Shown here in pieces: positions 1 through 64,000 of a DNA stretch of 64,000 nucleotides. This stretch comes from Bacteroidota bacterium (lineage in GTDB: Bacteria > Bacteroidota > Bacteroidia > Bacteroidales > Prolixibacteraceae), in assembly GCA_024278975.1 (NCBI GenBank), contig JAJRSD010000031.1, forward strand, positions 1 through 64,000, written 5' to 3'. The number at the start of each line of letters is the position of its first letter. Within the stretch, counting starts at the first letter, position 1. The translations under genes and the position numbers were made by a program. The notes under the pieces were generated by a model. It saw only the letters and a program-made list of their open reading frames with translations. It was not told the DNA's origin and did not search any database.

Positions 1-300
1 CATTTTACAATGCGAAATTACCCATTTAACTGCCAAGTCTTACAACGTATTGAATTACAATCCTATCGGAATAAATAAAAAGCAAAACTAATGTTACCTC
101 TATATTAACCAACTCGAAAAATTGTTGGTTTTTGATTATTGGCACCACTTCGACTAAAGGAAAAACACGTGACTTGATGTTGAAATTAATAAGGTTATCG
201 CGAAAGTTATCGTGTGTGGGTAAATTTATATGCCAAGGTTTAATATACTGAATAAGGTTTTTTTGAAATATTGATAAAACGCGATTGGGGGGAGATGGAT

Positions 301-333
301 AGTCAAGGCTTCACTTAAAGTGAAACCTTGACT
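301..333. repeat. 33-bp near-perfect palindrome
   Basis: agtcaaggcttcactt-a-aagtgaaaccttgact; one mismatch in 16-bp arms. Confidence 0.9.
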
Positions 334-569
334 GTTAGATGCGGGCGGAATGGCTTGATAGTTACCGGGGTTTTGGTGCGGAGGCTGGCAGGGATTGCAG
401 TGCCACCCTGTTGAAGGCAACGACCTTGTTTTGTTTGGCGGCGGAGGCTGACGGAGGAAGCCCACGCACGGCAATACAAAACAGGGAGTTGACAAAACCG
501 GTAAAACGAAAAGCCCGGCTGCCAGTATAAAAATAAACGTACCCAAAAATGGCACGGGATTGCTTCGCT

Positions 570-627
570 GCGCTCGCAAAATCGTGGACAATATTCATCA
601 TAAGAGATGCGCTCGCAAAATCGTGGA
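570..627 (+). repeat. 19-bp direct repeat pair gcgctcgcaaaatcgtgga
   Basis: Exact copies at 570-588 and 609-627. Confidence 0.9.
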
Positions 628-682
628 GGGAGGTATTTACCGTTGTGGGTACTGTTTATCCTTTTACACTATATTATATGTG

Positions 683-2071
683 TTATTTCAGAAACAGCTC
701 GATAACGGGTATTTCGACGTCGGGTTTGTTAACGGGCAAAACCAAATTGATGTCGTTTTCACCGGTTTCCTGTTTTATCCAGTATCCGTGTGGTTTGCCC
801 ATTTTGATTTCGGAGGCGTCGTGTAAAAACTGTGCATATTTTACTTTGTCGCCATAATCTTTTAGCAGAAAATTTTGCAGCGGATAGTCGAGAAGATGAA
901 TGTACAGCCGATTTGTTTTTTCGTTGTATGTTAGGAGTGTGTTATCGGGCGCAACAAATTGGTCGGGTGCCTGTGTGCATCCATAAATAGACCGATCGTT
1001 TACTTTCATCCATTTTCCCATTTCGGCGAGGGCGTGGTCGGCGCGGGAGTCGAAAGTTCCGCGAGCAGTTGGACCGACATTTAACAGCAGGTTGCCGCCT
1101 TTACTTACCGATTCGATTAAAAGCACAAGCAACTGTTTTGTATCTTTCCAGATGTATTCGTCGCGGTAATAACCCCACGAGCCGGAAAATGTTTGGCATG
1201 TTTCCCACGGAATTTTTACTCCATCCTGCTCTGGCCATTTTTCGACTTTAAACTGCTCGGGAGTAGTAAAATCCCAACCTCCGGCGTAATCTTTTATATC
1301 GGCACGGTCGTTTACCAATATCTTGGGTTGTAGTTCGCGTACCATTTTCATGAGTTCAACAGAACCCCAGTCGCTATGATCTTTCCCGAATTTACCGGGG
1401 AAAGAGTAGTCGAGCCAAAGAATATCGACTTTTCCGTAATTGGTTAGAATTTCGCGAACTTCGTTTTTTAGATACTCGCGATAAACACTCATATCGCGGT
1501 CTTTATTAAGCTCGTCGTACTCCTCTTGTGTTTTTGCACTTTGCGGATGAACGCGGTCGATTGTATAATCGGGGTGATGCCAATCGATTAAAGAGTAGTA
1601 GAATCCGATTCCAAGACCTTCGGCGCGAAACGCATCGACCCACTCTTTTATAATATCCTTTCCGTAGGGTGTGTTCATTATATTATAATCGGTGTATTCT
1701 GATTTAAACATATTGAAACCTTCGTGGTGTTTTGTGGTGATTACGGCATATTTCATTCCGGCGGCTTTGGCTTTTTTTGCCCATTCGGCAGGGTCGAACA
1801 GATCGGGATCGAACATTTCGAAATACTTTTGATAATCTTCGTCGGAAATTCGTTCGCGTTTTTTCACCCACTCGTGGCGAGCTGCCTGCGCGTACAATCC
1901 CCAGTGAATAAACATTCCAAAACGTGCCTCTGTCCACCATGCGAGGCGTTCTTTTTTCTGGTCTGCGGTTTCGTCCCAGATTTTCTTTTGTGCAAAACTT
2001 AGTTGGCTAACAAATGCAGTTAGCAATACAATTAATAATACTCTTTTCATAATAAATTGATTTAGTGACAC
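683..2071 (-). CDS. Alpha-L-fucosidase, GH29 family, secreted
   Basis: 462 aa ORF with signal peptide; GH29-like motifs RFGMFIHWGLYA, YAVITTKHHEGFNMF, DILWLDYSF, SKGGNLLLNVGPTARG. Confidence 0.93.
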   Translation of the reverse strand: MSLNQFIMKRVLLIVLLTAFVSQLSFAQKKIWDETADQKKERLAWWTEARFGMFIHWGLYAQAARHEWVKKRERISDEDYQKYFEMFDPDLFDPAEWAKKAKAAGMKYAVITTKHHEGFNMFKSEYTDYNIMNTPYGKDIIKEWVDAFRAEGLGIGFYYSLIDWHHPDYTIDRVHPQSAKTQEEYDELNKDRDMSVYREYLKNEVREILTNYGKVDILWLDYSFPGKFGKDHSDWGSVELMKMVRELQPKILVNDRADIKDYAGGWDFTTPEQFKVEKWPEQDGVKIPWETCQTFSGSWGYYRDEYIWKDTKQLLVLLIESVSKGGNLLLNVGPTARGTFDSRADHALAEMGKWMKVNDRSIYGCTQAPDQFVAPDNTLLTYNEKTNRLYIHLLDYPLQNFLLKDYGDKVKYAQFLHDASEIKMGKPHGYWIKQETGENDINLVLPVNKPDVEIPVIELFLK

Positions 2072-2193
2072 AACATAATGTATAGTATAGAATTTTGATT
2101 TGTTTTATTATTCTAAGAAATTGAAAAGAAAATTCTTCTAATTTAAAAAAGTTTTGTTTTATTCTGAAAATAAGTGAACTGCTTTTTCAAACT

Positions 2194-2279
2194 GTAAGTC
2201 ATCGCCTCAACTTTCTAACAACCGCATTTGCAAATGTCAACAGTCTGCTGTTTACCTTCCAATTGATACGATGACTTAC
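2194..2279. repeat. 11-bp perfect inverted repeat enclosing 64 nt, between the two fucosidase genes
   Basis: gtaagtcatcg (2194-2204) and cgatgacttac (2269-2279); inner palindrome catttgcaaatg. Confidence 0.85.
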
Positions 2280-2288
2280 TGAAGAAAA

Positions 2289-4370
2289 TTATTCCGTGAT
2301 TATTCCGAATTCGGCAATTCCAACTTTACCATTTTCGATGGCAGACGAAATTGCACTTAGTTTTACATATCTTGCCTTAATTGGTTTAAACTCTTTTTTC
2401 TGCCAAACCGGGCTATTTTTGATGTTTGAGAATTCGCCTTTGGAAACAGGTTTCCCCCAAAACTTTCCATTTTTGCTAACATAAAGCTCGTAGCCAAATA
2501 TTATTCCCGGATTCCATTTTCCCTGATCGGGCAGGTAAGTAAATCCTTTAATATTTAGTTTCTCACCCAAATCGATTATAAAATCGACAGGTGGTTTATT
2601 TTCTACCGACCAGGAAGTTTTTTCGTCGCCATCGAAAATTAAGTTTGCGTGTTCAACTCCTTTAAAATTGCCAACAACTTTCCATTTCTCTTTTGACACA
2701 TCGAAACCGGCAACTGAAACCGGACTTGCTTTTTTATTATCGGGGTCGATTACAATTGCTTTTACTGTTGTTTTTTTGTTCAACAAAAACGGTTTTGTAT
2801 ATTTTGCTGATACCGAAGTTGGTGTTGAACCATCAGTTGTATAATATATATCCAATCCGTTATCGAAACCGTGAATTGAAACTTCTCCGCTCTGGTTTCG
2901 AATAATTTCGGGTTCGACAATAATTTTTGGTGCTTTATAGATTTCGATGTTTGAAATTACAGGACACGCTTTCGAATCGACAATATTCAGTCTGATTTTT
3001 GAAGCTGTTACATTTGGGAAACGTAAAATACGTTTCCTGCCAATTGTTGTTTGCGAATCAATCTCTTTCCACTCGTTATCGATAAAAGTTTCGAGAGTAA
3101 ACTTTTTAACGCGCTGCCCCAACCGGATATCTTCCTGAACAAGAAAACGGTTAAACTCGGTTGGTTTGTCAAAATCTATTGTAACCGATGCTTTTATTAC
3201 ACCGTCGTCGGTTGCCCAATAAGTATCGGGGTTTCCATCGGTAACATTATTAGCGCCATACTTTTTTGAGCCTCCACGAACATTTGTGGCTTCGGCATTT
3301 TTATCTGCAGCAAGATTATTTGCAAAATCGGCTTTTACCGCTTCGGCTAATTTTAAAATTTGCTCAACATCTTTTTCGTGAATGAGTCCGCGGGTATCAA
3401 CAGGGAAATTAATTAGCAGCGATGCGTTTCTTCCTATACTATTATAATATATATCTAAAAGATGTGGTAGTGTTTTTACTTTATGGTCTTCAGATTTATG
3501 ATAATACCAACCCGGGCGGATGGAAACATCAACTTCGGCAGGCACCCAGTAATTTCCGTTTTCGTGCCCCGTGCGCAACTCTTTATAATTTGGTGAACCC
3601 GGATAAAATTCGTCTTTATTTATAGCCGACCAATTTGTTTCCATTGCCCAGCCCTCTTCATTTCCTACCCAGCGAACATCGGGACCGGCATCGGAAAACA
3701 TACATGCCATTGGCTGATTTTCGCGAACAATTTTACGCGTAGTTGGCCAGTCGTAATAGGTTTTTCGGTCGATGCGGCGTTCTTCGTTTGCACCACCGTA
3801 GTAACCGGTTCCACCATTTGCCCCGTCGAACCAAACTTCGAAAACATCGCCGTAATTTGTCATTAACTCGGTAAGTTGATTTCTAAAATATGTGATATAT
3901 TCAGGTTTACCATAATCGGCGTGATTACGATCCCAGGGCGAAAGATAGATACCGAGTTTCAGATCGTACTCTTTGCAAGCGTCAGCAAGTTCGCGAACCA
4001 CATCACCTTTACCGTTTTTCCAAGGAGAGTTTTTAACAGAATGTTCGGTGTATTCCGATTGCCACAAACAAAAGCCATCGTGATGTTTTGCGGTCAGGAT
4101 TATCCCTTTCATACCGGCCTCTTTACAAACCCTTGCCCATTGTCGGCAATCTAATTCAGTAGGATTGAACAGTGCGGGACTCTCGCCACCAAGTCCCCAC
4201 TCCATATTTGTAAAGGTGTTCATATTAAAATGAACAAAAGCGTAAAACTCCATATCGTGCCAGGCAAGTTGCCGTGCCGATGGTAATGGCAAAACAGGTT
4301 CGGGAGGCGGAACTTGTTTACACGAGAGAATAAATACTGTGATAATAAAAAGTAAAATGCGATTTGTCAT
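2289..4370 (-). CDS. Alpha-L-fucosidase (GH29) lipoprotein with C-terminal F5/8 type C (discoidin/CBM32-like) and chitobiase-like domains
   Basis: 693 aa; lipobox FILSCK; GH29 motifs (ILTAKHHDGFCLW, VWFDGANGG); DIYYTTDGSTPT and two discoidin-like segments. Confidence 0.9.
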   Translation of the reverse strand: MTNRILLFIITVFILSCKQVPPPEPVLPLPSARQLAWHDMEFYAFVHFNMNTFTNMEWGLGGESPALFNPTELDCRQWARVCKEAGMKGIILTAKHHDGFCLWQSEYTEHSVKNSPWKNGKGDVVRELADACKEYDLKLGIYLSPWDRNHADYGKPEYITYFRNQLTELMTNYGDVFEVWFDGANGGTGYYGGANEERRIDRKTYYDWPTTRKIVRENQPMACMFSDAGPDVRWVGNEEGWAMETNWSAINKDEFYPGSPNYKELRTGHENGNYWVPAEVDVSIRPGWYYHKSEDHKVKTLPHLLDIYYNSIGRNASLLINFPVDTRGLIHEKDVEQILKLAEAVKADFANNLAADKNAEATNVRGGSKKYGANNVTDGNPDTYWATDDGVIKASVTIDFDKPTEFNRFLVQEDIRLGQRVKKFTLETFIDNEWKEIDSQTTIGRKRILRFPNVTASKIRLNIVDSKACPVISNIEIYKAPKIIVEPEIIRNQSGEVSIHGFDNGLDIYYTTDGSTPTSVSAKYTKPFLLNKKTTVKAIVIDPDNKKASPVSVAGFDVSKEKWKVVGNFKGVEHANLIFDGDEKTSWSVENKPPVDFIIDLGEKLNIKGFTYLPDQGKWNPGIIFGYELYVSKNGKFWGKPVSKGEFSNIKNSPVWQKKEFKPIKARYVKLSAISSAIENGKVGIAEFGIITE

Positions 4371-4514
4371 AATATGATTTTATTTAACAATAATAATTGA
4401 TTTGTCTTTTAAACACAATTTAAACCCAAATGTAACTGAATTCTGTTTATACAAAAAAAATAATGTGTAATTGTATAAATAATTTCATTCAAAATTATAA
4501 GAAAAAGAACCAGA

Positions 4515-7022
4515 TTAAAAACCAATAGTAACTTTTGTCCCACTGTTAGTTGTTTCAATTTTTATTTTGAATCTCCCGTTTTCTTCATTCACCTTCGAAG
4601 TTACACCCTCTGCTTTTTTTACCACAGGTTTTCCTCTCTTTTTATCCCAGAAAATAGTCTGCACTCCGGGCTGCTCAACGGTGTATTCCAATGTTTCATC
4701 CTGAATCCGTGCGTCAGAAATCGGTGTCGAGGACGATTGAATGGAGATGCCCGATTCGTTGTTTGGAAGAACAAAAACGGCAACACTCCACTCGGTTGTA
4801 TCAGATTGAAAGGAGAGGTTTAAATGGTTCTCTTTAACCCGGTATGACTGATTTAAAACAGCAAGTAATTTCGATGAATTAATTTCGGCAGTAAAATCTT
4901 TTGCAAAAGGCAACTCCGAGAAAACGATAATCTGTCCGGCAGCTTCATTGCCGTTTACTGCGGAGTAAATCTCGGGCGAATCGCCAACTTTGCCGGTAAC
5001 CTCCGGATTTATATCAACCAAATATTTTAAAACTTTTTTCGACAGCCCGACTTGCTTTCCCACCCATTTTCGTTCGTCGGGAGTCATTAAATTGAGGTTT
5101 CCCCAAAAACCGTGACCGGTTAAAAGCGAGTTATTTACATTGTATTTCATTTTACCGCGTACGTTTTGCGGATAGTTGGCGTAGGTAAAGAGTTCGAGCG
5201 GAATAATGCCCGCAAATTCGTTGGCAATTGTGCGCATCGACTTTGTGCGGTAAGTGGTGTAATCGTTGTACCAGCTCGCCCCGTTATTCATCCAGAATAG
5301 TTTTCCCTGACTCAGTGATATCAGTCCAACCATTACCCGGCGCGATTCGGTTAAATCCATTTCAATAATGAGTTCCGGTTCGTAATCGGTTAAAATCTCC
5401 ATTGCCCGAACCACATAAATTGGCAACAGATATTCGTAACGTGCCCGTATCTCCTCTTCGGAATAGGAATCGGAACCGTGCTGTAAATTCGGCAAACTAC
5501 TGTAGAAAGTATTTATGGCATCCCATTTCATAAACCGGCACCCCTCGTCAATCATTTTTTTGCAGTCATCGACAAAAATATCGAAAAAGCCGCTCACAAA
5601 ATCGAAAGCCGGATGGTTCCACTGCGCCATTACCGGATTGCCCTCCGAGTCTTTAACAATCCACTCAGCATACTTTTTATAGCGCTGGGTGGTAGAATCA
5701 ATTCCCATGGGCGAATACCAAAGTCCCATTTTAATGCCGTGTTTATCGAGTCTCTTTTTTATGGGGGCGAGTCCTTCCGAAAACCTTTCGCTGTTGGGAT
5801 ACCAGTCGCCTTGCGCCCGATTCCACCCATCGTCTAAAACAAAAATATCTACACCAAGTTCGGCAGCATTTTCAATCTCCTTAAAAATTCTTTCATAGGT
5901 GAGGATTCCGCGCAGTGGTTTGCTTTTGTCTTCGCGCTGCATTCCCCACGTATTGTAGTAGAATTCGGGAATACGCGAAGCAGGCTTCTCACAAATTTGA
6001 TAAAAAAGGTAGTGGCGGATCATCTCTTTTCCCTTCTCCATATTTTCACCCTCATAAAAACCGGATGCAGTCCAAACAGTAGAGTAAGGATGTGTTTTGT
6101 CAATAACCTCTCCGTCGAGGTAGCCACCGCGCAAAACATCAACCGAAACCAAAATATTGTCTCCATCTAACCGGCTCGAAATCCCCAGAAATTTAAAATC
6201 GTCATCGTGAACGGGGAAATTGAAAACTCCCTTTGTTCCTTGCATGGCATCGTTTATTTGGTTGCCACTGCCCAGTTTCTGTTGGTCGAGCATCCCTTTC
6301 AGCCCATCTTGCGAAGCATGTTCGTACGCCGTTAACCAACTTGTCTCACCGTTGGAGAGAATCGACATAGGGCCTTTTACGGTGCAGCCACTCTCCAAAA
6401 CCGTTGTTACAATAATGTCGGGGTAATACATGTGGTTGCCCTTTTGCCTGTCGCCAAAGGTAACCGGCTTTTTCTCCCAACTGGCAATTCTAATCTCACT
6501 CAATTCCACACTCTTTTTAAACTTATTTTGAAGGACATACAAAGGAAAACGAAAATGAAGTTTGCCATTGGTTTTATTTAGTGTGAAAGATTTGTCATTC
6601 GTCTTCAACTCTAATTTCTCACGCATTAAAGTTGAGTTGGGAAATATTTGCTGCGTGATAACAACCTGCAACCCGTTAACATCGGCTTTTACCCCTTCGA
6701 AAGTTAAAATATACTCGGTGCCACCGTTTCCCATTTTTCGGTTCTTCTCACTGCGGAATACCCAAAGTTTATCGTTCGACGAAACAATGCGGTTATTTAT
6801 AACAAACTCGAAATAGGGTTGTTGCGATATTGTGTTTATCGCATTTGAGCCCACTTTATCGTAGAGTTGAACTGCAATTTTATTTGCCCTGGTTTTGCTG
6901 AAGTGAAATGTTTTTGAAAACAGTTCATTCTCAATTTTAAAAGATTTATGGTGTTGAAATGAATTGCAGGAGAATAAAAATAGGGAAAACAGAACAATCA
7001 GAATTGGTTTTAATGATTTCAT
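4515..7022 (-). CDS. Glycoside hydrolase GH36-like alpha-galactosidase, lipoprotein
   Basis: 835 aa; lipobox FLFSCN; FVLDDGWNRAQGDWYPNSERF, KMGLWYSPMG, CRFMKWDAIN typical of clan GH-D. Confidence 0.82.
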   Translation of the reverse strand: MKSLKPILIVLFSLFLFSCNSFQHHKSFKIENELFSKTFHFSKTRANKIAVQLYDKVGSNAINTISQQPYFEFVINNRIVSSNDKLWVFRSEKNRKMGNGGTEYILTFEGVKADVNGLQVVITQQIFPNSTLMREKLELKTNDKSFTLNKTNGKLHFRFPLYVLQNKFKKSVELSEIRIASWEKKPVTFGDRQKGNHMYYPDIIVTTVLESGCTVKGPMSILSNGETSWLTAYEHASQDGLKGMLDQQKLGSGNQINDAMQGTKGVFNFPVHDDDFKFLGISSRLDGDNILVSVDVLRGGYLDGEVIDKTHPYSTVWTASGFYEGENMEKGKEMIRHYLFYQICEKPASRIPEFYYNTWGMQREDKSKPLRGILTYERIFKEIENAAELGVDIFVLDDGWNRAQGDWYPNSERFSEGLAPIKKRLDKHGIKMGLWYSPMGIDSTTQRYKKYAEWIVKDSEGNPVMAQWNHPAFDFVSGFFDIFVDDCKKMIDEGCRFMKWDAINTFYSSLPNLQHGSDSYSEEEIRARYEYLLPIYVVRAMEILTDYEPELIIEMDLTESRRVMVGLISLSQGKLFWMNNGASWYNDYTTYRTKSMRTIANEFAGIIPLELFTYANYPQNVRGKMKYNVNNSLLTGHGFWGNLNLMTPDERKWVGKQVGLSKKVLKYLVDINPEVTGKVGDSPEIYSAVNGNEAAGQIIVFSELPFAKDFTAEINSSKLLAVLNQSYRVKENHLNLSFQSDTTEWSVAVFVLPNNESGISIQSSSTPISDARIQDETLEYTVEQPGVQTIFWDKKRGKPVVKKAEGVTSKVNEENGRFKIKIETTNSGTKVTIGF

Positions 7023-7158
7023 TCAGGCTTTGGTTTAAAATTACGGAATAAATATAACCCTTATTTTTACAGTTGCCAAGAAACGGTTGTTTTTCCATTA
7101 ATTCTATTTCTTCAGAAAAACATCTAACTATCACCCCGCTTATAGCGGTTCAGATACT

Positions 7159-7893
7159 TTACCACTCAGGAGGCCATTTTGAGAGTCCTTTAAAAAACAT
7201 AAGGTCTTTATGGTAAGGTTTTGTTTTGGCTTCTATTGTCAATATTGCAACACAATATTCTGACCATAACCGGGCAAAAAATTTAGGACTGGATATTTCT
7301 CTATCAAATACCAATGTGAATCTGGGTAAGTCCGGGTCTTGCTCAAGCTGTTGGTCTGTTACGCTTATGGCTATTTCAGATAATAATCGTGGAAGTATTT
7401 GGTCTATTATCATCTCTTGCATCTTTTCATTTACTTCACCTGTTACCACAAAATAAGGCATGCCTTCTGAATTGTTCACCCAGTATTCTGTCATACCGGG
7501 TAGGCAAATCTTTAATCTGGAAATATGCTTCTTCCCTAAAGTAGCTTTGCTTCCGCTATAAACTTGCACATGTCCATCAATATAATAAAATGCATTATCC
7601 TCTTCATAAACCCACTTTTTTGCCATGGCGGTATTCCATTGCTCCGATTTTTTTTGATTAGCGATTTCTGATATTTTTTTACGCAAGATTTTTGCTTCAG
7701 GAATCCTATCGTATCCTAATAACTTACCAAATTCACCCGGGCTGATATGTTTTGTTTGTTCGGGGTTTTTTATCCTGCACAGATATAAAAAGGCTAAGCT
7801 GAGTATTGTAGCATCTAAATCATAATACCCGTTAAGGTCGTCATAATGTTCGCGATAGTGCTTCTGTCTTTCAACTAATCCTACTATATAAGT
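7159..7893 (-). pseudogene. Remnant of a large transposase-like protein; both ends missing
   Basis: The listed 175 aa ORF (7159..7686) starts at an internal TTG. The same frame stays open upstream and reads TYIVGLVERQKHYREHYDDLNGYYDLDATILSLAFLYLCRIKNPEQTKHISPGEFGKLLGYDRIPEAKILRKKISEI..., with no start codon, into the end of the neighbouring phosphoesterase gene. YIDGHVQVYSG and related motifs recall a large putative transposase family. Confidence 0.7.
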
Positions 7894-9203
7894 GCAAATC
7901 CGCCCACCATTGATTCTCCATTGGGAGTGAATTTAAAATATATATTTTCAGTTTGCCGTAATTTTTCAGGTATTTCGAAACTCATGGATTCGAACTCTGC
8001 TTTTTCGAGTGAAATCTCCTGCCACTCTTTTAAATTGGTTGAAACAAAATATTGTTCTGCCCCGTGTATATCTTTCATTTTTAAATACTTGCAAAGCATT
8101 ACAATTTTTGTACTCCGGTTTTTTGTCTCATTAAGTGGCATCCTGTAAACCAGCTCTTTAGAATAAGCCCAGAAATTTAAACAGTAGTTTGCATCTGCTT
8201 CTATTAAATAATCCTTATCGTTGCCAACAAATACCTTCCAAAGAATATTATCTAGATTATCGAAAGGTTTTGGAACTTTAGTGGCCTTTGTTAAATCTGG
8301 GAAACCCCCGGTTCTGTAGCCTTTGGTTCGTTGCTTAAAAATTCGTCCGGCAACTTTTCCATCCTGCAAACAATAAATCCAGTAGCCGGGTCTTTCCGGT
8401 CCGCCCCACATATTTGCTGTTCCACATGTAATTTCATGTTCGATAAGTTTTGTTTTTTTTAGTTGGATAATTTCTTGAGCATTTCCATGTTCGTGCCCGC
8501 CAATTAACCAAATCAGTCCACGATGTTTTTCAAAAGCTTTTGAAATTGCTTTTGGAATTCCACGTTCGTTGACCCTGTGTAACATAGAAGGTTGATGAAC
8601 AAGAACAATAACCGATTGATTTTTCGAGATACTTTTTACATCATTAGTCAGCCATTCCATCTGTTTAGCATCTATATAGCCAGTTGAATGTCCGTTTAGT
8701 TTAATAATATGAACTCCCGATTTATTAAACGATTGATATGCCGGATGGTTGGGGAAAACCTGCCAGAATATCTCGGGGTCAATTTCTTCCGGACTGGTAT
8801 CATGATTTCCCAAAGTAAGAACTAATGACACTTTAGAATTTAGAATATCGGCATCCTTTTTAAATGCCGTCAACTCAGAAATAGCTATTTGTCGTTGCTC
8901 CATACTTGGGTTCACTCCAAACGAGGGCGAAGCGTTACAAATCATATCGCCGTTAACGCAATAAAAATCGGGTAGCGGATTCATTTTATTAACCTCGTTA
9001 ACAGTTTCTATCATTCCGTCGGTTCCTTTGGTTTCGTAATGAACGTCTGCCGTAATCACAAAAAATGTATTACCCTTTTTATTCGGGTCGAAATTAATCG
9101 ATTCAAATGCATCGTTGAGAGTTTGATACGGATAATCTTTTTCTAATTGATTGCCAAACAATGTTTTGGGCAGAAAGGAATATCCAATTCCTGACAAAAC
9201 CAA
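7884..9203 (-). CDS. Metallophosphoesterase (calcineurin-like), probable Tat substrate with a damaged 5' end
   Basis: Motifs ITADVHYE, NGDMI, LGNHDT, GGHEHGN. No ATG near the 5' end; the in-frame upstream codons read TAA-Y-I-RRRHFTGLVLSG. Confidence 0.75.
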   Translation of the reverse strand: MVLSGIGYSFLPKTLFGNQLEKDYPYQTLNDAFESINFDPNKKGNTFFVITADVHYETKGTDGMIETVNEVNKMNPLPDFYCVNGDMICNASPSFGVNPSMEQRQIAISELTAFKKDADILNSKVSLVLTLGNHDTSPEEIDPEIFWQVFPNHPAYQSFNKSGVHIIKLNGHSTGYIDAKQMEWLTNDVKSISKNQSVIVLVHQPSMLHRVNERGIPKAISKAFEKHRGLIWLIGGHEHGNAQEIIQLKKTKLIEHEITCGTANMWGGPERPGYWIYCLQDGKVAGRIFKQRTKGYRTGGFPDLTKATKVPKPFDNLDNILWKVFVGNDKDYLIEADANYCLNFWAYSKELVYRMPLNETKNRSTKIVMLCKYLKMKDIHGAEQYFVSTNLKEWQEISLEKAEFESMSFEIPEKLRQTENIYFKFTPNGESMVGGFALI

Positions 9204-9391
9204 TCCGGTAAAATGCCTTCTTCTAATATATTAAACTTTTAGTATTAGCATTAATTATTACAATGTTAAAGATAAAACTTCAGACTTTCGATAATATTAC
9301 AAATCTGATTTATTCAACTACAATATTATTTACACTCTTTTGGTTTAGGTTTGGTTTAATTCTTTAATTTTGCCTAATTAATAATAATCAG

Positions 9392-10381
9392 ATGAATAAG
9401 AAATTATCAAAAGTATTAGGCTACTTTAACTTCGAAAAAATAAAAAATGACAAACGAATTATTGTGTTTCTTGTTTGCCTGTTAATTGCTACTTCTCTGT
9501 GGTTTTTAAATGCTTTAAGTAAAGATTTTTCTACTTCAATAACATATCCGGTCAAATATATAAATCCGCCGAGTAATCAGTTTCTATCAAATCAGCCACC
9601 ATCAGAAATAGATATAAAAGTAAATGCACACGGTTTTACGTTGTTACGTAACCGACTAAACTTTTCATTCTCGCCAATAATTCTGAACCTAACAAACATC
9701 ACAAAAGATATAGAACCTTCGGCAAATGGTTACAGAATAAATACAAATTCAATCATACGCCAGATTTCGGATCAGGTGAGTAGCGAAATTACCATTAACA
9801 ATATTTTACCCGAGATTTTCTATGTTAAATTAGATAGCCTAAAAACCAAACTCGTTCCCATAAAAACAGATATTAAACTTAGTTTTCAACCACAGTTTAA
9901 TTTAAAAGAGCCTGTTACTTTAATTCCTGAGCAAGTTGAGATTACAGGACCGGCAGAAATTTTAGACACTATTAATTTTTTAATCACCGAAAAGAAAACA
10001 ATTGAGAAATTAGATGCCGAAATTAGTATGACTATTAAGATTGTTCATCCAGAAAAAACAACTTTAAAACCCGCTAATACTGTACTTAAAATACCTGTTG
10101 AAAAATTTACGGAGAAAGAGATTTTAATGCCAATTAGAATAAAGAATATTCCGGAAAATGCAAATATTAAACTTTTTCCGTCTGAAATTAAATTAACCGT
10201 TTTAGTAGGCTTAAGTGAATATGAAAAAATAGATGCATCGAAATTCGAGGTTTTTGTTGATTATAAAGATATTGAAACTAAAATTGAAAATTTAGAAGTT
10301 AACGTGCAATCTACAATGTCGAATGTTGAAGTTTTACGTATTACTCCGGCAAGTGTTGAATATCTGATTGAAACTAATTAA
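9392..10381 (+). CDS. YbbR/CdaR-like domain protein
   Basis: 329 aa; single N-terminal TM segment; repeated YbbR-like beta segments (EVEITGPAEILDTINFLITE). Confidence 0.75.
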   Translation: MNKKLSKVLGYFNFEKIKNDKRIIVFLVCLLIATSLWFLNALSKDFSTSITYPVKYINPPSNQFLSNQPPSEIDIKVNAHGFTLLRNRLNFSFSPIILNLTNITKDIEPSANGYRINTNSIIRQISDQVSSEITINNILPEIFYVKLDSLKTKLVPIKTDIKLSFQPQFNLKEPVTLIPEQVEITGPAEILDTINFLITEKKTIEKLDAEISMTIKIVHPEKTTLKPANTVLKIPVEKFTEKEILMPIRIKNIPENANIKLFPSEIKLTVLVGLSEYEKIDASKFEVFVDYKDIETKIENLEVNVQSTMSNVEVLRITPASVEYLIETN

Positions 10382-10392
10382 CCCTGTTTTTA

Positions 10393-10989
10393 ATGATTGA
10401 AATTGGAATAACCGGAGGAATTGGCAGTGGGAAATCAACCATTTGTAAAGTTTTCAAAGTACTGGGAGTACCAATATTTGAGGCAGATTTTATTGCCAAA
10501 AAGCTGATTAACTCAAATTCGGAAATAAAAGCCGGACTCATTCACCTTTTTGGAGACAATATTTATATACCAAATTTAGGTGTTGACCGAAAAAAGTTGG
10601 CTGATATTATTTTTAATGACGACATTCAACTCGCAAAAGTAAACAAGTTGGTTCATCCGGTTGTTAGAAACGAATATGCAAATTGGATAAAAGAACAAAA
10701 TACAGAGTATATAATTCACGAAGCAGCAATTTTGTTTGAAAGCGGATTTTACAAAATGATGGATTTTACAATCCTTGTTTCGGCACCTGAATTGCAACGA
10801 ATAGAACGTGTAACAAAAAGAGACAGAGTACATAGAAATCAGGTTATAGAGCGAATGGAAAAACAGTGGACAGATAAACAAAAACGAGAGCTCGCTTCGG
10901 TTGAAATTAAAAATGACAATGAGAATCTGATAATTCCTCAGATATTAAAAATTGATAATCAAATAAAAAGATATGGCAAAATTTGGTAA
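10393..10989 (+). CDS. coaE: Dephospho-CoA kinase
   Basis: GITGGIGSGKSTICKVF P-loop, EADFIAKKLI, HEAAILFESGFYKMMD. Confidence 0.95.
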   Translation: MIEIGITGGIGSGKSTICKVFKVLGVPIFEADFIAKKLINSNSEIKAGLIHLFGDNIYIPNLGVDRKKLADIIFNDDIQLAKVNKLVHPVVRNEYANWIKEQNTEYIIHEAAILFESGFYKMMDFTILVSAPELQRIERVTKRDRVHRNQVIERMEKQWTDKQKRELASVEIKNDNENLIIPQILKIDNQIKRYGKIW

Positions 10990-11707
10990 ATGGATTGGCG
11001 GCGGACTCGGCTGGGCTTTTGGAGGTCCGATTGGCGCGATAATAGGATTTACAGTCGGATCGATGTTCGATGGCGGAACAAGTCAGGTGCAAAAAGGTTC
11101 GGTTACCGGCTTTTCGGGCAGAACAACAACCGGCGGATATGTGATGAGTTTATTGGTGTTGGTTGCAGCAGTTATGAAAGCCGATGGAAAAGTATTAAAA
11201 TCGGAACTCGACTATGTAAAGAAATTTCTGGTTCAAAATTTTGGACAATCATCGGCAGCCGAAGCAATTAAAATATTGCAAGACCTGCTAAAGCAAACAA
11301 TTCCGGTCGATGAAGTTTGTCAGCAGATTAGGCAAAATATGAATTACTCGGCGCGACTGCAATTGGTTCATTTTATGTTTGGTATTGCTCAGGCTGACGG
11401 GCACATCGATATAACGGAGAAAAAACTTATCGCCCATATTTGCGGGCAAATGGGAATAACAGACAGCGACTTCGAATCAATTCAGGCGATGTTTGTTCCG
11501 AATACAGATTCTGATTATAGAATTCTTGAAATAGAAGTAACTGCTACAGATATCGAATTGAAAAAAGCATATCGTAGAATGGCAATGAAATACCATCCTG
11601 ACAAAGTGAGCAATTTGGGTGAAGATTTCCAGAATGCTGCAAAAGAGAAATTTCAAAAGGTTAATCAGGCGTACGAAAATATTAAGAAGGAACGAAAAAT
11701 GGTGTAG
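10973..11707 (+). CDS. TerB-like plus J-domain protein (DjlA-like)
   Basis: Glycine-rich N-terminus, TerB-like middle, C-terminal J domain with HPD (AYRRMAMKYHPDKV). Confidence 0.88.
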   Translation: MAKFGKWIGGGLGWAFGGPIGAIIGFTVGSMFDGGTSQVQKGSVTGFSGRTTTGGYVMSLLVLVAAVMKADGKVLKSELDYVKKFLVQNFGQSSAAEAIKILQDLLKQTIPVDEVCQQIRQNMNYSARLQLVHFMFGIAQADGHIDITEKKLIAHICGQMGITDSDFESIQAMFVPNTDSDYRILEIEVTATDIELKKAYRRMAMKYHPDKVSNLGEDFQNAAKEKFQKVNQAYENIKKERKMV

Positions 11708-11751
11708 TGAGTATATCATTACTCACTGCTAATAGTCTCAAATCTATAAGA

Positions 11752-12393
11752 ATGAAAATTATATCAACAAATATTGGTGAAGCCAGAACAATTTTATGGC
11801 ACGGAAAAGAGGTTAAAACCGGAATATTCAAATTTTCGGTTGATAAACCTATTCACCTCGGAACGGAAGATGTTGACAACGACCATGTTATTGACCGTAA
11901 ATACCATGGAGGAGTTGATAAAGCATGTTATTTGTATTCTGCTGACCATTATAAGTATTGGAAAAAGCTACACCCCAAAGTTAAAATGCCATGGGGAATG
12001 TTTGGCGAAAACCTTACTGTTGAAGGATTACACGAAGGCAAAATAAATATTGGAGATATTTTTAAAATTGGAAGTGCCACAGTTCAGGCAACACAACCAC
12101 GCCAACCTTGTTATAAATTAGATATTAGATTTGAAGCCAGCGGTTTAGTAAAGCAATTTATCGACTCAGGTTTCCCGGGAGTTTATGTACGTGTACTCGA
12201 ACAAGGAAGTGTGTCAGCGGGCGATACAATGGATATTATCGAGAGACAAAATACATTATCTGTTCAAAAAGTTTTTGAACTTATTTATACAAAAGAATTT
12301 GAAAAAGATGCACTTAAAGCAGCGGTTAACAACTCATTTATTGCCGAAAGCTGCAAAAAAGATTTATTGAAAAAGTGGGGTGACAAATTGTAG
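11752..12393 (+). CDS. MOSC domain protein (YiiM-like)
   Basis: MKIISTNIGEARTI, DRKYHGGVDKACY, GENLTVEGL, QPRQPCYKLDIR. The ORF track start at 11707 is probably too early. Confidence 0.88.
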   Translation: MKIISTNIGEARTILWHGKEVKTGIFKFSVDKPIHLGTEDVDNDHVIDRKYHGGVDKACYLYSADHYKYWKKLHPKVKMPWGMFGENLTVEGLHEGKINIGDIFKIGSATVQATQPRQPCYKLDIRFEASGLVKQFIDSGFPGVYVRVLEQGSVSAGDTMDIIERQNTLSVQKVFELIYTKEFEKDALKAAVNNSFIAESCKKDLLKKWGDKL

Positions 12394-12460
12394 GATTTTA
12401 ACTTTTTGAAGCTAAAGCGAATTTCAAAAAAAATGGAGATCGGTTAAAATACTTAAAATA

Positions 12461-12490
12461 AAAATGGAGGTTAAAACCTCCATTTTTCAG
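12461..12490. terminator. Bidirectional terminator between convergent genes
   Basis: aaaatggaggtt-aa-aacctccatttt: 12-bp perfect arms flanked by A and T tracts. Confidence 0.8.
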
Positions 12491-12574
12491 AATGGCATTT
12501 AATCCATTCTTCTCTCCCCCCAAATATACGTCCTAATATTTTTTATTTATTATTAAAATCTAAATATATTACAA

Positions 12575-14188
12575 CTATTTGATTGCAATTTCAGCCTCTT
12601 TTTCAGGGTGAATTTTAAAAGTCAGACTTCTCTTAATACTTTTTCCAACCGGAGATATAAACAAGCGACCTGCATTGGATTCGTCGCAATATTCAAAAAT
12701 AATTTGCTCCGAAGCCGGCGACATCAATATATCGTCCTGAGAAAGATTTCTTAAATTTGGGACAAAAACTACAGTTGGCGCACTGCTATCTTTAGTTTCA
12801 TTCCAAATACAAGTAAATTCACCACTACTAAAATTGTAATCGTATTTCACCAAATCGCCTGCAACACGTTCAGGATATGGTCTTATAATTGCATTATTAA
12901 AATATGGATAATCATGAATGTCGCTATAAAAAGCCCAGTATGTATTACTAAAATTGTACTCTTCAAAAAGGTTTACGACATGTTGTGCAGTTTCTGTCAT
13001 TTTAAGCGATTTGCCGTGATATGCGCCCCACTCTCCTATCATTACAGGCACATTCATTCTTTTTCCGGTTTCGTTAATTCTGTCGAAAATTAGCTCAACA
13101 CGTTCTAAACTGGGGTTCTCAACTTCTTTTGTATCCACAACCAAATCGTAACCATGCGCACCATAAGCAATTAAAGAATCGGTAGTTCCATCGGCAAGTT
13201 TTGTTGGTTCGAGTGCACTTCGCACACCGGTATTTGCAAAATAACTGTGATTAAAAAACAGAATATGTTTTTTATCTACTTCGCGAATTGCATCAGCCAT
13301 TTTTTGATACATTGGTTGCAACAGATTTTTTTCAAAATCGGCATTTAACTCATAAACTGCATCTACAATTTTTGAATATCTTTCTTTGGTGGCAACTAAT
13401 TCGAGAGCTTTTAATCTCGATTCTTCATCGCCCCACATTGCCATCAACTCTTCGGCTGTTGGCGGTGCCTGCCCGGTAAATTCTACCATAACTTGCGCGT
13501 AAGCACCCAACATTTGTGGCATTATATAATTTGCAGAACTACCAAGAAAAGGTTCGTTCATTATATCGTAACCAATTACTGTTGTGTTGTTTGCATACCT
13601 TTTTGCAATGTGGTTCCACAAATTTGCGTAGTGGTCTTGCAAACCAACTCCATCTGCTGCCGGAGTGTTCTTCCAGAAATTATCGAAAGCCGTTTGTACG
13701 GCAGGACTAATGAGATATGAATCGCTCCAAACTGCACCTGAATAGTGTGGTTGTCCTTCATCCAAAGTTGCCCAATCGGGTGCACCGTCAGAGAATTTTG
13801 CGCCATATAAATCCTGGTGCATATCGAGAAAGACATAAATTTCATTGTCTTCTGCCCACTGAATTCGTTTATCGATTTCCAATAAATACTCTTCGTTGTA
13901 TTTTCCTGGTTCCGGCTCCAGACCATCCCAGATAATGCCCAACCTAATACAGTTGAAACCCCATTTTTTAAAGCTCTCAAAAGTTTCCTGATTTTGGGGA
14001 GGCATATAATTATGTGATGGTTCCTTACTAATAAAGTTTATTCCGCTAAAAATAATCTGTCGACCATTCGAATCAACAAATTTTTGCCCTTCAATTTGAA
14101 CAAAACCTTTTTCTACCGGTTTTTTCTCGATTCCACACGACATAATCAGGAGAGAAACAAACAATAAAAATATGAGTTTTAAATACAT
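12575..14188 (-). CDS. GH5-family glycoside hydrolase lipoprotein (endoglycosylceramidase-like)
   Basis: 537 aa; lipobox LLIMSCG; FNCIRLGIIWDGLEP, FLDMHQDLYGA, YDIMNEPFLGS, MIGEWGAY. Confidence 0.87.
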   Translation of the reverse strand: MYLKLIFLLFVSLLIMSCGIEKKPVEKGFVQIEGQKFVDSNGRQIIFSGINFISKEPSHNYMPPQNQETFESFKKWGFNCIRLGIIWDGLEPEPGKYNEEYLLEIDKRIQWAEDNEIYVFLDMHQDLYGAKFSDGAPDWATLDEGQPHYSGAVWSDSYLISPAVQTAFDNFWKNTPAADGVGLQDHYANLWNHIAKRYANNTTVIGYDIMNEPFLGSSANYIMPQMLGAYAQVMVEFTGQAPPTAEELMAMWGDEESRLKALELVATKERYSKIVDAVYELNADFEKNLLQPMYQKMADAIREVDKKHILFFNHSYFANTGVRSALEPTKLADGTTDSLIAYGAHGYDLVVDTKEVENPSLERVELIFDRINETGKRMNVPVMIGEWGAYHGKSLKMTETAQHVVNLFEEYNFSNTYWAFYSDIHDYPYFNNAIIRPYPERVAGDLVKYDYNFSSGEFTCIWNETKDSSAPTVVFVPNLRNLSQDDILMSPASEQIIFEYCDESNAGRLFISPVGKSIKRSLTFKIHPEKEAEIAIK

Positions 14189-14263
14189 AAGTAACTCCTT
14201 AATAGTTTTTAATAAAAAAATTACAGCTTTTTATGAATACACAAAAAGCTGTAATCAAATAAA

Positions 14264-15217
14264 TTATTTTGTCTTATAAGTTATGGTTACCATCACCGAT
14301 GGATGTTCCATAAACTGTGCATAGGTAGGTGGGTTGGTGTGAAAAAGAATTGACAATTGCATTTTATCGGCGGTTATATCGCGGATAATAATATGCTGCG
14401 TAAAATCTTTTACACCAAACAAATCTCCTGTTGTTTCAAAATAATCTGTATCGGTAAAAGTTACATCTCTTGCATCGGGTGTGCCGCCGAACATTGGATC
14501 CTGATCGTCGCGAACGGTAACCGTAAAATCACCTTTTTTATGTTCCCAGGTTGAAGGGCTTATTGCGGTGTGGCTAATTCCTGCCATCATTATGTCGTAA
14601 CTTGTTGGCGGGAAAGTTATGGTATGCCATCCCTGTGCAACACCAACCTCGGCATAAACAACACCGGCAAGCACACTTCCGTTTACATTGTTTACCGAAT
14701 AACTACCGTCGTATTTAAACGTAAACTCATTGTCATATTCAGCCTCTAAACCAAATCCATATAACACATTGTCCTGCAAAGGCATTACATTGTTCACAGT
14801 TTCGTTAATCAAACCGGCTCCGTCGGTTGCCGAAACTTTTGTATCGAGCACCCATGTTTTTCCATTTGGCATACCCGGACCACCCGAAAGCAACTCGCCA
14901 ATTGAAGCTGCGATTGTAACCTCTTTTGTATCGGTAGCAGAACCTCCGTCGCCGGTTACTGTAACTTTAGCTGTATAAACACCCGACATGGCATAAACAT
15001 GACTTGGGTTTGCTTCAACACTCGACTCACCATCGCCAAATTCGTACAAGTAGTTTTTTACATTTTGAACATTAGCTGTAAAATTAACCTGATAAGGGTT
15101 GTCTGCATCTACTTCAGCAAACAGTTCAACTACCGGTGGAACCGGATCTTCACTACAAGAAAACATAATTGTTGCGATTACTACCATCGCAAATAAAGAA
15201 TAAAAACTCTTTTTCAT
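14264..15217 (-). CDS. PKD-domain lipoprotein, probable surface glycan-binding protein
   Basis: Lipobox TIMFSCS; PKD core YLYEFGDGESSVEANPSHVYAMSGVYTAKVTV; adjacent to susCD. Confidence 0.8.
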   Translation of the reverse strand: MKKSFYSLFAMVVIATIMFSCSEDPVPPVVELFAEVDADNPYQVNFTANVQNVKNYLYEFGDGESSVEANPSHVYAMSGVYTAKVTVTGDGGSATDTKEVTIAASIGELLSGGPGMPNGKTWVLDTKVSATDGAGLINETVNNVMPLQDNVLYGFGLEAEYDNEFTFKYDGSYSVNNVNGSVLAGVVYAEVGVAQGWHTITFPPTSYDIMMAGISHTAISPSTWEHKKGDFTVTVRDDQDPMFGGTPDARDVTFTDTDYFETTGDLFGVKDFTQHIIIRDITADKMQLSILFHTNPPTYAQFMEHPSVMVTITYKTK

Positions 15218-15261
15218 AATACTAAAATTTAAATTAAATAATTATTTATAATCTATTTCTA

Positions 15262-16749
15262 TTAATCTCGAACGTCCCACCAAAGGTGAGTTGTAATTAA
15301 ATCGGGGCCTTGTTCAGCAATGGCCGCCTCGTAATTTTCTCTATTTATATTGACTTCAGATGAGGGATAACGGAGCCGTGTTGGCAACACACCATTTGTA
15401 ACACCTAGCGAGTGCGTTGGTTCAGTACGTTGCGGAATTCGCGGATAACCGGTCCTTCTTATGTTTGCCCATCCTTCGTGAGAGTTGGAATGAACTGCAA
15501 TCCAAAGTTGGGTGCAAATTTGCTCGAACTTCTGTTCCTGAGTTCCTTTCAATGTAGAATAATCGGCATTGGTCATGTACTCATAAATTTGTTCCTGAGT
15601 AACTTTCCACTGTTCGAACGACATCTCAATTCCTTTTCGGTATAGCTCGTTTGCATCGCCGGGTCCTAAATTATAGAGTGCTGCTTCGGCACGAAGTAAC
15701 CAAATTTCCGCCGCTGTCATTTCTGAAATGGAGGCGGCTCTGCCAACCAGTGTATCGGAAGGATCGGATACATCGGACCAAACCCATTTAGGCAGTTCCT
15801 GATCGCTTAATCCGTTGGGAATTCCTACATATTCTCCCTTGCGATTAGGTTTAACAAAAAGGTATAATCTTGGATCGTCGGTTGTTTTCAATGTTTCAAC
15901 AAACTTCTCGCTCATTTTCCATTTCCAGTACTGGTAATGGCTATACATTGGGTTTCCTAATTCATTTAAATCGCTGTCTTCGTTTTCGCCACCAGCAGCC
16001 TGATTGAGTTCCTCTATTAAAGGTAACGCAAGACATTCGGCAATTATGGGATTTGCCAACTCGGGAGCTACAAACCTGACACGCATTGCAAAACGTAAGC
16101 GCAAAGAATTGGCGAATCTTGCCCACTTCTTCAAATCGTTATTGTAGAGTGGATCTTCCTGAGTATAACCCATTGCCGGGTCGGCATTTTGCAATAGAGG
16201 GATAATAGTTTTAAGTCGCTCCATCATATCGGTATAAATAAACTCAACACTATTGTATTTCGGGAACAAAAAACCTTCCTGTCCCAATCCACCTTCGATG
16301 TATGGCACACTGCCAAACGTATCAGCCAAACGGGCATAATTCATAAAAGCTACTACCTGCGCCATTGCAAACCTGACTTCATTTTCCCGTTCTCCACCGG
16401 GGCGGGTAAATCTCATTACTTCAGTAACAAGCCTGATTGGCCCATAATAAAAATCCTGAAACAGGTCTTTGTACTCTGCTCCTGTAAAATAATCGTAATA
16501 TCTGTCGATAAACATGGCATTATTTTGCCCAACATAGTAGTGCCCAAGTTGCGAGCCAAAAGGAAATTGCAACCTTGTGTTATTGCCTCCACGAATGGTA
16601 CTTAAAACAGTATTCGAAAACAGGTAACCATCGTCGATTTCAGTAACGGCATTAGGATTTTTGTTTATTTCAGCAAATTTATCGTCACACGACGAACCAA
16701 AAATAAGTAACAAAACCAGTACTAAATATATATTTTTATGTTTCATCAT
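15262..16749 (-). CDS. SusD/RagB-family outer membrane lipoprotein
   Basis: Lipobox GSSCDD; NKNPNAVTEID; C-terminal ...GWANIRRTGYPRIPQRTEP; directly downstream of SusC. Confidence 0.93.
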   Translation of the reverse strand: MMKHKNIYLVLVLLLIFGSSCDDKFAEINKNPNAVTEIDDGYLFSNTVLSTIRGGNNTRLQFPFGSQLGHYYVGQNNAMFIDRYYDYFTGAEYKDLFQDFYYGPIRLVTEVMRFTRPGGERENEVRFAMAQVVAFMNYARLADTFGSVPYIEGGLGQEGFLFPKYNSVEFIYTDMMERLKTIIPLLQNADPAMGYTQEDPLYNNDLKKWARFANSLRLRFAMRVRFVAPELANPIIAECLALPLIEELNQAAGGENEDSDLNELGNPMYSHYQYWKWKMSEKFVETLKTTDDPRLYLFVKPNRKGEYVGIPNGLSDQELPKWVWSDVSDPSDTLVGRAASISEMTAAEIWLLRAEAALYNLGPGDANELYRKGIEMSFEQWKVTQEQIYEYMTNADYSTLKGTQEQKFEQICTQLWIAVHSNSHEGWANIRRTGYPRIPQRTEPTHSLGVTNGVLPTRLRYPSSEVNINRENYEAAIAEQGPDLITTHLWWDVRD

Positions 16750-16768
16750 TTTTTTACTCTTTAAACAA

Positions 16769-19700
16769 TTAGAAGTTGAATTTTACACTAAGTCCATAAC
16801 TCGATGTCGATGGCAGCGACATGTGCTCGATTGCTGACCCGGTATTACCACTGCTAAAACCCGATTCGGGATCGACATGGTCGATGGCCTTATAAAAGAA
16901 AAACAGATTACGCCCAACCAGCGATACACTCAACCATTTCGACGGTAAAGTGTAACCCAAAACCATCTCTCTCATACGAACATTTGTTGCTTCCATAATC
17001 CACTCGGTACCAATTTGTTTGTTGTATAAATTATACCAACGGTAAACCGGTTGGATAGGGATATCATTGGGTTGCCCGTTCGTCTCTTTAATTCCATCCT
17101 CAACGAACCCTCCGGTTCCGGCATACCATTCGTCACGTCCTTCGAGAGTTTCGACACTGGTGCCAAACAAAGCGCGGTATGCTTTTCCCCATGAATATAT
17201 GTCGCCTCCTTTTTGAAAATCAATCAGGAAACTCATGTTAAACCCTTTGTAACTGAACTGGTTTGTTATACCACCAATCCAATCGGGATTTAAATCGCCC
17301 ATCGCTTTCCACTCTCCCGATTGCGCAAATCCGTTTTTGTCAATTAGTTTATTTCCAAAAGCATCGCGTTTATAATCGAGCGCATAAATCACTCCATAAG
17401 GTTGATCGATGTGTGCTTCAATTGACATGTGAAACTCGTTGGCCAACGATAAAAATTCCATATCGCCATATAACTCTTTCACAACCGAATTATTTTTCGA
17501 CCAGGTAACAATAATATCCCAGTTAAAACCATTCTTTAATGATACTGGATTTCCGTTTATCTGAACCTCAAGTCCTGTATTCTGAAGTTTTCCTGCGTTC
17601 ATCTTTTTGGTTGCATAGGCTGTTGACGGTGCCAAAGAAACATTCATAATTTGATTATCAGACATGCTATAATAATAGGCGACATCTAAAATTAACCGGT
17701 TATCAAAAAAACCAAGATTTGTTCCAAGTTCCCACGAGCTGGTCTCTTCCGGTTTTAAGTCGTAATAGGGTAACTGGCTTCCGATATTTGCCTGAGGATA
17801 ATCGGTATTGGTTTGCGATATATTGTAATATTGCTCGATTTGGTAAGGGCTTGTGTCGTTACCAACTTTTGCAAACGATGCCCTTATTTTTCCTTTTGTC
17901 AATATTTTTTTGCTGATATTGAATGCGTCGGAGAACAAGAAACTCAGGTTTTCGGAGTGATAGAAATATGAGTTGTTTTCGAGGGGCAAGGTAGAAGACC
18001 AGTCGTTACGTGCAGTAATATCGAGATAAATTAGACTCTTGTACGACAAAGTTCCGAGCGCATAAGCCGAATAGACCGCTTTTTGCGAATACCACTCTCC
18101 TGTTCCATAACCTTTGTAATTTGAAATGTGGTAGAAGTCGGGTACTCGTATTGCATATCCGCTTTGCGACATCGAGAAGTTTTCGTTGTATCTGTAATTT
18201 CCACCAACACTTACATTAAAATTAAAGTCTTCAATCTGCTTGTCGTAAGCCATCAAAACATCCGTATTCCACTCAATATTGTTATTCATGCTCTGCGACA
18301 TTTTCCCCCGGCTATTTTCAACATTTGGGTTACCGGGGTCTTCACTGCTTCGGTATCTTTTATTCGAGAAATCGAAACCTGTCCTTCCCATTAAAGCCAG
18401 ATTGTCCAGGATATCATATTTCATTTGGAACATAGCCTGAATCCGGTGTTTCTCATCGTTGTTTCGTTTATGTTCCATAATCCAGTACGGATTACTAAAA
18501 GTATTATCGGTATTCCATTTCATAATGTTACCATTCTCGTCGGTCGTATTATTTCGCAACGACTCTAACGTAATATTTCGTGGCATAACTCCCAAAGCCT
18601 GCACAACGTTTGCACCACTCTCTGCGAGGTACGGGCGATTTTCAACAACCGAACGTATGTAAGTAAGTTTGGCATCGACACCAAATTTTTTGCCCAATTG
18701 GGAAGTTCCACGAAGATTGATGTTTTGTCTTTTCAGATTGTTATTGGGCATAATTCCTTTCGAATCCTGATTGGTTATTGAAGCACGAAATGAAGATTCT
18801 TCGTTACCACCGTTAAACGCCACTGTATTTGTAAATGTAGAACCTGTCCTGAAAAACTCTCTGTATGGATCAGCCTGCGGGGTAAGCGTTTCTTCTACTC
18901 CAAGCCAATTAACTTCTGTTTGTCCTTCCATTTTAGACCCATAACTCCAAATCCATGGATAATCTTTTAAAGGTACTGCAGGATCTCCTGCCAATCCTGG
19001 ATATCGTCCGAAAGAACCTTGTGCATATTCGTTTTGAAAATCGGGAGTAACCATTGGGGTTTCAACCATGTAGCTCGACGAAATTGATACGCCAATACCT
19101 TGACGGCTTTTACCTTTTTTGGTAGTTACCAGAATAACACCGTTTGCTCCCCGCGAACCGTAAGCTGCTGCTGCTCCTGCACCTTTTAACACGGTCATCG
19201 ATTCAATATCTTCCGGGTTTAAATCCGACAGAGCATCTCCGCTGTCAGTACCTCCCCACCGGTCACCGCCACCGTAACTCGATTCCATCGGGATTCCATC
19301 GATTACGAAAAGTGGTCGGTTATTTCCCAGCATCGACGAAACACCCCGCAATACAACCCTCGACGAACCATCAACACCAGTGGGTGCTCTGGTAATTTGC
19401 AAACCCGCAACTTTTCCGGCAAGCGAATTAACCGGGTTGTTCTCTTTTGCATTGTTTATTTCATCGCTACCGATTTGGGTAACAGAATACCCCAACGAAC
19501 TTTTATTTCGCTGAATATTTAAAGCTGTTACAACTACCTCATCAATAGATTCTGTATTTTCTATTAATACAATGTCGATTGTATTATTTCCGGCAACAGG
19601 AATATCCTGTGTCTCGAAACCAATAAACGAAAATTGCAAAACAGTATAATTATCAGGTACTTCAATTGTGTATTCGCCATCTAAATTTGTGATAACCCCC

Positions 19701-20113
19701 GTTGTTGTTCCTTTTATAACAACATTCACCCCGGGTAATCCCAGTTTATCGGTGGGCGAAGTTACCTTCCCTGTAACTGTTTTAGCTTTCTGTATTTCGT
19801 CTGCCGGAACAACAACAATAAGTTTATCCTCTTTTAAACGGAATGTTAGGTTAGTTTGTCCTTCGAGTTCACCAATAATATCCTCAATTGTTTTATTCTT
19901 TATTGTAAGGTTGATTTGTTTATTAATATCAACCAAATCATCGCTGTAAAAAAATCGGTAACCACTCTCCTCCTGAATGGTTTTGAAAACCTCTTGTAAA
20001 GGAGAATTCTCAATTTTAAGTGAAATTTTCTCTTGCGAATAGCCTGTCGCCGAGAATAAAATAAAATAAAATAGTAGCACTTTTAATTTCATAGAAATAG
20101 TTTTAATATTCAT
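16769..20113 (-). CDS. SusC/RagA-family TonB-linked outer membrane protein with STN domain
   Basis: 1114 aa; STN region, carboxypeptidase-like repeat, plug (GSDALS..., AAYGSRGANGVILVTTKKGK), C-terminal beta-barrel. Confidence 0.96.
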   Translation of the reverse strand: MNIKTISMKLKVLLFYFILFSATGYSQEKISLKIENSPLQEVFKTIQEESGYRFFYSDDLVDINKQINLTIKNKTIEDIIGELEGQTNLTFRLKEDKLIVVVPADEIQKAKTVTGKVTSPTDKLGLPGVNVVIKGTTTGVITNLDGEYTIEVPDNYTVLQFSFIGFETQDIPVAGNNTIDIVLIENTESIDEVVVTALNIQRNKSSLGYSVTQIGSDEINNAKENNPVNSLAGKVAGLQITRAPTGVDGSSRVVLRGVSSMLGNNRPLFVIDGIPMESSYGGGDRWGGTDSGDALSDLNPEDIESMTVLKGAGAAAAYGSRGANGVILVTTKKGKSRQGIGVSISSSYMVETPMVTPDFQNEYAQGSFGRYPGLAGDPAVPLKDYPWIWSYGSKMEGQTEVNWLGVEETLTPQADPYREFFRTGSTFTNTVAFNGGNEESSFRASITNQDSKGIMPNNNLKRQNINLRGTSQLGKKFGVDAKLTYIRSVVENRPYLAESGANVVQALGVMPRNITLESLRNNTTDENGNIMKWNTDNTFSNPYWIMEHKRNNDEKHRIQAMFQMKYDILDNLALMGRTGFDFSNKRYRSSEDPGNPNVENSRGKMSQSMNNNIEWNTDVLMAYDKQIEDFNFNVSVGGNYRYNENFSMSQSGYAIRVPDFYHISNYKGYGTGEWYSQKAVYSAYALGTLSYKSLIYLDITARNDWSSTLPLENNSYFYHSENLSFLFSDAFNISKKILTKGKIRASFAKVGNDTSPYQIEQYYNISQTNTDYPQANIGSQLPYYDLKPEETSSWELGTNLGFFDNRLILDVAYYYSMSDNQIMNVSLAPSTAYATKKMNAGKLQNTGLEVQINGNPVSLKNGFNWDIIVTWSKNNSVVKELYGDMEFLSLANEFHMSIEAHIDQPYGVIYALDYKRDAFGNKLIDKNGFAQSGEWKAMGDLNPDWIGGITNQFSYKGFNMSFLIDFQKGGDIYSWGKAYRALFGTSVETLEGRDEWYAGTGGFVEDGIKETNGQPNDIPIQPVYRWYNLYNKQIGTEWIMEATNVRMREMVLGYTLPSKWLSVSLVGRNLFFFYKAIDHVDPESGFSSGNTGSAIEHMSLPSTSSYGLSVKFNF

Positions 20114-21253
20114 TTATTCGTTAGTTTCAATATCTTTAAACCAAACATCTCTGTCTTTTATATTATATGCAATATTGGCAGCAATACCAATCGCTTCAAT
20201 TACCTGTTCAATGGTTTCATTCTCAATAGAACCGGTAAATTTAAGTTTCTTCAGATTTTCATTCTCGAAGTGAATTTTCACATCGTATTTACGTTCTAGT
20301 TTAACAGCAAGTTCATTAAGAGTTTCGCTTGTAATGAACAGAGTTCCATCTTTCCACGATGTAAATTCTCCGGCATTTATTCCTTTTGAAATAAGATAAG
20401 TAAGTTTCTGCTGCGGACGAACAACTGCTTCTGGTGTTGTTTCAATATTATTATCGTCTATATTTTCCTTTTTAACATATCTGTTTTTCCGATAATAAAC
20501 AACTCGTTGATTTGGTTCTAACATCACCTCATCGCTCTTTTTATTTTCAAAAGTTGTACGGGTTACGCCAATACTTCCTTCAATCAATGTAGTTTCTATT
20601 GTTCCTTCTTCAGCGTACGATTTTACATTAAAAGTTGTTCCGTACGCTTTTATATTTAATTCCGATGTGCGTACCAAAAATACTTTTGAAGGATTGGTTT
20701 CAACATCAAAAAATGCCTCGCCTGTTAAAAATACTTCTCTTGTTTTTTTATTGAATTGATTTGAATATTTTAAAGTACTTCCCGCATTAAGCCAAATAAC
20801 TGTTCCGTCGGGCAGTGTAACTTTAGATTTTGCACCTGACGGAGTATCTATTTCATTATAAACGAGCTCATTATTATTCGAATTAAAAACCTGATATGCT
20901 ACTGCAAAAGAGAGTATTGCACCGAGTAAAAATACGGCAGCAACTCTTGGCATCCAATACCAAAATATACTAACCGATTTACCTGTGGTTTTCTTTTTAT
21001 GCTTAACTTTTATGAGCAAAGTATTCCACTCTTCCCGAATTAAACTGGCATTAATTTTTTCAACGTTCTCCGATAGATTCCATATCTGCCTATAATCGTT
21101 TAACTCATTTAACGAACCCGGATTATTTTTAATCCATCGAATAAGCAAATCTTCATTCTCCGGGGAGATTGATTTCTCGAGATATGCGATAAATAATTCC
21201 TTAATTTTCTGATTCATTTTATAGAATTTGATAATAAGGAAACTGAAAAGCAA
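20114..21253 (-). CDS. FecR-family anti-sigma factor
   Basis: One TM segment; DTPSGAKSKVTLPDGTVIWLNAGSTLKYSNQF; DUF4974-like C-terminus. Confidence 0.93.
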   Translation of the reverse strand: MLFSFLIIKFYKMNQKIKELFIAYLEKSISPENEDLLIRWIKNNPGSLNELNDYRQIWNLSENVEKINASLIREEWNTLLIKVKHKKKTTGKSVSIFWYWMPRVAAVFLLGAILSFAVAYQVFNSNNNELVYNEIDTPSGAKSKVTLPDGTVIWLNAGSTLKYSNQFNKKTREVFLTGEAFFDVETNPSKVFLVRTSELNIKAYGTTFNVKSYAEEGTIETTLIEGSIGVTRTTFENKKSDEVMLEPNQRVVYYRKNRYVKKENIDDNNIETTPEAVVRPQQKLTYLISKGINAGEFTSWKDGTLFITSETLNELAVKLERKYDVKIHFENENLKKLKFTGSIENETIEQVIEAIGIAANIAYNIKDRDVWFKDIETNE

Positions 21254-21330
21254 AAATCACTTACAGCAAAACTGAGTTTTTTTAAAAAAATAAATTTCTT
21301 GAAATTGAATCGATAAGAATATAGAATCTC

Positions 21331-22032
21331 TTAGTCAATCTTTTTGAATAACAACAACTCTTTTCCTGAATCGTTGGATAATACTAATTGCATATTTTCA
21401 GTTTTATATCTGGCAACCTTGCTTAACGCCACATTAAACTTATCCGGAATGTCAGTCCCCATACATGCCATTTTGGTTATGGCAAGCTGACTTAATATCA
21501 AATTTTCAGCATCAATGTTTTTAATACTTCCGAAAAAATTGTTACATCCGTCGTTGCCCATCACTTTCATCTCGGCAATATGAAACTCAATCTGAGGTAT
21601 TTTATGTCTCTTATTTGTAGTAATTTGCTCAACGGTTTCTCCTTCAATAGATACCAAAACCCAAATATCGTTTATCCGAAAACGTACATCTTGTCTCTTT
21701 TCAATAACCTTTACCAAAATGAATTTTATTGATGAAGCATCGGCAGGAACTTTCTTCTTATCTATTTTTTCTTCGCGCACAATTAACTTATAAATATATC
21801 CCGGAACGTAATCAAACCCATCGATTGAAGAATAAAAATATTGCCAGCTCTCATTATTTAGAGTATCTCCTTTTTGTACTTTTAAACAATTTGTAGCCCT
21901 AACTCCTTCGCAAGGTACTTTAGAACTATTTACCCAATAAATGTACTCGTTGGGTTTGCTAATTTTGTTTGCTTTATGAGTGGCGCACGAAACCACGAAA
22001 AATAAAATTCCCAGCATTAAATAGTTTTTCAT
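21331..22032 (-). CDS. Lipoprotein with DUF4377-like and META (HslJ-like) domains
   Basis: Lipobox FVVSCA; MGNDGCNNFFGSI...LAITKMACMGTD matches the META/HslJ pattern. Confidence 0.75.
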   Translation of the reverse strand: MKNYLMLGILFFVVSCATHKANKISKPNEYIYWVNSSKVPCEGVRATNCLKVQKGDTLNNESWQYFYSSIDGFDYVPGYIYKLIVREEKIDKKKVPADASSIKFILVKVIEKRQDVRFRINDIWVLVSIEGETVEQITTNKRHKIPQIEFHIAEMKVMGNDGCNNFFGSIKNIDAENLILSQLAITKMACMGTDIPDKFNVALSKVARYKTENMQLVLSNDSGKELLLFKKID

Positions 22033-22204
22033 TATTCCTGTTTTATGTAATTTCTTATTGAAACGAATATAAGGCTTTTATGTTTATACTTCCTTTAATA
22101 TCTCCTTTAACTTTAAACAACTTCCTCATTATATCCATTTTTACAAGAAATTTTTCTTTCTTTATGATACAAATTTTTCAATTAAAAAAACTAAATCAAT
22201 TATA

Positions 22205-23449
22205 ATGTCAGCAACTATTCTAAGCTCTAAATCCGACACACAAAGTTCGAAAACTTATATTATAGTTACCGCATTTGCAGCTCTTTTTGCACTCGTTGGA
22301 TTTGCCTATTACGGATTACCATTTTTCTTCGATTTTATGGTAAACGATTTTGGTTATTCGCGAGCTCAGGTAACATCCGGAAATGCAGTTGGCAAATTAA
22401 TAGTAGCCCCACTATTCGGATTTCTTGCCGGGTGGATGATTGACAAATACGGACCGCGCCGGTTAATGATGCTGGGAGCCGTTTTAATGGGAGTTGCATT
22501 TGTCGGGCTTAGCTATTCAAGCAGTATGTGGATGTTTTATATGTTCTACATTTTTAATGCTTTGGGTTATGTTTTTGGCGGGCCATTACCATGTCAGGTA
22601 CTAATATCGAAATGGTTTACCAAAAACCGTGGCAAGGCAATGGGAATTGCATATCTCGGAATTGGTGCCGGTGGTGCACTTGTACCACTGCTTGCCACAA
22701 AACTGGAGAGTAATCTGGGGTGGCAAAATGCTTTGTCAATTCTTGGTGTACTTATAATTATCATCGCATTTCCGTTGGCATTTTTTATAAAAGATTCAAC
22801 AAAAGCAAAGGCAAAAATTAAAACTAAAAAAGCCGAACTTGCAATACCTATGAAAGATATTTTAAGGAACAAAAACTTCTATCTTTTAGCTTTTGGAAGT
22901 ATGTGTTCCATTGGTGCTGTTGGTGGAGTAGGGCAACATTTAAAACTTTATTTAGGTGATCTCGATTTTACACAATCGCAGGCAGCAAATATATTTTCAA
23001 TTGTACTGTTATCCAGTCTTTTTGGAAGAGTTGCAATGGGTTGGCTCTCCGATATTATCGACCGCAAATATGTGATGGTTCTGATTTATCTTATCGTGGC
23101 AATGGCTATCGCTTCACTATTTTTGCCGCCGTTTGCAGGTAGAATTTATGTTTTTGCCGTTGTCTTCGGAATTGGTCTTGGTGGCGATTATATGATTATT
23201 CCGTTAATGGCAGGCGACCTGTTTGGGGTACGCGCTTTGGGGCGAACCATGGGAATAATTCTGGTTGCCGATGGTCTGGCAGAATCATTTTTTCCGGTAC
23301 TGGTAGGTTACTTATACAACGATGTGGCAAGGTATTCCATCGGATTTGGAGTCCTTATTTTTGTTGCTCTCACGGGCGTTTTGATTATTTCATTTCTGCC
23401 TAAAGTTAGAAAGAAAGACAGAATACAAGAAGCTGTTGAACACGCCTAA
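22205..23449 (+). CDS. MFS transporter, OFA (oxalate/formate antiporter)-like
   Basis: 414 aa, about 12 TM segments; DKYGPRRLMMLGAVLMG, KNRGKAMGIAYLGIGAGGAL. Confidence 0.85.
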   Translation: MSATILSSKSDTQSSKTYIIVTAFAALFALVGFAYYGLPFFFDFMVNDFGYSRAQVTSGNAVGKLIVAPLFGFLAGWMIDKYGPRRLMMLGAVLMGVAFVGLSYSSSMWMFYMFYIFNALGYVFGGPLPCQVLISKWFTKNRGKAMGIAYLGIGAGGALVPLLATKLESNLGWQNALSILGVLIIIIAFPLAFFIKDSTKAKAKIKTKKAELAIPMKDILRNKNFYLLAFGSMCSIGAVGGVGQHLKLYLGDLDFTQSQAANIFSIVLLSSLFGRVAMGWLSDIIDRKYVMVLIYLIVAMAIASLFLPPFAGRIYVFAVVFGIGLGGDYMIIPLMAGDLFGVRALGRTMGIILVADGLAESFFPVLVGYLYNDVARYSIGFGVLIFVALTGVLIISFLPKVRKKDRIQEAVEHA

Positions 23450-23465
23450 AAATGAGACAGCAACT

Positions 23466-24596
23466 ATGAATTCACTAAATGTAATATCGCTAACACAGAA
23501 ATTAATTGCGTTTAATACAATTAATCCACCGGGCAACGAAAAAGAGCTGGCAAAATATGTGGGCAATCTACTTTCGGAAAATGGTTTCGATGTTGAATAC
23601 ATTTTATTCGAAGAGAACCGGCTGCATGTTATTGCTGAAAAAGGACTCTCTGAAACAGCACTGCCAGTGGTGTTTTCAGGTCATTTAGATACAGTTCCGC
23701 TGGGAGCAAAAAAATGGAGTTTCGCCCCATTTGCAGGAGAAATTTTCGATGGTAAAATATACGGTCGGGGTTCAACCGACATGAAAGCGGGAGTGGCTGC
23801 AATAATTGTAGCTGCAATACAATCGTTTAAAAACAGCTCGCCAAAAGGAGGAGTTAAACTTGTAATTACTGCCGGCGAAGAGCTGGGATGCCAGGGAGCG
23901 CAACATCTTGCAAAAACATATAAAAAATGGGGCAAAGCAAGTGGTTTAATAATTGCCGAACCCACAACAAATATTCCGGTAATCGGACATAAAGGCGGGT
24001 TATATATGAATGTATCAACCACAGGAATCACTGCACATTCGTCGATGCCTGAGTTGGGAGTAAACGCAATTTACAAAGCTGCAAAAGCAATCTCGGTAAT
24101 CGAAAATTTCAGTTTTGAAGCCGAAAAAGATTCACTGCTCGGATCGCCAACAATTAACGTTGGTAAAATGAGCGGCGGAATGAATCTAAACTCGGTACCC
24201 GACCATGCCGAATTTACAATCGACGTTCGTTCAACAACAAAAGTAAATCATACTGAAATTATTCAAAAAATAAATAATGAGTTGGGAGACGATACAAACA
24301 TCGAGATTCTTGTAAACCTGCCTCCCGTTTCAACAAACGAAAACCAGCCGTTTGTACAATTAGTTTACGATGTGTGCAAAGTTGACCCGACAAGCAGCGA
24401 ATTCCCAAAAGCATTACCCTATTTAACTGATGGAAGTGTTTTGCAAAGTGCTTTCAACAACGTGCCAACAATAATCTTGGGTCCGGGACAACCCGAAATG
24501 GCGCATCAAACCGATGAATTTTGTTATATCGAAAAAATTGAGGAAGCAGTAGAAATTTATAAAACAATAATAGATAGAAATGGAAAATTATCCTGA
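23466..24596 (+). CDS. M20-family peptidase/deacylase (ArgE/DapE-like)
   Basis: VFSGHLDTVPLG, GRGSTDMKAGVAA, TAGEELGCQGAQ. The ORF track start at 23436 is a non-ATG codon. Confidence 0.87.
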   Translation: MNSLNVISLTQKLIAFNTINPPGNEKELAKYVGNLLSENGFDVEYILFEENRLHVIAEKGLSETALPVVFSGHLDTVPLGAKKWSFAPFAGEIFDGKIYGRGSTDMKAGVAAIIVAAIQSFKNSSPKGGVKLVITAGEELGCQGAQHLAKTYKKWGKASGLIIAEPTTNIPVIGHKGGLYMNVSTTGITAHSSMPELGVNAIYKAAKAISVIENFSFEAEKDSLLGSPTINVGKMSGGMNLNSVPDHAEFTIDVRSTTKVNHTEIIQKINNELGDDTNIEILVNLPPVSTNENQPFVQLVYDVCKVDPTSSEFPKALPYLTDGSVLQSAFNNVPTIILGPGQPEMAHQTDEFCYIEKIEEAVEIYKTIIDRNGKLS

Positions 24597-25617
24597 ATAT
24601 TTTAAAAATGAAAATGAGTTAGAAGAGGCACTTTCAACACCAACACCGGAAGTTATTGAGTTGGTAAAAAAGTTAGAAGGTGATATTATCTTTTTGGGAG
24701 TAGCCGGAAAAATGGGAGTTTCCATGGCGCGGATGACAAAAAAAGCCTGCGATATTGCAGGTGTTAAAAAACGGATAATCGGAGTTTCCAGATTTAGCTC
24801 GGAAGAACAACGACAGTTTCTTGAGGAGAGTGGGATAGAGACATTCAAGGGCGATTTAATGGACATGGAATTTATTGGCAGTCTGCCCAAAATTGAGAAT
24901 GTTTACTATCTGGCAGGAATGAAATTCGGAACCTCAGGAAACGAATCTTTTACCTGGGCAATGAACTCTTATCTACCCGGACTTATTGCCGATAAATTTA
25001 AAAACTCGAAAATAGTAGCATTTTCAACCGGCTGTGTTTATCCGCTCGTTTCATATAAAACAGGTGGCTCTAAAGAGACCGACCACACCGGTCCGGTTGG
25101 CGAATACGCACAATCGTGCCTTGGCAGAGAGCGACTTTTCGAATTCGGAAGTATAAATAATCAAACTCCGGTTTTGCTAATTCGGCTGTTTTATGCCGTC
25201 GAAATGCGCTACGGTGTTCTTGTTGATATTGCCACAAAAGTGTATAACGAAGAGCCGGTTGATGTTACAATGGGTTATGCAAATGTAATTTGGCAAGGCG
25301 ATGCAAACGCAATGATATTGCAAACAATATTGCATTGCAAAAGTCCTGCATTCGCCATAAATATTACAGGCCCCGAACTTATTTCAATTAAAGAGACAGC
25401 CATAAAATTCGGCAAACTGATGAATAAAAAGGTAACAATCACCGGAACCGAAAACAGTACTGCATTGTTGGGAAATGCCGACTTATCATTTAAATTATTC
25501 GGAAAACCAAAAGTTAAACTCGATAAAATAATGGAGTGGACTGCAAAATGGATTGAAGATGAGAAAAGACTTTTAGGGAAACCAACTCATTTCGAAGTTA
25601 GAGACGGGAAATACTAA
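24580..25617 (+). CDS. NAD-dependent epimerase/dehydratase-like protein
   Basis: IIFLGVAGKMGVSMARM Rossmann-like start, VAFSTGCVYP, GEYAQSCLGRERLFE. Confidence 0.8.
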   Translation: MENYPEYFKNENELEEALSTPTPEVIELVKKLEGDIIFLGVAGKMGVSMARMTKKACDIAGVKKRIIGVSRFSSEEQRQFLEESGIETFKGDLMDMEFIGSLPKIENVYYLAGMKFGTSGNESFTWAMNSYLPGLIADKFKNSKIVAFSTGCVYPLVSYKTGGSKETDHTGPVGEYAQSCLGRERLFEFGSINNQTPVLLIRLFYAVEMRYGVLVDIATKVYNEEPVDVTMGYANVIWQGDANAMILQTILHCKSPAFAINITGPELISIKETAIKFGKLMNKKVTITGTENSTALLGNADLSFKLFGKPKVKLDKIMEWTAKWIEDEKRLLGKPTHFEVRDGKY

Positions 25618-25627
25618 ATATTAGAAA

Positions 25628-26695
25628 ATGAATCACACAGAAATTCCAAAAGATATAAAAAACGCATTTCAAAAAGGAACAGTAATTCCTGCTCTCCCAC
25701 TCGCACTCGATAAAAATCGTAAACTCGACGAACGCCGCCAACGTGCGTTAATGCGATATTATCTCGATGCCGGAGTTGGAGGTGTTGCAGTTGCTGTGCA
25801 TACAACTCAGTTCGAAATTAGGTTGCCCGAAGTAAATCTTTACGGTAAAGTTCTCGAAATTGCAAAAGAGGAGTTCCACAGTTTTGAGGAACGAACTCAA
25901 AAGCCAATAATCAGAATTGCCGGAGTAATCGGGAAAACCGAACAGGCAACCAATGAAGCCAAACTGGCACTTAAAAATGGTTACCATGCAATTTTACTGG
26001 GACTTGCAGCTTTTGCCGATTCTGATAATGATGAAATAATTGCACACTGTAAAACCATTGCCGAAATAATTCCGGTTGTTGGTTTTTATCTGCAACCTGC
26101 TGTTGGAGGTCGTAGATTAGATGTTGATTTTTGGCGCGAATTTGCAAAAATAGAAAATGTAATTGCCATTAAAATGGCACCGTTTAACAGGTATCAAACA
26201 TTCGACGTTGTACGTGGTGTGGCAGAATCGGGCAGGGCAGATGAAATTGCTTTATACACAGGTAACGATGATAATATTCTAATTGATCTATTATCGGAAT
26301 ACAAAATTACTGTTGGCGATAAAGTTATTAAAAAACGGATTGTGGGCGGATTGCTTGGGCACTGGGCAGTATGGACACGAACAGCAGTTAAACTGCTTGA
26401 AGATATTAAAAGTGGAAAATACGACGCAGACACGCGGCAGGCGATAACTCTGGCAAATCAGATTACCGACAGTAATGCAGCCTTTTTCGATTCGGCAAAT
26501 AATTTTGCAGGATGTATTGTTGGACTTCACGAAGTACTTCGCCGCCAGGGAATTCTTGAAGGACTTTGGACTTTAGATAAAGACGAGGTACTTTCGCCCG
26601 GACAGATGGAGGAGATTGACAGAATTTACGCTGCATATCCCGATCTGAATGACGATGATTTTATTACGGAAAATTTAAGTAAATGGTTAGGATAA
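25628..26695 (+). CDS. Dihydrodipicolinate synthase (DapA/NanA)-family lyase
   Basis: TVIPALPLALDKNRKLDERRQRALMRYYLDAGVGGVAVAVHTTQ, VVGFYLQPAVGGRRL, AIKMAPFNRYQT. Confidence 0.82.
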   Translation: MNHTEIPKDIKNAFQKGTVIPALPLALDKNRKLDERRQRALMRYYLDAGVGGVAVAVHTTQFEIRLPEVNLYGKVLEIAKEEFHSFEERTQKPIIRIAGVIGKTEQATNEAKLALKNGYHAILLGLAAFADSDNDEIIAHCKTIAEIIPVVGFYLQPAVGGRRLDVDFWREFAKIENVIAIKMAPFNRYQTFDVVRGVAESGRADEIALYTGNDDNILIDLLSEYKITVGDKVIKKRIVGGLLGHWAVWTRTAVKLLEDIKSGKYDADTRQAITLANQITDSNAAFFDSANNFAGCIVGLHEVLRRQGILEGLWTLDKDEVLSPGQMEEIDRIYAAYPDLNDDDFITENLSKWLG

Positions 26696-26704
26696 TGGTT
26701 TGTA

Positions 26705-27841
26705 CTAACTTAGTCTAAGCAATTTACTTTTGGGATGAAATTTTTTCCAAGAGAACCAATATTCATTCGATATTGCAATAGTTTCTAAATTATTTTTAAT
26801 TGTTCCGTCAATATGTCTGCCCGTAATATCCCAGTTAGTTTTAGTTATAGTATCTTCAATTACCTGGTTGTTTTTAAGTCTTAAAATAATGTTTTTGGTT
26901 CTGAATCCATTTACAGTATTGTCGATAGAGATAAGCGTGAAGTTTAATTTTTCATTTTTCACAACTGTTTGTTGTAACACTTCTGATTTTAAATAAAATA
27001 CAGGTTCACTTATGGCGGTATCTGTAATACCAACAACATCTGTTTTAGATGGAAATGTTTTATCTTTATTCGATAGTCCCGGAGTAAGTTCCGACGACAT
27101 TACTTTTTTCCAAACGCCTGGCATCGGAAGTTTAAAAGGTCTGAGGTCATTTTCATTTATAATAGCAACTTGAGGCTTGCTTTTTAATTTCTTAACTGTT
27201 TTCCAGGGTAAAATCTGAAATGTTATCATTTTTAGAGAATGAGGGTGTAATTTCCCGATAACTGAATTAAAGGATGCTTGCTGAAAAAAGGTTCCTGTTT
27301 TATTATCAGCCACAATCATATTTGCATTTTTAAACGACGCAACAAACAAGGGACCTATTTCTGTAACATCAAAAGGAATAATACTTTTGCACATAGCACA
27401 ATAAGTAAGTGCCACCGTTTTATCCTTGAAATAATCATTTACTACATGATGATGTATGACATAATTCAAGGGATATGCTTTCACGATACCTTCATATTCA
27501 ATAAGAGCAATTTCATGATCATCTGATAGGGGAAGTGAATCAAAATCATCCGTTAATTCAGGGAAATAAACAGCCTTAAACCAATTTGACTGATGAACTT
27601 TATAGGTTAAAATTACTGCTAAACCAATAATTATTAATGGAGGTATTACATTTGCATTAAATCCATTTGACGAGTTAATAAACTGATATCCAATGGAAAC
27701 TATGAATATACTCCAAATAAGTGGTTTCCTGAAGTGATAGTGATAATATAGTAATTTAACAGGAAATTTTTCTACTAAAGTAAAAATTGCTCCCATTCCA
27801 ATAATCAAAGAAAAAAAAGCTATTGTATAAAATATTGTCAT
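26705..27841 (-). CDS. DUF3179-domain membrane protein
   Basis: N-terminal TM segments; ALIEYEGIVKAYPLNYVIHHHVVNDYFKDKTVALTYCAMCKS. Confidence 0.75.
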   Translation of the reverse strand: MTIFYTIAFFSLIIGMGAIFTLVEKFPVKLLYYHYHFRKPLIWSIFIVSIGYQFINSSNGFNANVIPPLIIIGLAVILTYKVHQSNWFKAVYFPELTDDFDSLPLSDDHEIALIEYEGIVKAYPLNYVIHHHVVNDYFKDKTVALTYCAMCKSIIPFDVTEIGPLFVASFKNANMIVADNKTGTFFQQASFNSVIGKLHPHSLKMITFQILPWKTVKKLKSKPQVAIINENDLRPFKLPMPGVWKKVMSSELTPGLSNKDKTFPSKTDVVGITDTAISEPVFYLKSEVLQQTVVKNEKLNFTLISIDNTVNGFRTKNIILRLKNNQVIEDTITKTNWDITGRHIDGTIKNNLETIAISNEYWFSWKKFHPKSKLLRLS

Positions 27842-27888
27842 TATTTTTTTATTGAATTCTGTTAATTAGATGTTTCAAAAACAACTTA

Positions 27889-30684
27889 CTACTCTTCAAA
27901 TTCATAACCCATTTCAATACCTTTTTTAACTGCCGGAATACCGGATTTCATCCATTTTGGCATTGGCTCGTCTTTTAGGTAGTGGTCGAAAAACTGCGCC
28001 ATACGAATCTGAAAATCTTTTTTGTCGCGGAATTTTGTAGGCCAGTGGTCGGCTTCGTTGTAGTTGAGCAGCCACGCCGGTTTTTGCAGACGGCGCAGTC
28101 CAATAAAAAACTCAATTCCCTGATACCACGGTACTGCACCGTCATCGTCGTTGTGCATAATTAATATGGGAGTATTTATTTTATCGAGTGTAAACAGAGG
28201 CGAGTTTTCGAGATAGCGCAGCGGCGATTCCCAGATAGATTTCCCGATGCGACTTTGTGTATGTTCGTACTGAAAAGAGCGGTTCATTCCCGACCCCCAG
28301 CGAATTCCTCCATAAGCACTAAACATATTTACAACCGGTGCACCCGACTCAATTGCAGCAAACATATTTGTACGGGTTGCGAGGTATGCAACCTGATAAC
28401 CACCCCAACTGTGTCCTTGCGCGCCAATATGCTTTTCGTCAATAAAACCTTTGGCAATCATCGCTGTAACTCCCGGCATTACACAGTTAAATGCAGATTC
28501 TCCCGGGTAACCCTCTTTATAATAAACGTCGGGGTTAAAAATTATATAGCCGCGACTTGTATAATAGTGGTAATCGATTGTTGAACGACCAATTTGTGGA
28601 AGATGGTAACTCAATAATCCCTGCGAACTTTTTTCGTAGAAATTTACAATCATCGGGTATTTTTTGTTGGGGTCGAAGTTTGCAGGTTTGTGCAGCGTGC
28701 CTTCCAGTTTTTGCCCATCCAACGAAGTCCACGAAACCAACTCGGCAGTTCCCCATAAAAACTCGTTTTGTTGCGGTGCGGCATCGCTGATTTGTTGTTG
28801 ATTTTTAAAACTCAAATCGGTTGCAAGTAAATTTGGATAGGTTTCGAAATTCTCTTTTGTAAACAAAACCACTTCGGTATCTTTTGCTTTTCGTGGAGTG
28901 TTTAATTTGAAGTTCCCGGAAAATATCTCTGTTGGTGTATTTTTACTTTCTATGTCGAACCGGTAATAACTATCGGCACGGGTAATTTCGTTATGTCCTT
29001 TTAAATATGCCGTTTCCAAAGTATTAATTCCCTCCACGTTTTCTAACTCCTGCTTGCTGGTTTTGGAAAATTTAATCAATCGGTAAACGATATTTTGTTG
29101 CCGTCCGTTTTGTGTAATATTAACAGGTTCTGTTCTGTTTTCGGGATCAATTCTCCAAATATCAAATCTGTCGTAAATCAGCAGTGCAGCATCGTTTTGC
29201 AACCACCCGGCCAAACCGTACGAACCGGGAGGATTTGGAATATCATTCAATTCGTTAGCAATCTGAACTGTTTTGGGAGTTGTAATTTTATACTCCGTTC
29301 CGGTTTCAATATTGTATGTGTTCAATGTTGTGTCGATTGCATTGTACCAGTATAAATATTTCCCATTAGCAGAAACTCCGGGTGTGGCCCGGCAATCTTT
29401 TTTAATCATCTCCGGCTCACCGGTATTAATGTCGATCAGGTAAAAATCGTTATGTCGGGGACTGCCTTCCCACATCGACTGCACTGCATACGGTCGGTTC
29501 GACCATGCAACAAATCTATCGGAATCTCCCTTTTTTATCTTTCTGATACCTGTAAACTGCTTGGTTTCCAGTTGCACCATTTTATTATTGTCGAGATGAA
29601 CAACTGCGAGATACGATTTCTTCAAATCATTTTTCAAATGGTTAATCTGAACGGTGTGCAGTGTCTCTTCGTTCCATGTCCAAACATCTACATTTGGTAT
29701 TTCTTCCTCTAATTTAGTTGTATCTTTTTCAGCTTTTATGGGTGCAGTTCCCAAAAACAGTCGGTTGTTATTTTCAGAAAAAGTGAGAGAACCGTTTTCA
29801 CTTATTTCCCAATTATCGGTGAGTGCCTGGTTTTGGTTATCGGCAATTATTACGGCACTATCTTTTCCATTCCACAAATACAAACTGTACTTGTTAGTTT
29901 TTTCTTTAACCGATGTCGTGTCGGCAAGAAACGCAATTTTGTCTCCGGTTTTATTTATGGTTAGTTTTTTAAAATTTCCTTTCGCCGAAAGTATTTGCGA
30001 TGTATTATCTTTTTCTAAATCGTAAACATAAACTCCGGGATTAAAAGTGCTGTCTTTTCCTACTGAAATATATGTTATTACTTTATTTCTTTCGGAGAAA
30101 AAATAACTACTTACAGCCGGTATTTCTATAATCTTTTCGTTACTTAAATTTTTTATGAATAGCGGGTAAACTTTGTCGTCGCCATCTTTTTTGCCCTTCT
30201 CTTTTTTAGTTGTGTCTTTTGGGGCTTCGGTTTGATATGCAATCCAATCTGCCCATTTTGCCGGTATTTTAACGGATTTTAATTTTTCAATAGTATCGGT
30301 TTTATTACTTTCCAGATTATAAATTATCAGTTTATCCTGAGGTAAATCTTCCTTTTTTGTCTTTTTTAGTTTTAGTGTGCGGATTGTGTCTGCCGGTGGT
30401 TTTAACGTAAAAACTACAAATTTTGAGTTGGCAGTTATTTTGGCATTTGTTCCGCCGGTAACAGATGCATTTTCATCGGCGTTTGAAGTTGTTATTTTAA
30501 GTACCGCGTTGCCTTTGCCGGGCTGTAGTTTGTACACAATAAACTCGCCGTTATTCGAAATTTGTGTTTCGGTAATACGATTCCATTTTTGAATATCGTC
30601 GATAGTAAGTGAGCGTTTTGCGGTTTGTGCCGAAATAGTAATAACTGTGTATAGAAATATTAAAAGAGAGAGTAACTTTTTCAT
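27889..30684 (-). CDS. S9-family prolyl oligopeptidase, secreted
   Basis: Signal peptide from MKKLLSLLIFLYTVITISAQ; GAQGHSWGGYQVAYLATRT nucleophile elbow, HNDDDGAVPW, NEADHWPTK. The ORF track start at 30765 lies inside an upstream hairpin and is probably too early. Confidence 0.93.
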   Translation of the reverse strand: MKKLLSLLIFLYTVITISAQTAKRSLTIDDIQKWNRITETQISNNGEFIVYKLQPGKGNAVLKITTSNADENASVTGGTNAKITANSKFVVFTLKPPADTIRTLKLKKTKKEDLPQDKLIIYNLESNKTDTIEKLKSVKIPAKWADWIAYQTEAPKDTTKKEKGKKDGDDKVYPLFIKNLSNEKIIEIPAVSSYFFSERNKVITYISVGKDSTFNPGVYVYDLEKDNTSQILSAKGNFKKLTINKTGDKIAFLADTTSVKEKTNKYSLYLWNGKDSAVIIADNQNQALTDNWEISENGSLTFSENNNRLFLGTAPIKAEKDTTKLEEEIPNVDVWTWNEETLHTVQINHLKNDLKKSYLAVVHLDNNKMVQLETKQFTGIRKIKKGDSDRFVAWSNRPYAVQSMWEGSPRHNDFYLIDINTGEPEMIKKDCRATPGVSANGKYLYWYNAIDTTLNTYNIETGTEYKITTPKTVQIANELNDIPNPPGSYGLAGWLQNDAALLIYDRFDIWRIDPENRTEPVNITQNGRQQNIVYRLIKFSKTSKQELENVEGINTLETAYLKGHNEITRADSYYRFDIESKNTPTEIFSGNFKLNTPRKAKDTEVVLFTKENFETYPNLLATDLSFKNQQQISDAAPQQNEFLWGTAELVSWTSLDGQKLEGTLHKPANFDPNKKYPMIVNFYEKSSQGLLSYHLPQIGRSTIDYHYYTSRGYIIFNPDVYYKEGYPGESAFNCVMPGVTAMIAKGFIDEKHIGAQGHSWGGYQVAYLATRTNMFAAIESGAPVVNMFSAYGGIRWGSGMNRSFQYEHTQSRIGKSIWESPLRYLENSPLFTLDKINTPILIMHNDDDGAVPWYQGIEFFIGLRRLQKPAWLLNYNEADHWPTKFRDKKDFQIRMAQFFDHYLKDEPMPKWMKSGIPAVKKGIEMGYEFEE

Positions 30685-30760
30685 AGGAGTAAGATTATTT
30701 AATGTGTAAAATCCAGTTTTTATTTTGGGGTTGAAGATAGTTATTTTTATGAAAAAAATA

Positions 30761-30941
30761 TTCACGGTGCGACTTGAAGTCGCGCCGTGAATTTGAATTT
30801 TATGTCCGGTTCACTAAAAGAGCCGGGAGTTTATTATTAACCGCTGCCGCCCGGCCAGGGGGTGCAGCGGTAGCTTGCCGAAATTGTGCCGATGGGTGAA
30901 TGTTTGTTGGCGGGCTGCCGAAGAAAGCCCCGCCAACAAAC
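30761..30941. repeat. Intergenic block with three strong hairpins
   Basis: ttcacggtgcgact-tga-agtcgcgccgtgaa (30761-30791, one mismatch); accgctgc...gcagcggt (about 30840-30871); gtttgttggcggg-N14-cccgccaacaaac (30902-30941). Confidence 0.85.
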
Positions 30942-31050
30942 TATGAACCCCGGCAAAATGAGGCAACTACAAGCGGAAAACCCGTTAAGGCCGCACAATA
31001 AATAATCTATTTTATTTTAATATTTTTGTACCGAATAAATTTTATAAGAT

Positions 31051-32253
31051 ATGTCGGAATTTACAAAGCATAACAGGCGGAGAGCTGAGGGGCTGGAGGA
31101 GCTTTTTTATGGGATTTTAAAGGGTGAGAAACTGGGGCAGTTGGTGCGCGAGAATCAGGGAACAATTGACGGTTGTGTGCCGGCGGATGTGGTTGCGGTG
31201 GTGGATGTTTTGGTGGCAAAAAAGGTGCCGATGGCGGAGCTGAAAACGGGTATTAATAAGTTGCTGAATTTGTTGCATAAAACTTTGACTGAGTATCCGT
31301 ATTACAGGCCAGATAAAGATTGTTATCTGGGATGTTTGGTTGAGAATAACCGATTGATGGAAAAGCGTTTACTGGCAATAAAACCGCTTTTTAGAGATGT
31401 AAATAAAAAGGCGGACAATGATTATGTAAAGAGTGAATTGCTGGAAAAACTTAGCGATCTGGAAAAGTTTGGGAACTATTATACGATAAAAGAAAACCTG
31501 CTGTTTCCGGTTATCGAAAAGTATGTTACGGAATATCGTTGTTTGCAGGTTATGTGGTCGTTTCATGATGATATCAGGCGGAATTTAAAGTCGGCAATTA
31601 AGATGTTGCGAGGCGAATTACCAACCGATATGAAACTGTTTAATCGTTGGGTTGGCGACCTGTTTTTTAATATGTACGCCGTTAAATTTCGTGAGGAGCG
31701 GATTTTGTTTCCGCTGGTGCAGAGCGTTGTTGATGAGGATATTTTAAATGATCTTTTAAGTGAAAGTGTGGAAATTGGGTTTCCGTATTATCAGCCGGAA
31801 ATTGCTTTGGGTGAGGAAATTATTACACAAGCAACTGATAAAAAAGAGGTTGATTTGGAAACGGGAATTTTATCGGTTGAACAGATAAAGTTGCTGTTTA
31901 ATCATTTGCCGGTTGACATTACTTTTGTTGACGAAAATAATAAAGTTAAATACTTTTCGACTCCTAAAAAGAGGATTTTCCCGCGTACAAAATCGGTAAT
32001 CGGGCGCGATGTTCATAATTGTCACCCACCTGAAAGTGTGCATGTTGTGGAGCAAATTGTGGAGTCGTTTAGAGATGGGAAAAAAGATGTTGCCAGTTTT
32101 TGGATTAATATGAGAGGCGAACTTTCGTTGATTCAGTATTTTGCTGTTCGCGACGAGGATGGAAATTATAAGGGTGTTGTTGAGGTGTCGCAGGAGATTT
32201 CTGAGATTCGAAATTTGAAAGGCGAAAACCGGTTACTGGACTGGGAGAATTGA
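31051..32253 (+). CDS. DUF438 / hemerythrin-like / PAS domain protein
   Basis: LVRENQGTIDGCVPADVVAVVDVLV, hemerythrin-like HDDIRRNLKSAIKML, C-terminal PAS segment VDENNKVKYFSTPKKRIFPRTKSVIGRDVHNCHPPESV. Confidence 0.82.
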   Translation: MSEFTKHNRRRAEGLEELFYGILKGEKLGQLVRENQGTIDGCVPADVVAVVDVLVAKKVPMAELKTGINKLLNLLHKTLTEYPYYRPDKDCYLGCLVENNRLMEKRLLAIKPLFRDVNKKADNDYVKSELLEKLSDLEKFGNYYTIKENLLFPVIEKYVTEYRCLQVMWSFHDDIRRNLKSAIKMLRGELPTDMKLFNRWVGDLFFNMYAVKFREERILFPLVQSVVDEDILNDLLSESVEIGFPYYQPEIALGEEIITQATDKKEVDLETGILSVEQIKLLFNHLPVDITFVDENNKVKYFSTPKKRIFPRTKSVIGRDVHNCHPPESVHVVEQIVESFRDGKKDVASFWINMRGELSLIQYFAVRDEDGNYKGVVEVSQEISEIRNLKGENRLLDWEN

Positions 32254-32280
32254 GTAAAGATTTTTATTTGTTAGGGGGAG

Positions 32281-32377
32281 TTTTAATCCTCCGACTGCCT
32301 GCGGCAGCCATTATTTTAGCTTTGAGCCACAAGTCGCGAGCCATTAATTTTAATCCTCCGACTGCCTGCGGCAGCCA
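32281..32377. repeat. 30-bp direct repeat pair ttttaatcctccgactgcctgcggcagcca, followed by a hairpin
   Basis: Exact copies at 32281-32310 and 32348-32377; a cctccttt-tgt-aaaggagg hairpin follows. Confidence 0.9.
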
Positions 32378-32406
32378 CCTCCTTTTGTAAAGGAGGATTT
32401 TCTAGA

Positions 32407-34878
32407 TTATTCTTGAATATAAACCCGTTTTACCCGTTGCGAAATACCGGTTAAAATCTCGTACGGAATTGTGGAAGCATTTTTTGCCACCTCGGTAATC
32501 GATATATTTTTACCAAAAAATTCAACTCTGTCTCCCGGTTTTACATTTAGTCCAGTAACATCCAGCATCAACATATCCATACAAATATTACCTATTATCG
32601 GCACACGATTTCCGTTAATAAATGCGCAACCATTTTTGTTGCCAAGTTTCCTGTCCAGTCCGTCGGCGTAACCAAGCGGAATAATTGCAATTTTGCTGAC
32701 AACCGAAATTTCACCCTTTCTGCTGTACCCGACAGTTTCGTTCGGCTCCACAGTTTTAACCTGCGAAACGGTACTCTTTAAAGTGCCAATATTTTCGAGT
32801 GGCAGCCCTGTATTTGTAACCCCGTACAAACCAATTCCCAAACGAACCATCTCGAATTGCTTTTCAGGAAAACGTTCGATACCAGCAGAATTTAAAATAT
32901 GTCTGTCGATTTTATATTGAAATGATTTTGAAAAAAGCCGGAAATATTTTTCAAACTTGTTAAACTGATTTTTTGTGAACTCGTCAAACTCAGGTTCGTC
33001 GCTTGCAGCTAAATGCGAAAATACCGACTTAATTTTCACTCTGTTATTTGCTGAAATTATATCAATTACCTGACTAATTTCCGATTCAGATTTTAATCCA
33101 AGCCGGTTCATTCCCGTGTCAATTTTCAGATGGATTGAGAATTCGTGTAACCCATTTTGCGAAACAGTTTTTAGAAACCCTTTTAAAAGTCCGGCACTAT
33201 AAATATTGGGTTCTAAACTGTAATCAATAATATTCTGAAAACTATCCTGCTCGGGATTCATCACAATAATTGGAGTTCTGATTCCTGCATTTCGTAACTG
33301 CACACCTTCGTCGGCAACGGCAACAGCGAGATAATCAACATTTTCGTATTGTAGTAATTTGGCAATTTCAACATCGCCGCTACCATACGAAAATGCTTTA
33401 ACCATTACCATAATTTTGGTAGCCGGGTTTAATAAATTTTTAAAAATATTCAGGTTATTAACCAATGCATTCAGATTAATTTCCAATTGTGTTTGATGTG
33501 CTTTTTGTTGCAAAAGTGCCGATACTTTTTCGAACTCAAATTGCCGGGCACCTTTTATTAATATTACCGACGACTTAAAATTTTCGCGATTAAAATCTGC
33601 TGTAAAACTATTCCGAGAGTTGTAAAATCTGCTTTTTATTGAAAAGAGATTTGCATGATTCGAAATTTCGGTACCAATACCAATTATCTTATCAATTTTC
33701 CACTCTGTTAAAAGTTGGCTGACACGTTTATAGAGTTCGTTTGACGGCACTCCGGTTTGCTTAATATCCGACAAAATTACCTGTTTATATAAATCTTCTT
33801 TTGCCGCTTGCTGGTGCAAAACTGTTAACGCAATTGCGAGCGAGTTTAGGTCGGAGTTGTAATAATCGTTAACAAGCAGACAGTCATTAATTCCCTGTTT
33901 TATCTCCAGTCGCATTGCAATTGGCTCCAGTTTTTCGAACTTGCCGGCAACCTGCATTGGGTTATCCAGTAATATTGATGATACAACAAAACAGTGGCAG
34001 GCATTTTCTATTGATGAACTGTCGGTAAACGGTATTTTAAACTGATATTTTTTGTTTTCAAAATTTGCTAAAACTTCTGTAAAGTCGCTTTTGATGTTTG
34101 TTGTAAAATTTATTGAATGGGCGGTTTTTTTCAACGACCAGACTGTTTTTTTTATTGAATGAGTATTGCAGAATTCTTCAACTTCATTTTTTACAACCTC
34201 CGAATCGCTGCAATAAATAAGTTTTTTGCTATTTTTAAACAGGTTAAGTTTCTCTCTTATTTTATGCTGAAGAGATTTAAAATTTTCCTGATGAGCATCG
34301 CCAATATTTGCAAAAATCCCAATTTCGGGCGAAATAATTTCTGTAAGTTTTTCCATCTCGCCAGATTGCGAAATTCCGGCTTCAAAAATGCCAAGATTAA
34401 AATCGGGTTGCATCAATAAAACAGAAAGGGGAACGCCAATTTGTGAATTATAACTTTTGGGGCTGCGAACTATTTTAAACCCACCAGACAAAATTTCGTA
34501 CAACCACTCTTTAATAATTGTTTTGCCGTTGCTGCCGGTAATTCCGATAACCGGATAATTATATTGTTGCCGATGATAAGTTGCCAGTTTTTGTAACGCC
34601 AAAGTTGTGTTTTCGACTAAAACAAAAGTAGCCGTTTTGTTTATAACGGTTTTGTCGGAAACAACAAACGTTTTAACTCCCTTTTCAATTAAACCGGCGA
34701 TGTATAAATGTCCGTTATTTCGAGGACCAACCAAGGCGAAAAACAATGAGTTTTCGGTTTTGAAAAACGTGCGGCTGTCGGTTATTATTTGTGTAACTTT
34801 TTGATTGTAGAATTTGGGATGCCCAAATAATTTCCCGTTTACAATTTTCGATATTTCTGTTACTGAATATTTTATCAT
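32407..34878 (-). CDS. Bifunctional UDP-N-acetylmuramoyl-tripeptide:D-alanyl-D-alanine ligase / alanine racemase
   Basis: 823 aa; MurF half (GITGSNGKTIIKEWL) fused to an alanine racemase half (ATKIMVMVKAFSYGSG, KIDTGMNRLGL, GNICMDMLMLDV). Confidence 0.95.
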   Translation of the reverse strand: MIKYSVTEISKIVNGKLFGHPKFYNQKVTQIITDSRTFFKTENSLFFALVGPRNNGHLYIAGLIEKGVKTFVVSDKTVINKTATFVLVENTTLALQKLATYHRQQYNYPVIGITGSNGKTIIKEWLYEILSGGFKIVRSPKSYNSQIGVPLSVLLMQPDFNLGIFEAGISQSGEMEKLTEIISPEIGIFANIGDAHQENFKSLQHKIREKLNLFKNSKKLIYCSDSEVVKNEVEEFCNTHSIKKTVWSLKKTAHSINFTTNIKSDFTEVLANFENKKYQFKIPFTDSSSIENACHCFVVSSILLDNPMQVAGKFEKLEPIAMRLEIKQGINDCLLVNDYYNSDLNSLAIALTVLHQQAAKEDLYKQVILSDIKQTGVPSNELYKRVSQLLTEWKIDKIIGIGTEISNHANLFSIKSRFYNSRNSFTADFNRENFKSSVILIKGARQFEFEKVSALLQQKAHQTQLEINLNALVNNLNIFKNLLNPATKIMVMVKAFSYGSGDVEIAKLLQYENVDYLAVAVADEGVQLRNAGIRTPIIVMNPEQDSFQNIIDYSLEPNIYSAGLLKGFLKTVSQNGLHEFSIHLKIDTGMNRLGLKSESEISQVIDIISANNRVKIKSVFSHLAASDEPEFDEFTKNQFNKFEKYFRLFSKSFQYKIDRHILNSAGIERFPEKQFEMVRLGIGLYGVTNTGLPLENIGTLKSTVSQVKTVEPNETVGYSRKGEISVVSKIAIIPLGYADGLDRKLGNKNGCAFINGNRVPIIGNICMDMLMLDVTGLNVKPGDRVEFFGKNISITEVAKNASTIPYEILTGISQRVKRVYIQE

Positions 34879-34909
34879 TTTGTTTTCTTATTCCTTCCCT
34901 CCTGCAAGG

Positions 34910-35494
34910 TTAGGATGGGCTTCTATTTGCTTCGCGGAAACAACTTCGACACAACGGTTCGTAATTATCTTTTTCGCCCAATAAAACCAACTGCTCTTTT
35001 TCTGACATCCGATGCGAAAATTGAGCTACATTTCCACACCTTACACAAATGGCGTGTACTTTTGTAATGTGGTCGGCAATTGCCATTAACCCGGGAATTG
35101 GACCAAATGGCACTCCCTTAAAATCCATATCTAATCCGGTAATAATTACCCGGGTTCCACTATTTACAAGTTTGGTTACAACTTCAATAATTCCTTTATC
35201 GAAAAACTGTGCCTCGTCAATTCCAATAACATCAACATCGCCGGCAAGCAGTAAAATATTTGCAGAGTTTTCAACCGGTGTGGAGCGAATAGAATTCTCG
35301 TCGTGCGAAATAATATCGGTTTCTGAATAACGAACATCAATTACAGGTTTAAAAATTTCAACTTTTTGTTTAGCAATTATTGCACGTTTCAGGCGGCGTA
35401 TTAATTCCTCTGTTTTACCCGAAAACATCGAACCGGCAACAACTTCTATGACACCGGTTTTTTTATTGTTATTTATATCCCTTTCAACAAACAT
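34910..35494 (-). CDS. tdk: Thymidine kinase
   Basis: [44 protein letters not shown]. Confidence 0.95.
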
Positions 35495-35560
35495 TTACGT
35501 TATATGCATAAGATTTGTACTTTTACAAAAATAGAATTTAAATACATTAGCCTGCATATA

Positions 35561-36361
35561 ATGGAAAATAAAAAACTTTTAAAATTTCTTTTGCGCGATT
35601 TAAGAGAACTTGAGGAGTTAATTGTGGAAAAAGAGGACAATACTTTTGATGAACTGGAGATGGAATTTTTGCAAACCCGGGTAAGTGGCGCGAAAAGAAT
35701 GATACAGATTTTATTCGACCGAGAGAGTTCTTCATTCAGTAAAATTATTGAAGAACCTGAAATTACTATTCAGGAAGAAGTTGAAATTAAGCAAGAAATT
35801 GCTGAAGAGCCAGTAATTATTGAAGATAAAACAATTCCAGAAGTTGAAACGAAAGTTGAAGAAACAGAACCTGAAATTCGCGATGAAGTTGAAGAAGCGT
35901 TAGATAGAATTACTGAAGAAGTTGACGAAGTTGACGAAGCAGAAAGTATTGATTTAATAGAAGAACAGGAAACAGAGCCTGAAATAGTTGTGCAAAATGA
36001 AGTTAATTTAGATGACGACAAAGATATTGATGAGGCAAACCATCGGTTGGGAGATAGTTTTTCGAAAGAGAAATCGATAAATGATTTGATTGATAATGAA
36101 GACTCAAAATTAGATCACAAAATCTCAAATCGTCCAGTGGAGAGTATCAAAAAGGCAATTGGAATAAACGACAGGTTTCAGTACATACGCGAGTTATTTG
36201 AGGGTAATGCCGAGAAATTTATTGATACGGTTGCCGAGCTCGATGAAAAAACAGATATTAACGAAGCTGTTGATTATTTAAAGAAAAATTTTAAATGGAA
36301 AAAAAATGAGACAAGTTTAAAGTTTGTAAATCTGGTAAAACGAAGATTTCATAATGAGTAA
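35561..36361 (+). CDS. Conserved hypothetical protein with acidic low-complexity linker
   Basis: ATG at 35561 (MENKKLLKFLLRDLRELEEL); Glu/Asp-rich middle; ordered C-terminus INDRFQYIRELFEGNAEKFIDTVAELDEK. Confidence 0.7.
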   Translation: MENKKLLKFLLRDLRELEELIVEKEDNTFDELEMEFLQTRVSGAKRMIQILFDRESSSFSKIIEEPEITIQEEVEIKQEIAEEPVIIEDKTIPEVETKVEETEPEIRDEVEEALDRITEEVDEVDEAESIDLIEEQETEPEIVVQNEVNLDDDKDIDEANHRLGDSFSKEKSINDLIDNEDSKLDHKISNRPVESIKKAIGINDRFQYIRELFEGNAEKFIDTVAELDEKTDINEAVDYLKKNFKWKKNETSLKFVNLVKRRFHNE

Positions 36362-37040
36362 TTCAGGGAAATTAATACTTGTACCCACACCAATTGGAAA
36401 CCTTGAAGACATAACTCTCAGGGCAATTACAGTTTTAAGAGAGGCGGATATTATTCTTGCTGAAGACACTCGTGTCTCATCGCGGTTGCTTAATCATTTC
36501 GAGATTGAAAAGAAACTCTCGCCACACCATAAATTCAACGAACATAAAACGGTTAATTCGCTTATTTTAAAACTTCAGCAAGGAAATATAATTGCAATGA
36601 TTTCTGATGCCGGCACTCCAGGAATTTCCGACCCGGGATTTTTGCTTACCCGTGCCTGTGTTGAAAACGATATTGAAGTTGAGTGTTTACCCGGGGCAAC
36701 TGCATTAATTCCGGCACTGGCAGTTTCCGGCTTACCAACCGAAAAGTTTGTTTTCGAAGGATTTCTTCCACAAAAAAAAGGCAGACAAACCCGTTTGATT
36801 CTTCTTTCGGAAGAGCGGCGGACAATGGTTTTTTATGAATCGCCACACCGTTTGGTAAAATGTTTATTACAGTTTACCGAGTTTTTTGGTGGCGACCGCC
36901 GGGCGTGTGTTTGCCGCGAACTCAGTAAAATATACGAAGAGAAAAAACGTGGAACAGTAACTGAACTTTCAGAGTATTACACCGCCAACCCGCCAAAAGG
37001 AGAAATTGTAATTGTGGTTGAGGGAAAATTGACAAAATAA
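36354..37040 (+). CDS. rsmI: 16S rRNA (cytidine(1402)-2'-O)-methyltransferase
   Basis: LILVPTPIGNLEDITLRAITVLREADIILAEDTR, MISDAGTPGISDPG. Confidence 0.95.
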   Translation: MSNSGKLILVPTPIGNLEDITLRAITVLREADIILAEDTRVSSRLLNHFEIEKKLSPHHKFNEHKTVNSLILKLQQGNIIAMISDAGTPGISDPGFLLTRACVENDIEVECLPGATALIPALAVSGLPTEKFVFEGFLPQKKGRQTRLILLSEERRTMVFYESPHRLVKCLLQFTEFFGGDRRACVCRELSKIYEEKKRGTVTELSEYYTANPPKGEIVIVVEGKLTK

Positions 37041-37110
37041 TTCATATAATGTGGAGGCACTACTTTACGTCGCACCCTCATAAATGTCAAGTTGAGTATG
37101 TTTATTTATG

Positions 37111-37180
37111 GCGTCATGCTGAATTCATTTCAGCATCTCTTTAATAAACAAAAGATTCTGAAACAAGTTCGGAATGACGT
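37111..37180. repeat. Imperfect inverted repeat of about 70 bp
   Basis: gcgtcatgctgaattcatttcagcatctctt pairs imperfectly with aaaagattctgaaacaagttcggaatgacgt. Confidence 0.8.
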
Positions 37181-37223
37181 TACAATCAATTGACACTTAA
37201 CTAAACGCTAATTTAAAAGACTT

Positions 37224-37937
37224 ATGCAAAAAAAATATACCCACCTGTTTTTCGATTTAGATAATACTCTTTGGAACTTCAGAAAGAATTCCAAACTGGC
37301 AATGCAGGAGACTTTTAACCAGTTTCCTTTGGCGGAAAAACAAATTGATTTCGAAAAGTTTTTTGAAGTTTACGAAAGACACAACCATGCACTCTGGACA
37401 AGTTACAGAAAAAAAGAGGTGGTTAAAAAAGAGTTGATACGAAGAAGATTTGAAGATACTTTTGCTGAATTAAAAATTACGGGAATTAACCCAAACGAAA
37501 TGAATAGCTGCTATTTAAACGAGATGCCAAATCAAAAAGCATTGTACCCGGAAGTAATTGAAACTCTCGAATATTTGACAGCAAAACATTACCACCTAAA
37601 TATTATCACAAATGGTTTTAAAGAGGTGCAACATAAAAAATTAGAAAGTTCAGGATTACGGAAGTTCTTTAATAAGGTGTTCACATCAGAAGAGATAAAA
37701 ACACCAAAACCCGGACGAGAAATATTCGAACATGCAATTAAATCTGTAAATGCGAAAAAAGTAAACAGCCTGATGATTGGCGACGACTGGGATGTTGATA
37801 TTCTTGGTGCCACAAAATTTGGGATTGATGCCGTTTATATTGGAGATAATTCAAATGAGCACAAAAGAACCTATGTTGAAAACAAGAATTCTATCTGTTT
37901 TCTTAAAATTATCGGGGATTTAAAGTCTATATTATAA
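37224..37937 (+). CDS. YjjG-family noncanonical pyrimidine nucleotidase (HAD superfamily)
   Basis: HLFFDLDNTLWNF, NIITNGFKEVQHKKLE, MIGDDWDVDILGA. Confidence 0.9.
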   Translation: MQKKYTHLFFDLDNTLWNFRKNSKLAMQETFNQFPLAEKQIDFEKFFEVYERHNHALWTSYRKKEVVKKELIRRRFEDTFAELKITGINPNEMNSCYLNEMPNQKALYPEVIETLEYLTAKHYHLNIITNGFKEVQHKKLESSGLRKFFNKVFTSEEIKTPKPGREIFEHAIKSVNAKKVNSLMIGDDWDVDILGATKFGIDAVYIGDNSNEHKRTYVENKNSICFLKIIGDLKSIL

Positions 37938-38119
37938 TGAATAACTTGGGTTATCCCGTTAAATAGTCTCTGCAAGCATCAACAGCCGAGGTTAAAAAAA
38001 GGGGCTCTCTATTGAAAACAACGAACATTTTTCAAACCTCCCGAAATCGCTAAATATCTATAAACAAACAGTTTAAAACATGACAATAATCATGTGCATA
38101 AAAATCTAATCTTTATCTT

Positions 38120-38149
38120 TTTGATAATTCAATTCTTTTCATAAATTTG
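38120..38149 (+). promoter_or_regulatory. Bacteroidota-type promoter upstream of the second susC
   Basis: TTTG (38120-38123) - N18 - TAAATTTG (38142-38149), fitting the TTTG/TAnnTTTG consensus. Confidence 0.65.
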
Positions 38150-38315
38150 TCGCATTAATATTTTTTAACATTTGAGAAATATGAGGGTTGTAAATTATCA
38201 AATTACTTATAAAACGGTTACAAACGCATTGGGGATGCGTAATTTCTGTTGTCATAATTTGTAAATTCATTTATATATATATATGCTGTTTAATTATTAA
38301 TTTAAAATTATTTCT

Positions 38316-41300
38316 ATGAAAAAAATTGCGCTTTTTTTATCGATTCTCCTTTTTATGGGAACGTTGGTAGCAAATGCTCAAACGAGGAGTATTACCGGTA
38401 CGGTAACCTCGACTGAGGATAGCCAACCAATACCCGGGGTCTCGGTATCTGTGAAGGGAACTACCCTTGGTACAATTACCAACATCGATGGAGTCTTTGA
38501 CTTGAAAGTTCCTGAAGATGCGGCTGCATTGGTAATTAGTTTTGTAGGTATGAAAACTCAAACAGTTGAGTTAAGTTCTGCATCTGATTACACAATTTCG
38601 TTAGAGCCCGATCTCGTTGGTATCGACGAGGTGGTAGTAACTGCTATTGGTATTGAACGTTCTTCTCGCGAAATTGGTTACTCAATGAGTAACATCGACG
38701 AAGAAAAACTTAACACCGTTAAGCCACTAACAATTGCAAGTGGGCTTGTGGGTAAAGTTGCAGGTTTGCAAATTTCTACAGTTAGTACTGGTGTTAATCC
38801 AAGTCAAAGGGTTATTTTAAGGGGTAACCGGTCGTTAACCGGTAACAACCAGGCACTACTTGTATTAGATGGTGTTCCTGTTTCGTTAAGCTACCTAACT
38901 TCTTTAAACCCAAACGATGTTCAGGATATTAGTATTCTGAAAGGTGCGAATGCATCTGCTCTTTATGGTTCCGATGCTGCCAATGGTGTTATTATGGTAA
39001 CAACCAAGCAGGGAAGTAAAGAGAACATCCAGGTCCAGTTTAGTAACACAACTACATTCGACAAAGTTGCTTACCTTCCTGAGTTTCAAACCCGTTTCGG
39101 AACAGGTTCCTCCAGTGATGGCTATGGAAATCCTGTATTTGAATCTTACGAAAATCAGCAGTATGGTGACGAATTTGATGGATCAATCAGAACTATTGGT
39201 CGCCCTGATGAATATGGCAGAACGCAGGATGTCCCCTATTCAGTTGCTTCTGGTGAAGTAGAAGGATTTTTCGATACCGGTTTAACAATGCAAAACGACC
39301 TTTCGTTTTCTGCCGGAGACGATAAAAGTACATTCTTTGTTTCTATTCAGGATGCGATTGTTAAAGGTTTAATTCCTGACGATGAATTAAGAAGGAATGC
39401 CATTCGGTTAAATGCTTCAAGAAAATACAAAGGGTTTAAAGCAATCGCAAATGTGAACTATACACACACAGAAGACGAAGTTGCAACCTCAGATATTCTT
39501 TGGCAAATTTATAACACTGGACAAAATGTTCCTTTAACTCAATACAAAGATTGGCGTACTCTTTCTACTCCCGAGAAAACCAATTGGGCTGACATTAACC
39601 ACTTTTACAACGATTATTATAACAACCCTTATACTGTTAAGGATAAAAATCGCAGAAAAAGAAGACGTGACCAATTGATTGGAACACTTACTCTCTCTCA
39701 GGATATTACATCGTGGTTAAATTTTAAAGTAAGAACAGCTTTATCTATGAATAATAGTACTTACAAACAAACTTGGGAAGCATGGGATTATTCTTATTGG
39801 GCTGTACACGAATCGAACAGATCTAATTCGAGTGGTGGAGATGTAAAAGCAGACGTTAGAGATCGTTCGGATAATAGTTTCCGGTGGACCAACGACTTTA
39901 TTTTAACTGCAAATAATCAGTTTGGCGATTTCACTCTTACATCTATTCTCGGTGCAACAACACGCTCAACTTATTCTCACTATATACAGGTTGATGTTTC
40001 TGCCCTTGAAGTTCCGGGTTTATACAATATAAGTAACCGTTTGGGAGAACTGGGAGGATCGCAGGCTTATTACGAAACAAGACGAATGGGTGTATTTGGT
40101 GATTTTACTTTAGGTTATAAAAACTTTTTATTCTTACATGCCACCGGACGTAACGACTGGGACTCAAGATTAGACCCAAGTCAATGGTCATTCTTCTATC
40201 CCGGAGTTGACGTATCGTTTATATTTACCGAAGCTATTCCTGCTTTGGCAGATAATAACATACTTAGTTATGGTAAACTACGTGGAGGTATTGCAAAAGT
40301 GGGTAGTATTAATATCAGCCCCTACGACTTAGAAAATGAATTTGGAGTTACCGGTGGTTTCCCTTATGGCGATTTAACTGCACACTCTATTAAAGGTGCT
40401 TTAAAAAACCGGTATTTAGAGCCTGAATTTACACTGTCGAAAGAGATTGGTTTAGACTTGAACTTCTACGAATCAAGAATTAATCTCGAATTGGGATGGT
40501 ACTCAATGTCAACAACTAACCAAACACTACCGGCACAAATTGCTTACAGTTCGGGTTATAGCTCGATGTATGTAAATGCTGGTGAGATGAAAAACAGTGG
40601 TGTCGAAGTTGAACTGGGACTTGTTCCAATTACAAATGCCGATTGGCGCTGGGACGTTAATATTAACTATGCCAACTGGAATAGTGAAGTAGTTTCGTTA
40701 ACTGATGAATTTGACGAACTTTCTCTTGGTAATTATGTGTATGCAATAAAAGGGCAACCTTATCCGGTAAACAAAGCATCCGATTTTGATAGGGTAATGG
40801 ATGAAAATAGTCCTCATTATGGTAAAATTATTGTTGATGCAAAATCGGGTACACCTACTAAAAGTACCGACCTTTTTGTAACCGGACAAACTACTCCGAA
40901 ACACATTTTAGGTTTACAAACTTACCTTAAATATAAAGGTTTTACAGCAGGTATTTCTGCTGAATACCGTGGTGGCTTTGTAATGCGAAGTGGACCGGCC
41001 CGAGCTATGATGTTCCCAGGTATATCAGCAGTTTCTGCTGCTGCTGGTCGCGAAAGATTTGTATTCCCTGAATCTGTTATCAACACAGGAACTAAAGAAA
41101 ATCCTGAGTATGTTGAAAATACTAATATTACAACTGCCGATGGAAACGTTGATTTCTGGACACAAACATATCGTAGTGTAAGTCGCCCGTTCGTTACAAA
41201 CGGAGCATTTTGGAAAATACGTGAAATTAGTTTGTTCTACGATGTACCTAAACAGTACCTCACAACCGGAACAAACGGATTTGTACAAGGAGCTAAAGTA

Positions 41301-41459
41301 GGATTTGTGGGAAGAAATATGTTTATGTTCTTGCCTAAATCGAATATGTATGGAGATCCTGAGGCAAATAATGGATCTGGAAATGCCGTTGGTTACTCAC
41401 CCGGTTCTTCTATTCCTCCTACAAAGTCGTATGGATTTAATCTAACTATTACATTCTAA
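38316..41459 (+). CDS. SusC/RagA-family TonB-linked outer membrane protein
   Basis: 1047 aa; CarboxypepD-like start (RSITGTVTSTEDSQPIPGVSVSVKGT), TonB plug, barrel ending LTITF. Confidence 0.96.
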   Translation: MKKIALFLSILLFMGTLVANAQTRSITGTVTSTEDSQPIPGVSVSVKGTTLGTITNIDGVFDLKVPEDAAALVISFVGMKTQTVELSSASDYTISLEPDLVGIDEVVVTAIGIERSSREIGYSMSNIDEEKLNTVKPLTIASGLVGKVAGLQISTVSTGVNPSQRVILRGNRSLTGNNQALLVLDGVPVSLSYLTSLNPNDVQDISILKGANASALYGSDAANGVIMVTTKQGSKENIQVQFSNTTTFDKVAYLPEFQTRFGTGSSSDGYGNPVFESYENQQYGDEFDGSIRTIGRPDEYGRTQDVPYSVASGEVEGFFDTGLTMQNDLSFSAGDDKSTFFVSIQDAIVKGLIPDDELRRNAIRLNASRKYKGFKAIANVNYTHTEDEVATSDILWQIYNTGQNVPLTQYKDWRTLSTPEKTNWADINHFYNDYYNNPYTVKDKNRRKRRRDQLIGTLTLSQDITSWLNFKVRTALSMNNSTYKQTWEAWDYSYWAVHESNRSNSSGGDVKADVRDRSDNSFRWTNDFILTANNQFGDFTLTSILGATTRSTYSHYIQVDVSALEVPGLYNISNRLGELGGSQAYYETRRMGVFGDFTLGYKNFLFLHATGRNDWDSRLDPSQWSFFYPGVDVSFIFTEAIPALADNNILSYGKLRGGIAKVGSINISPYDLENEFGVTGGFPYGDLTAHSIKGALKNRYLEPEFTLSKEIGLDLNFYESRINLELGWYSMSTTNQTLPAQIAYSSGYSSMYVNAGEMKNSGVEVELGLVPITNADWRWDVNINYANWNSEVVSLTDEFDELSLGNYVYAIKGQPYPVNKASDFDRVMDENSPHYGKIIVDAKSGTPTKSTDLFVTGQTTPKHILGLQTYLKYKGFTAGISAEYRGGFVMRSGPARAMMFPGISAVSAAAGRERFVFPESVINTGTKENPEYVENTNITTADGNVDFWTQTYRSVSRPFVTNGAFWKIREISLFYDVPKQYLTTGTNGFVQGAKVGFVGRNMFMFLPKSNMYGDPEANNGSGNAVGYSPGSSIPPTKSYGFNLTITF

Positions 41460-41479
41460 TCAATTAAAAAAGAAATAAG

Positions 41480-43039
41480 ATGAAAAAAATTAGAATATAT
41501 TTATTATTGGCACTCTTTTTTACAGGAGTAACCGGATGCACTGAATGGTTAGACGTTAATCAAAATCCTAACGATTTAACCACTTCAACAAAAGATCTCG
41601 TATTGGCTGGTGCAACTAAACAATTTGCCGAACGCCAGCATACAGGTTCAAGTTTTACATTAACAGGAGCATGGATTGGGTATTTTGCTCACTCAGGCGG
41701 TTGGTCGGGATGGAACAATGTTAAAAGTTACAACATGACCTCGTCGGATTATAATAACATCTTCAATCAACCTTATCTTAACGAGCTTAAAAGTTTAAAG
41801 TTTGTAAAAGAGCAAGGTGTTATAGATGGAAACCCTGCGTATGTAGCGGTAGCTAAAATTATGGAATCGGCACTCTACCAAAGGCTTGTTGATACTTATG
41901 GCGATATTCCGTATTTCGAAGCTGTACAAGGTTTTGAACAAAATACACAGCCTGTTTACGACGATGCACAAACAATTTACAACGATTTGGTTATTCAATT
42001 AGATTCTGCAATACTGCTTTTAAAAGCGGCAGAAGAAGCAACTCTTGCAATTGAAAGTAGATTCGATGTTATTAACGGCGGCGACTTAGTTGCCTGGAAA
42101 CAGTATGCTAACACTTTAAAATTACGTGTTTTATTGCGTCAGTCGGAAATTGGAGATTTATCTGGAAAGATGACTTTTGATGAAGCTGGTTTTATTACCG
42201 AATCTATTACCGGAAATCCGGGATACATTGCCAATCAATCGGGCAAAATGACCCCTATTTATGGTTATGGAAAAGATTATAAAGGAACATTAACCAGCGC
42301 AAATCAACAGTACGGGCTTAACATTTTCTTGTCAACTCTGTATAAAGCCAGTGCCGACCCAAGGTTAGAGATTTGCTGGGAGCCCGGTGTTGAATCGGGA
42401 GACTACAGTTGGGCAACTCAATTGGGAAACAATGCACCTCCTGAGTCGCACTGGAATCATAGTGCGGTTCGTATGGGTCCTGGTATTTATGGCGAAAGTG
42501 ATGGCGATGCAATGGTAATGTCGATTATGGAAGCTGACTTTCTGATTGCAGAAGCTTTGGCACGAGGTTATAACTTATCGTCGGCAGGTGTTTCAGCAAC
42601 TGCAGAAGAGATGTTTAACAAAGGAATCGACGACTCTTTCGAATACTACGGAACAAGAGCCGGCGTTGAAGATATTGATGCTGTATTAGTAACCTACCGC
42701 GAAACTTTAAAAGGCGACGCAGCATGGAATTCGGGCAATCCTGTTAAATCTATTATGCATCAGAAATACCTTGCAGGTGTTGGTGTTTATCATTACGAGA
42801 CCTGGGCTGATTTCAGAAGAACCGGATATCCGGATCCACTGAATCCTAATGAAGTAGATAACTCTATGATTTCATACTTTACTAATATTGTTAGAGCTCA
42901 GGTTCCGGTGCGTATGCTATATGTTCAGAAAGAGCTGGATATTAATTCAGAAAATGTTAAAGCTGCCATTGATAAAACAGGTGTTAACTACGACAGTGAC
43001 TTTATTATGGATGCCAGAATTTTCTGGGATGTTAATTAA
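41480..43039 (+). CDS. SusD/RagB-family lipoprotein
   Basis: Lipobox GVTGCTEWLDVNQNPNDL; YQRLVDTYGDIPYFEA; C-terminal WADFRRTGYPDPLNP. Confidence 0.93.
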   Translation: MKKIRIYLLLALFFTGVTGCTEWLDVNQNPNDLTTSTKDLVLAGATKQFAERQHTGSSFTLTGAWIGYFAHSGGWSGWNNVKSYNMTSSDYNNIFNQPYLNELKSLKFVKEQGVIDGNPAYVAVAKIMESALYQRLVDTYGDIPYFEAVQGFEQNTQPVYDDAQTIYNDLVIQLDSAILLLKAAEEATLAIESRFDVINGGDLVAWKQYANTLKLRVLLRQSEIGDLSGKMTFDEAGFITESITGNPGYIANQSGKMTPIYGYGKDYKGTLTSANQQYGLNIFLSTLYKASADPRLEICWEPGVESGDYSWATQLGNNAPPESHWNHSAVRMGPGIYGESDGDAMVMSIMEADFLIAEALARGYNLSSAGVSATAEEMFNKGIDDSFEYYGTRAGVEDIDAVLVTYRETLKGDAAWNSGNPVKSIMHQKYLAGVGVYHYETWADFRRTGYPDPLNPNEVDNSMISYFTNIVRAQVPVRMLYVQKELDINSENVKAAIDKTGVNYDSDFIMDARIFWDVN

Positions 43040-43067
43040 TTATGTGTAAATATAAATTGAATATAAA

Positions 43068-44000
43068 ATGAATACATTAAGAAAAATATTTGTATCAATA
43101 ACAGCCATTGCACTGCTTTTCTTGACATCTTGTTTAGATGATAAGGATATAACTGAATTTAATGGTGTAATGAATCCTGATTACGCTGGATCGCCAAATA
43201 TTGTCGATTTCAACGAAGTACCTAACTCTGCCGGGTATATTATCAGAACTTTCCCGGGCACAGTCGATCCTAATCAATCATATCCGACTAACTTTAGAGT
43301 GAACCTATCTTCGCCCTTTCAGTTAGACCATGATATACAGGTAACAGTTTCGCTCGACGATGAAGCAGCAAATAAATTTATTGCTGAAAATCCCGGCTTT
43401 AAACTGTTCCCAAGTAATAAACATGATTTTCTTTCCACAGTGGTTACAATACCAGCTGGAGAGCGCGAAGTAGAACTTCCTGTTAATTTCTTTTCGGAAG
43501 GTTTATCGGCTGACGATAAATTTATGATGGCAATATCAATCACAGAGGTTTCAGATCCTAATGTTATGATTAGCGGAAACTTTGGGACTCACTACATTAA
43601 AGTTGGTGTAACTAACCTTTTCCACGGAGTTTACGATGTAGATGCATATTGGTTATATAGAGGTAGTACAGACTATTCGTTCCTTGCTAAAACTCCGGTT
43701 AATTTCGGAACATTATCTTCCAGAGGAATATTAACTAATTATACTTACTCTGCATGGGGTAATTATATTATTACTGTTGATTTAGACAATACAGAAACAA
43801 TTGAAGGACATGAAAATGCCCATAGATTTACTGTTATTGTTGAAGGTTCTGAAGATGCAAGTGAGCAGGTTGACGATTATAACGGTGAAGTTTGGAACTA
43901 CTGTTATATGGACGGTGCTGGTAAATGGCATTTTAAACTTTGCCAGATACTGCACGGAAGTGGACCACACTTCTCGGCTAACTGGTATCATCAACAATAG
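43068..44000 (+). CDS. DUF1735/DUF4361-like PUL lipoprotein
   Basis: Lipobox FLTSCLDDKD; DHDIQVTVSLDDEAANKFIAENPGFKLFPS; directly downstream of SusD. Confidence 0.72.
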   Translation: MNTLRKIFVSITAIALLFLTSCLDDKDITEFNGVMNPDYAGSPNIVDFNEVPNSAGYIIRTFPGTVDPNQSYPTNFRVNLSSPFQLDHDIQVTVSLDDEAANKFIAENPGFKLFPSNKHDFLSTVVTIPAGEREVELPVNFFSEGLSADDKFMMAISITEVSDPNVMISGNFGTHYIKVGVTNLFHGVYDVDAYWLYRGSTDYSFLAKTPVNFGTLSSRGILTNYTYSAWGNYIITVDLDNTETIEGHENAHRFTVIVEGSEDASEQVDDYNGEVWNYCYMDGAGKWHFKLCQILHGSGPHFSANWYHQQ

Positions 44001-44021
44001 TTGATTTAAGAGTATATTAAA

Positions 44022-44059
44022 AAGGTTGTCCGTTGTTTGACGGATGACCTTTTTTTTTG
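44022..44059 (+). terminator. Rho-independent-like terminator
   Basis: aggttgtccgt-tgtttg-acggatgacct followed by a T run. Confidence 0.75.
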
Positions 44060-44374
44060 TCGAATAATTAAGGGGACTCTTCATAATTTATAACAGATAC
44101 TCCGCCAGCAGTAGGACACGGTTTGTACCGGGTTATTACTGTTCTACACTTTCATTGTGAATTATCCAAAGTTGTAATCTTCTACAGAATAAACCACGAA
44201 TGTGGTTTCACACTAATAACAGGGGGGCAACACCATGGGCATTATGTGTCAGAAAAAAAGGTGCAACCAAAAATCCTATTTAAAATAATGACAGGCATCA
44301 GGTTATTTATTCTCATATTTTTTACATTTGCATCTTCTATAGAAAATAAATTATTCAGTAAACAATTTACGCAC

Positions 44375-45007
44375 ATGAAACAATTTTTATTAGTAATCTT
44401 TTTATTGTCTGCACTATATACAAACGCAGCAAACTCAAAAGATAAAACTACTGTTGAAGAGGAGAAAACGTTAGGAACTGACAGTGAAGAACCCAAATAT
44501 TCTCTTCTGAGAATGCAAAACAAAGTTATTGCAGGTCTCGAACTAAATGTAAACCCTTCCGTTACTTTAATCGACGAGTTTTTAGTGCGTAGCGTAGTCA
44601 ATTTCAGAATTGGATACCGCCTGAATAAACATGTTTTAACAGGTTCGTTAGGTGTAGAATTCTCTGAAAAGCTAATGTTTATGCCAATAACTATCGATTA
44701 TAAATATTATTTTAACAGAGAAAAAGTATGGGCTCCGTATATTTACGGGCAAGCAGGTTATAGCTGGCATCTGAAAGGCAATATCAATTCGCGATATAAT
44801 ACCTCTAAATATTCGCAATACGACCCGGGAGCCTTAGCATCAATTGGATTGGGTTATTCATTTACAACAACACTAAACGAATTTTACTTTGCATTGGGCT
44901 ACTCATATCGCAACTATGTTGAGGCGGTACCTGGCCCAAATAAGGAGATGATAAGAACAGACCGCTCGATGAATGGTGTAGCAATTACTGTTGGAGTAAA
45001 TTTTTAA
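44375..45007 (+). CDS. Outer membrane beta-barrel protein
   Basis: Signal peptide MKQFLLVIFLLSALYTNAA; alternating barrel strands ending in F. The ORF track start at 44123 has no signal peptide. Confidence 0.7.
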   Translation: MKQFLLVIFLLSALYTNAANSKDKTTVEEEKTLGTDSEEPKYSLLRMQNKVIAGLELNVNPSVTLIDEFLVRSVVNFRIGYRLNKHVLTGSLGVEFSEKLMFMPITIDYKYYFNREKVWAPYIYGQAGYSWHLKGNINSRYNTSKYSQYDPGALASIGLGYSFTTTLNEFYFALGYSYRNYVEAVPGPNKEMIRTDRSMNGVAITVGVNF

Positions 45008-45017
45008 AAAATATGAT

Positions 45018-45725
45018 ATGAAGAATTTGACTTTACTCAGCATCCTTTTTTTTATTTTTATTTCGAATGGGTTTTCGCAATACGATTGTAAAGTTTTGGT
45101 AGAAAAACTTCAGGGACAATATAATGGAGACTGCAAAAAAGGTTTGGCAAACGGCGAGGGTTATGCGAAAGGAGTAGATTCATACACCGGTCGTTTTAAA
45201 AAGGGGTTGCCAAATGGGTTTGGAGTTTATACATACGAAAATGGTTCGAACTACATTGGTAAATTCAGAAAAGGTTTAAAAGATGGCTACGGATTGCTAA
45301 ATACAATTACCGAAGCGGGAGATTTAGTTCAGGACTACGGCTTGTGGATGGCTGATTCGCTTATAGTTCCAAACGATTCGAAAGCACTTTTCAAGGTTAA
45401 TATAAGCAAAGGGATTAAAGTTGTCGATCCGAAATTAACAAGAGATATAACAACAAAAAATCAGGTTTGGATTAATTTCCAAGTTGATGGAGTTACTGAC
45501 AAGTCTGTTGTTATCAGTGAAGCAGAGATTTCGAATGGCAAACAAATCGATACAAAAGCACGCTCGTTAAATACATTAATTGCTTTCGATAACATTGAGG
45601 AATTTCCGGTAACAATAAAATTAAAATACGAAATTAGAAAAACCGACCAACTATTTCCGGTTGAATGCCAAACCGAAATAGTTCTTTTTACAGCCGGAAT
45701 GTGGGAGATAAATATAAACCATTAG
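45018..45725 (+). CDS. MORN-repeat protein, secreted
   Basis: GDCKKGLANGEGYAKGVDSYTGRFKKGLPNGFGVYTYENGSNYIGKFRKGLKDGYG. Confidence 0.88.
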   Translation: MKNLTLLSILFFIFISNGFSQYDCKVLVEKLQGQYNGDCKKGLANGEGYAKGVDSYTGRFKKGLPNGFGVYTYENGSNYIGKFRKGLKDGYGLLNTITEAGDLVQDYGLWMADSLIVPNDSKALFKVNISKGIKVVDPKLTRDITTKNQVWINFQVDGVTDKSVVISEAEISNGKQIDTKARSLNTLIAFDNIEEFPVTIKLKYEIRKTDQLFPVECQTEIVLFTAGMWEININH

Positions 45726-45769
45726 AGTAAACAAACTTCGATAATTCATTTTGTATTAGCAGTCAAAAC

Positions 45770-45984
45770 TTAAATATTAACCCCGTAAAGTGGATTATAA
45801 ACTGAATAGTCCTTTAAATAAATAATCCCCTCTTCTTCAACTCCACAAGCAACTACAGATGTAACTTTTTGTTTAAACAGAGGAGCAATTTTACTGAAAT
45901 TTAGTTTTTTGGGATTTGGACGCTCACTACTTTTTGCTTCAACAAGAATAACTTTACCTTCTTTCTCGATAATAAAATCAACTC
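45770..45984 (-). pseudogene. 3' remnant of a DUF4143-type ATPase, paralogous to 47792..48946
   Basis: Minus strand reads ...DFIIEKEGKVILVEAKSSERPNPKKLNFSKIAPLFKQKVTSVVACGVEEEGIIYLKDYSVYNPLYGVNI*, nearly identical to the C-terminus of the gene at 47792; no 5' part. Confidence 0.92.
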
Positions 45985-45987
45985 AAT

Positions 45988-46001
45988 TGCAAATTATCCT
46001 A
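45988..46001. repeat. Single copy of the attgcaaattatcc repeat
   Basis: Identical to the three copies at 48997-49054. Confidence 0.9.
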
Positions 46002-46060
46002 ATTAGAGTTATTGAATTAGGCGCATAATAAATATTTGCAAAATGCTATTACTGATGTTG

Positions 46061-46146
46061 AACCCTTATAAGGGTTCCTTATTTATTCGCATCTCATTTC
46101 CGTATGTTGCACATACGGCTATTATTGTTTCACCCTTTTAGGGTGA
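46061..46146. repeat. Three-hairpin palindromic intergenic element
   Basis: aacccttataagggtt (46061-46076, perfect palindrome); ccgtatgt-tgc-acatacgg (46100-46118); tcaccct-ttt-agggtga (46130-46146). Confidence 0.88.
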
Positions 46147-46154
46147 GAATATGT

Positions 46155-46245
46155 AAGAATGCAATCCCGGATTTGGGTGCAAACTCAAATCCGTAGGTGG
46201 GTTGTTAACTAAATGCCGGCAATCTTTTAGACGTGACCGAAGTAA
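46155..46245 (-). pseudogene. Decayed 3' fragment of a paralog of 49104..50363
   Basis: Minus strand reads ...KDCRHLVNNPPTDLSLHPNPG..., compared with EDYRHLVGDPPTDLSLHPNSPG in 49104..50363. Confidence 0.82.
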
Positions 46246-46273
46246 AGCAAAGGTCTATAAATATAAAATCAGC

Positions 46274-46384
46274 ACTTTTCTACACTATATAATAGATAAG
46301 TTTGACACTTTTTTATACTTGTTTGATAAAAAATTAACTTTTCCACACTATTTTTTTTAATAAAACTAACACTTTTTTACACTT
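46274..46384 (+). repeat. Four imperfect 14-bp direct repeats upstream of the ATPase at 46418
   Basis: acttttctacacta (46274), acttttttatactt (46307), acttttccacacta (46337), acttttttacactt (46371); start-to-start spacing 33, 30 and 34 bp. Confidence 0.9.
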
Positions 46385-46417
46385 AATTTATATATTTGTC
46401 TATAAAAAATTAATGAA

Positions 46418-47722
46418 TTGTACAGGAATATATACATAGAGCTACTAAAATGGAAGAAAAGTGAAGTTCGGAAACCATTGCTATTGCAGGGGGCAAGACA
46501 GGTGGGTAAAACATATATTATTAAACAATTCGGAAGAAAAGAATATTCGAATCTTGCATATTTAAACTTTGAGCAAACTCCTGAACTATCGCAATTTTTT
46601 GAGGGAAATCTAATTCCTGAAAAAATTCTTGAAAATATTGGATTTTACTTAGGTGCAAAAATTACTAAAAACACCCTGGTGTTTTTAGATGAGATACAGG
46701 TAGCACCAAAAGCCATTACCAGTTTAAAATATTTTCAGGAACAGGCTCCGGAATACCATGTAATTGCTGCAGGCTCGCTACTTGGTGTTGGTGTCGGAAA
46801 AGAAAGTAGTTTTCCGGTAGGTAAGGTTAATTTTTTAAGAATGCACCCAATGTCTTTTTCAGAATACTTAATTGCAGTAAACGAAAAGTTCACTTTGGAA
46901 AAACTATTAGAGAATGATTTAGACAGTAAAATTCCTGAACCAATACATAATAAACTTACTGACCATTTTAAGAAATATCTTTTTATTGGAGGAATGCCCG
47001 AAGCAGTGAGCAGTTACATAAAAAACAGGGATATAATAACTGTTCGTAAAATTCAAAATGATATTTTAAAAGCATACCAACGGGATTTTTCGAAATACAC
47101 GACAAAAGCTCAGTCGATTAAAACTTCCGAAATATGGCATTCTCTACCGCAACAATTATCTAAGGAAAATAAAAAATTCAAATATTCCGATGTAAGGAAG
47201 AAAGCAAGAGCAGCACATTACGAGCTTACAATAGAATGGCTAAAAAATGCCGGGCTGGTAAATATTGCATATAATATAAGCACACCCAAACTACCATTAT
47301 CAGGCTATGCTGATGAGACTAAATTTAAACTTTATCTCCTCGATACAGGAATATTGGGTGCAATGCTAAATATTAGTTCTAAAATTATTACAACACCCAA
47401 CAGATTATTTGTAGAATATAATGGGGCTTTTGTTGAGAATTTTGTTGCAATGGAAATGGTAGCAGAGGGAATTGAAAAGTTATTTTATTGGACATCGGGA
47501 AATAAAGCAGAGGTGGATTTCATTATACAAAAAGATGACACTGTTTATCCTGTAGAAGTAAAAAGCGGAATGAGCCGAAACAAGAAAAGCATACAGAGTT
47601 ATATAACGAAATATGCACCAGATTTGGCAATTAGAGTTTCGCCCCGCAATTTTACAAAAGATAATAATTTTATTAATATCCCTTTGTATGCTGTATTTTT
47701 ATTGAAAAGCAGAGGTTTCTAA
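46418..47722 (+). CDS. AAA-type ATPase with DUF4143 C-terminal domain
   Basis: LLQGARQVGKTYIIKQFG Walker A, NTLVFLDEIQ Walker B, KAEVDFIIQKDDTVYPVEVKSG nuclease-fold motif; apparent TTG start. Confidence 0.92.
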   Translation: MYRNIYIELLKWKKSEVRKPLLLQGARQVGKTYIIKQFGRKEYSNLAYLNFEQTPELSQFFEGNLIPEKILENIGFYLGAKITKNTLVFLDEIQVAPKAITSLKYFQEQAPEYHVIAAGSLLGVGVGKESSFPVGKVNFLRMHPMSFSEYLIAVNEKFTLEKLLENDLDSKIPEPIHNKLTDHFKKYLFIGGMPEAVSSYIKNRDIITVRKIQNDILKAYQRDFSKYTTKAQSIKTSEIWHSLPQQLSKENKKFKYSDVRKKARAAHYELTIEWLKNAGLVNIAYNISTPKLPLSGYADETKFKLYLLDTGILGAMLNISSKIITTPNRLFVEYNGAFVENFVAMEMVAEGIEKLFYWTSGNKAEVDFIIQKDDTVYPVEVKSGMSRNKKSIQSYITKYAPDLAIRVSPRNFTKDNNFINIPLYAVFLLKSRGF

Positions 47723-47791
47723 TTAAAATATTATGTCTTCCTTTTTTCTTCATAGCTGCCGATTACGGTACATTTTTAATCCCTCACAAAC

Positions 47792-48946
47792 CTAAAGGCT
47801 AAATCCAAACAACGGATTATAAACTGAATAATCTTTTAGCGAAATAATCCCCTCTTCTTCAACTCCACAAGCAACTACCGACGTAACTTCTTGTTTAAAC
47901 AGAGGAGCAATTTTACTGAAATTTAGTTTTTTGGGATTTGGACGCTCACTACTTTTTGCTTCAACAAGAATAACCTTACCTTCTTTCTCGATAATAAAAT
48001 CAATTTCAACTCCATTCTTATCTCTAATATAAAACAGGTTCTTTCCGGCAATTAACCCATCTTTTAAATATTCAGTAAAAACAAAATTCTCCCAAATATT
48101 ACCAAGATGCAGTGAGTTTTCTAAAGACTCAAGCGAATTGATATTAAGTAAAGCTGCAACCAATCCATTGTCGCAAAAATATAGTTTTGGTGCTTTAATT
48201 ATACGTTTACCAAGATTATTATAATAAGGCGGCAACAGAATAATTAACCCGGAAGTTTCCAGAGCACTCACCCATGCTTTTACTGTATTTACTGCAACTC
48301 CAACTTCTTTCGATATTTCTGAATAGTTCATTAATTGTCCAACCCTAAAAGCAAGTAACGACAAAAAACGCCTGAAATCTCTCAAGTTGGTTACTTTTAG
48401 AATATTGCGCAAATCTCGTTCAAGATAAGTTTGAATATAATCTTCGAAAAAATCGGTTGAATCTAAATTCTCTGCCCAAATTTCAGGAAACCCGCCTCGC
48501 CATAAAAGGTCTCGCCGGTTTATTAATAAATCAGTATTATTAAGTTCTGTAGCACTGAGTGTTCCAAGGTTTAATATTCTTATCCTTCCTGCCAACGACT
48601 CGCTTATTTGTTGCATTAACATAAATTGTTGGCTGCCGGTTAAAATCCATTTTCCCTTAATATTCCTATTTTCATCTACCCTGATTTTTAATTCGCGAAA
48701 TAACGAAGGTGCATATTGAATTTCATCAATAATAACCTGAGATTTGAATCGGTCTAAAAATTTCGTGGGATTTGTTTCCGCCTCTTCAGCAAGTATTATC
48801 TTGTCTAATGTAATATATTTTGTTTTTTTGAAGAGCTTTTGCAACAAAGAACTTTTACCAACTTGACGAACTCCTGTGAGAAGTACAACCGGTCGTGTTT
48901 TTATCGCTTCTTCTATTCTATCTGTATTTTTCCTGTCAATCCACAT
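47792..48946 (-). CDS. AAA-type ATPase with DUF4143 C-terminal domain, second type
   Basis: VVLLTGVRQVGKSSLLQKLF, QVIIDEIQYAP, GVEIDFIIEKEGKVILVEAKSS. Confidence 0.93.
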   Translation of the reverse strand: MWIDRKNTDRIEEAIKTRPVVLLTGVRQVGKSSLLQKLFKKTKYITLDKIILAEEAETNPTKFLDRFKSQVIIDEIQYAPSLFRELKIRVDENRNIKGKWILTGSQQFMLMQQISESLAGRIRILNLGTLSATELNNTDLLINRRDLLWRGGFPEIWAENLDSTDFFEDYIQTYLERDLRNILKVTNLRDFRRFLSLLAFRVGQLMNYSEISKEVGVAVNTVKAWVSALETSGLIILLPPYYNNLGKRIIKAPKLYFCDNGLVAALLNINSLESLENSLHLGNIWENFVFTEYLKDGLIAGKNLFYIRDKNGVEIDFIIEKEGKVILVEAKSSERPNPKKLNFSKIAPLFKQEVTSVVACGVEEEGIISLKDYSVYNPLFGFSL

Positions 48947-48996
48947 TATTCTTTAGATAATTTTTATTGAAATAAAAGTATAACAAAATTATTACA

Positions 48997-49054
48997 ATTG
49001 CAAATTATCCTTATATCGATTGCAAATTATCCTTATATCGATTGCAAATTATCC
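48997..49054 (-). repeat. Three direct repeats at exact 22-bp period upstream of the ATPase at 47792..48946
   Basis: attgcaaattatcc at 48997, 49019 and 49041, separated by identical ttatatcg. Confidence 0.95.
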
Positions 49055-49103
49055 TAAATATAAAATATTGTAAACTACACTTATTGATTAGATCTTTAAC
49101 AAA

Positions 49104-50363
49104 TTATGTTTTCCTCTTTTTCTTTTTAGCAGCCGGAAACAGAACATTGTTTAGGATTAACCGATAACCCGGCGAGTTGGGATGCAAACTCAAATCTGTT
49201 GGAGGGTCGCCAACGAGATGTCTGTAATCTTCCGGATCATGACCACCGTAAAAAGTCCAAAAACCTTTTCCTTTTTCACCATGAATATAACGTGCTTCAT
49301 TGGCAGGCTTATTTTCTCCTAAAATTAAAACATTTGGTTTTATTACCTCTTTTCTGTACGATGTTGTTTGACCCATAAAACCTTTAATAAGATTTTTATG
49401 ATTCTGGCATAGCATTGTTGGAATCGGATCCCATTTTGCAGAAAAATCGAAGAGAGTAAAATAATCGTTTTCGCGGGCTACACGCCGGGTTGTAGTAGCG
49501 TCTATATCAGAGAATTCATATTCATACGGACTCTCAACCAATTTAAAATTTTCGAATGCAAAAGTATTATTAAAGTCCAGCTTTTCCTGAGCATTTTTAT
49601 CGGCCGGGTCACCGTCAAACATAGTCTCGCAAATATCAATACCGATTGCGGCCAGCGAAATATCGTAAGTATCGGTGGCTGCACACATTGCAAATAAAAA
49701 TCCTCCCCGCTGAACATACTTTTCTATTTCGCGGGTAACAAACGACTTCATTTCCGAAACCTTCATAAACCCCAGGTTTTTAGCAAGTTCCTGATTAATT
49801 TTCACCTCTTGCTGGTACCACGGTGCATGTTGGTACGCCCGCCAAAACTTCCCGTACTGACCCGTAAAATCTTCATGATGAAGATGCAACCAATCGTAAT
49901 CTTTAAGTTTACCATTAAGAATTTCTTCGTCGTAAATAATATCATAATTAATTTCGGCATAAGTTAAAACCAATGTTACTGCATCGTCCCAGGGCTGTTT
50001 GTTTGGTGGCGAATAGACTGCAATTTTTGGTGCTTTATTCATTGCAACAGCATCCATATTTACATCGGGTTCGGCAATTTCGGTTAAAATAGCCGATGCC
50101 TGTGCATCAGTTATCGTTTCAAAACTCACACCACGAATCACACATTCATTTTCAATTTCGGGGTAATATTGCATCATAAAACTTCCGCCACGGTAGTTAA
50201 GCAGCCATTTTACTTCTACATCTTTTTCCAGTGTCCAAAAAGTAATTCCATACGATTTTAGATGATCTTTTTGAGAATCGTCCATTGGAATTAAAAGATG
50301 AATACTTTTAGCCTGAAAGGATAAAAACAGTAGTGCTAATATTATATAACTTTTGTAGTTCAT
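49104..50363 (-). CDS. Conserved exported Bacteroidota protein, possibly the family often labelled asparagine synthetase B
   Basis: Signal peptide MNYKSYIILALLFLSFQAKS; KIAVYSPPNKQPWDDAVTLVLTYAEI, DWLHLHHEDFTGQYGKF, DPPTDLSLHPNSPGYRLILNNVLFPAAKKKK. Confidence 0.65.
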   Translation of the reverse strand: MNYKSYIILALLFLSFQAKSIHLLIPMDDSQKDHLKSYGITFWTLEKDVEVKWLLNYRGGSFMMQYYPEIENECVIRGVSFETITDAQASAILTEIAEPDVNMDAVAMNKAPKIAVYSPPNKQPWDDAVTLVLTYAEINYDIIYDEEILNGKLKDYDWLHLHHEDFTGQYGKFWRAYQHAPWYQQEVKINQELAKNLGFMKVSEMKSFVTREIEKYVQRGGFLFAMCAATDTYDISLAAIGIDICETMFDGDPADKNAQEKLDFNNTFAFENFKLVESPYEYEFSDIDATTTRRVARENDYFTLFDFSAKWDPIPTMLCQNHKNLIKGFMGQTTSYRKEVIKPNVLILGENKPANEARYIHGEKGKGFWTFYGGHDPEDYRHLVGDPPTDLSLHPNSPGYRLILNNVLFPAAKKKKRKT

Positions 50364-50403
50364 TATTCTGATTTAATTATTCTAAGACAATAATAGCATA
50401 ATA

Positions 50404-51918
50404 TTAAAATGGTGCATCCGAAGTTTCCGCTTTCTGTTTATCGAAACCATTGTTAATCGAAATTCCCGAAGATTTTGCACTCTCATCTTCATTCATTTTC
50501 GAGCTAAATGTTTGGTCAGTATTCCCAAACTGGTTTTCCATATCGGAGAATTTTGCAAGCTCTTTTTTAAATGTCAGATGAACATCGCCAATGGGACCAT
50601 TTCTATGTTTCGAAATAATAATTTCGGCAACTCCAAGAAGCGAGTTACCAGATTCATCTTCGGTGATACCAAAATATTCTGGTCGGTGAATAAACAGCAC
50701 GATATCAGCATCTTGCTCGATTGCTCCCGACTCGCGTAAATCCGACAGTTGCGGGCGTTTACCTTCGCGCGATTCCACCGAACGGTTTAACTGCGACAGG
50801 GCAATAATTGGAATATCCAGCTCTTTCGCAATGGCTTTTAACGAACGCGAAATCATACTAACTTCCTGCTCGCGACTGCCACGGCTATCAGTGCCGGCTG
50901 TCATAAGTTGAAGATAATCGATAACTACAACCTGAATATCGTGCTGCATTTTTAGACGACGGCATTTTGCACGTAACTCAAATATAGAAAGTGCCGGAGT
51001 ATCGTCGATAAACATTGGCGCATTGTCGAAAGCCTTTATTCTCTGGTTTAGCTGTGTCCACTCGTGTTCTTCAAGTCTTCCCGATTTTAATTTTTGAGAA
51101 CCCAATTCGGTTTCGGCAGCAATTAAACGTGTAACCAATTGTAACGACGACATTTCGAGCGAAAAAACCGCGACAGATTTGTTATGGTCGATTGCAATAT
51201 TTCGCGCCATAGAAAGTACAAAAGCTGTTTTTCCCATCGAAGGACGGGCAGCAATAATTACAAGGTCGGTTTTTTGCCAACCCGATGTAATCCTGTCTAA
51301 CGAAGTAAAACCCGAAGGCACACCGCTTAACCCATCTTTTTGGTTCCGTGCCTTTTCAATTTGTAATATTGCTTCGTTAAGAACAGGTTTTATTGGTCGT
51401 GTCTCTTTTTTAATATTCCCCTCGGCAACCTGAAATAGCGACGATTCAGAGAAGTCGATCAAATCGTCAACATCAACAGTATCGTCGTATGATTTGGTTT
51501 GAATTTCGGACGAAACCCGAATTAATTCGCGCTGAATATATTTTTGAGCAATTATACGTGCATGAAATTCGATATGAGCAGCAGAAGCAACCCGCCTTGT
51601 TAATTGAGTAATGTAACCCGGTCCGCCAATTTCGTCAAGTTGCTCGCGGTCTTTCAGTTCCTGCGTTACCATTAAAAGGTCAATCGGTTTCTCTTTCTCC
51701 GAAAGATTTCTGATAGCATCAAATATTTTTTGATTCTCTTCTTTGTAAAAGCTATCTGTTTTAATAATATCGGCAACAGTTACGTACGCATCTCGCTCGA
51801 GCATTAATGCGCCTAAAACAGCCTCTTCAACGTCGATTGCCTGTGGCGGTAATTTCCCGTATTGCGCATTTATCTGTTCTATATTGAATTGAGAATTAGT
51901 TTTTTTCTTTTCTGCCAT
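50404..51918 (-). CDS. dnaB: Replicative DNA helicase
   Basis: PPQAIDVEEAVLGALMLE, LVIIAARPSMGKTAFVLSMARN, DYLQLM, SQLNRSVESREGKRPQLSDLRESGAIEQDADI. Confidence 0.97.
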   Translation of the reverse strand: MAEKKKTNSQFNIEQINAQYGKLPPQAIDVEEAVLGALMLERDAYVTVADIIKTDSFYKEENQKIFDAIRNLSEKEKPIDLLMVTQELKDREQLDEIGGPGYITQLTRRVASAAHIEFHARIIAQKYIQRELIRVSSEIQTKSYDDTVDVDDLIDFSESSLFQVAEGNIKKETRPIKPVLNEAILQIEKARNQKDGLSGVPSGFTSLDRITSGWQKTDLVIIAARPSMGKTAFVLSMARNIAIDHNKSVAVFSLEMSSLQLVTRLIAAETELGSQKLKSGRLEEHEWTQLNQRIKAFDNAPMFIDDTPALSIFELRAKCRRLKMQHDIQVVVIDYLQLMTAGTDSRGSREQEVSMISRSLKAIAKELDIPIIALSQLNRSVESREGKRPQLSDLRESGAIEQDADIVLFIHRPEYFGITEDESGNSLLGVAEIIISKHRNGPIGDVHLTFKKELAKFSDMENQFGNTDQTFSSKMNEDESAKSSGISINNGFDKQKAETSDAPF

Positions 51919-52060
51919 AATTGTTGTAATTGAAAAACCTTTAACCGAATAAAGATGCTAATAATTTTGAGGGACTAAAAGTACAAATTTTGAGAGGGTG
52001 TTTGCAAATAATGTTTTGAAGTTTTTAACCTTTGCTATTCACAATTGTTAATTGTATATT

Positions 52061-53044
52061 TCAGTTTAAACCGTTGTCAATTATTCGTGTAATCATCTCT
52101 TTAAGTGTCAGACCCATAGCAGCAATTTGTTGCGGTATAAAACTTGTTTCCGTCATTCCAGGCGTGGTATTTACTTCAAGAAAATAAAACTCGTTATCTT
52201 TTAAAATATAATCGACCCTAACAATTCCTTCACATTCGCAAAAATCATAAATTTCTGAACTGATATTTTGGCATTTCTCAAACAGATCTTTTGGTAACCG
52301 TGCCGGGGTTATTTCCTCAGCAACACCGGGAATATATTTTGCTTCAAAATCGAAAAACTCGTTTTTAGTAACTATTTCTGTTACCGGAAAAATAATTTTA
52401 TCGTCACCAATTTTCACCAAGCCACATGTAAATTCAGAGCCATCAATAAACTGTTCAATTAAAGCATCGTTGCTCTCTTCCCATGCTTTATTTATTGCAG
52501 GTTCTATCTCATCCACCTTTTTTACTTTCGTAATTCCAAAGCTCGAACCGCCGGCATTTGGTTTAATAAATACAGGCAATCCCAAATTTTTAGCTATTTC
52601 TGACGAATCGATTTTTTCTCCTTTTGAGATTTTAACCGACTTGGCCATTTTTACTCCAAAACTGCGTAAGTAATTATTGCAAAACCATTTATTAAAAGTT
52701 AACGACGATGTTTGGACACTACAAGTTGAGTATGGAATTTTCAGTAAATCGAAATACGCTTGTAAAATTCCATCTTCGCCGGGAGTTCCGTGAATGGTAA
52801 TGTATGCAAATGCAAAAGTTATTTTTTCGCCATTTAACCGAAAACTAAAATCTGATTTATCGATGACAGCAATTTTTTCATCATTTTGAAAAACACCCCA
52901 CTCCTCACCTTTCATATGAACAAGCCAGCGTGTATATTTTGTTGTATCGACAGCACTAAAAACATTTGCGCCACTTTTTACCGACACTATAAATTCCGAC
53001 GAATCGCCACCAGCAATTACAGCAATATTTGGCTTTTTACTCAT
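52061..53044 (-). CDS. ddl: D-alanine--D-alanine ligase
   Basis: MSKKPNIAVIAGGDSSEFIVS, HGTPGEDGILQAYFDLLKIPYS, FLEVNTTPGMTETSFIPQQ. The ORF track start at 53164 is upstream of the probable ATG. Confidence 0.95.
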   Translation of the reverse strand: MSKKPNIAVIAGGDSSEFIVSVKSGANVFSAVDTTKYTRWLVHMKGEEWGVFQNDEKIAVIDKSDFSFRLNGEKITFAFAYITIHGTPGEDGILQAYFDLLKIPYSTCSVQTSSLTFNKWFCNNYLRSFGVKMAKSVKISKGEKIDSSEIAKNLGLPVFIKPNAGGSSFGITKVKKVDEIEPAINKAWEESNDALIEQFIDGSEFTCGLVKIGDDKIIFPVTEIVTKNEFFDFEAKYIPGVAEEITPARLPKDLFEKCQNISSEIYDFCECEGIVRVDYILKDNEFYFLEVNTTPGMTETSFIPQQIAAMGLTLKEMITRIIDNGLN

Positions 53045-54074
53045 TTCTGTTTGCAATATAATTTTCCCATTTCTCGATTGCCGACGCCATATCTTCTGGC
53101 AAATCGGAATTAAATAACATTTTATCGTTTGTGGTTGGATGAATAAAACCCAATGTTTTAGCATGCAACGCCTGCCGTGGCAACACTTTAAAACAGTTAA
53201 TTACAAATTGCCTGTATTTACTGAAAGTTGTTCCACGCAAAATTTTATCGCCACCGTAATTCGAGTCGTTAAAAATTGTGTGATTTATGTGTTTCATGTG
53301 TACCCTAATTTGGTGTGTCCTCCCTGTTTCAAGCCGGCATTCTACCAAAGTAACATAACCAATTTGCCTTAATACCTTGTAATGTGTAACCGCGTGCTTT
53401 CCAAAATCGGCTTCAGGAAAAACAGTAAAAACCTGTCGGTTTTTTAAACTGCGGCCAATATTTCCGGTAATTGTTCCCTCGTCTTCTTTTACACTTCCCC
53501 AAACTAACGCCTGATAACGCCGCTCCGTGGTTTTCTCGAAAAACTGAAGTGCCAGTTTATTTTTTGCCAACTCGGTTTTTGCAACAACCATTAATCCCGA
53601 TGTATCTTTATCGATACGGTGTACCAATCCCGGGCGCGGGTCTTCGCTGTTAAACAGTGGCAAATCTTTAAAATAATATGCCAGTGCATTTACCAAAGTC
53701 CCCGAATAGTTACCATGTCCGGGATGCACAACCAAACCCGGAGGTTTATTTATTACCAACAACTGCTCGTCCTCGTAAACAATATTTAACGGAATATCCT
53801 CGGCTATAATTTTCAGTTCGCGCCGCGGGTAATCCATTACAATTACAATTTCGTCGTTTGGTTTTACCTTGTAATTTGGTTTTACCGGTTTATTGTTGGC
53901 AAGAATATTTCCTGCATCGGCGGCGGCCTGAATTCGGCTTCGCGACGCATTTTCAATCCTGTTCGACAAAAATTTATCGATACGCAAAGGAGATTGCCCC
54001 GGGTCAACGGTTAAACGATAATGTTCGTATAAACCCTCATCCAACTCCTCCTTGTCGTCTGTATATTCTACCAT
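53037..54074 (-). CDS. RluA/RluD-family ribosomal large-subunit pseudouridine synthase
   Basis: S4-like N-terminus; RPGLVHRIDKDTSGLMVVAKT; RLETGRTHQIRVHM. Confidence 0.95.
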   Translation of the reverse strand: MVEYTDDKEELDEGLYEHYRLTVDPGQSPLRIDKFLSNRIENASRSRIQAAADAGNILANNKPVKPNYKVKPNDEIVIVMDYPRRELKIIAEDIPLNIVYEDEQLLVINKPPGLVVHPGHGNYSGTLVNALAYYFKDLPLFNSEDPRPGLVHRIDKDTSGLMVVAKTELAKNKLALQFFEKTTERRYQALVWGSVKEDEGTITGNIGRSLKNRQVFTVFPEADFGKHAVTHYKVLRQIGYVTLVECRLETGRTHQIRVHMKHINHTIFNDSNYGGDKILRGTTFSKYRQFVINCFKVLPRQALHAKTLGFIHPTTNDKMLFNSDLPEDMASAIEKWENYIANRNE

Positions 54075-54083
54075 TATATTTGT

Positions 54084-54890
54084 CTAAAGTTCTTGTTCGG
54101 TAATAATATTAATTTTCTCCTCGTCAACGGTAACCCACAAATCAACCGAAGTACCCATTCTAATTAACGACCCGGAATTAACATCGGGGCGCTGTTTCCA
54201 AATTATTGCATTTGTAGAATCTTCGGCCGAAATGAATGACTCGTCGTAAATTAAAACGCCAAAGTTTAGCATCGCATCGGTGATAATCTTTTTAGCATTT
54301 TCAATATTCTCACCTTTCAAATCAGGAAGTGATGTCTGTTCATTTTCAGAATCGCGACCGATTATAAAATTAACTTTGCTCCCTTTCAATACTACTTTCC
54401 CCTGAAATAGTTCCATGGAATCTTGCTCTACCTTTAAAACCAGATTATTGTATTCTGATGGTTGATATGAAATTTCGCCAATTAACAACCCACAATTTTC
54501 GACTAAAACCTGTGCCTGCCGAAAAGAGATATCGGTAAGTTTTGGTAAAACAACCTGCTCTTTTTGTGTTGAATTAATTGTAAGAAAAATTGTACGATTG
54601 TTTTTTACACCAAACCCTGCATCCGGCACTTGCTCAATTACTTCGCCGGGATTTACTTCGTCGGTAAAAACTGAATCTATAACCACAATTACTAAGTTTT
54701 GTTGAGTGGCAATTTCTATCGCTTCTGTTGGTGTTAATCCCTTAAAATCGGGTACAGGATTCGACTGCCCGTGGCGTGTGTAAGAATCTAAACTTTCCAG
54801 TGCAACGAAAATAATTATGGCAACCAAAATAATTGCTAATAATAAATTCACTAAAAACAGACGACTGACTATAAACTTTTTGAAACTCAT
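54084..54890 (-). CDS. PASTA-domain membrane protein
   Basis: N-terminal TM; three PASTA-like repeats (VPDFKGLTPTEAIEIA, LPKLTDISFRQAQVLV, LPDLKGENIENAKKII). Confidence 0.88.
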   Translation of the reverse strand: MSFKKFIVSRLFLVNLLLAIILVAIIIFVALESLDSYTRHGQSNPVPDFKGLTPTEAIEIATQQNLVIVVIDSVFTDEVNPGEVIEQVPDAGFGVKNNRTIFLTINSTQKEQVVLPKLTDISFRQAQVLVENCGLLIGEISYQPSEYNNLVLKVEQDSMELFQGKVVLKGSKVNFIIGRDSENEQTSLPDLKGENIENAKKIITDAMLNFGVLIYDESFISAEDSTNAIIWKQRPDVNSGSLIRMGTSVDLWVTVDEEKINIITEQEL

Positions 54891-54977
54891 ATTGTAAACT
54901 ATAATCTTTAAAAAAACAAAAATAAGCCAAAAAAAGTATGTTGAAAGTTAAATACCAATTTTTAATTGAAATTTCAA

Positions 54978-56093
54978 CTAAAACGTTTCCAGAATATTAT
55001 AAACAGTATCTCTTTCGGCCGGAACAAGATTTAATTCTTTAATCAATTTAATTAGCTCAGTTCTACTTGCCGATGGTTTTTCCTCTCCGCCAGCCATCGA
55101 ATAAATTTTAGTCGAATCATCAATTGTTCCATCTAAATCGTCAACTCCAAAACTCAGCGAAAGTTGTGCTGCCTGTTTTCCAATCATTGGCCAGTAGGCT
55201 TTTAAGTGTGGAATATTATTCAGAAAAATACGCGAAACAGCATAGTTTTTTAGGTCTTCAACCAAGGTAGTCTCCTTAACTTTTGAATATTCATTGTTTT
55301 CGCGTTTAAATTTCAACGGGATAAAAGCGTTAAATCCATTAGTTTTTTTCTGTAATTCGCGCAAACGGTTCAGGTGGTCAACCCGGTGTTTGTAGCTTTC
55401 CAATAATCCGTATAAAATTGTTGCATTGGTTGGTAAACCCATGCTGTGAGCAACAGAATGAATTCGAAGCCACTCTTCCGAACCAGTTTTATCGGGACAA
55501 ATTTCAGCACGTATTTTTTCGTCAAAAATCTCTGCTCCTCCACCCGGCATCGATTCCAATCCGGCAGCTTTTAATTTCCGTAATCCCTCTTCAACAGAGA
55601 CATTTCCCATCTGGCACATTTGGTCGATCTCTACCGCGGTAAATGCTTTTATGTGTAGATTTGGTGCAGCCTTTTTAATGGAGTTGAGCATATCAACATA
55701 ATAGTTAATATTCCGGTTTGGATGAACGCCGCCAACAATATGAACTTCGGTAGCACCTTTTGCTCTGTATTTTTTTACATCTTCAACAATATCTTCAATG
55801 CTGCATTCCCATGCACCTTTCTGTCCTTCGCGCCTGCGGTAAGAACAGAACCTACAGTGGTTTACACAAATATTTGTAGGCTCGATATGAAAATTCCGGT
55901 TAAAAAAAACTAGATCTCCACTCAATCGTTTTTTTGTTACATCAGCCAAAACCCCCAAAAATGCCAAATTAGAACAGTTATACAATTCCAGTGCATCGGA
56001 GGTTGATATCTCCTTGGCATTAAAAACTTTTCCGGCAATAGTTTTTAATGAATTTGAAAGGTTTAGAGAGTCGATAAGATTGATATTATTCAT
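54978..56093 (-). CDS. mqnE: Aminofutalosine synthase (radical SAM, futalosine menaquinone pathway)
   Basis: EPTNICVNHCRFCSYRRREGQ cluster motif; HIVGGVHPNRNINYYVDML; LESMPGGGAEIF. Confidence 0.88.
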   Translation of the reverse strand: MNNINLIDSLNLSNSLKTIAGKVFNAKEISTSDALELYNCSNLAFLGVLADVTKKRLSGDLVFFNRNFHIEPTNICVNHCRFCSYRRREGQKGAWECSIEDIVEDVKKYRAKGATEVHIVGGVHPNRNINYYVDMLNSIKKAAPNLHIKAFTAVEIDQMCQMGNVSVEEGLRKLKAAGLESMPGGGAEIFDEKIRAEICPDKTGSEEWLRIHSVAHSMGLPTNATILYGLLESYKHRVDHLNRLRELQKKTNGFNAFIPLKFKRENNEYSKVKETTLVEDLKNYAVSRIFLNNIPHLKAYWPMIGKQAAQLSLSFGVDDLDGTIDDSTKIYSMAGGEEKPSASRTELIKLIKELNLVPAERDTVYNILETF

Positions 56094-56266
56094 CCCAACT
56101 AATTTCTTAATAGATACTAAATATCTTTAATTTACAAAGTTTTGTTTTCTGCCTTTTTATCTATTTCAAATTGAAATAGATAAACCACTACTCCCAAACA
56201 TCCATAAACACGAAAAGGTAAAGAACTATATTCTTTACCTTCCCACAAAACTTAAAAGTTTAAAAG

Positions 56267-56425
56267 CTATCTTTTATGTCTCGGCTCGTCCGACACAGAT
56301 AATTTTACTCTACCTTTTGCACGTCGTCTTTTTAAAACTTTACGTCCGCTAACCGAAGACATTCTCTCTCTAAACCCGTGCTTATTCTTTCTTTTTCTGT
56401 TTGATGGTTGAAATGTTCTTTTCAT
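56267..56425 (-). CDS. rpmH: 50S ribosomal protein L34 (52 aa, absent from ORF track)
   Basis: Minus strand reads [52 protein letters not shown]. Confidence 0.97.
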
Positions 56426-56565
56426 CTCTATCTATTTTTAAATCTTAATTCTCTATAATTTTCGGATTGCAAAAATAGTTGTTTTTTTATTTCTGCCAAA
56501 ACTATATTGTATTTTTATGAAAAACAGTGAAGAATTTAACCCGAAAATAAAAAAATAAAATACAA

Positions 56566-56934
56566 CTATTTCGAAAAAATCATTTTAACGGCCATAACCA
56601 ACATCAAAACACCAAAAACACGGCGCAATATTTTATCCGAAATATTTATAGAAAATTGCGAGCCAAAATATGCACCAACAACAAAAGTAAGCGATAAAAC
56701 CAGAGCAATTTTCCAGTCAACATGCCCGGCTTTCCAATAGTTCCATGTGGCAAGTATTCCAACCGGAGGCAACATAAATGCCAGACTTGTTCCTTGCGCA
56801 TCGTGTTGCGAAAGACCCAAAATAAACACCAGTGCCGGAATTACAATAATTGCTCCGCCAATTCCGAAAACCCCTGCAAGAAGTCCTGAAATTACTCCAA
56901 TTAAAATTAATATTACCAAGTGTGTTATACTCAT
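56566..56934 (-). CDS. Half-length TauE/SafE (TSUP)-family permease
   Basis: 122 aa; LIGVISGLLAGVFGIGGAIIVIPALV, GTSLAFMLPPVGILATWNYWKAGHVD. Confidence 0.85.
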   Translation of the reverse strand: MSITHLVILILIGVISGLLAGVFGIGGAIIVIPALVFILGLSQHDAQGTSLAFMLPPVGILATWNYWKAGHVDWKIALVLSLTFVVGAYFGSQFSINISDKILRRVFGVLMLVMAVKMIFSK

Positions 56935-56939
56935 AACTT

Positions 56940-57641
56940 TTATTTTATTGAGAACCGAAATCCAATACCGTGCAAATTGGTGATTTTTATATTAGTGTCG
57001 GGCTTAAAATATTTACGTAACCTCGAAATAAAAACATCGAGACTGCGCCCTAAAAAATAGTCGTCGGAACCCCAAACTGTTTGTAAAATATCGTTTCTGC
57101 TTAAAACTTTATTTGGATTATCGGAAAAGAAACGGATAAGTTCGGCCTCTTTAAGTGTCAGTGTTCTGGCATCTCCTTTTATCGAAAGTATTAACTCTTC
57201 AGGATTAAAAACAAACTCTCCAATATTTATCGTTTTTGTAGCATTAATATTCGGAACAGCTTTCAACTGACTTCGTTTTAAAAATATTCTAATTTTCAAA
57301 AGCAGCTCTTCCATACTAAAAGGTTTTGGTATATAATCGTCGCCACCAATTGTTAAACCGGTAATCTTATCTTCGGTCATAGAGCGGGCTGTCAAAAAAA
57401 TAATTGGAACCTGCTCGTTGGTTTCCCGAATTGTTTTAGCAATCTGGAAGCCATCAATTTTAGGAAGCATCACATCTAAAATAATCAAATCGAAATTGTT
57501 TTGCTTAAAAAGTTTTAACGCAATTTCGCCATCTTCTGCAATTTCAACGTCATAATTATTTTGCTCCAAATTGTCTTTTACAATAAAACGCAAAGCCTCA
57601 TCGTCTTCTACCAACAGTAATTTAAATTCCTTATCGCTCAT
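56940..57641 (-). CDS. OmpR/PhoB-family response regulator
   Basis: LLLVEDDEALRFIVKDNL, LDVMLPKIDG, IFLTARS; C-terminal winged helix. Confidence 0.95.
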   Translation of the reverse strand: MSDKEFKLLLVEDDEALRFIVKDNLEQNNYDVEIAEDGEIALKLFKQNNFDLIILDVMLPKIDGFQIAKTIRETNEQVPIIFLTARSMTEDKITGLTIGGDDYIPKPFSMEELLLKIRIFLKRSQLKAVPNINATKTINIGEFVFNPEELILSIKGDARTLTLKEAELIRFFSDNPNKVLSRNDILQTVWGSDDYFLGRSLDVFISRLRKYFKPDTNIKITNLHGIGFRFSIK

Positions 57642-58909
57642 CTTTTGTTTGAAATTGAAAGTGCAAATATACTACCTCCTTCGGGATTTTCATCAACTCT
57701 AATTTTCCATTTATGGGCAACCACAATTTTATACACATAATCCAAACCAAGTCCAAACCCCTTAACATTGTGTACATTCCCTGTGGGAATCCGATAGAAT
57801 TTTTTAAATATTTTCTTTCGTTGGTCTTTATGAATCCCAATGCCATTATCGAAAAATGAAAGTTCAAGTCGCCCTCTTTTCTCAATAAGTTTAATTTTTA
57901 TTACCGGCTCTTGCTCGCAGTATTTAACTGCATTTTCAAGAATATTCAAAATTAAATGCGAAAAATAGAAACTGTCGGCGACAATAATTACGTCGTGTTT
58001 GTACAAGTCGAACTCGATATTTGCTTTCTGCCCAAAATCGGTTTGTTCAAATTGCTCGATAGTTTCGGCAAGAATAACATCTAAATTGGTCTCCTTCAAA
58101 TTTAAATGAATTCTATTTTTCTCGAGCGAAGCAAGGTTTAAAACCTTTTCAACATTTTTCGATAACCGCTGGTTTTGCTCCTTAATTATTCTGGCATATT
58201 CGAATAATCTTTTGGGCGATTTAAGAATATCTTTACTACTTATAACATTTGCAGATAGAGCGATGGACGATATAGGGGTTTTTAATTCGTGGGTTAAATT
58301 ATTGATAAAATTCTTTTGAACTTCGGAAAGTTGACGCTGACGAATTATGACCGAAAGAGTGTAGCCGAAAAACATAATAATAATGACCAGCAAACCGGTT
58401 AAGAAATAAAAGACTGAAAGTTGCGTATGGAAAAATGCAGAACGGTCGGGAAAATGAATACCAAAATAATATGTATAACTCTCGTTAACCGAGAAATTGA
58501 ATTGCGAAATTTGTTCTTCATTATTTACATTTATAAGTGTCCCATCATCCATCCTATCTAACTCCTGATCGAAAATAGCAAATTCAAAATCGGTACGAAT
58601 TTCATGTTTTTTTAACTGCTCTATTAAATTAGTTTTAAGCAAATCGTTATCAATAACTGCATTTACGTTAACAAGGTAATAGTTTCCCGACACCATTTCC
58701 ACGGGAGTTAAACTATCGAAATTTGCTGTATTTCCGCCGGCAAGCAGTATTTGCCAGGCAACTTCTTTTAGCGCAACACTGGTACTTTCTCTAAACTGTT
58801 TTTCAGAATAATTATATGAACTTCTTAAAAATACAAATTGAATGAGAAAAACTCCGGCAATGGAAATTGTTGCTAAAAAAATGATAAATTTAAATGTTTT
58901 ACTCTTCAT
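57638..58909 (-). CDS. Sensor histidine kinase
   Basis: Two TM segments; FINNLTHELKTPISSIALSANV H-box, ILENAVKYC N-box, GFGLGLDYV G-box. Confidence 0.95.
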   Translation of the reverse strand: MKSKTFKFIIFLATISIAGVFLIQFVFLRSSYNYSEKQFRESTSVALKEVAWQILLAGGNTANFDSLTPVEMVSGNYYLVNVNAVIDNDLLKTNLIEQLKKHEIRTDFEFAIFDQELDRMDDGTLINVNNEEQISQFNFSVNESYTYYFGIHFPDRSAFFHTQLSVFYFLTGLLVIIIMFFGYTLSVIIRQRQLSEVQKNFINNLTHELKTPISSIALSANVISSKDILKSPKRLFEYARIIKEQNQRLSKNVEKVLNLASLEKNRIHLNLKETNLDVILAETIEQFEQTDFGQKANIEFDLYKHDVIIVADSFYFSHLILNILENAVKYCEQEPVIKIKLIEKRGRLELSFFDNGIGIHKDQRKKIFKKFYRIPTGNVHNVKGFGLGLDYVYKIVVAHKWKIRVDENPEGGSIFALSISNKR

Positions 58910-59074
58910 TTTTTAAAATTGAATGTTGCTAATCTAAGTAATTTTTCTCCTTATTATTATAGTTAACACTTCATTAACAAAATATTATAGACAGTTAACA
59001 ATAATATTCCAAAGCATTCTTACTTTTGTTATATCAAATTAGCAAAATAATATCAAAATTAAACAAATAAAATT

Positions 59075-60172
59075 ATGAAACGATTATTACTATTAGTTAC
59101 AATTATCAGTTTTGTTGCTCTGTTAAGCGTTGTTACAGCTCAGGAAAAAGCAAAAATCACTTTCGAAGAAGTAGTGCACGATTATGGCTCTTTTAAAGAA
59201 TCTGCAGGCGTTCAAACCACCTCTTTCAAATTTACAAATACAGGTGCTGTTCCATTGGTTTTAAGTAATGTTAGAACATCGTGCGGATGCACCACTCCAA
59301 AATGGACACGCGAGCCGGTTGCTCCCGGAAAAGATGGCGAAATTCAGGTAAGTTACAATCCTAAAAACCGTCCGGGGACGTTTAACAAAACTGTTACAAT
59401 TAGCTCTAACGCCGAAAATGCATCGGTTATTCTTCGTATTAAAGGAACTGTTGCACCGCGCGAAAAAACTTTGGCAGAGAAATATCCACGTAAAATTGGG
59501 TCACTCCGTGTAAAATCTAATCACATCTCTTTTGCCAAACTGAATCAAAACTCGGTTGAAACTGAAGAGCTGGAATTAATTAACGATACAGATAAACCGG
59601 TTGTTGTTGGTATGCGCACCGTGCCGAAACACATGAAAGTAACGGTTGAGCCTTCGACTATTCCTGCAAAAGGAAAGGGGAAATTAATTGTTACATACAA
59701 CGCAAAAGAGGCCAATACTTACGGTTTTGCATCGCATCGCATCTATCTTTCGTTAAACGGAAGTAAGGATTATAAAAGCTCGATTGGAGTTAGTGCAACT
59801 ATCGAAGAAGATTTTTCTAAATTAACTCCTGAGCAGTTAGCAAGTGCTCCAGTTGTTTCTTTTACTGAAAAATCGCACGATTTTGGTGAGATGAAACAGG
59901 GCGATAAAAAAGATTTTACTTTTACCATTGCAAATAGTGGTAAATCAGATCTGATTATCCGTCGTGTTCGAACTTCGTGTGGATGCACAGCAGTAGCTCC
60001 TTCTACAAAAACTATTGCTGCCGGAGAATCTGCTCCTATTAAAGTAACTTTCAACTCGAGAGGTAAAAGAGGTCGCCAAAGTAAATCTATTACGGTTATT
60101 ACAAACGACCCAAAAACACCAACAACTACATTGCGAATTACAAGTAATGTAATTGTACCCGCTGCTAATTAG
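59075..60172 (+). CDS. DUF1573-domain protein, secreted, two repeats
   Basis: VRTSCGCTTPKWTREPVAPGKDGEIQVSYNPKNRPGTFNKT and VRTSCGCTAVAPSTKTIAAGESAPIKVTFNSRGKRGRQSK. Confidence 0.9.
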   Translation: MKRLLLLVTIISFVALLSVVTAQEKAKITFEEVVHDYGSFKESAGVQTTSFKFTNTGAVPLVLSNVRTSCGCTTPKWTREPVAPGKDGEIQVSYNPKNRPGTFNKTVTISSNAENASVILRIKGTVAPREKTLAEKYPRKIGSLRVKSNHISFAKLNQNSVETEELELINDTDKPVVVGMRTVPKHMKVTVEPSTIPAKGKGKLIVTYNAKEANTYGFASHRIYLSLNGSKDYKSSIGVSATIEEDFSKLTPEQLASAPVVSFTEKSHDFGEMKQGDKKDFTFTIANSGKSDLIIRRVRTSCGCTAVAPSTKTIAAGESAPIKVTFNSRGKRGRQSKSITVITNDPKTPTTTLRITSNVIVPAAN

Positions 60173-60190
60173 AAATTATTATAGAATAAA

Positions 60191-60228
60191 GATGCTGCCA
60201 GATAAAAATCTTGCAGCATTTTTTTTGT
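60191..60228 (+). terminator. Rho-independent-like terminator
   Basis: atgctgc...gcagcat hairpin followed by a T run. Confidence 0.85.
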
Positions 60229-60274
60229 TCTTTTTTTGCTGAATTGGTTTACTTTTGTCTTAAAAACAAACTAA

Positions 60275-61390
60275 ATGTCAGAAAAAGATTTACACCATCA
60301 TATCGAAAACGATACCGATTTTAAAGGATTAAAGGTAAACGAAGGGATTCCCCAGCCCGATTCGGTTGATAACGATTCTGTTAAACGATTTCTGAAAAAA
60401 AGAAGAAAACTACATACGGTGCAGGAATATGTTGATGGTATTTTGTCAGGCGACATTACACTTTTAAGTAAAGCGGTTACTCTGGTTGAAAGTGCAAATA
60501 CAAAGCATCAGAAAATAGCTCAGCAAATAATTACTGAATGTTTACCACACAGCGGGAAATCAATCAGAATAGGAATTACCGGAGTGCCGGGTGTTGGTAA
60601 AAGTACTTTTATAGAAGCACTTGGAAGTTATATTACGGAGCGTGGCGAAAAACTTGCAGTTTTGGCAATCGACCCGAGCAGCGAACAAACCAAAGGAAGT
60701 ATTTTGGGTGATAAAGCCCGGATGGAAGATTTATCGGGCGATAAAAATGCGTATATCCGACCAAGTCCGGCGGCAGGTTCTCTTGGTGGTGTGGCGCGTA
60801 AAACCCGCGAAATAATTATTCTTTGCGAAGCAGCCGGTTTTAACCATATTTTTATCGAAACTGTTGGTGTAGGACAGAGTGAAACTGCTGTACACTCGAT
60901 GACAGATTTTTTTCTGCTGTTAATGTTAGCCGGTGCCGGCGACGAATTACAGGGAATAAAGCGTGGAATTATGGAAATGGCTGATGTTATTGCAATTAAT
61001 AAAGCAGATGGAAATAACAAGGAAAAAGCACAAATGGCACGGGTGCAATATCAAAATGCAATTCACCTGTTTCCAACAAAAGAGTCGGAATGGACTCCGA
61101 GTGTTCTTACCTGTTCAGCAATAAAAAAAGAAGGTATTTCTGATGTTTGGGAACAAATAGAAAAATACAAATTACTAACAGAAAAGAACAACTACTTTTC
61201 AAGAAAAAGAAACGAGCAATCGACTTACTGGATGCACGAAACCATTGAAGAGCAGTTAAAACGCAACTTTTATAATAATCGTGAGATAAAAGAGAAATTA
61301 GATATTTTAGAAAACAGAGTTTTAAGAAATGAGATGACTCCATTTGCAGCAGCAGGAAAAATGTTGAAAATGTTTTCGAAAATAAAATGA
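60275..61390 (+). CDS. meaB: Methylmalonyl-CoA mutase-associated GTPase MeaB
   Basis: RIGITGVPGVGKSTFIEALG, LAIDPSSEQTKGSILGDKARM, IRPSPAAGSLGGVARKTRE, FIETVGVGQSE. Confidence 0.95.
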   Translation: MSEKDLHHHIENDTDFKGLKVNEGIPQPDSVDNDSVKRFLKKRRKLHTVQEYVDGILSGDITLLSKAVTLVESANTKHQKIAQQIITECLPHSGKSIRIGITGVPGVGKSTFIEALGSYITERGEKLAVLAIDPSSEQTKGSILGDKARMEDLSGDKNAYIRPSPAAGSLGGVARKTREIIILCEAAGFNHIFIETVGVGQSETAVHSMTDFFLLLMLAGAGDELQGIKRGIMEMADVIAINKADGNNKEKAQMARVQYQNAIHLFPTKESEWTPSVLTCSAIKKEGISDVWEQIEKYKLLTEKNNYFSRKRNEQSTYWMHETIEEQLKRNFYNNREIKEKLDILENRVLRNEMTPFAAAGKMLKMFSKIK

Positions 61391-61431
61391 TTTTATTTCC
61401 TTTAAAAATGATATTAAAGTAAATTTGCAAA

Positions 61432-61731
61432 ATGATTCTGAGTAAAGAAAATAGTGAAATAATAAATACAACTTGTAAATCTCATTCAGTCGAGAAGATG
61501 TATATGTTTGGATCTGCTGCTTCCGGAACTATAAAAAAAAATAGTGATGTAGATATTCTGGTAAAATTTAATAAAATGGATTTATACTATTACTTTGACA
61601 ATCTACTTTCGCTAATAGAAAAATTAGAACTCATTTTTAAAAGACCTGTTGATTTATTAGAAGAACAAGCGGTTAATAATCCCTTTTTAAAACGTTCGAT
61701 TGATAAAAACAAAATACTAATTTATGGATGA
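61432..61731 (+). CDS. MNT-type nucleotidyltransferase (MntA-like antitoxin)
   Basis: MYMFGSAASGTIKKNSDVDILVKF: GS...DxD motif of minimal nucleotidyltransferases. Confidence 0.87.
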   Translation: MILSKENSEIINTTCKSHSVEKMYMFGSAASGTIKKNSDVDILVKFNKMDLYYYFDNLLSLIEKLELIFKRPVDLLEEQAVNNPFLKRSIDKNKILIYG

Positions 61732-61822
61732 AACTATTTGGGCAATTATTATAAACCATCTACCAAAGTTAAAGAAAAATGTTACCTCTATTTTAGACAA
61801 ATACAAGGATAGACAAGGATAG
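61724..61822 (+). pseudogene. C-terminal remnant of a HEPN (DUF86/HepT-like) toxin
   Basis: Overlaps the MNT stop; reads MDETIWAIIINHLPKLKKNVTSILDKYKDRQG*, resembling only the C-terminal end of DUF86 HEPN proteins. Confidence 0.65.
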
Positions 61823-61905
61823 AATTAATAAAATACCAAATTAACTTTGCCAAAACCTTTCAATCGTTTAAATGTTATAATTACTGAAAACAAATAAAAA
61901 AAAAT

Positions 61906-63297
61906 ATGAATTACGATGTAATAATTATTGGTAGCGGTCCCGGAGGATATGTTACCGCAATCAGGGCAGCTCAATTAGGTTTAAAAGTGGCTGTTGTTGA
62001 AAAAGAAAATTTGGGTGGAATTTGCCTGAACTGGGGATGTATTCCAACCAAATCGTTATTAAAAAGCGCACAGGTTTTTGAGTATGCAAATCATGCAGCC
62101 GATTATGGTGTTTCTATTGCCGGCGATATAAATCCCGATTTCGAAGCAATGGTAAAACGCAGTAGAGGCGTTGCCGGCGGGATGAGCAATGGAATTGAAT
62201 ACCTGTTCAAAAAAAACAAAGTTGAAACAATTGTTGGAACGGCTAAACTTGCCGGTAAAAGCGGAGTTGAAGTAACCGACGGTTCAGGTAAAAAAACAAC
62301 TTACACAGCAAAACATATTATTCTGGCAACCGGAGCACGTTCCCGCGAATTGCCAAATTTACCGCAAGACGGGAAAAATATTATAGGTTACCGGAAAGCA
62401 CTCACCCTCGACAAACAACCCGAAAGTATGGTTGTGGTTGGCTCCGGAGCAATAGGCAGCGAGTTTGCATATTTTTATCAGTCGATTGGAACAAAAGTTA
62501 CACTGGTTGAATTTATGCCAACGTTAGTTCCGAACGAAGATATTGATGTTGCAAAGCAGTTGGCACGCTCTTTCAAAAAAATGAAGATGAAAGTGTTGGT
62601 AGATTCTTCGGTTGAAAGTGTTGATACATCGGGCGAAAAATGCAAAGTTACAATTAAAACCAAAAAAGGCGAGCAGGTTGTTGAAGCCGATATTGTGCTT
62701 TCGGCAGTTGGTATAACACCAAATACCGAAGGAATTGGTTTGGAAGAACTCGGCATTGAAACAGAAAAAGGACATGTAAAAGTTGATGAGTTCTACAAAA
62801 CTAATATTGAAGGTATTTATGCAATTGGCGATATTGTTGCAGGGCCGGCACTTGCACACGTTGCATCTGCCGAAGGAATTGTTTGTATCGAAAAAATTGC
62901 CGGTTTAACTCCCGACCCAATTGATTATGGAAATATTCCGGGTTGTACTTATACAAATCCCGAAGTTTCGTCGGTGGGATTAACAGAAGCTAAAGCAAAA
63001 GAGGCAGGCCACGAAATTAAAGTGGGTAAATTCCCATACTCGGCAAGCGGAAAAGCGAGTGCTGCCGGACAGAAAGATGGTTTCATAAAACTTATTTTTG
63101 ATGCAAAATACGGCGAACTACTTGGTGCACACATGATTGGCGGTAATGTTACCGAAATGATTGCAGAAATGGTAGTGGCTAAAAAACTGGAAATTACGGG
63201 GCACGAACTTTTAAAAACAATTCACCCGCACCCTACAATGAGTGAGGCGATTATGGAAGCCGCTGCTGCAGCTTACGACGAAGTTATTCATATTTAG
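61906..63297 (+). CDS. lpdA: Dihydrolipoyl dehydrogenase
   Basis: IIGSGPGGYVTAIRAAQLG, GGICLNWGCIPTKSLL, HPHPTMSEAIMEAA. Confidence 0.96.
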   Translation: MNYDVIIIGSGPGGYVTAIRAAQLGLKVAVVEKENLGGICLNWGCIPTKSLLKSAQVFEYANHAADYGVSIAGDINPDFEAMVKRSRGVAGGMSNGIEYLFKKNKVETIVGTAKLAGKSGVEVTDGSGKKTTYTAKHIILATGARSRELPNLPQDGKNIIGYRKALTLDKQPESMVVVGSGAIGSEFAYFYQSIGTKVTLVEFMPTLVPNEDIDVAKQLARSFKKMKMKVLVDSSVESVDTSGEKCKVTIKTKKGEQVVEADIVLSAVGITPNTEGIGLEELGIETEKGHVKVDEFYKTNIEGIYAIGDIVAGPALAHVASAEGIVCIEKIAGLTPDPIDYGNIPGCTYTNPEVSSVGLTEAKAKEAGHEIKVGKFPYSASGKASAAGQKDGFIKLIFDAKYGELLGAHMIGGNVTEMIAEMVVAKKLEITGHELLKTIHPHPTMSEAIMEAAAAAYDEVIHI

Positions 63298-63299
63298 AA

Positions 63300-63423
63300 A
63301 GGTAACCTCTAAAAATGCAAACTTCGGCGTTACCGCACGAATTCAAAATCCTCATTTACAACAGTAAATTCCGGTATTTGAATTCGCTTGCGCCTTGAAT
63401 TTTACTATTTTTAGAGATTACCT
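63300..63423. repeat. 124-bp long inverted-repeat element after lpdA
   Basis: Outer arms aggtaacctctaaaaat (63300-63316) and atttttagagattacct (63407-63423), one mismatch; inner arms around cgaattcaaa/tttgaattcg and apex atttac-aaca-gtaaat. Confidence 0.88.
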
Positions 63424-63752
63424 CAATAGCTATCAAGATTTTGAGACTGAACTCGATATTGAAAGTACTTAATAACAACTATTTACTATCAATACTCGTG
63501 CTTTATATTCAAATATTTTTCCCACTCTAAAGAGTCATCATATAAATGATTTAGCAAAAAGCATAGAATATTTTCATTTGACAATCAGCCTATTACATAT
63601 TCATCAGATAATTAAATTATTGTTTTTTTACTTTTTGGAGAGGACTCAAATTTATGGTATAAAACAAATTCAATTGCTGAGCATCACTCGAAGTTGAACA
63701 AATGATTAATCTGTTTGAATATTCTACAATCTATTGAATATCAGCAAAATGT

Positions 63753-63782
63753 TTTGTCTTATGATTATTAATTATATTTTTG
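63753..63782 (+). promoter_or_regulatory. Bacteroidota-type promoter for the ORF at 63884
   Basis: TTTG (63753-63756) - N18 - TATTTTTG (63775-63782). Confidence 0.65.
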
Positions 63783-63883
63783 CTTTGCCTAATAAAAGTT
63801 TACTACTACTAATTGATAAAACAATTTCAAAAATAAAAATTTAAGTATTTATAAAGTGTATTGTATAATTTAAACAAAAATCA

Positions 63884-64000
63884 ATGAAAAAACTAACATT
63901 TCTTGTGGCCTTTGCTTTGCTTTCGAACATGGCATTTTCTATCGGCTTGTTAACCAACACTAACCAGAGTGCACAGTTTATACGAATGATGTCGCGAAAT
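63884..64000 (+). CDS. 5' part of an outer membrane protein (OmpP1/FadL-like), truncated by window end
   Basis: MKKLTFLVAFALLSNMAFSIGLLTNTNQSAQFIRMMSRN...; signal peptide followed by a GLLTNTNQSA-like start. Confidence 0.65.
   Translation, partial: MKKLTFLVAFALLSNMAFSIGLLTNTNQSAQFIRMMSRN

Follow-up and report, generated by a model that had tools for sequence, protein, structure and literature searches.

Phased direct-repeat arrays upstream of AAA_14-DUF4143 ATPase genes as probable operators of their own ATPases

Genes for AAA_14-DUF4143 ATPases were often observed to be preceded by direct-repeat arrays of fixed, clade-inherited spacing, the motif of which tracks the protein and the copies of which are in register with the promoter; array and gene share the boundaries of a single cassette, and the four motifs searched for are rare in the genome. 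The ATPase behind each array probably uses it as its cognate operator and would thereby autoregulate. Binding and repression are inferred here, as neither binding nor expression data are available.

Arrays, promoter boxes and proteins of the two window loci

The window, i.e. the whole stretch of 64,000 nucleotides of Bacteroidota DNA that was analysed, contains two neighbouring ATPase genes on opposite strands (Table 1). As the preliminary description had reported, the four copies upstream of the plus-strand ATPase are spaced by 33, 30 and 34 bp and the three copies upstream of the minus-strand ATPase follow an exact 22-bp period; both arrays were recovered at the positions at which they had been placed. 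The score of the plus array was reached by none of 2000 dinucleotide-preserving shuffles, and the same result (0/2000) was obtained for the minus array.

Table 1. Positions of the arrays, promoter boxes, ATPase genes and duplicate remnants in the window
Feature	Position	Strand	Remark
Decayed minus-module duplicate: ATPase 3' end (45790-45982, 95% identical) and repeat copy (45986-45999)	45790..45999	-	
Decayed duplicate, 3' end of the neighbouring 419-aa gene (49104-50363)	46169..46228	-	78% over 58 bp
Array, four copies ACTTTTYTACACTW (46274-46287, 46307-46320, 46337-46350, 46371-46384)	46274..46384	+	Upstream of plus ATPase
TATATTTG, matches Bacteroidota -7 promoter consensus TAnnTTTG	46391..46398	+	Consensus from general knowledge
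AAA_14-DUF4143 ATPase/PD-(D/E)XK protein, 434 aa, long (33-bp) class, TTG start	46418..47722	+	
AAA_14-DUF4143 ATPase/PD-(D/E)XK protein, 384 aa, 22-bp class	47792..48946	-	
TATACTTT, likely -7 box of minus ATPase	48975..48982	-	Conserved in G020
Array, three identical GGATAATTTGCAAT (48997-49010, 49019-49032, 49041-49054), 22-bp period	48997..49054	-	

Genome-wide site searches were made for four motifs (GGATAATTTGCAAT, TTGACTTTGTTACAA, AACTTGCCTAATTT and ACTTTTNTACACT). In the 4.65-Mb source genome, GGATAATTTGCAAT occurs exactly four times, namely in the three copies of the minus array and once in a decayed duplicate (45986), while exact TTGACTTTGTTACAA and AACTTGCCTAATTT are confined to their own arrays. 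The plus motif ACTTTTNTACACT has two matches in its own array and one stray exact match elsewhere. A spread of the repeats over the genome, which would have refuted the preliminary description, was therefore not found for these motifs.

The closest repeat of the minus array is centred about 22 bp upstream of TATACTTT and fits the general promoter register described below. For the plus ATPase the register is met only roughly, with the closest copy 13 bp before TATATTTG, and the irregular spacing of this array (33/30/34) was counted against its reading as an operator. The promoter box proposed for the plus gene is present, but the last repeat of the plus array does not lie squarely on the -33 element as had been suggested; it covers approximately -20 to -7 from the box start, i.e. 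the spacer just downstream.

The decayed duplicate, in which the 3' end of the ATPase is joined directly to the fourth GGATAATTTGCAAT copy, had been overlooked previously. The region 45790-46250 is a partial duplication of 47800-49250 that includes the 3' end of the 419-aa gene; an internal deletion running from the coding region to the array has removed most of the ATPase. The interval from the decayed copy to the plus array contains a cluster of three short palindromes (AACCCTTATAAGGGTT, CCGTATGTTGCACATACGG, CACCCTTTTAGGGTG) at 46060-46150; this cluster is not a genome-wide repeat and has a single weak partial match elsewhere. A DUF4143 pseudogene with six in-frame stops is located on the window's own contig (G000 C36 130015-130425).

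Both window ATPases are full-length and match Pfam AAA_14 (PF13173) and DUF4143 (PF13635) above the curated cut-offs. Homologs of the plus ATPase start at the residue that corresponds to its TTG start. Over their full length, both proteins also match the PADLOC phage-defence candidate PDC-S01, the best models being those of the long subfamily for the plus ATPase and shorter ones for the minus ATPase. Walker A/B and PD-(D/E)XK residues are kept in the minus ATPase (G25, R27, G30, K31; D74, E75; D316, E329-x-K331) as well as in the plus ATPase (G25, G30, K31; D91, E92; D367, E380-x-K382). In alignments of 40 and 39 relatives, Walker A/B, the nuclease D and E-x-K and a helix Glu were invariant or nearly so.

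AlphaFold models of the two proteins had pLDDT values of 86.5 and 91.5. The nearest solved folds are the archaeal AAA+ proteins SSO1545 (2fna) and PAB2304 (2qen), with TM scores of 0.45-0.54 at 13-20% identity, and a weaker likeness to RuvB and Orc1/Cdc6 was seen. The middle domain of the minus model consists of helices 188-200, 208-215 and 219-232 followed by strands, an order that may be that of a winged helix, although this is a reading of predicted secondary structure without a test. A sequence search of the PDB gave 2qen (E 0.002) as the only, weak match, and NCBIfam and PHROGs added nothing useful.

Occurrence, spacing and motif of the arrays across the family

The source genome contains 47 DUF4143 matches. 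For 157 AAA_14-DUF4143 ATPases of the source genome and related genomes, the 250 bp before the start were screened for direct repeats, with at least 12 of 14 identical bases as the repeat threshold for lag counts. Arrays at exactly 22, 23, 32 or 33 bp were present at 90 of these 157 ATPases, compared with 1.8 expected from shuffles, and at 20 of 36 in the source genome alone. Among 45 window genes taken as neighbour control, the only one with such an array was the minus ATPase itself. Lags of 32 bp (38 cases) and 33 bp (41 cases) compare with a shuffle mean of 0.37 per lag, and upstream of the intact ATPases of the source genome repeats at exactly 32 or 33 bp are found time and again, each gene having its own repeat sequence. 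The pattern of an array upstream of each ATPase, which had been noted for two genes, thus extends to most DUF4143 ATPases of the genome and its relatives; 67 of the 157 (approximately 43%) had no array at the threshold used.

The spacings are not restricted to this lineage. In 79 ATPases of 15 genomes reached via named loci, lags of 22, 23, 32 and 33 bp were counted 6, 2, 6 and 6 times against approximately 0.1 each, and other phyla are thus included; Marinimicrobia, Victivallales, Gemmatimonadetes and Aminicenantes are among the groups that share them. No clear array was seen in the archaeal members, represented by 12 Methanomicrobiales genes. Dyadobacter and Maribellus are among the named isolates in which 22-bp arrays of the TATGTAATTTCAAA type occur. 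A contig scan of one subfamily only yielded 22-bp arrays in 7 of 77 cases. Relatives of the minus ATPase were also encountered in 373 plasmid records (H1-H12) and six unannotated gut phage records (H13-H18), all below 60% identity. At one locus (L101 in G059), a 32-bp array, AACATTTGGTGGATATCGGCA, is common to two divergent ATPase genes, both of which it may serve.

Spacing is inherited within ATPase clades. Most arrays of the long ATPases (median 439 aa) are of the 33-bp class and those of the short ones are of the 32-bp class, whereas 22-bp arrays belong to the clade of the minus gene and 23-bp arrays to a GxRRxGKS clade. On a FastTree tree of 112 ATPases, for which the program flagged long branches, the spacing classes required 20 changes as opposed to 53.0 with shuffled labels, and none of 200 shuffles was as low. 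All spacings approximate whole turns of B-DNA, 2.1 to 3.1 turns by arithmetic at 10.5 bp. Palindromic sites are frequent in the short class, where 51% exceeded the 95% null, but not in the long class, where 5% did. The 23-bp class (GCATTACTAATGAG type) was seen upstream of L033, L198 and L206, GxRRxGKS ATPases of a subfamily separate from both window genes.

The repeat motif, in turn, follows the protein. In a set of 76 arrays from the 31-33-bp classes, a common motif was present in each of the 21 pairs with at least 70% protein identity, while below 30% identity approximately 4% of pairs shared one. This increase of sharing with protein identity bears out the suggestion that the motif co-varies with the ATPase subfamily and differs between paralogs. 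Examples of motifs kept between orthologs are TTGACTTTGTTACAA and AACTTGCCTAATTT, each in three genomes. In ortholog pairs between genomes (at least 60% identity), repeat cores matched at a mean of 11.75 of 14 positions and 56% matched at 12 or more, compared with a mean of 9.56 of 14 and 7% for spacer and flank windows; the cores are thus more conserved than their surroundings, and motif sharing is not mere DNA relatedness. Orthologs without upstream repeats would have spoken against the proposal, but the syntenic G020 ortholog of the minus ATPase (87% identical) keeps three copies at 22-bp spacing in the drifted forms AGATAATTTACAAT, AGATATTATGCAAT and AGATAATTTGCAAT. The plus ATPase is not at the syntenic place in G020.

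A pooled scan of local protein divergence against motif divergence favoured the N-terminal half. Within classes, no segment, the winged-helix region included, tracked the motif significantly beyond overall identity (best family-wise p 0.117). In a check for incompatibility, paralogs within a genome avoided shared motifs no more than genes of equal identity from different genomes, which lends exclusion no support.

The sites lie almost exclusively upstream of the genes. Core density was 10.15/kb in the upstream 250 bp, 0.02/kb in genes and 0.08/kb downstream, and no cores were found from 250 to 1000 bp upstream. TAnnTTTG is the -7 promoter consensus of Bacteroidota; a box of this type was present near the start in 55 of the 76 arrays compared with 6.7 expected, with copies centred at approximately -52, -20 and +14 bp relative to it. 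Sites over or around a gene's own promoter are the classic layout of autorepressors, and the register with the own promoter that an operator should show was observed.

Autoregulation and alternative explanations

We propose that the ATPase, composed of an AAA+ domain, a winged-helix-like middle domain and a PD-(D/E)XK nuclease-like C-terminus, would bind its own repeats with one protomer or dimer per site, on a single face of the DNA and two or three helical turns apart. Bound in this way, it would cover its own promoter and limit its own expression. The geometry of the protein subfamily may set the spacing, and drift of the motif with the protein would give a single genome dozens of modules, each with an address of its own, with array and gene inherited, lost and placed as one cassette. 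That the ATPase itself binds its array is likely in our view, albeit inferred without binding data. Repression upon binding and a modulation of binding by the ATP or nuclease state are likewise inferences. Among the interpretations offered in the preliminary description, autoregulation is the best supported. Speaking against it, besides the irregular plus array, are the 67 of 157 ATPases without an array at the threshold used, the lack of a clear array in archaeal members and the absence of a protein segment that significantly tracks the motif beyond overall identity.

A rather unlikely alternative is that the ATPase-bound array serves the nuclease mainly as a place of nucleation or as a tag of self-DNA in defence or genome surveillance, with secondary effects on transcription. 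The AAA+ relatives DnaA and Orc1 assemble on phased sites, and the (near-)invariance of the nuclease motif (D, E-x-K, helix Glu) points in the same direction. In addition, PDC-S01, the PADLOC defence candidate, was reported to rank fourth by frequency among the systems of prokaryotes, experimental validation being pending for most such candidates, this one among them (PMC12988326). However, the copies stay in register with the promoter box, a constraint that would be superfluous for a pure nucleation site, and there are no phage-related data.

The extent of homology between ATPase copies bears on a further explanation, a selfish mobile cassette with the repeats as its recognition end. Between relocated copies, homology extends from the 5' end of the array to just past the stop codon. 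In one single-contig genome, the segment common to two copies 2.46 Mb apart (L083/L104) runs from -92 to +1309, the stop being at 1296, and the same limits were found for L026/L108, L024/L181, L025/L189 and L038/L217, while the ortholog pairs L145/L151 and L027/L192 are syntenic beyond the cassette. The L038 unit (G000 C80 27662-29189) is cleanly absent from G026, the flanks of which are 83-85% identical, with junctions approximately 10 bp ahead of the first repeat and 19 bp beyond the stop; from this comparison, a gain in one lineage cannot be told apart from a loss in the other. Together with the 47 matches in one genome and the relatives on plasmids, these boundaries in different contexts speak for a selfish element. 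On the other hand, the repeats are at one end only, no target duplication or terminal repeats were seen, the empty site of G026 is taken up by a different sequence of 116 bp that contains a hairpin, and horizontal transfer through host recombination could yield similar boundaries. We therefore regard this explanation as improbable. The earlier proposal of a selfish unit holds insofar as array and gene behave as one presence/absence cassette, but no mobility mechanism could be shown. A transposon or IS element was rejected because of the motif being upstream only and the lack of a target duplication at the single empty site examined. The idea of a partition-like unit, raised in the same context, found no support, since the module is chromosomal and has no partner gene; a par locus was rejected for the same composition, the homologous unit being the array plus one gene without an adaptor gene. 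Both the tagging of self-DNA for the nuclease and the selfish cassette are compatible with autoregulation and remain open.

As the homology spans array to stop only, no adjacent regulator travels with the unit. This also argues against another host DNA-binding protein as occupant of the arrays, which is very improbable even though binding by the ATPase has not been demonstrated, given that dozens of regulators per genome would be needed, each tracking one ATPase orthologue and its clade spacing. Chance or drifting tandem repeats of intergenic DNA in an AT-rich genome can practically be dismissed, being already refuted by the shuffle and neighbour-gene controls, the exact spacings in other phyla and the core conservation, with periods of 22, 23 and 32 bp that are not codon multiples. 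Coding repeats were rejected on the same arithmetic, and a CRISPR-like array was rejected because there are at most five copies with spacers that are often alike.

Relation to known systems and significance

The window proteins are full-length AAA_14-DUF4143/PDC-S01 members with intact Walker and PD-(D/E)XK residues, whereas SSO1545 (2fna) and PAB2304 (2qen) are distant fold relatives and, by the tests made, not DUF4143 members. With autorepressors and toxin-antitoxin operators the arrays have in common cis sites that overlap the own promoter, lie on one helical face and are paralog-specific in sequence. They differ in that, in place of a dedicated repressor, an AAA+ ATPase that has a nuclease-like domain is presumed to bind, and in that dozens of modules per genome have clade-fixed spacings of 22/23, 32 or 33 bp. 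Phased direct repeats beside the gene are also known from iteron-autoregulated rep genes. The likeness to plasmid Rep-iteron systems and DnaA/Orc1-Cdc6 initiators comprises this arrangement and the AAA+ plus winged-helix fold type; in contrast to these, the DUF4143 modules are chromosomal and numerous in each genome, and a replication gene or origin feature did not come up in the analysis.

In the open-access literature, we found no description of upstream arrays, own binding sites or spacing classes of AAA_14-DUF4143 ATPases, and among 5.39 million open papers the word DUF4143 appears in a single one, on a different subject; subscription papers and preprints were outside the scope of this search. 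It is conceivable, although unlikely, that nuclease cassettes of a selfish or defensive nature, forming a very large class, use the arrays for self-recognition. Each ATPase would then assemble on its own phased array, be harmless as long as it is docked and act on DNA upon loss, replication or competitive removal of the array, and separate immunity groups would be defined by array specificity.

DUF4143/PDC-S01 proteins, the function of which is untested, are reported to rank with the most abundant suspected defence genes of prokaryotes (PMC12988326, PMC13356809), and PDC-S01 has been described as the commonest individual locus of rumen genomes (PMC13356809). From the arrays, a cognate DNA sequence and an oligomer geometry of two or three turns per unit can be predicted for each protein, so that its DNA binding, autoregulation and nuclease control could be tested together. 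Furthermore, the many paralogs with different motifs constitute a natural set for studying the evolution of protein DNA specificity.
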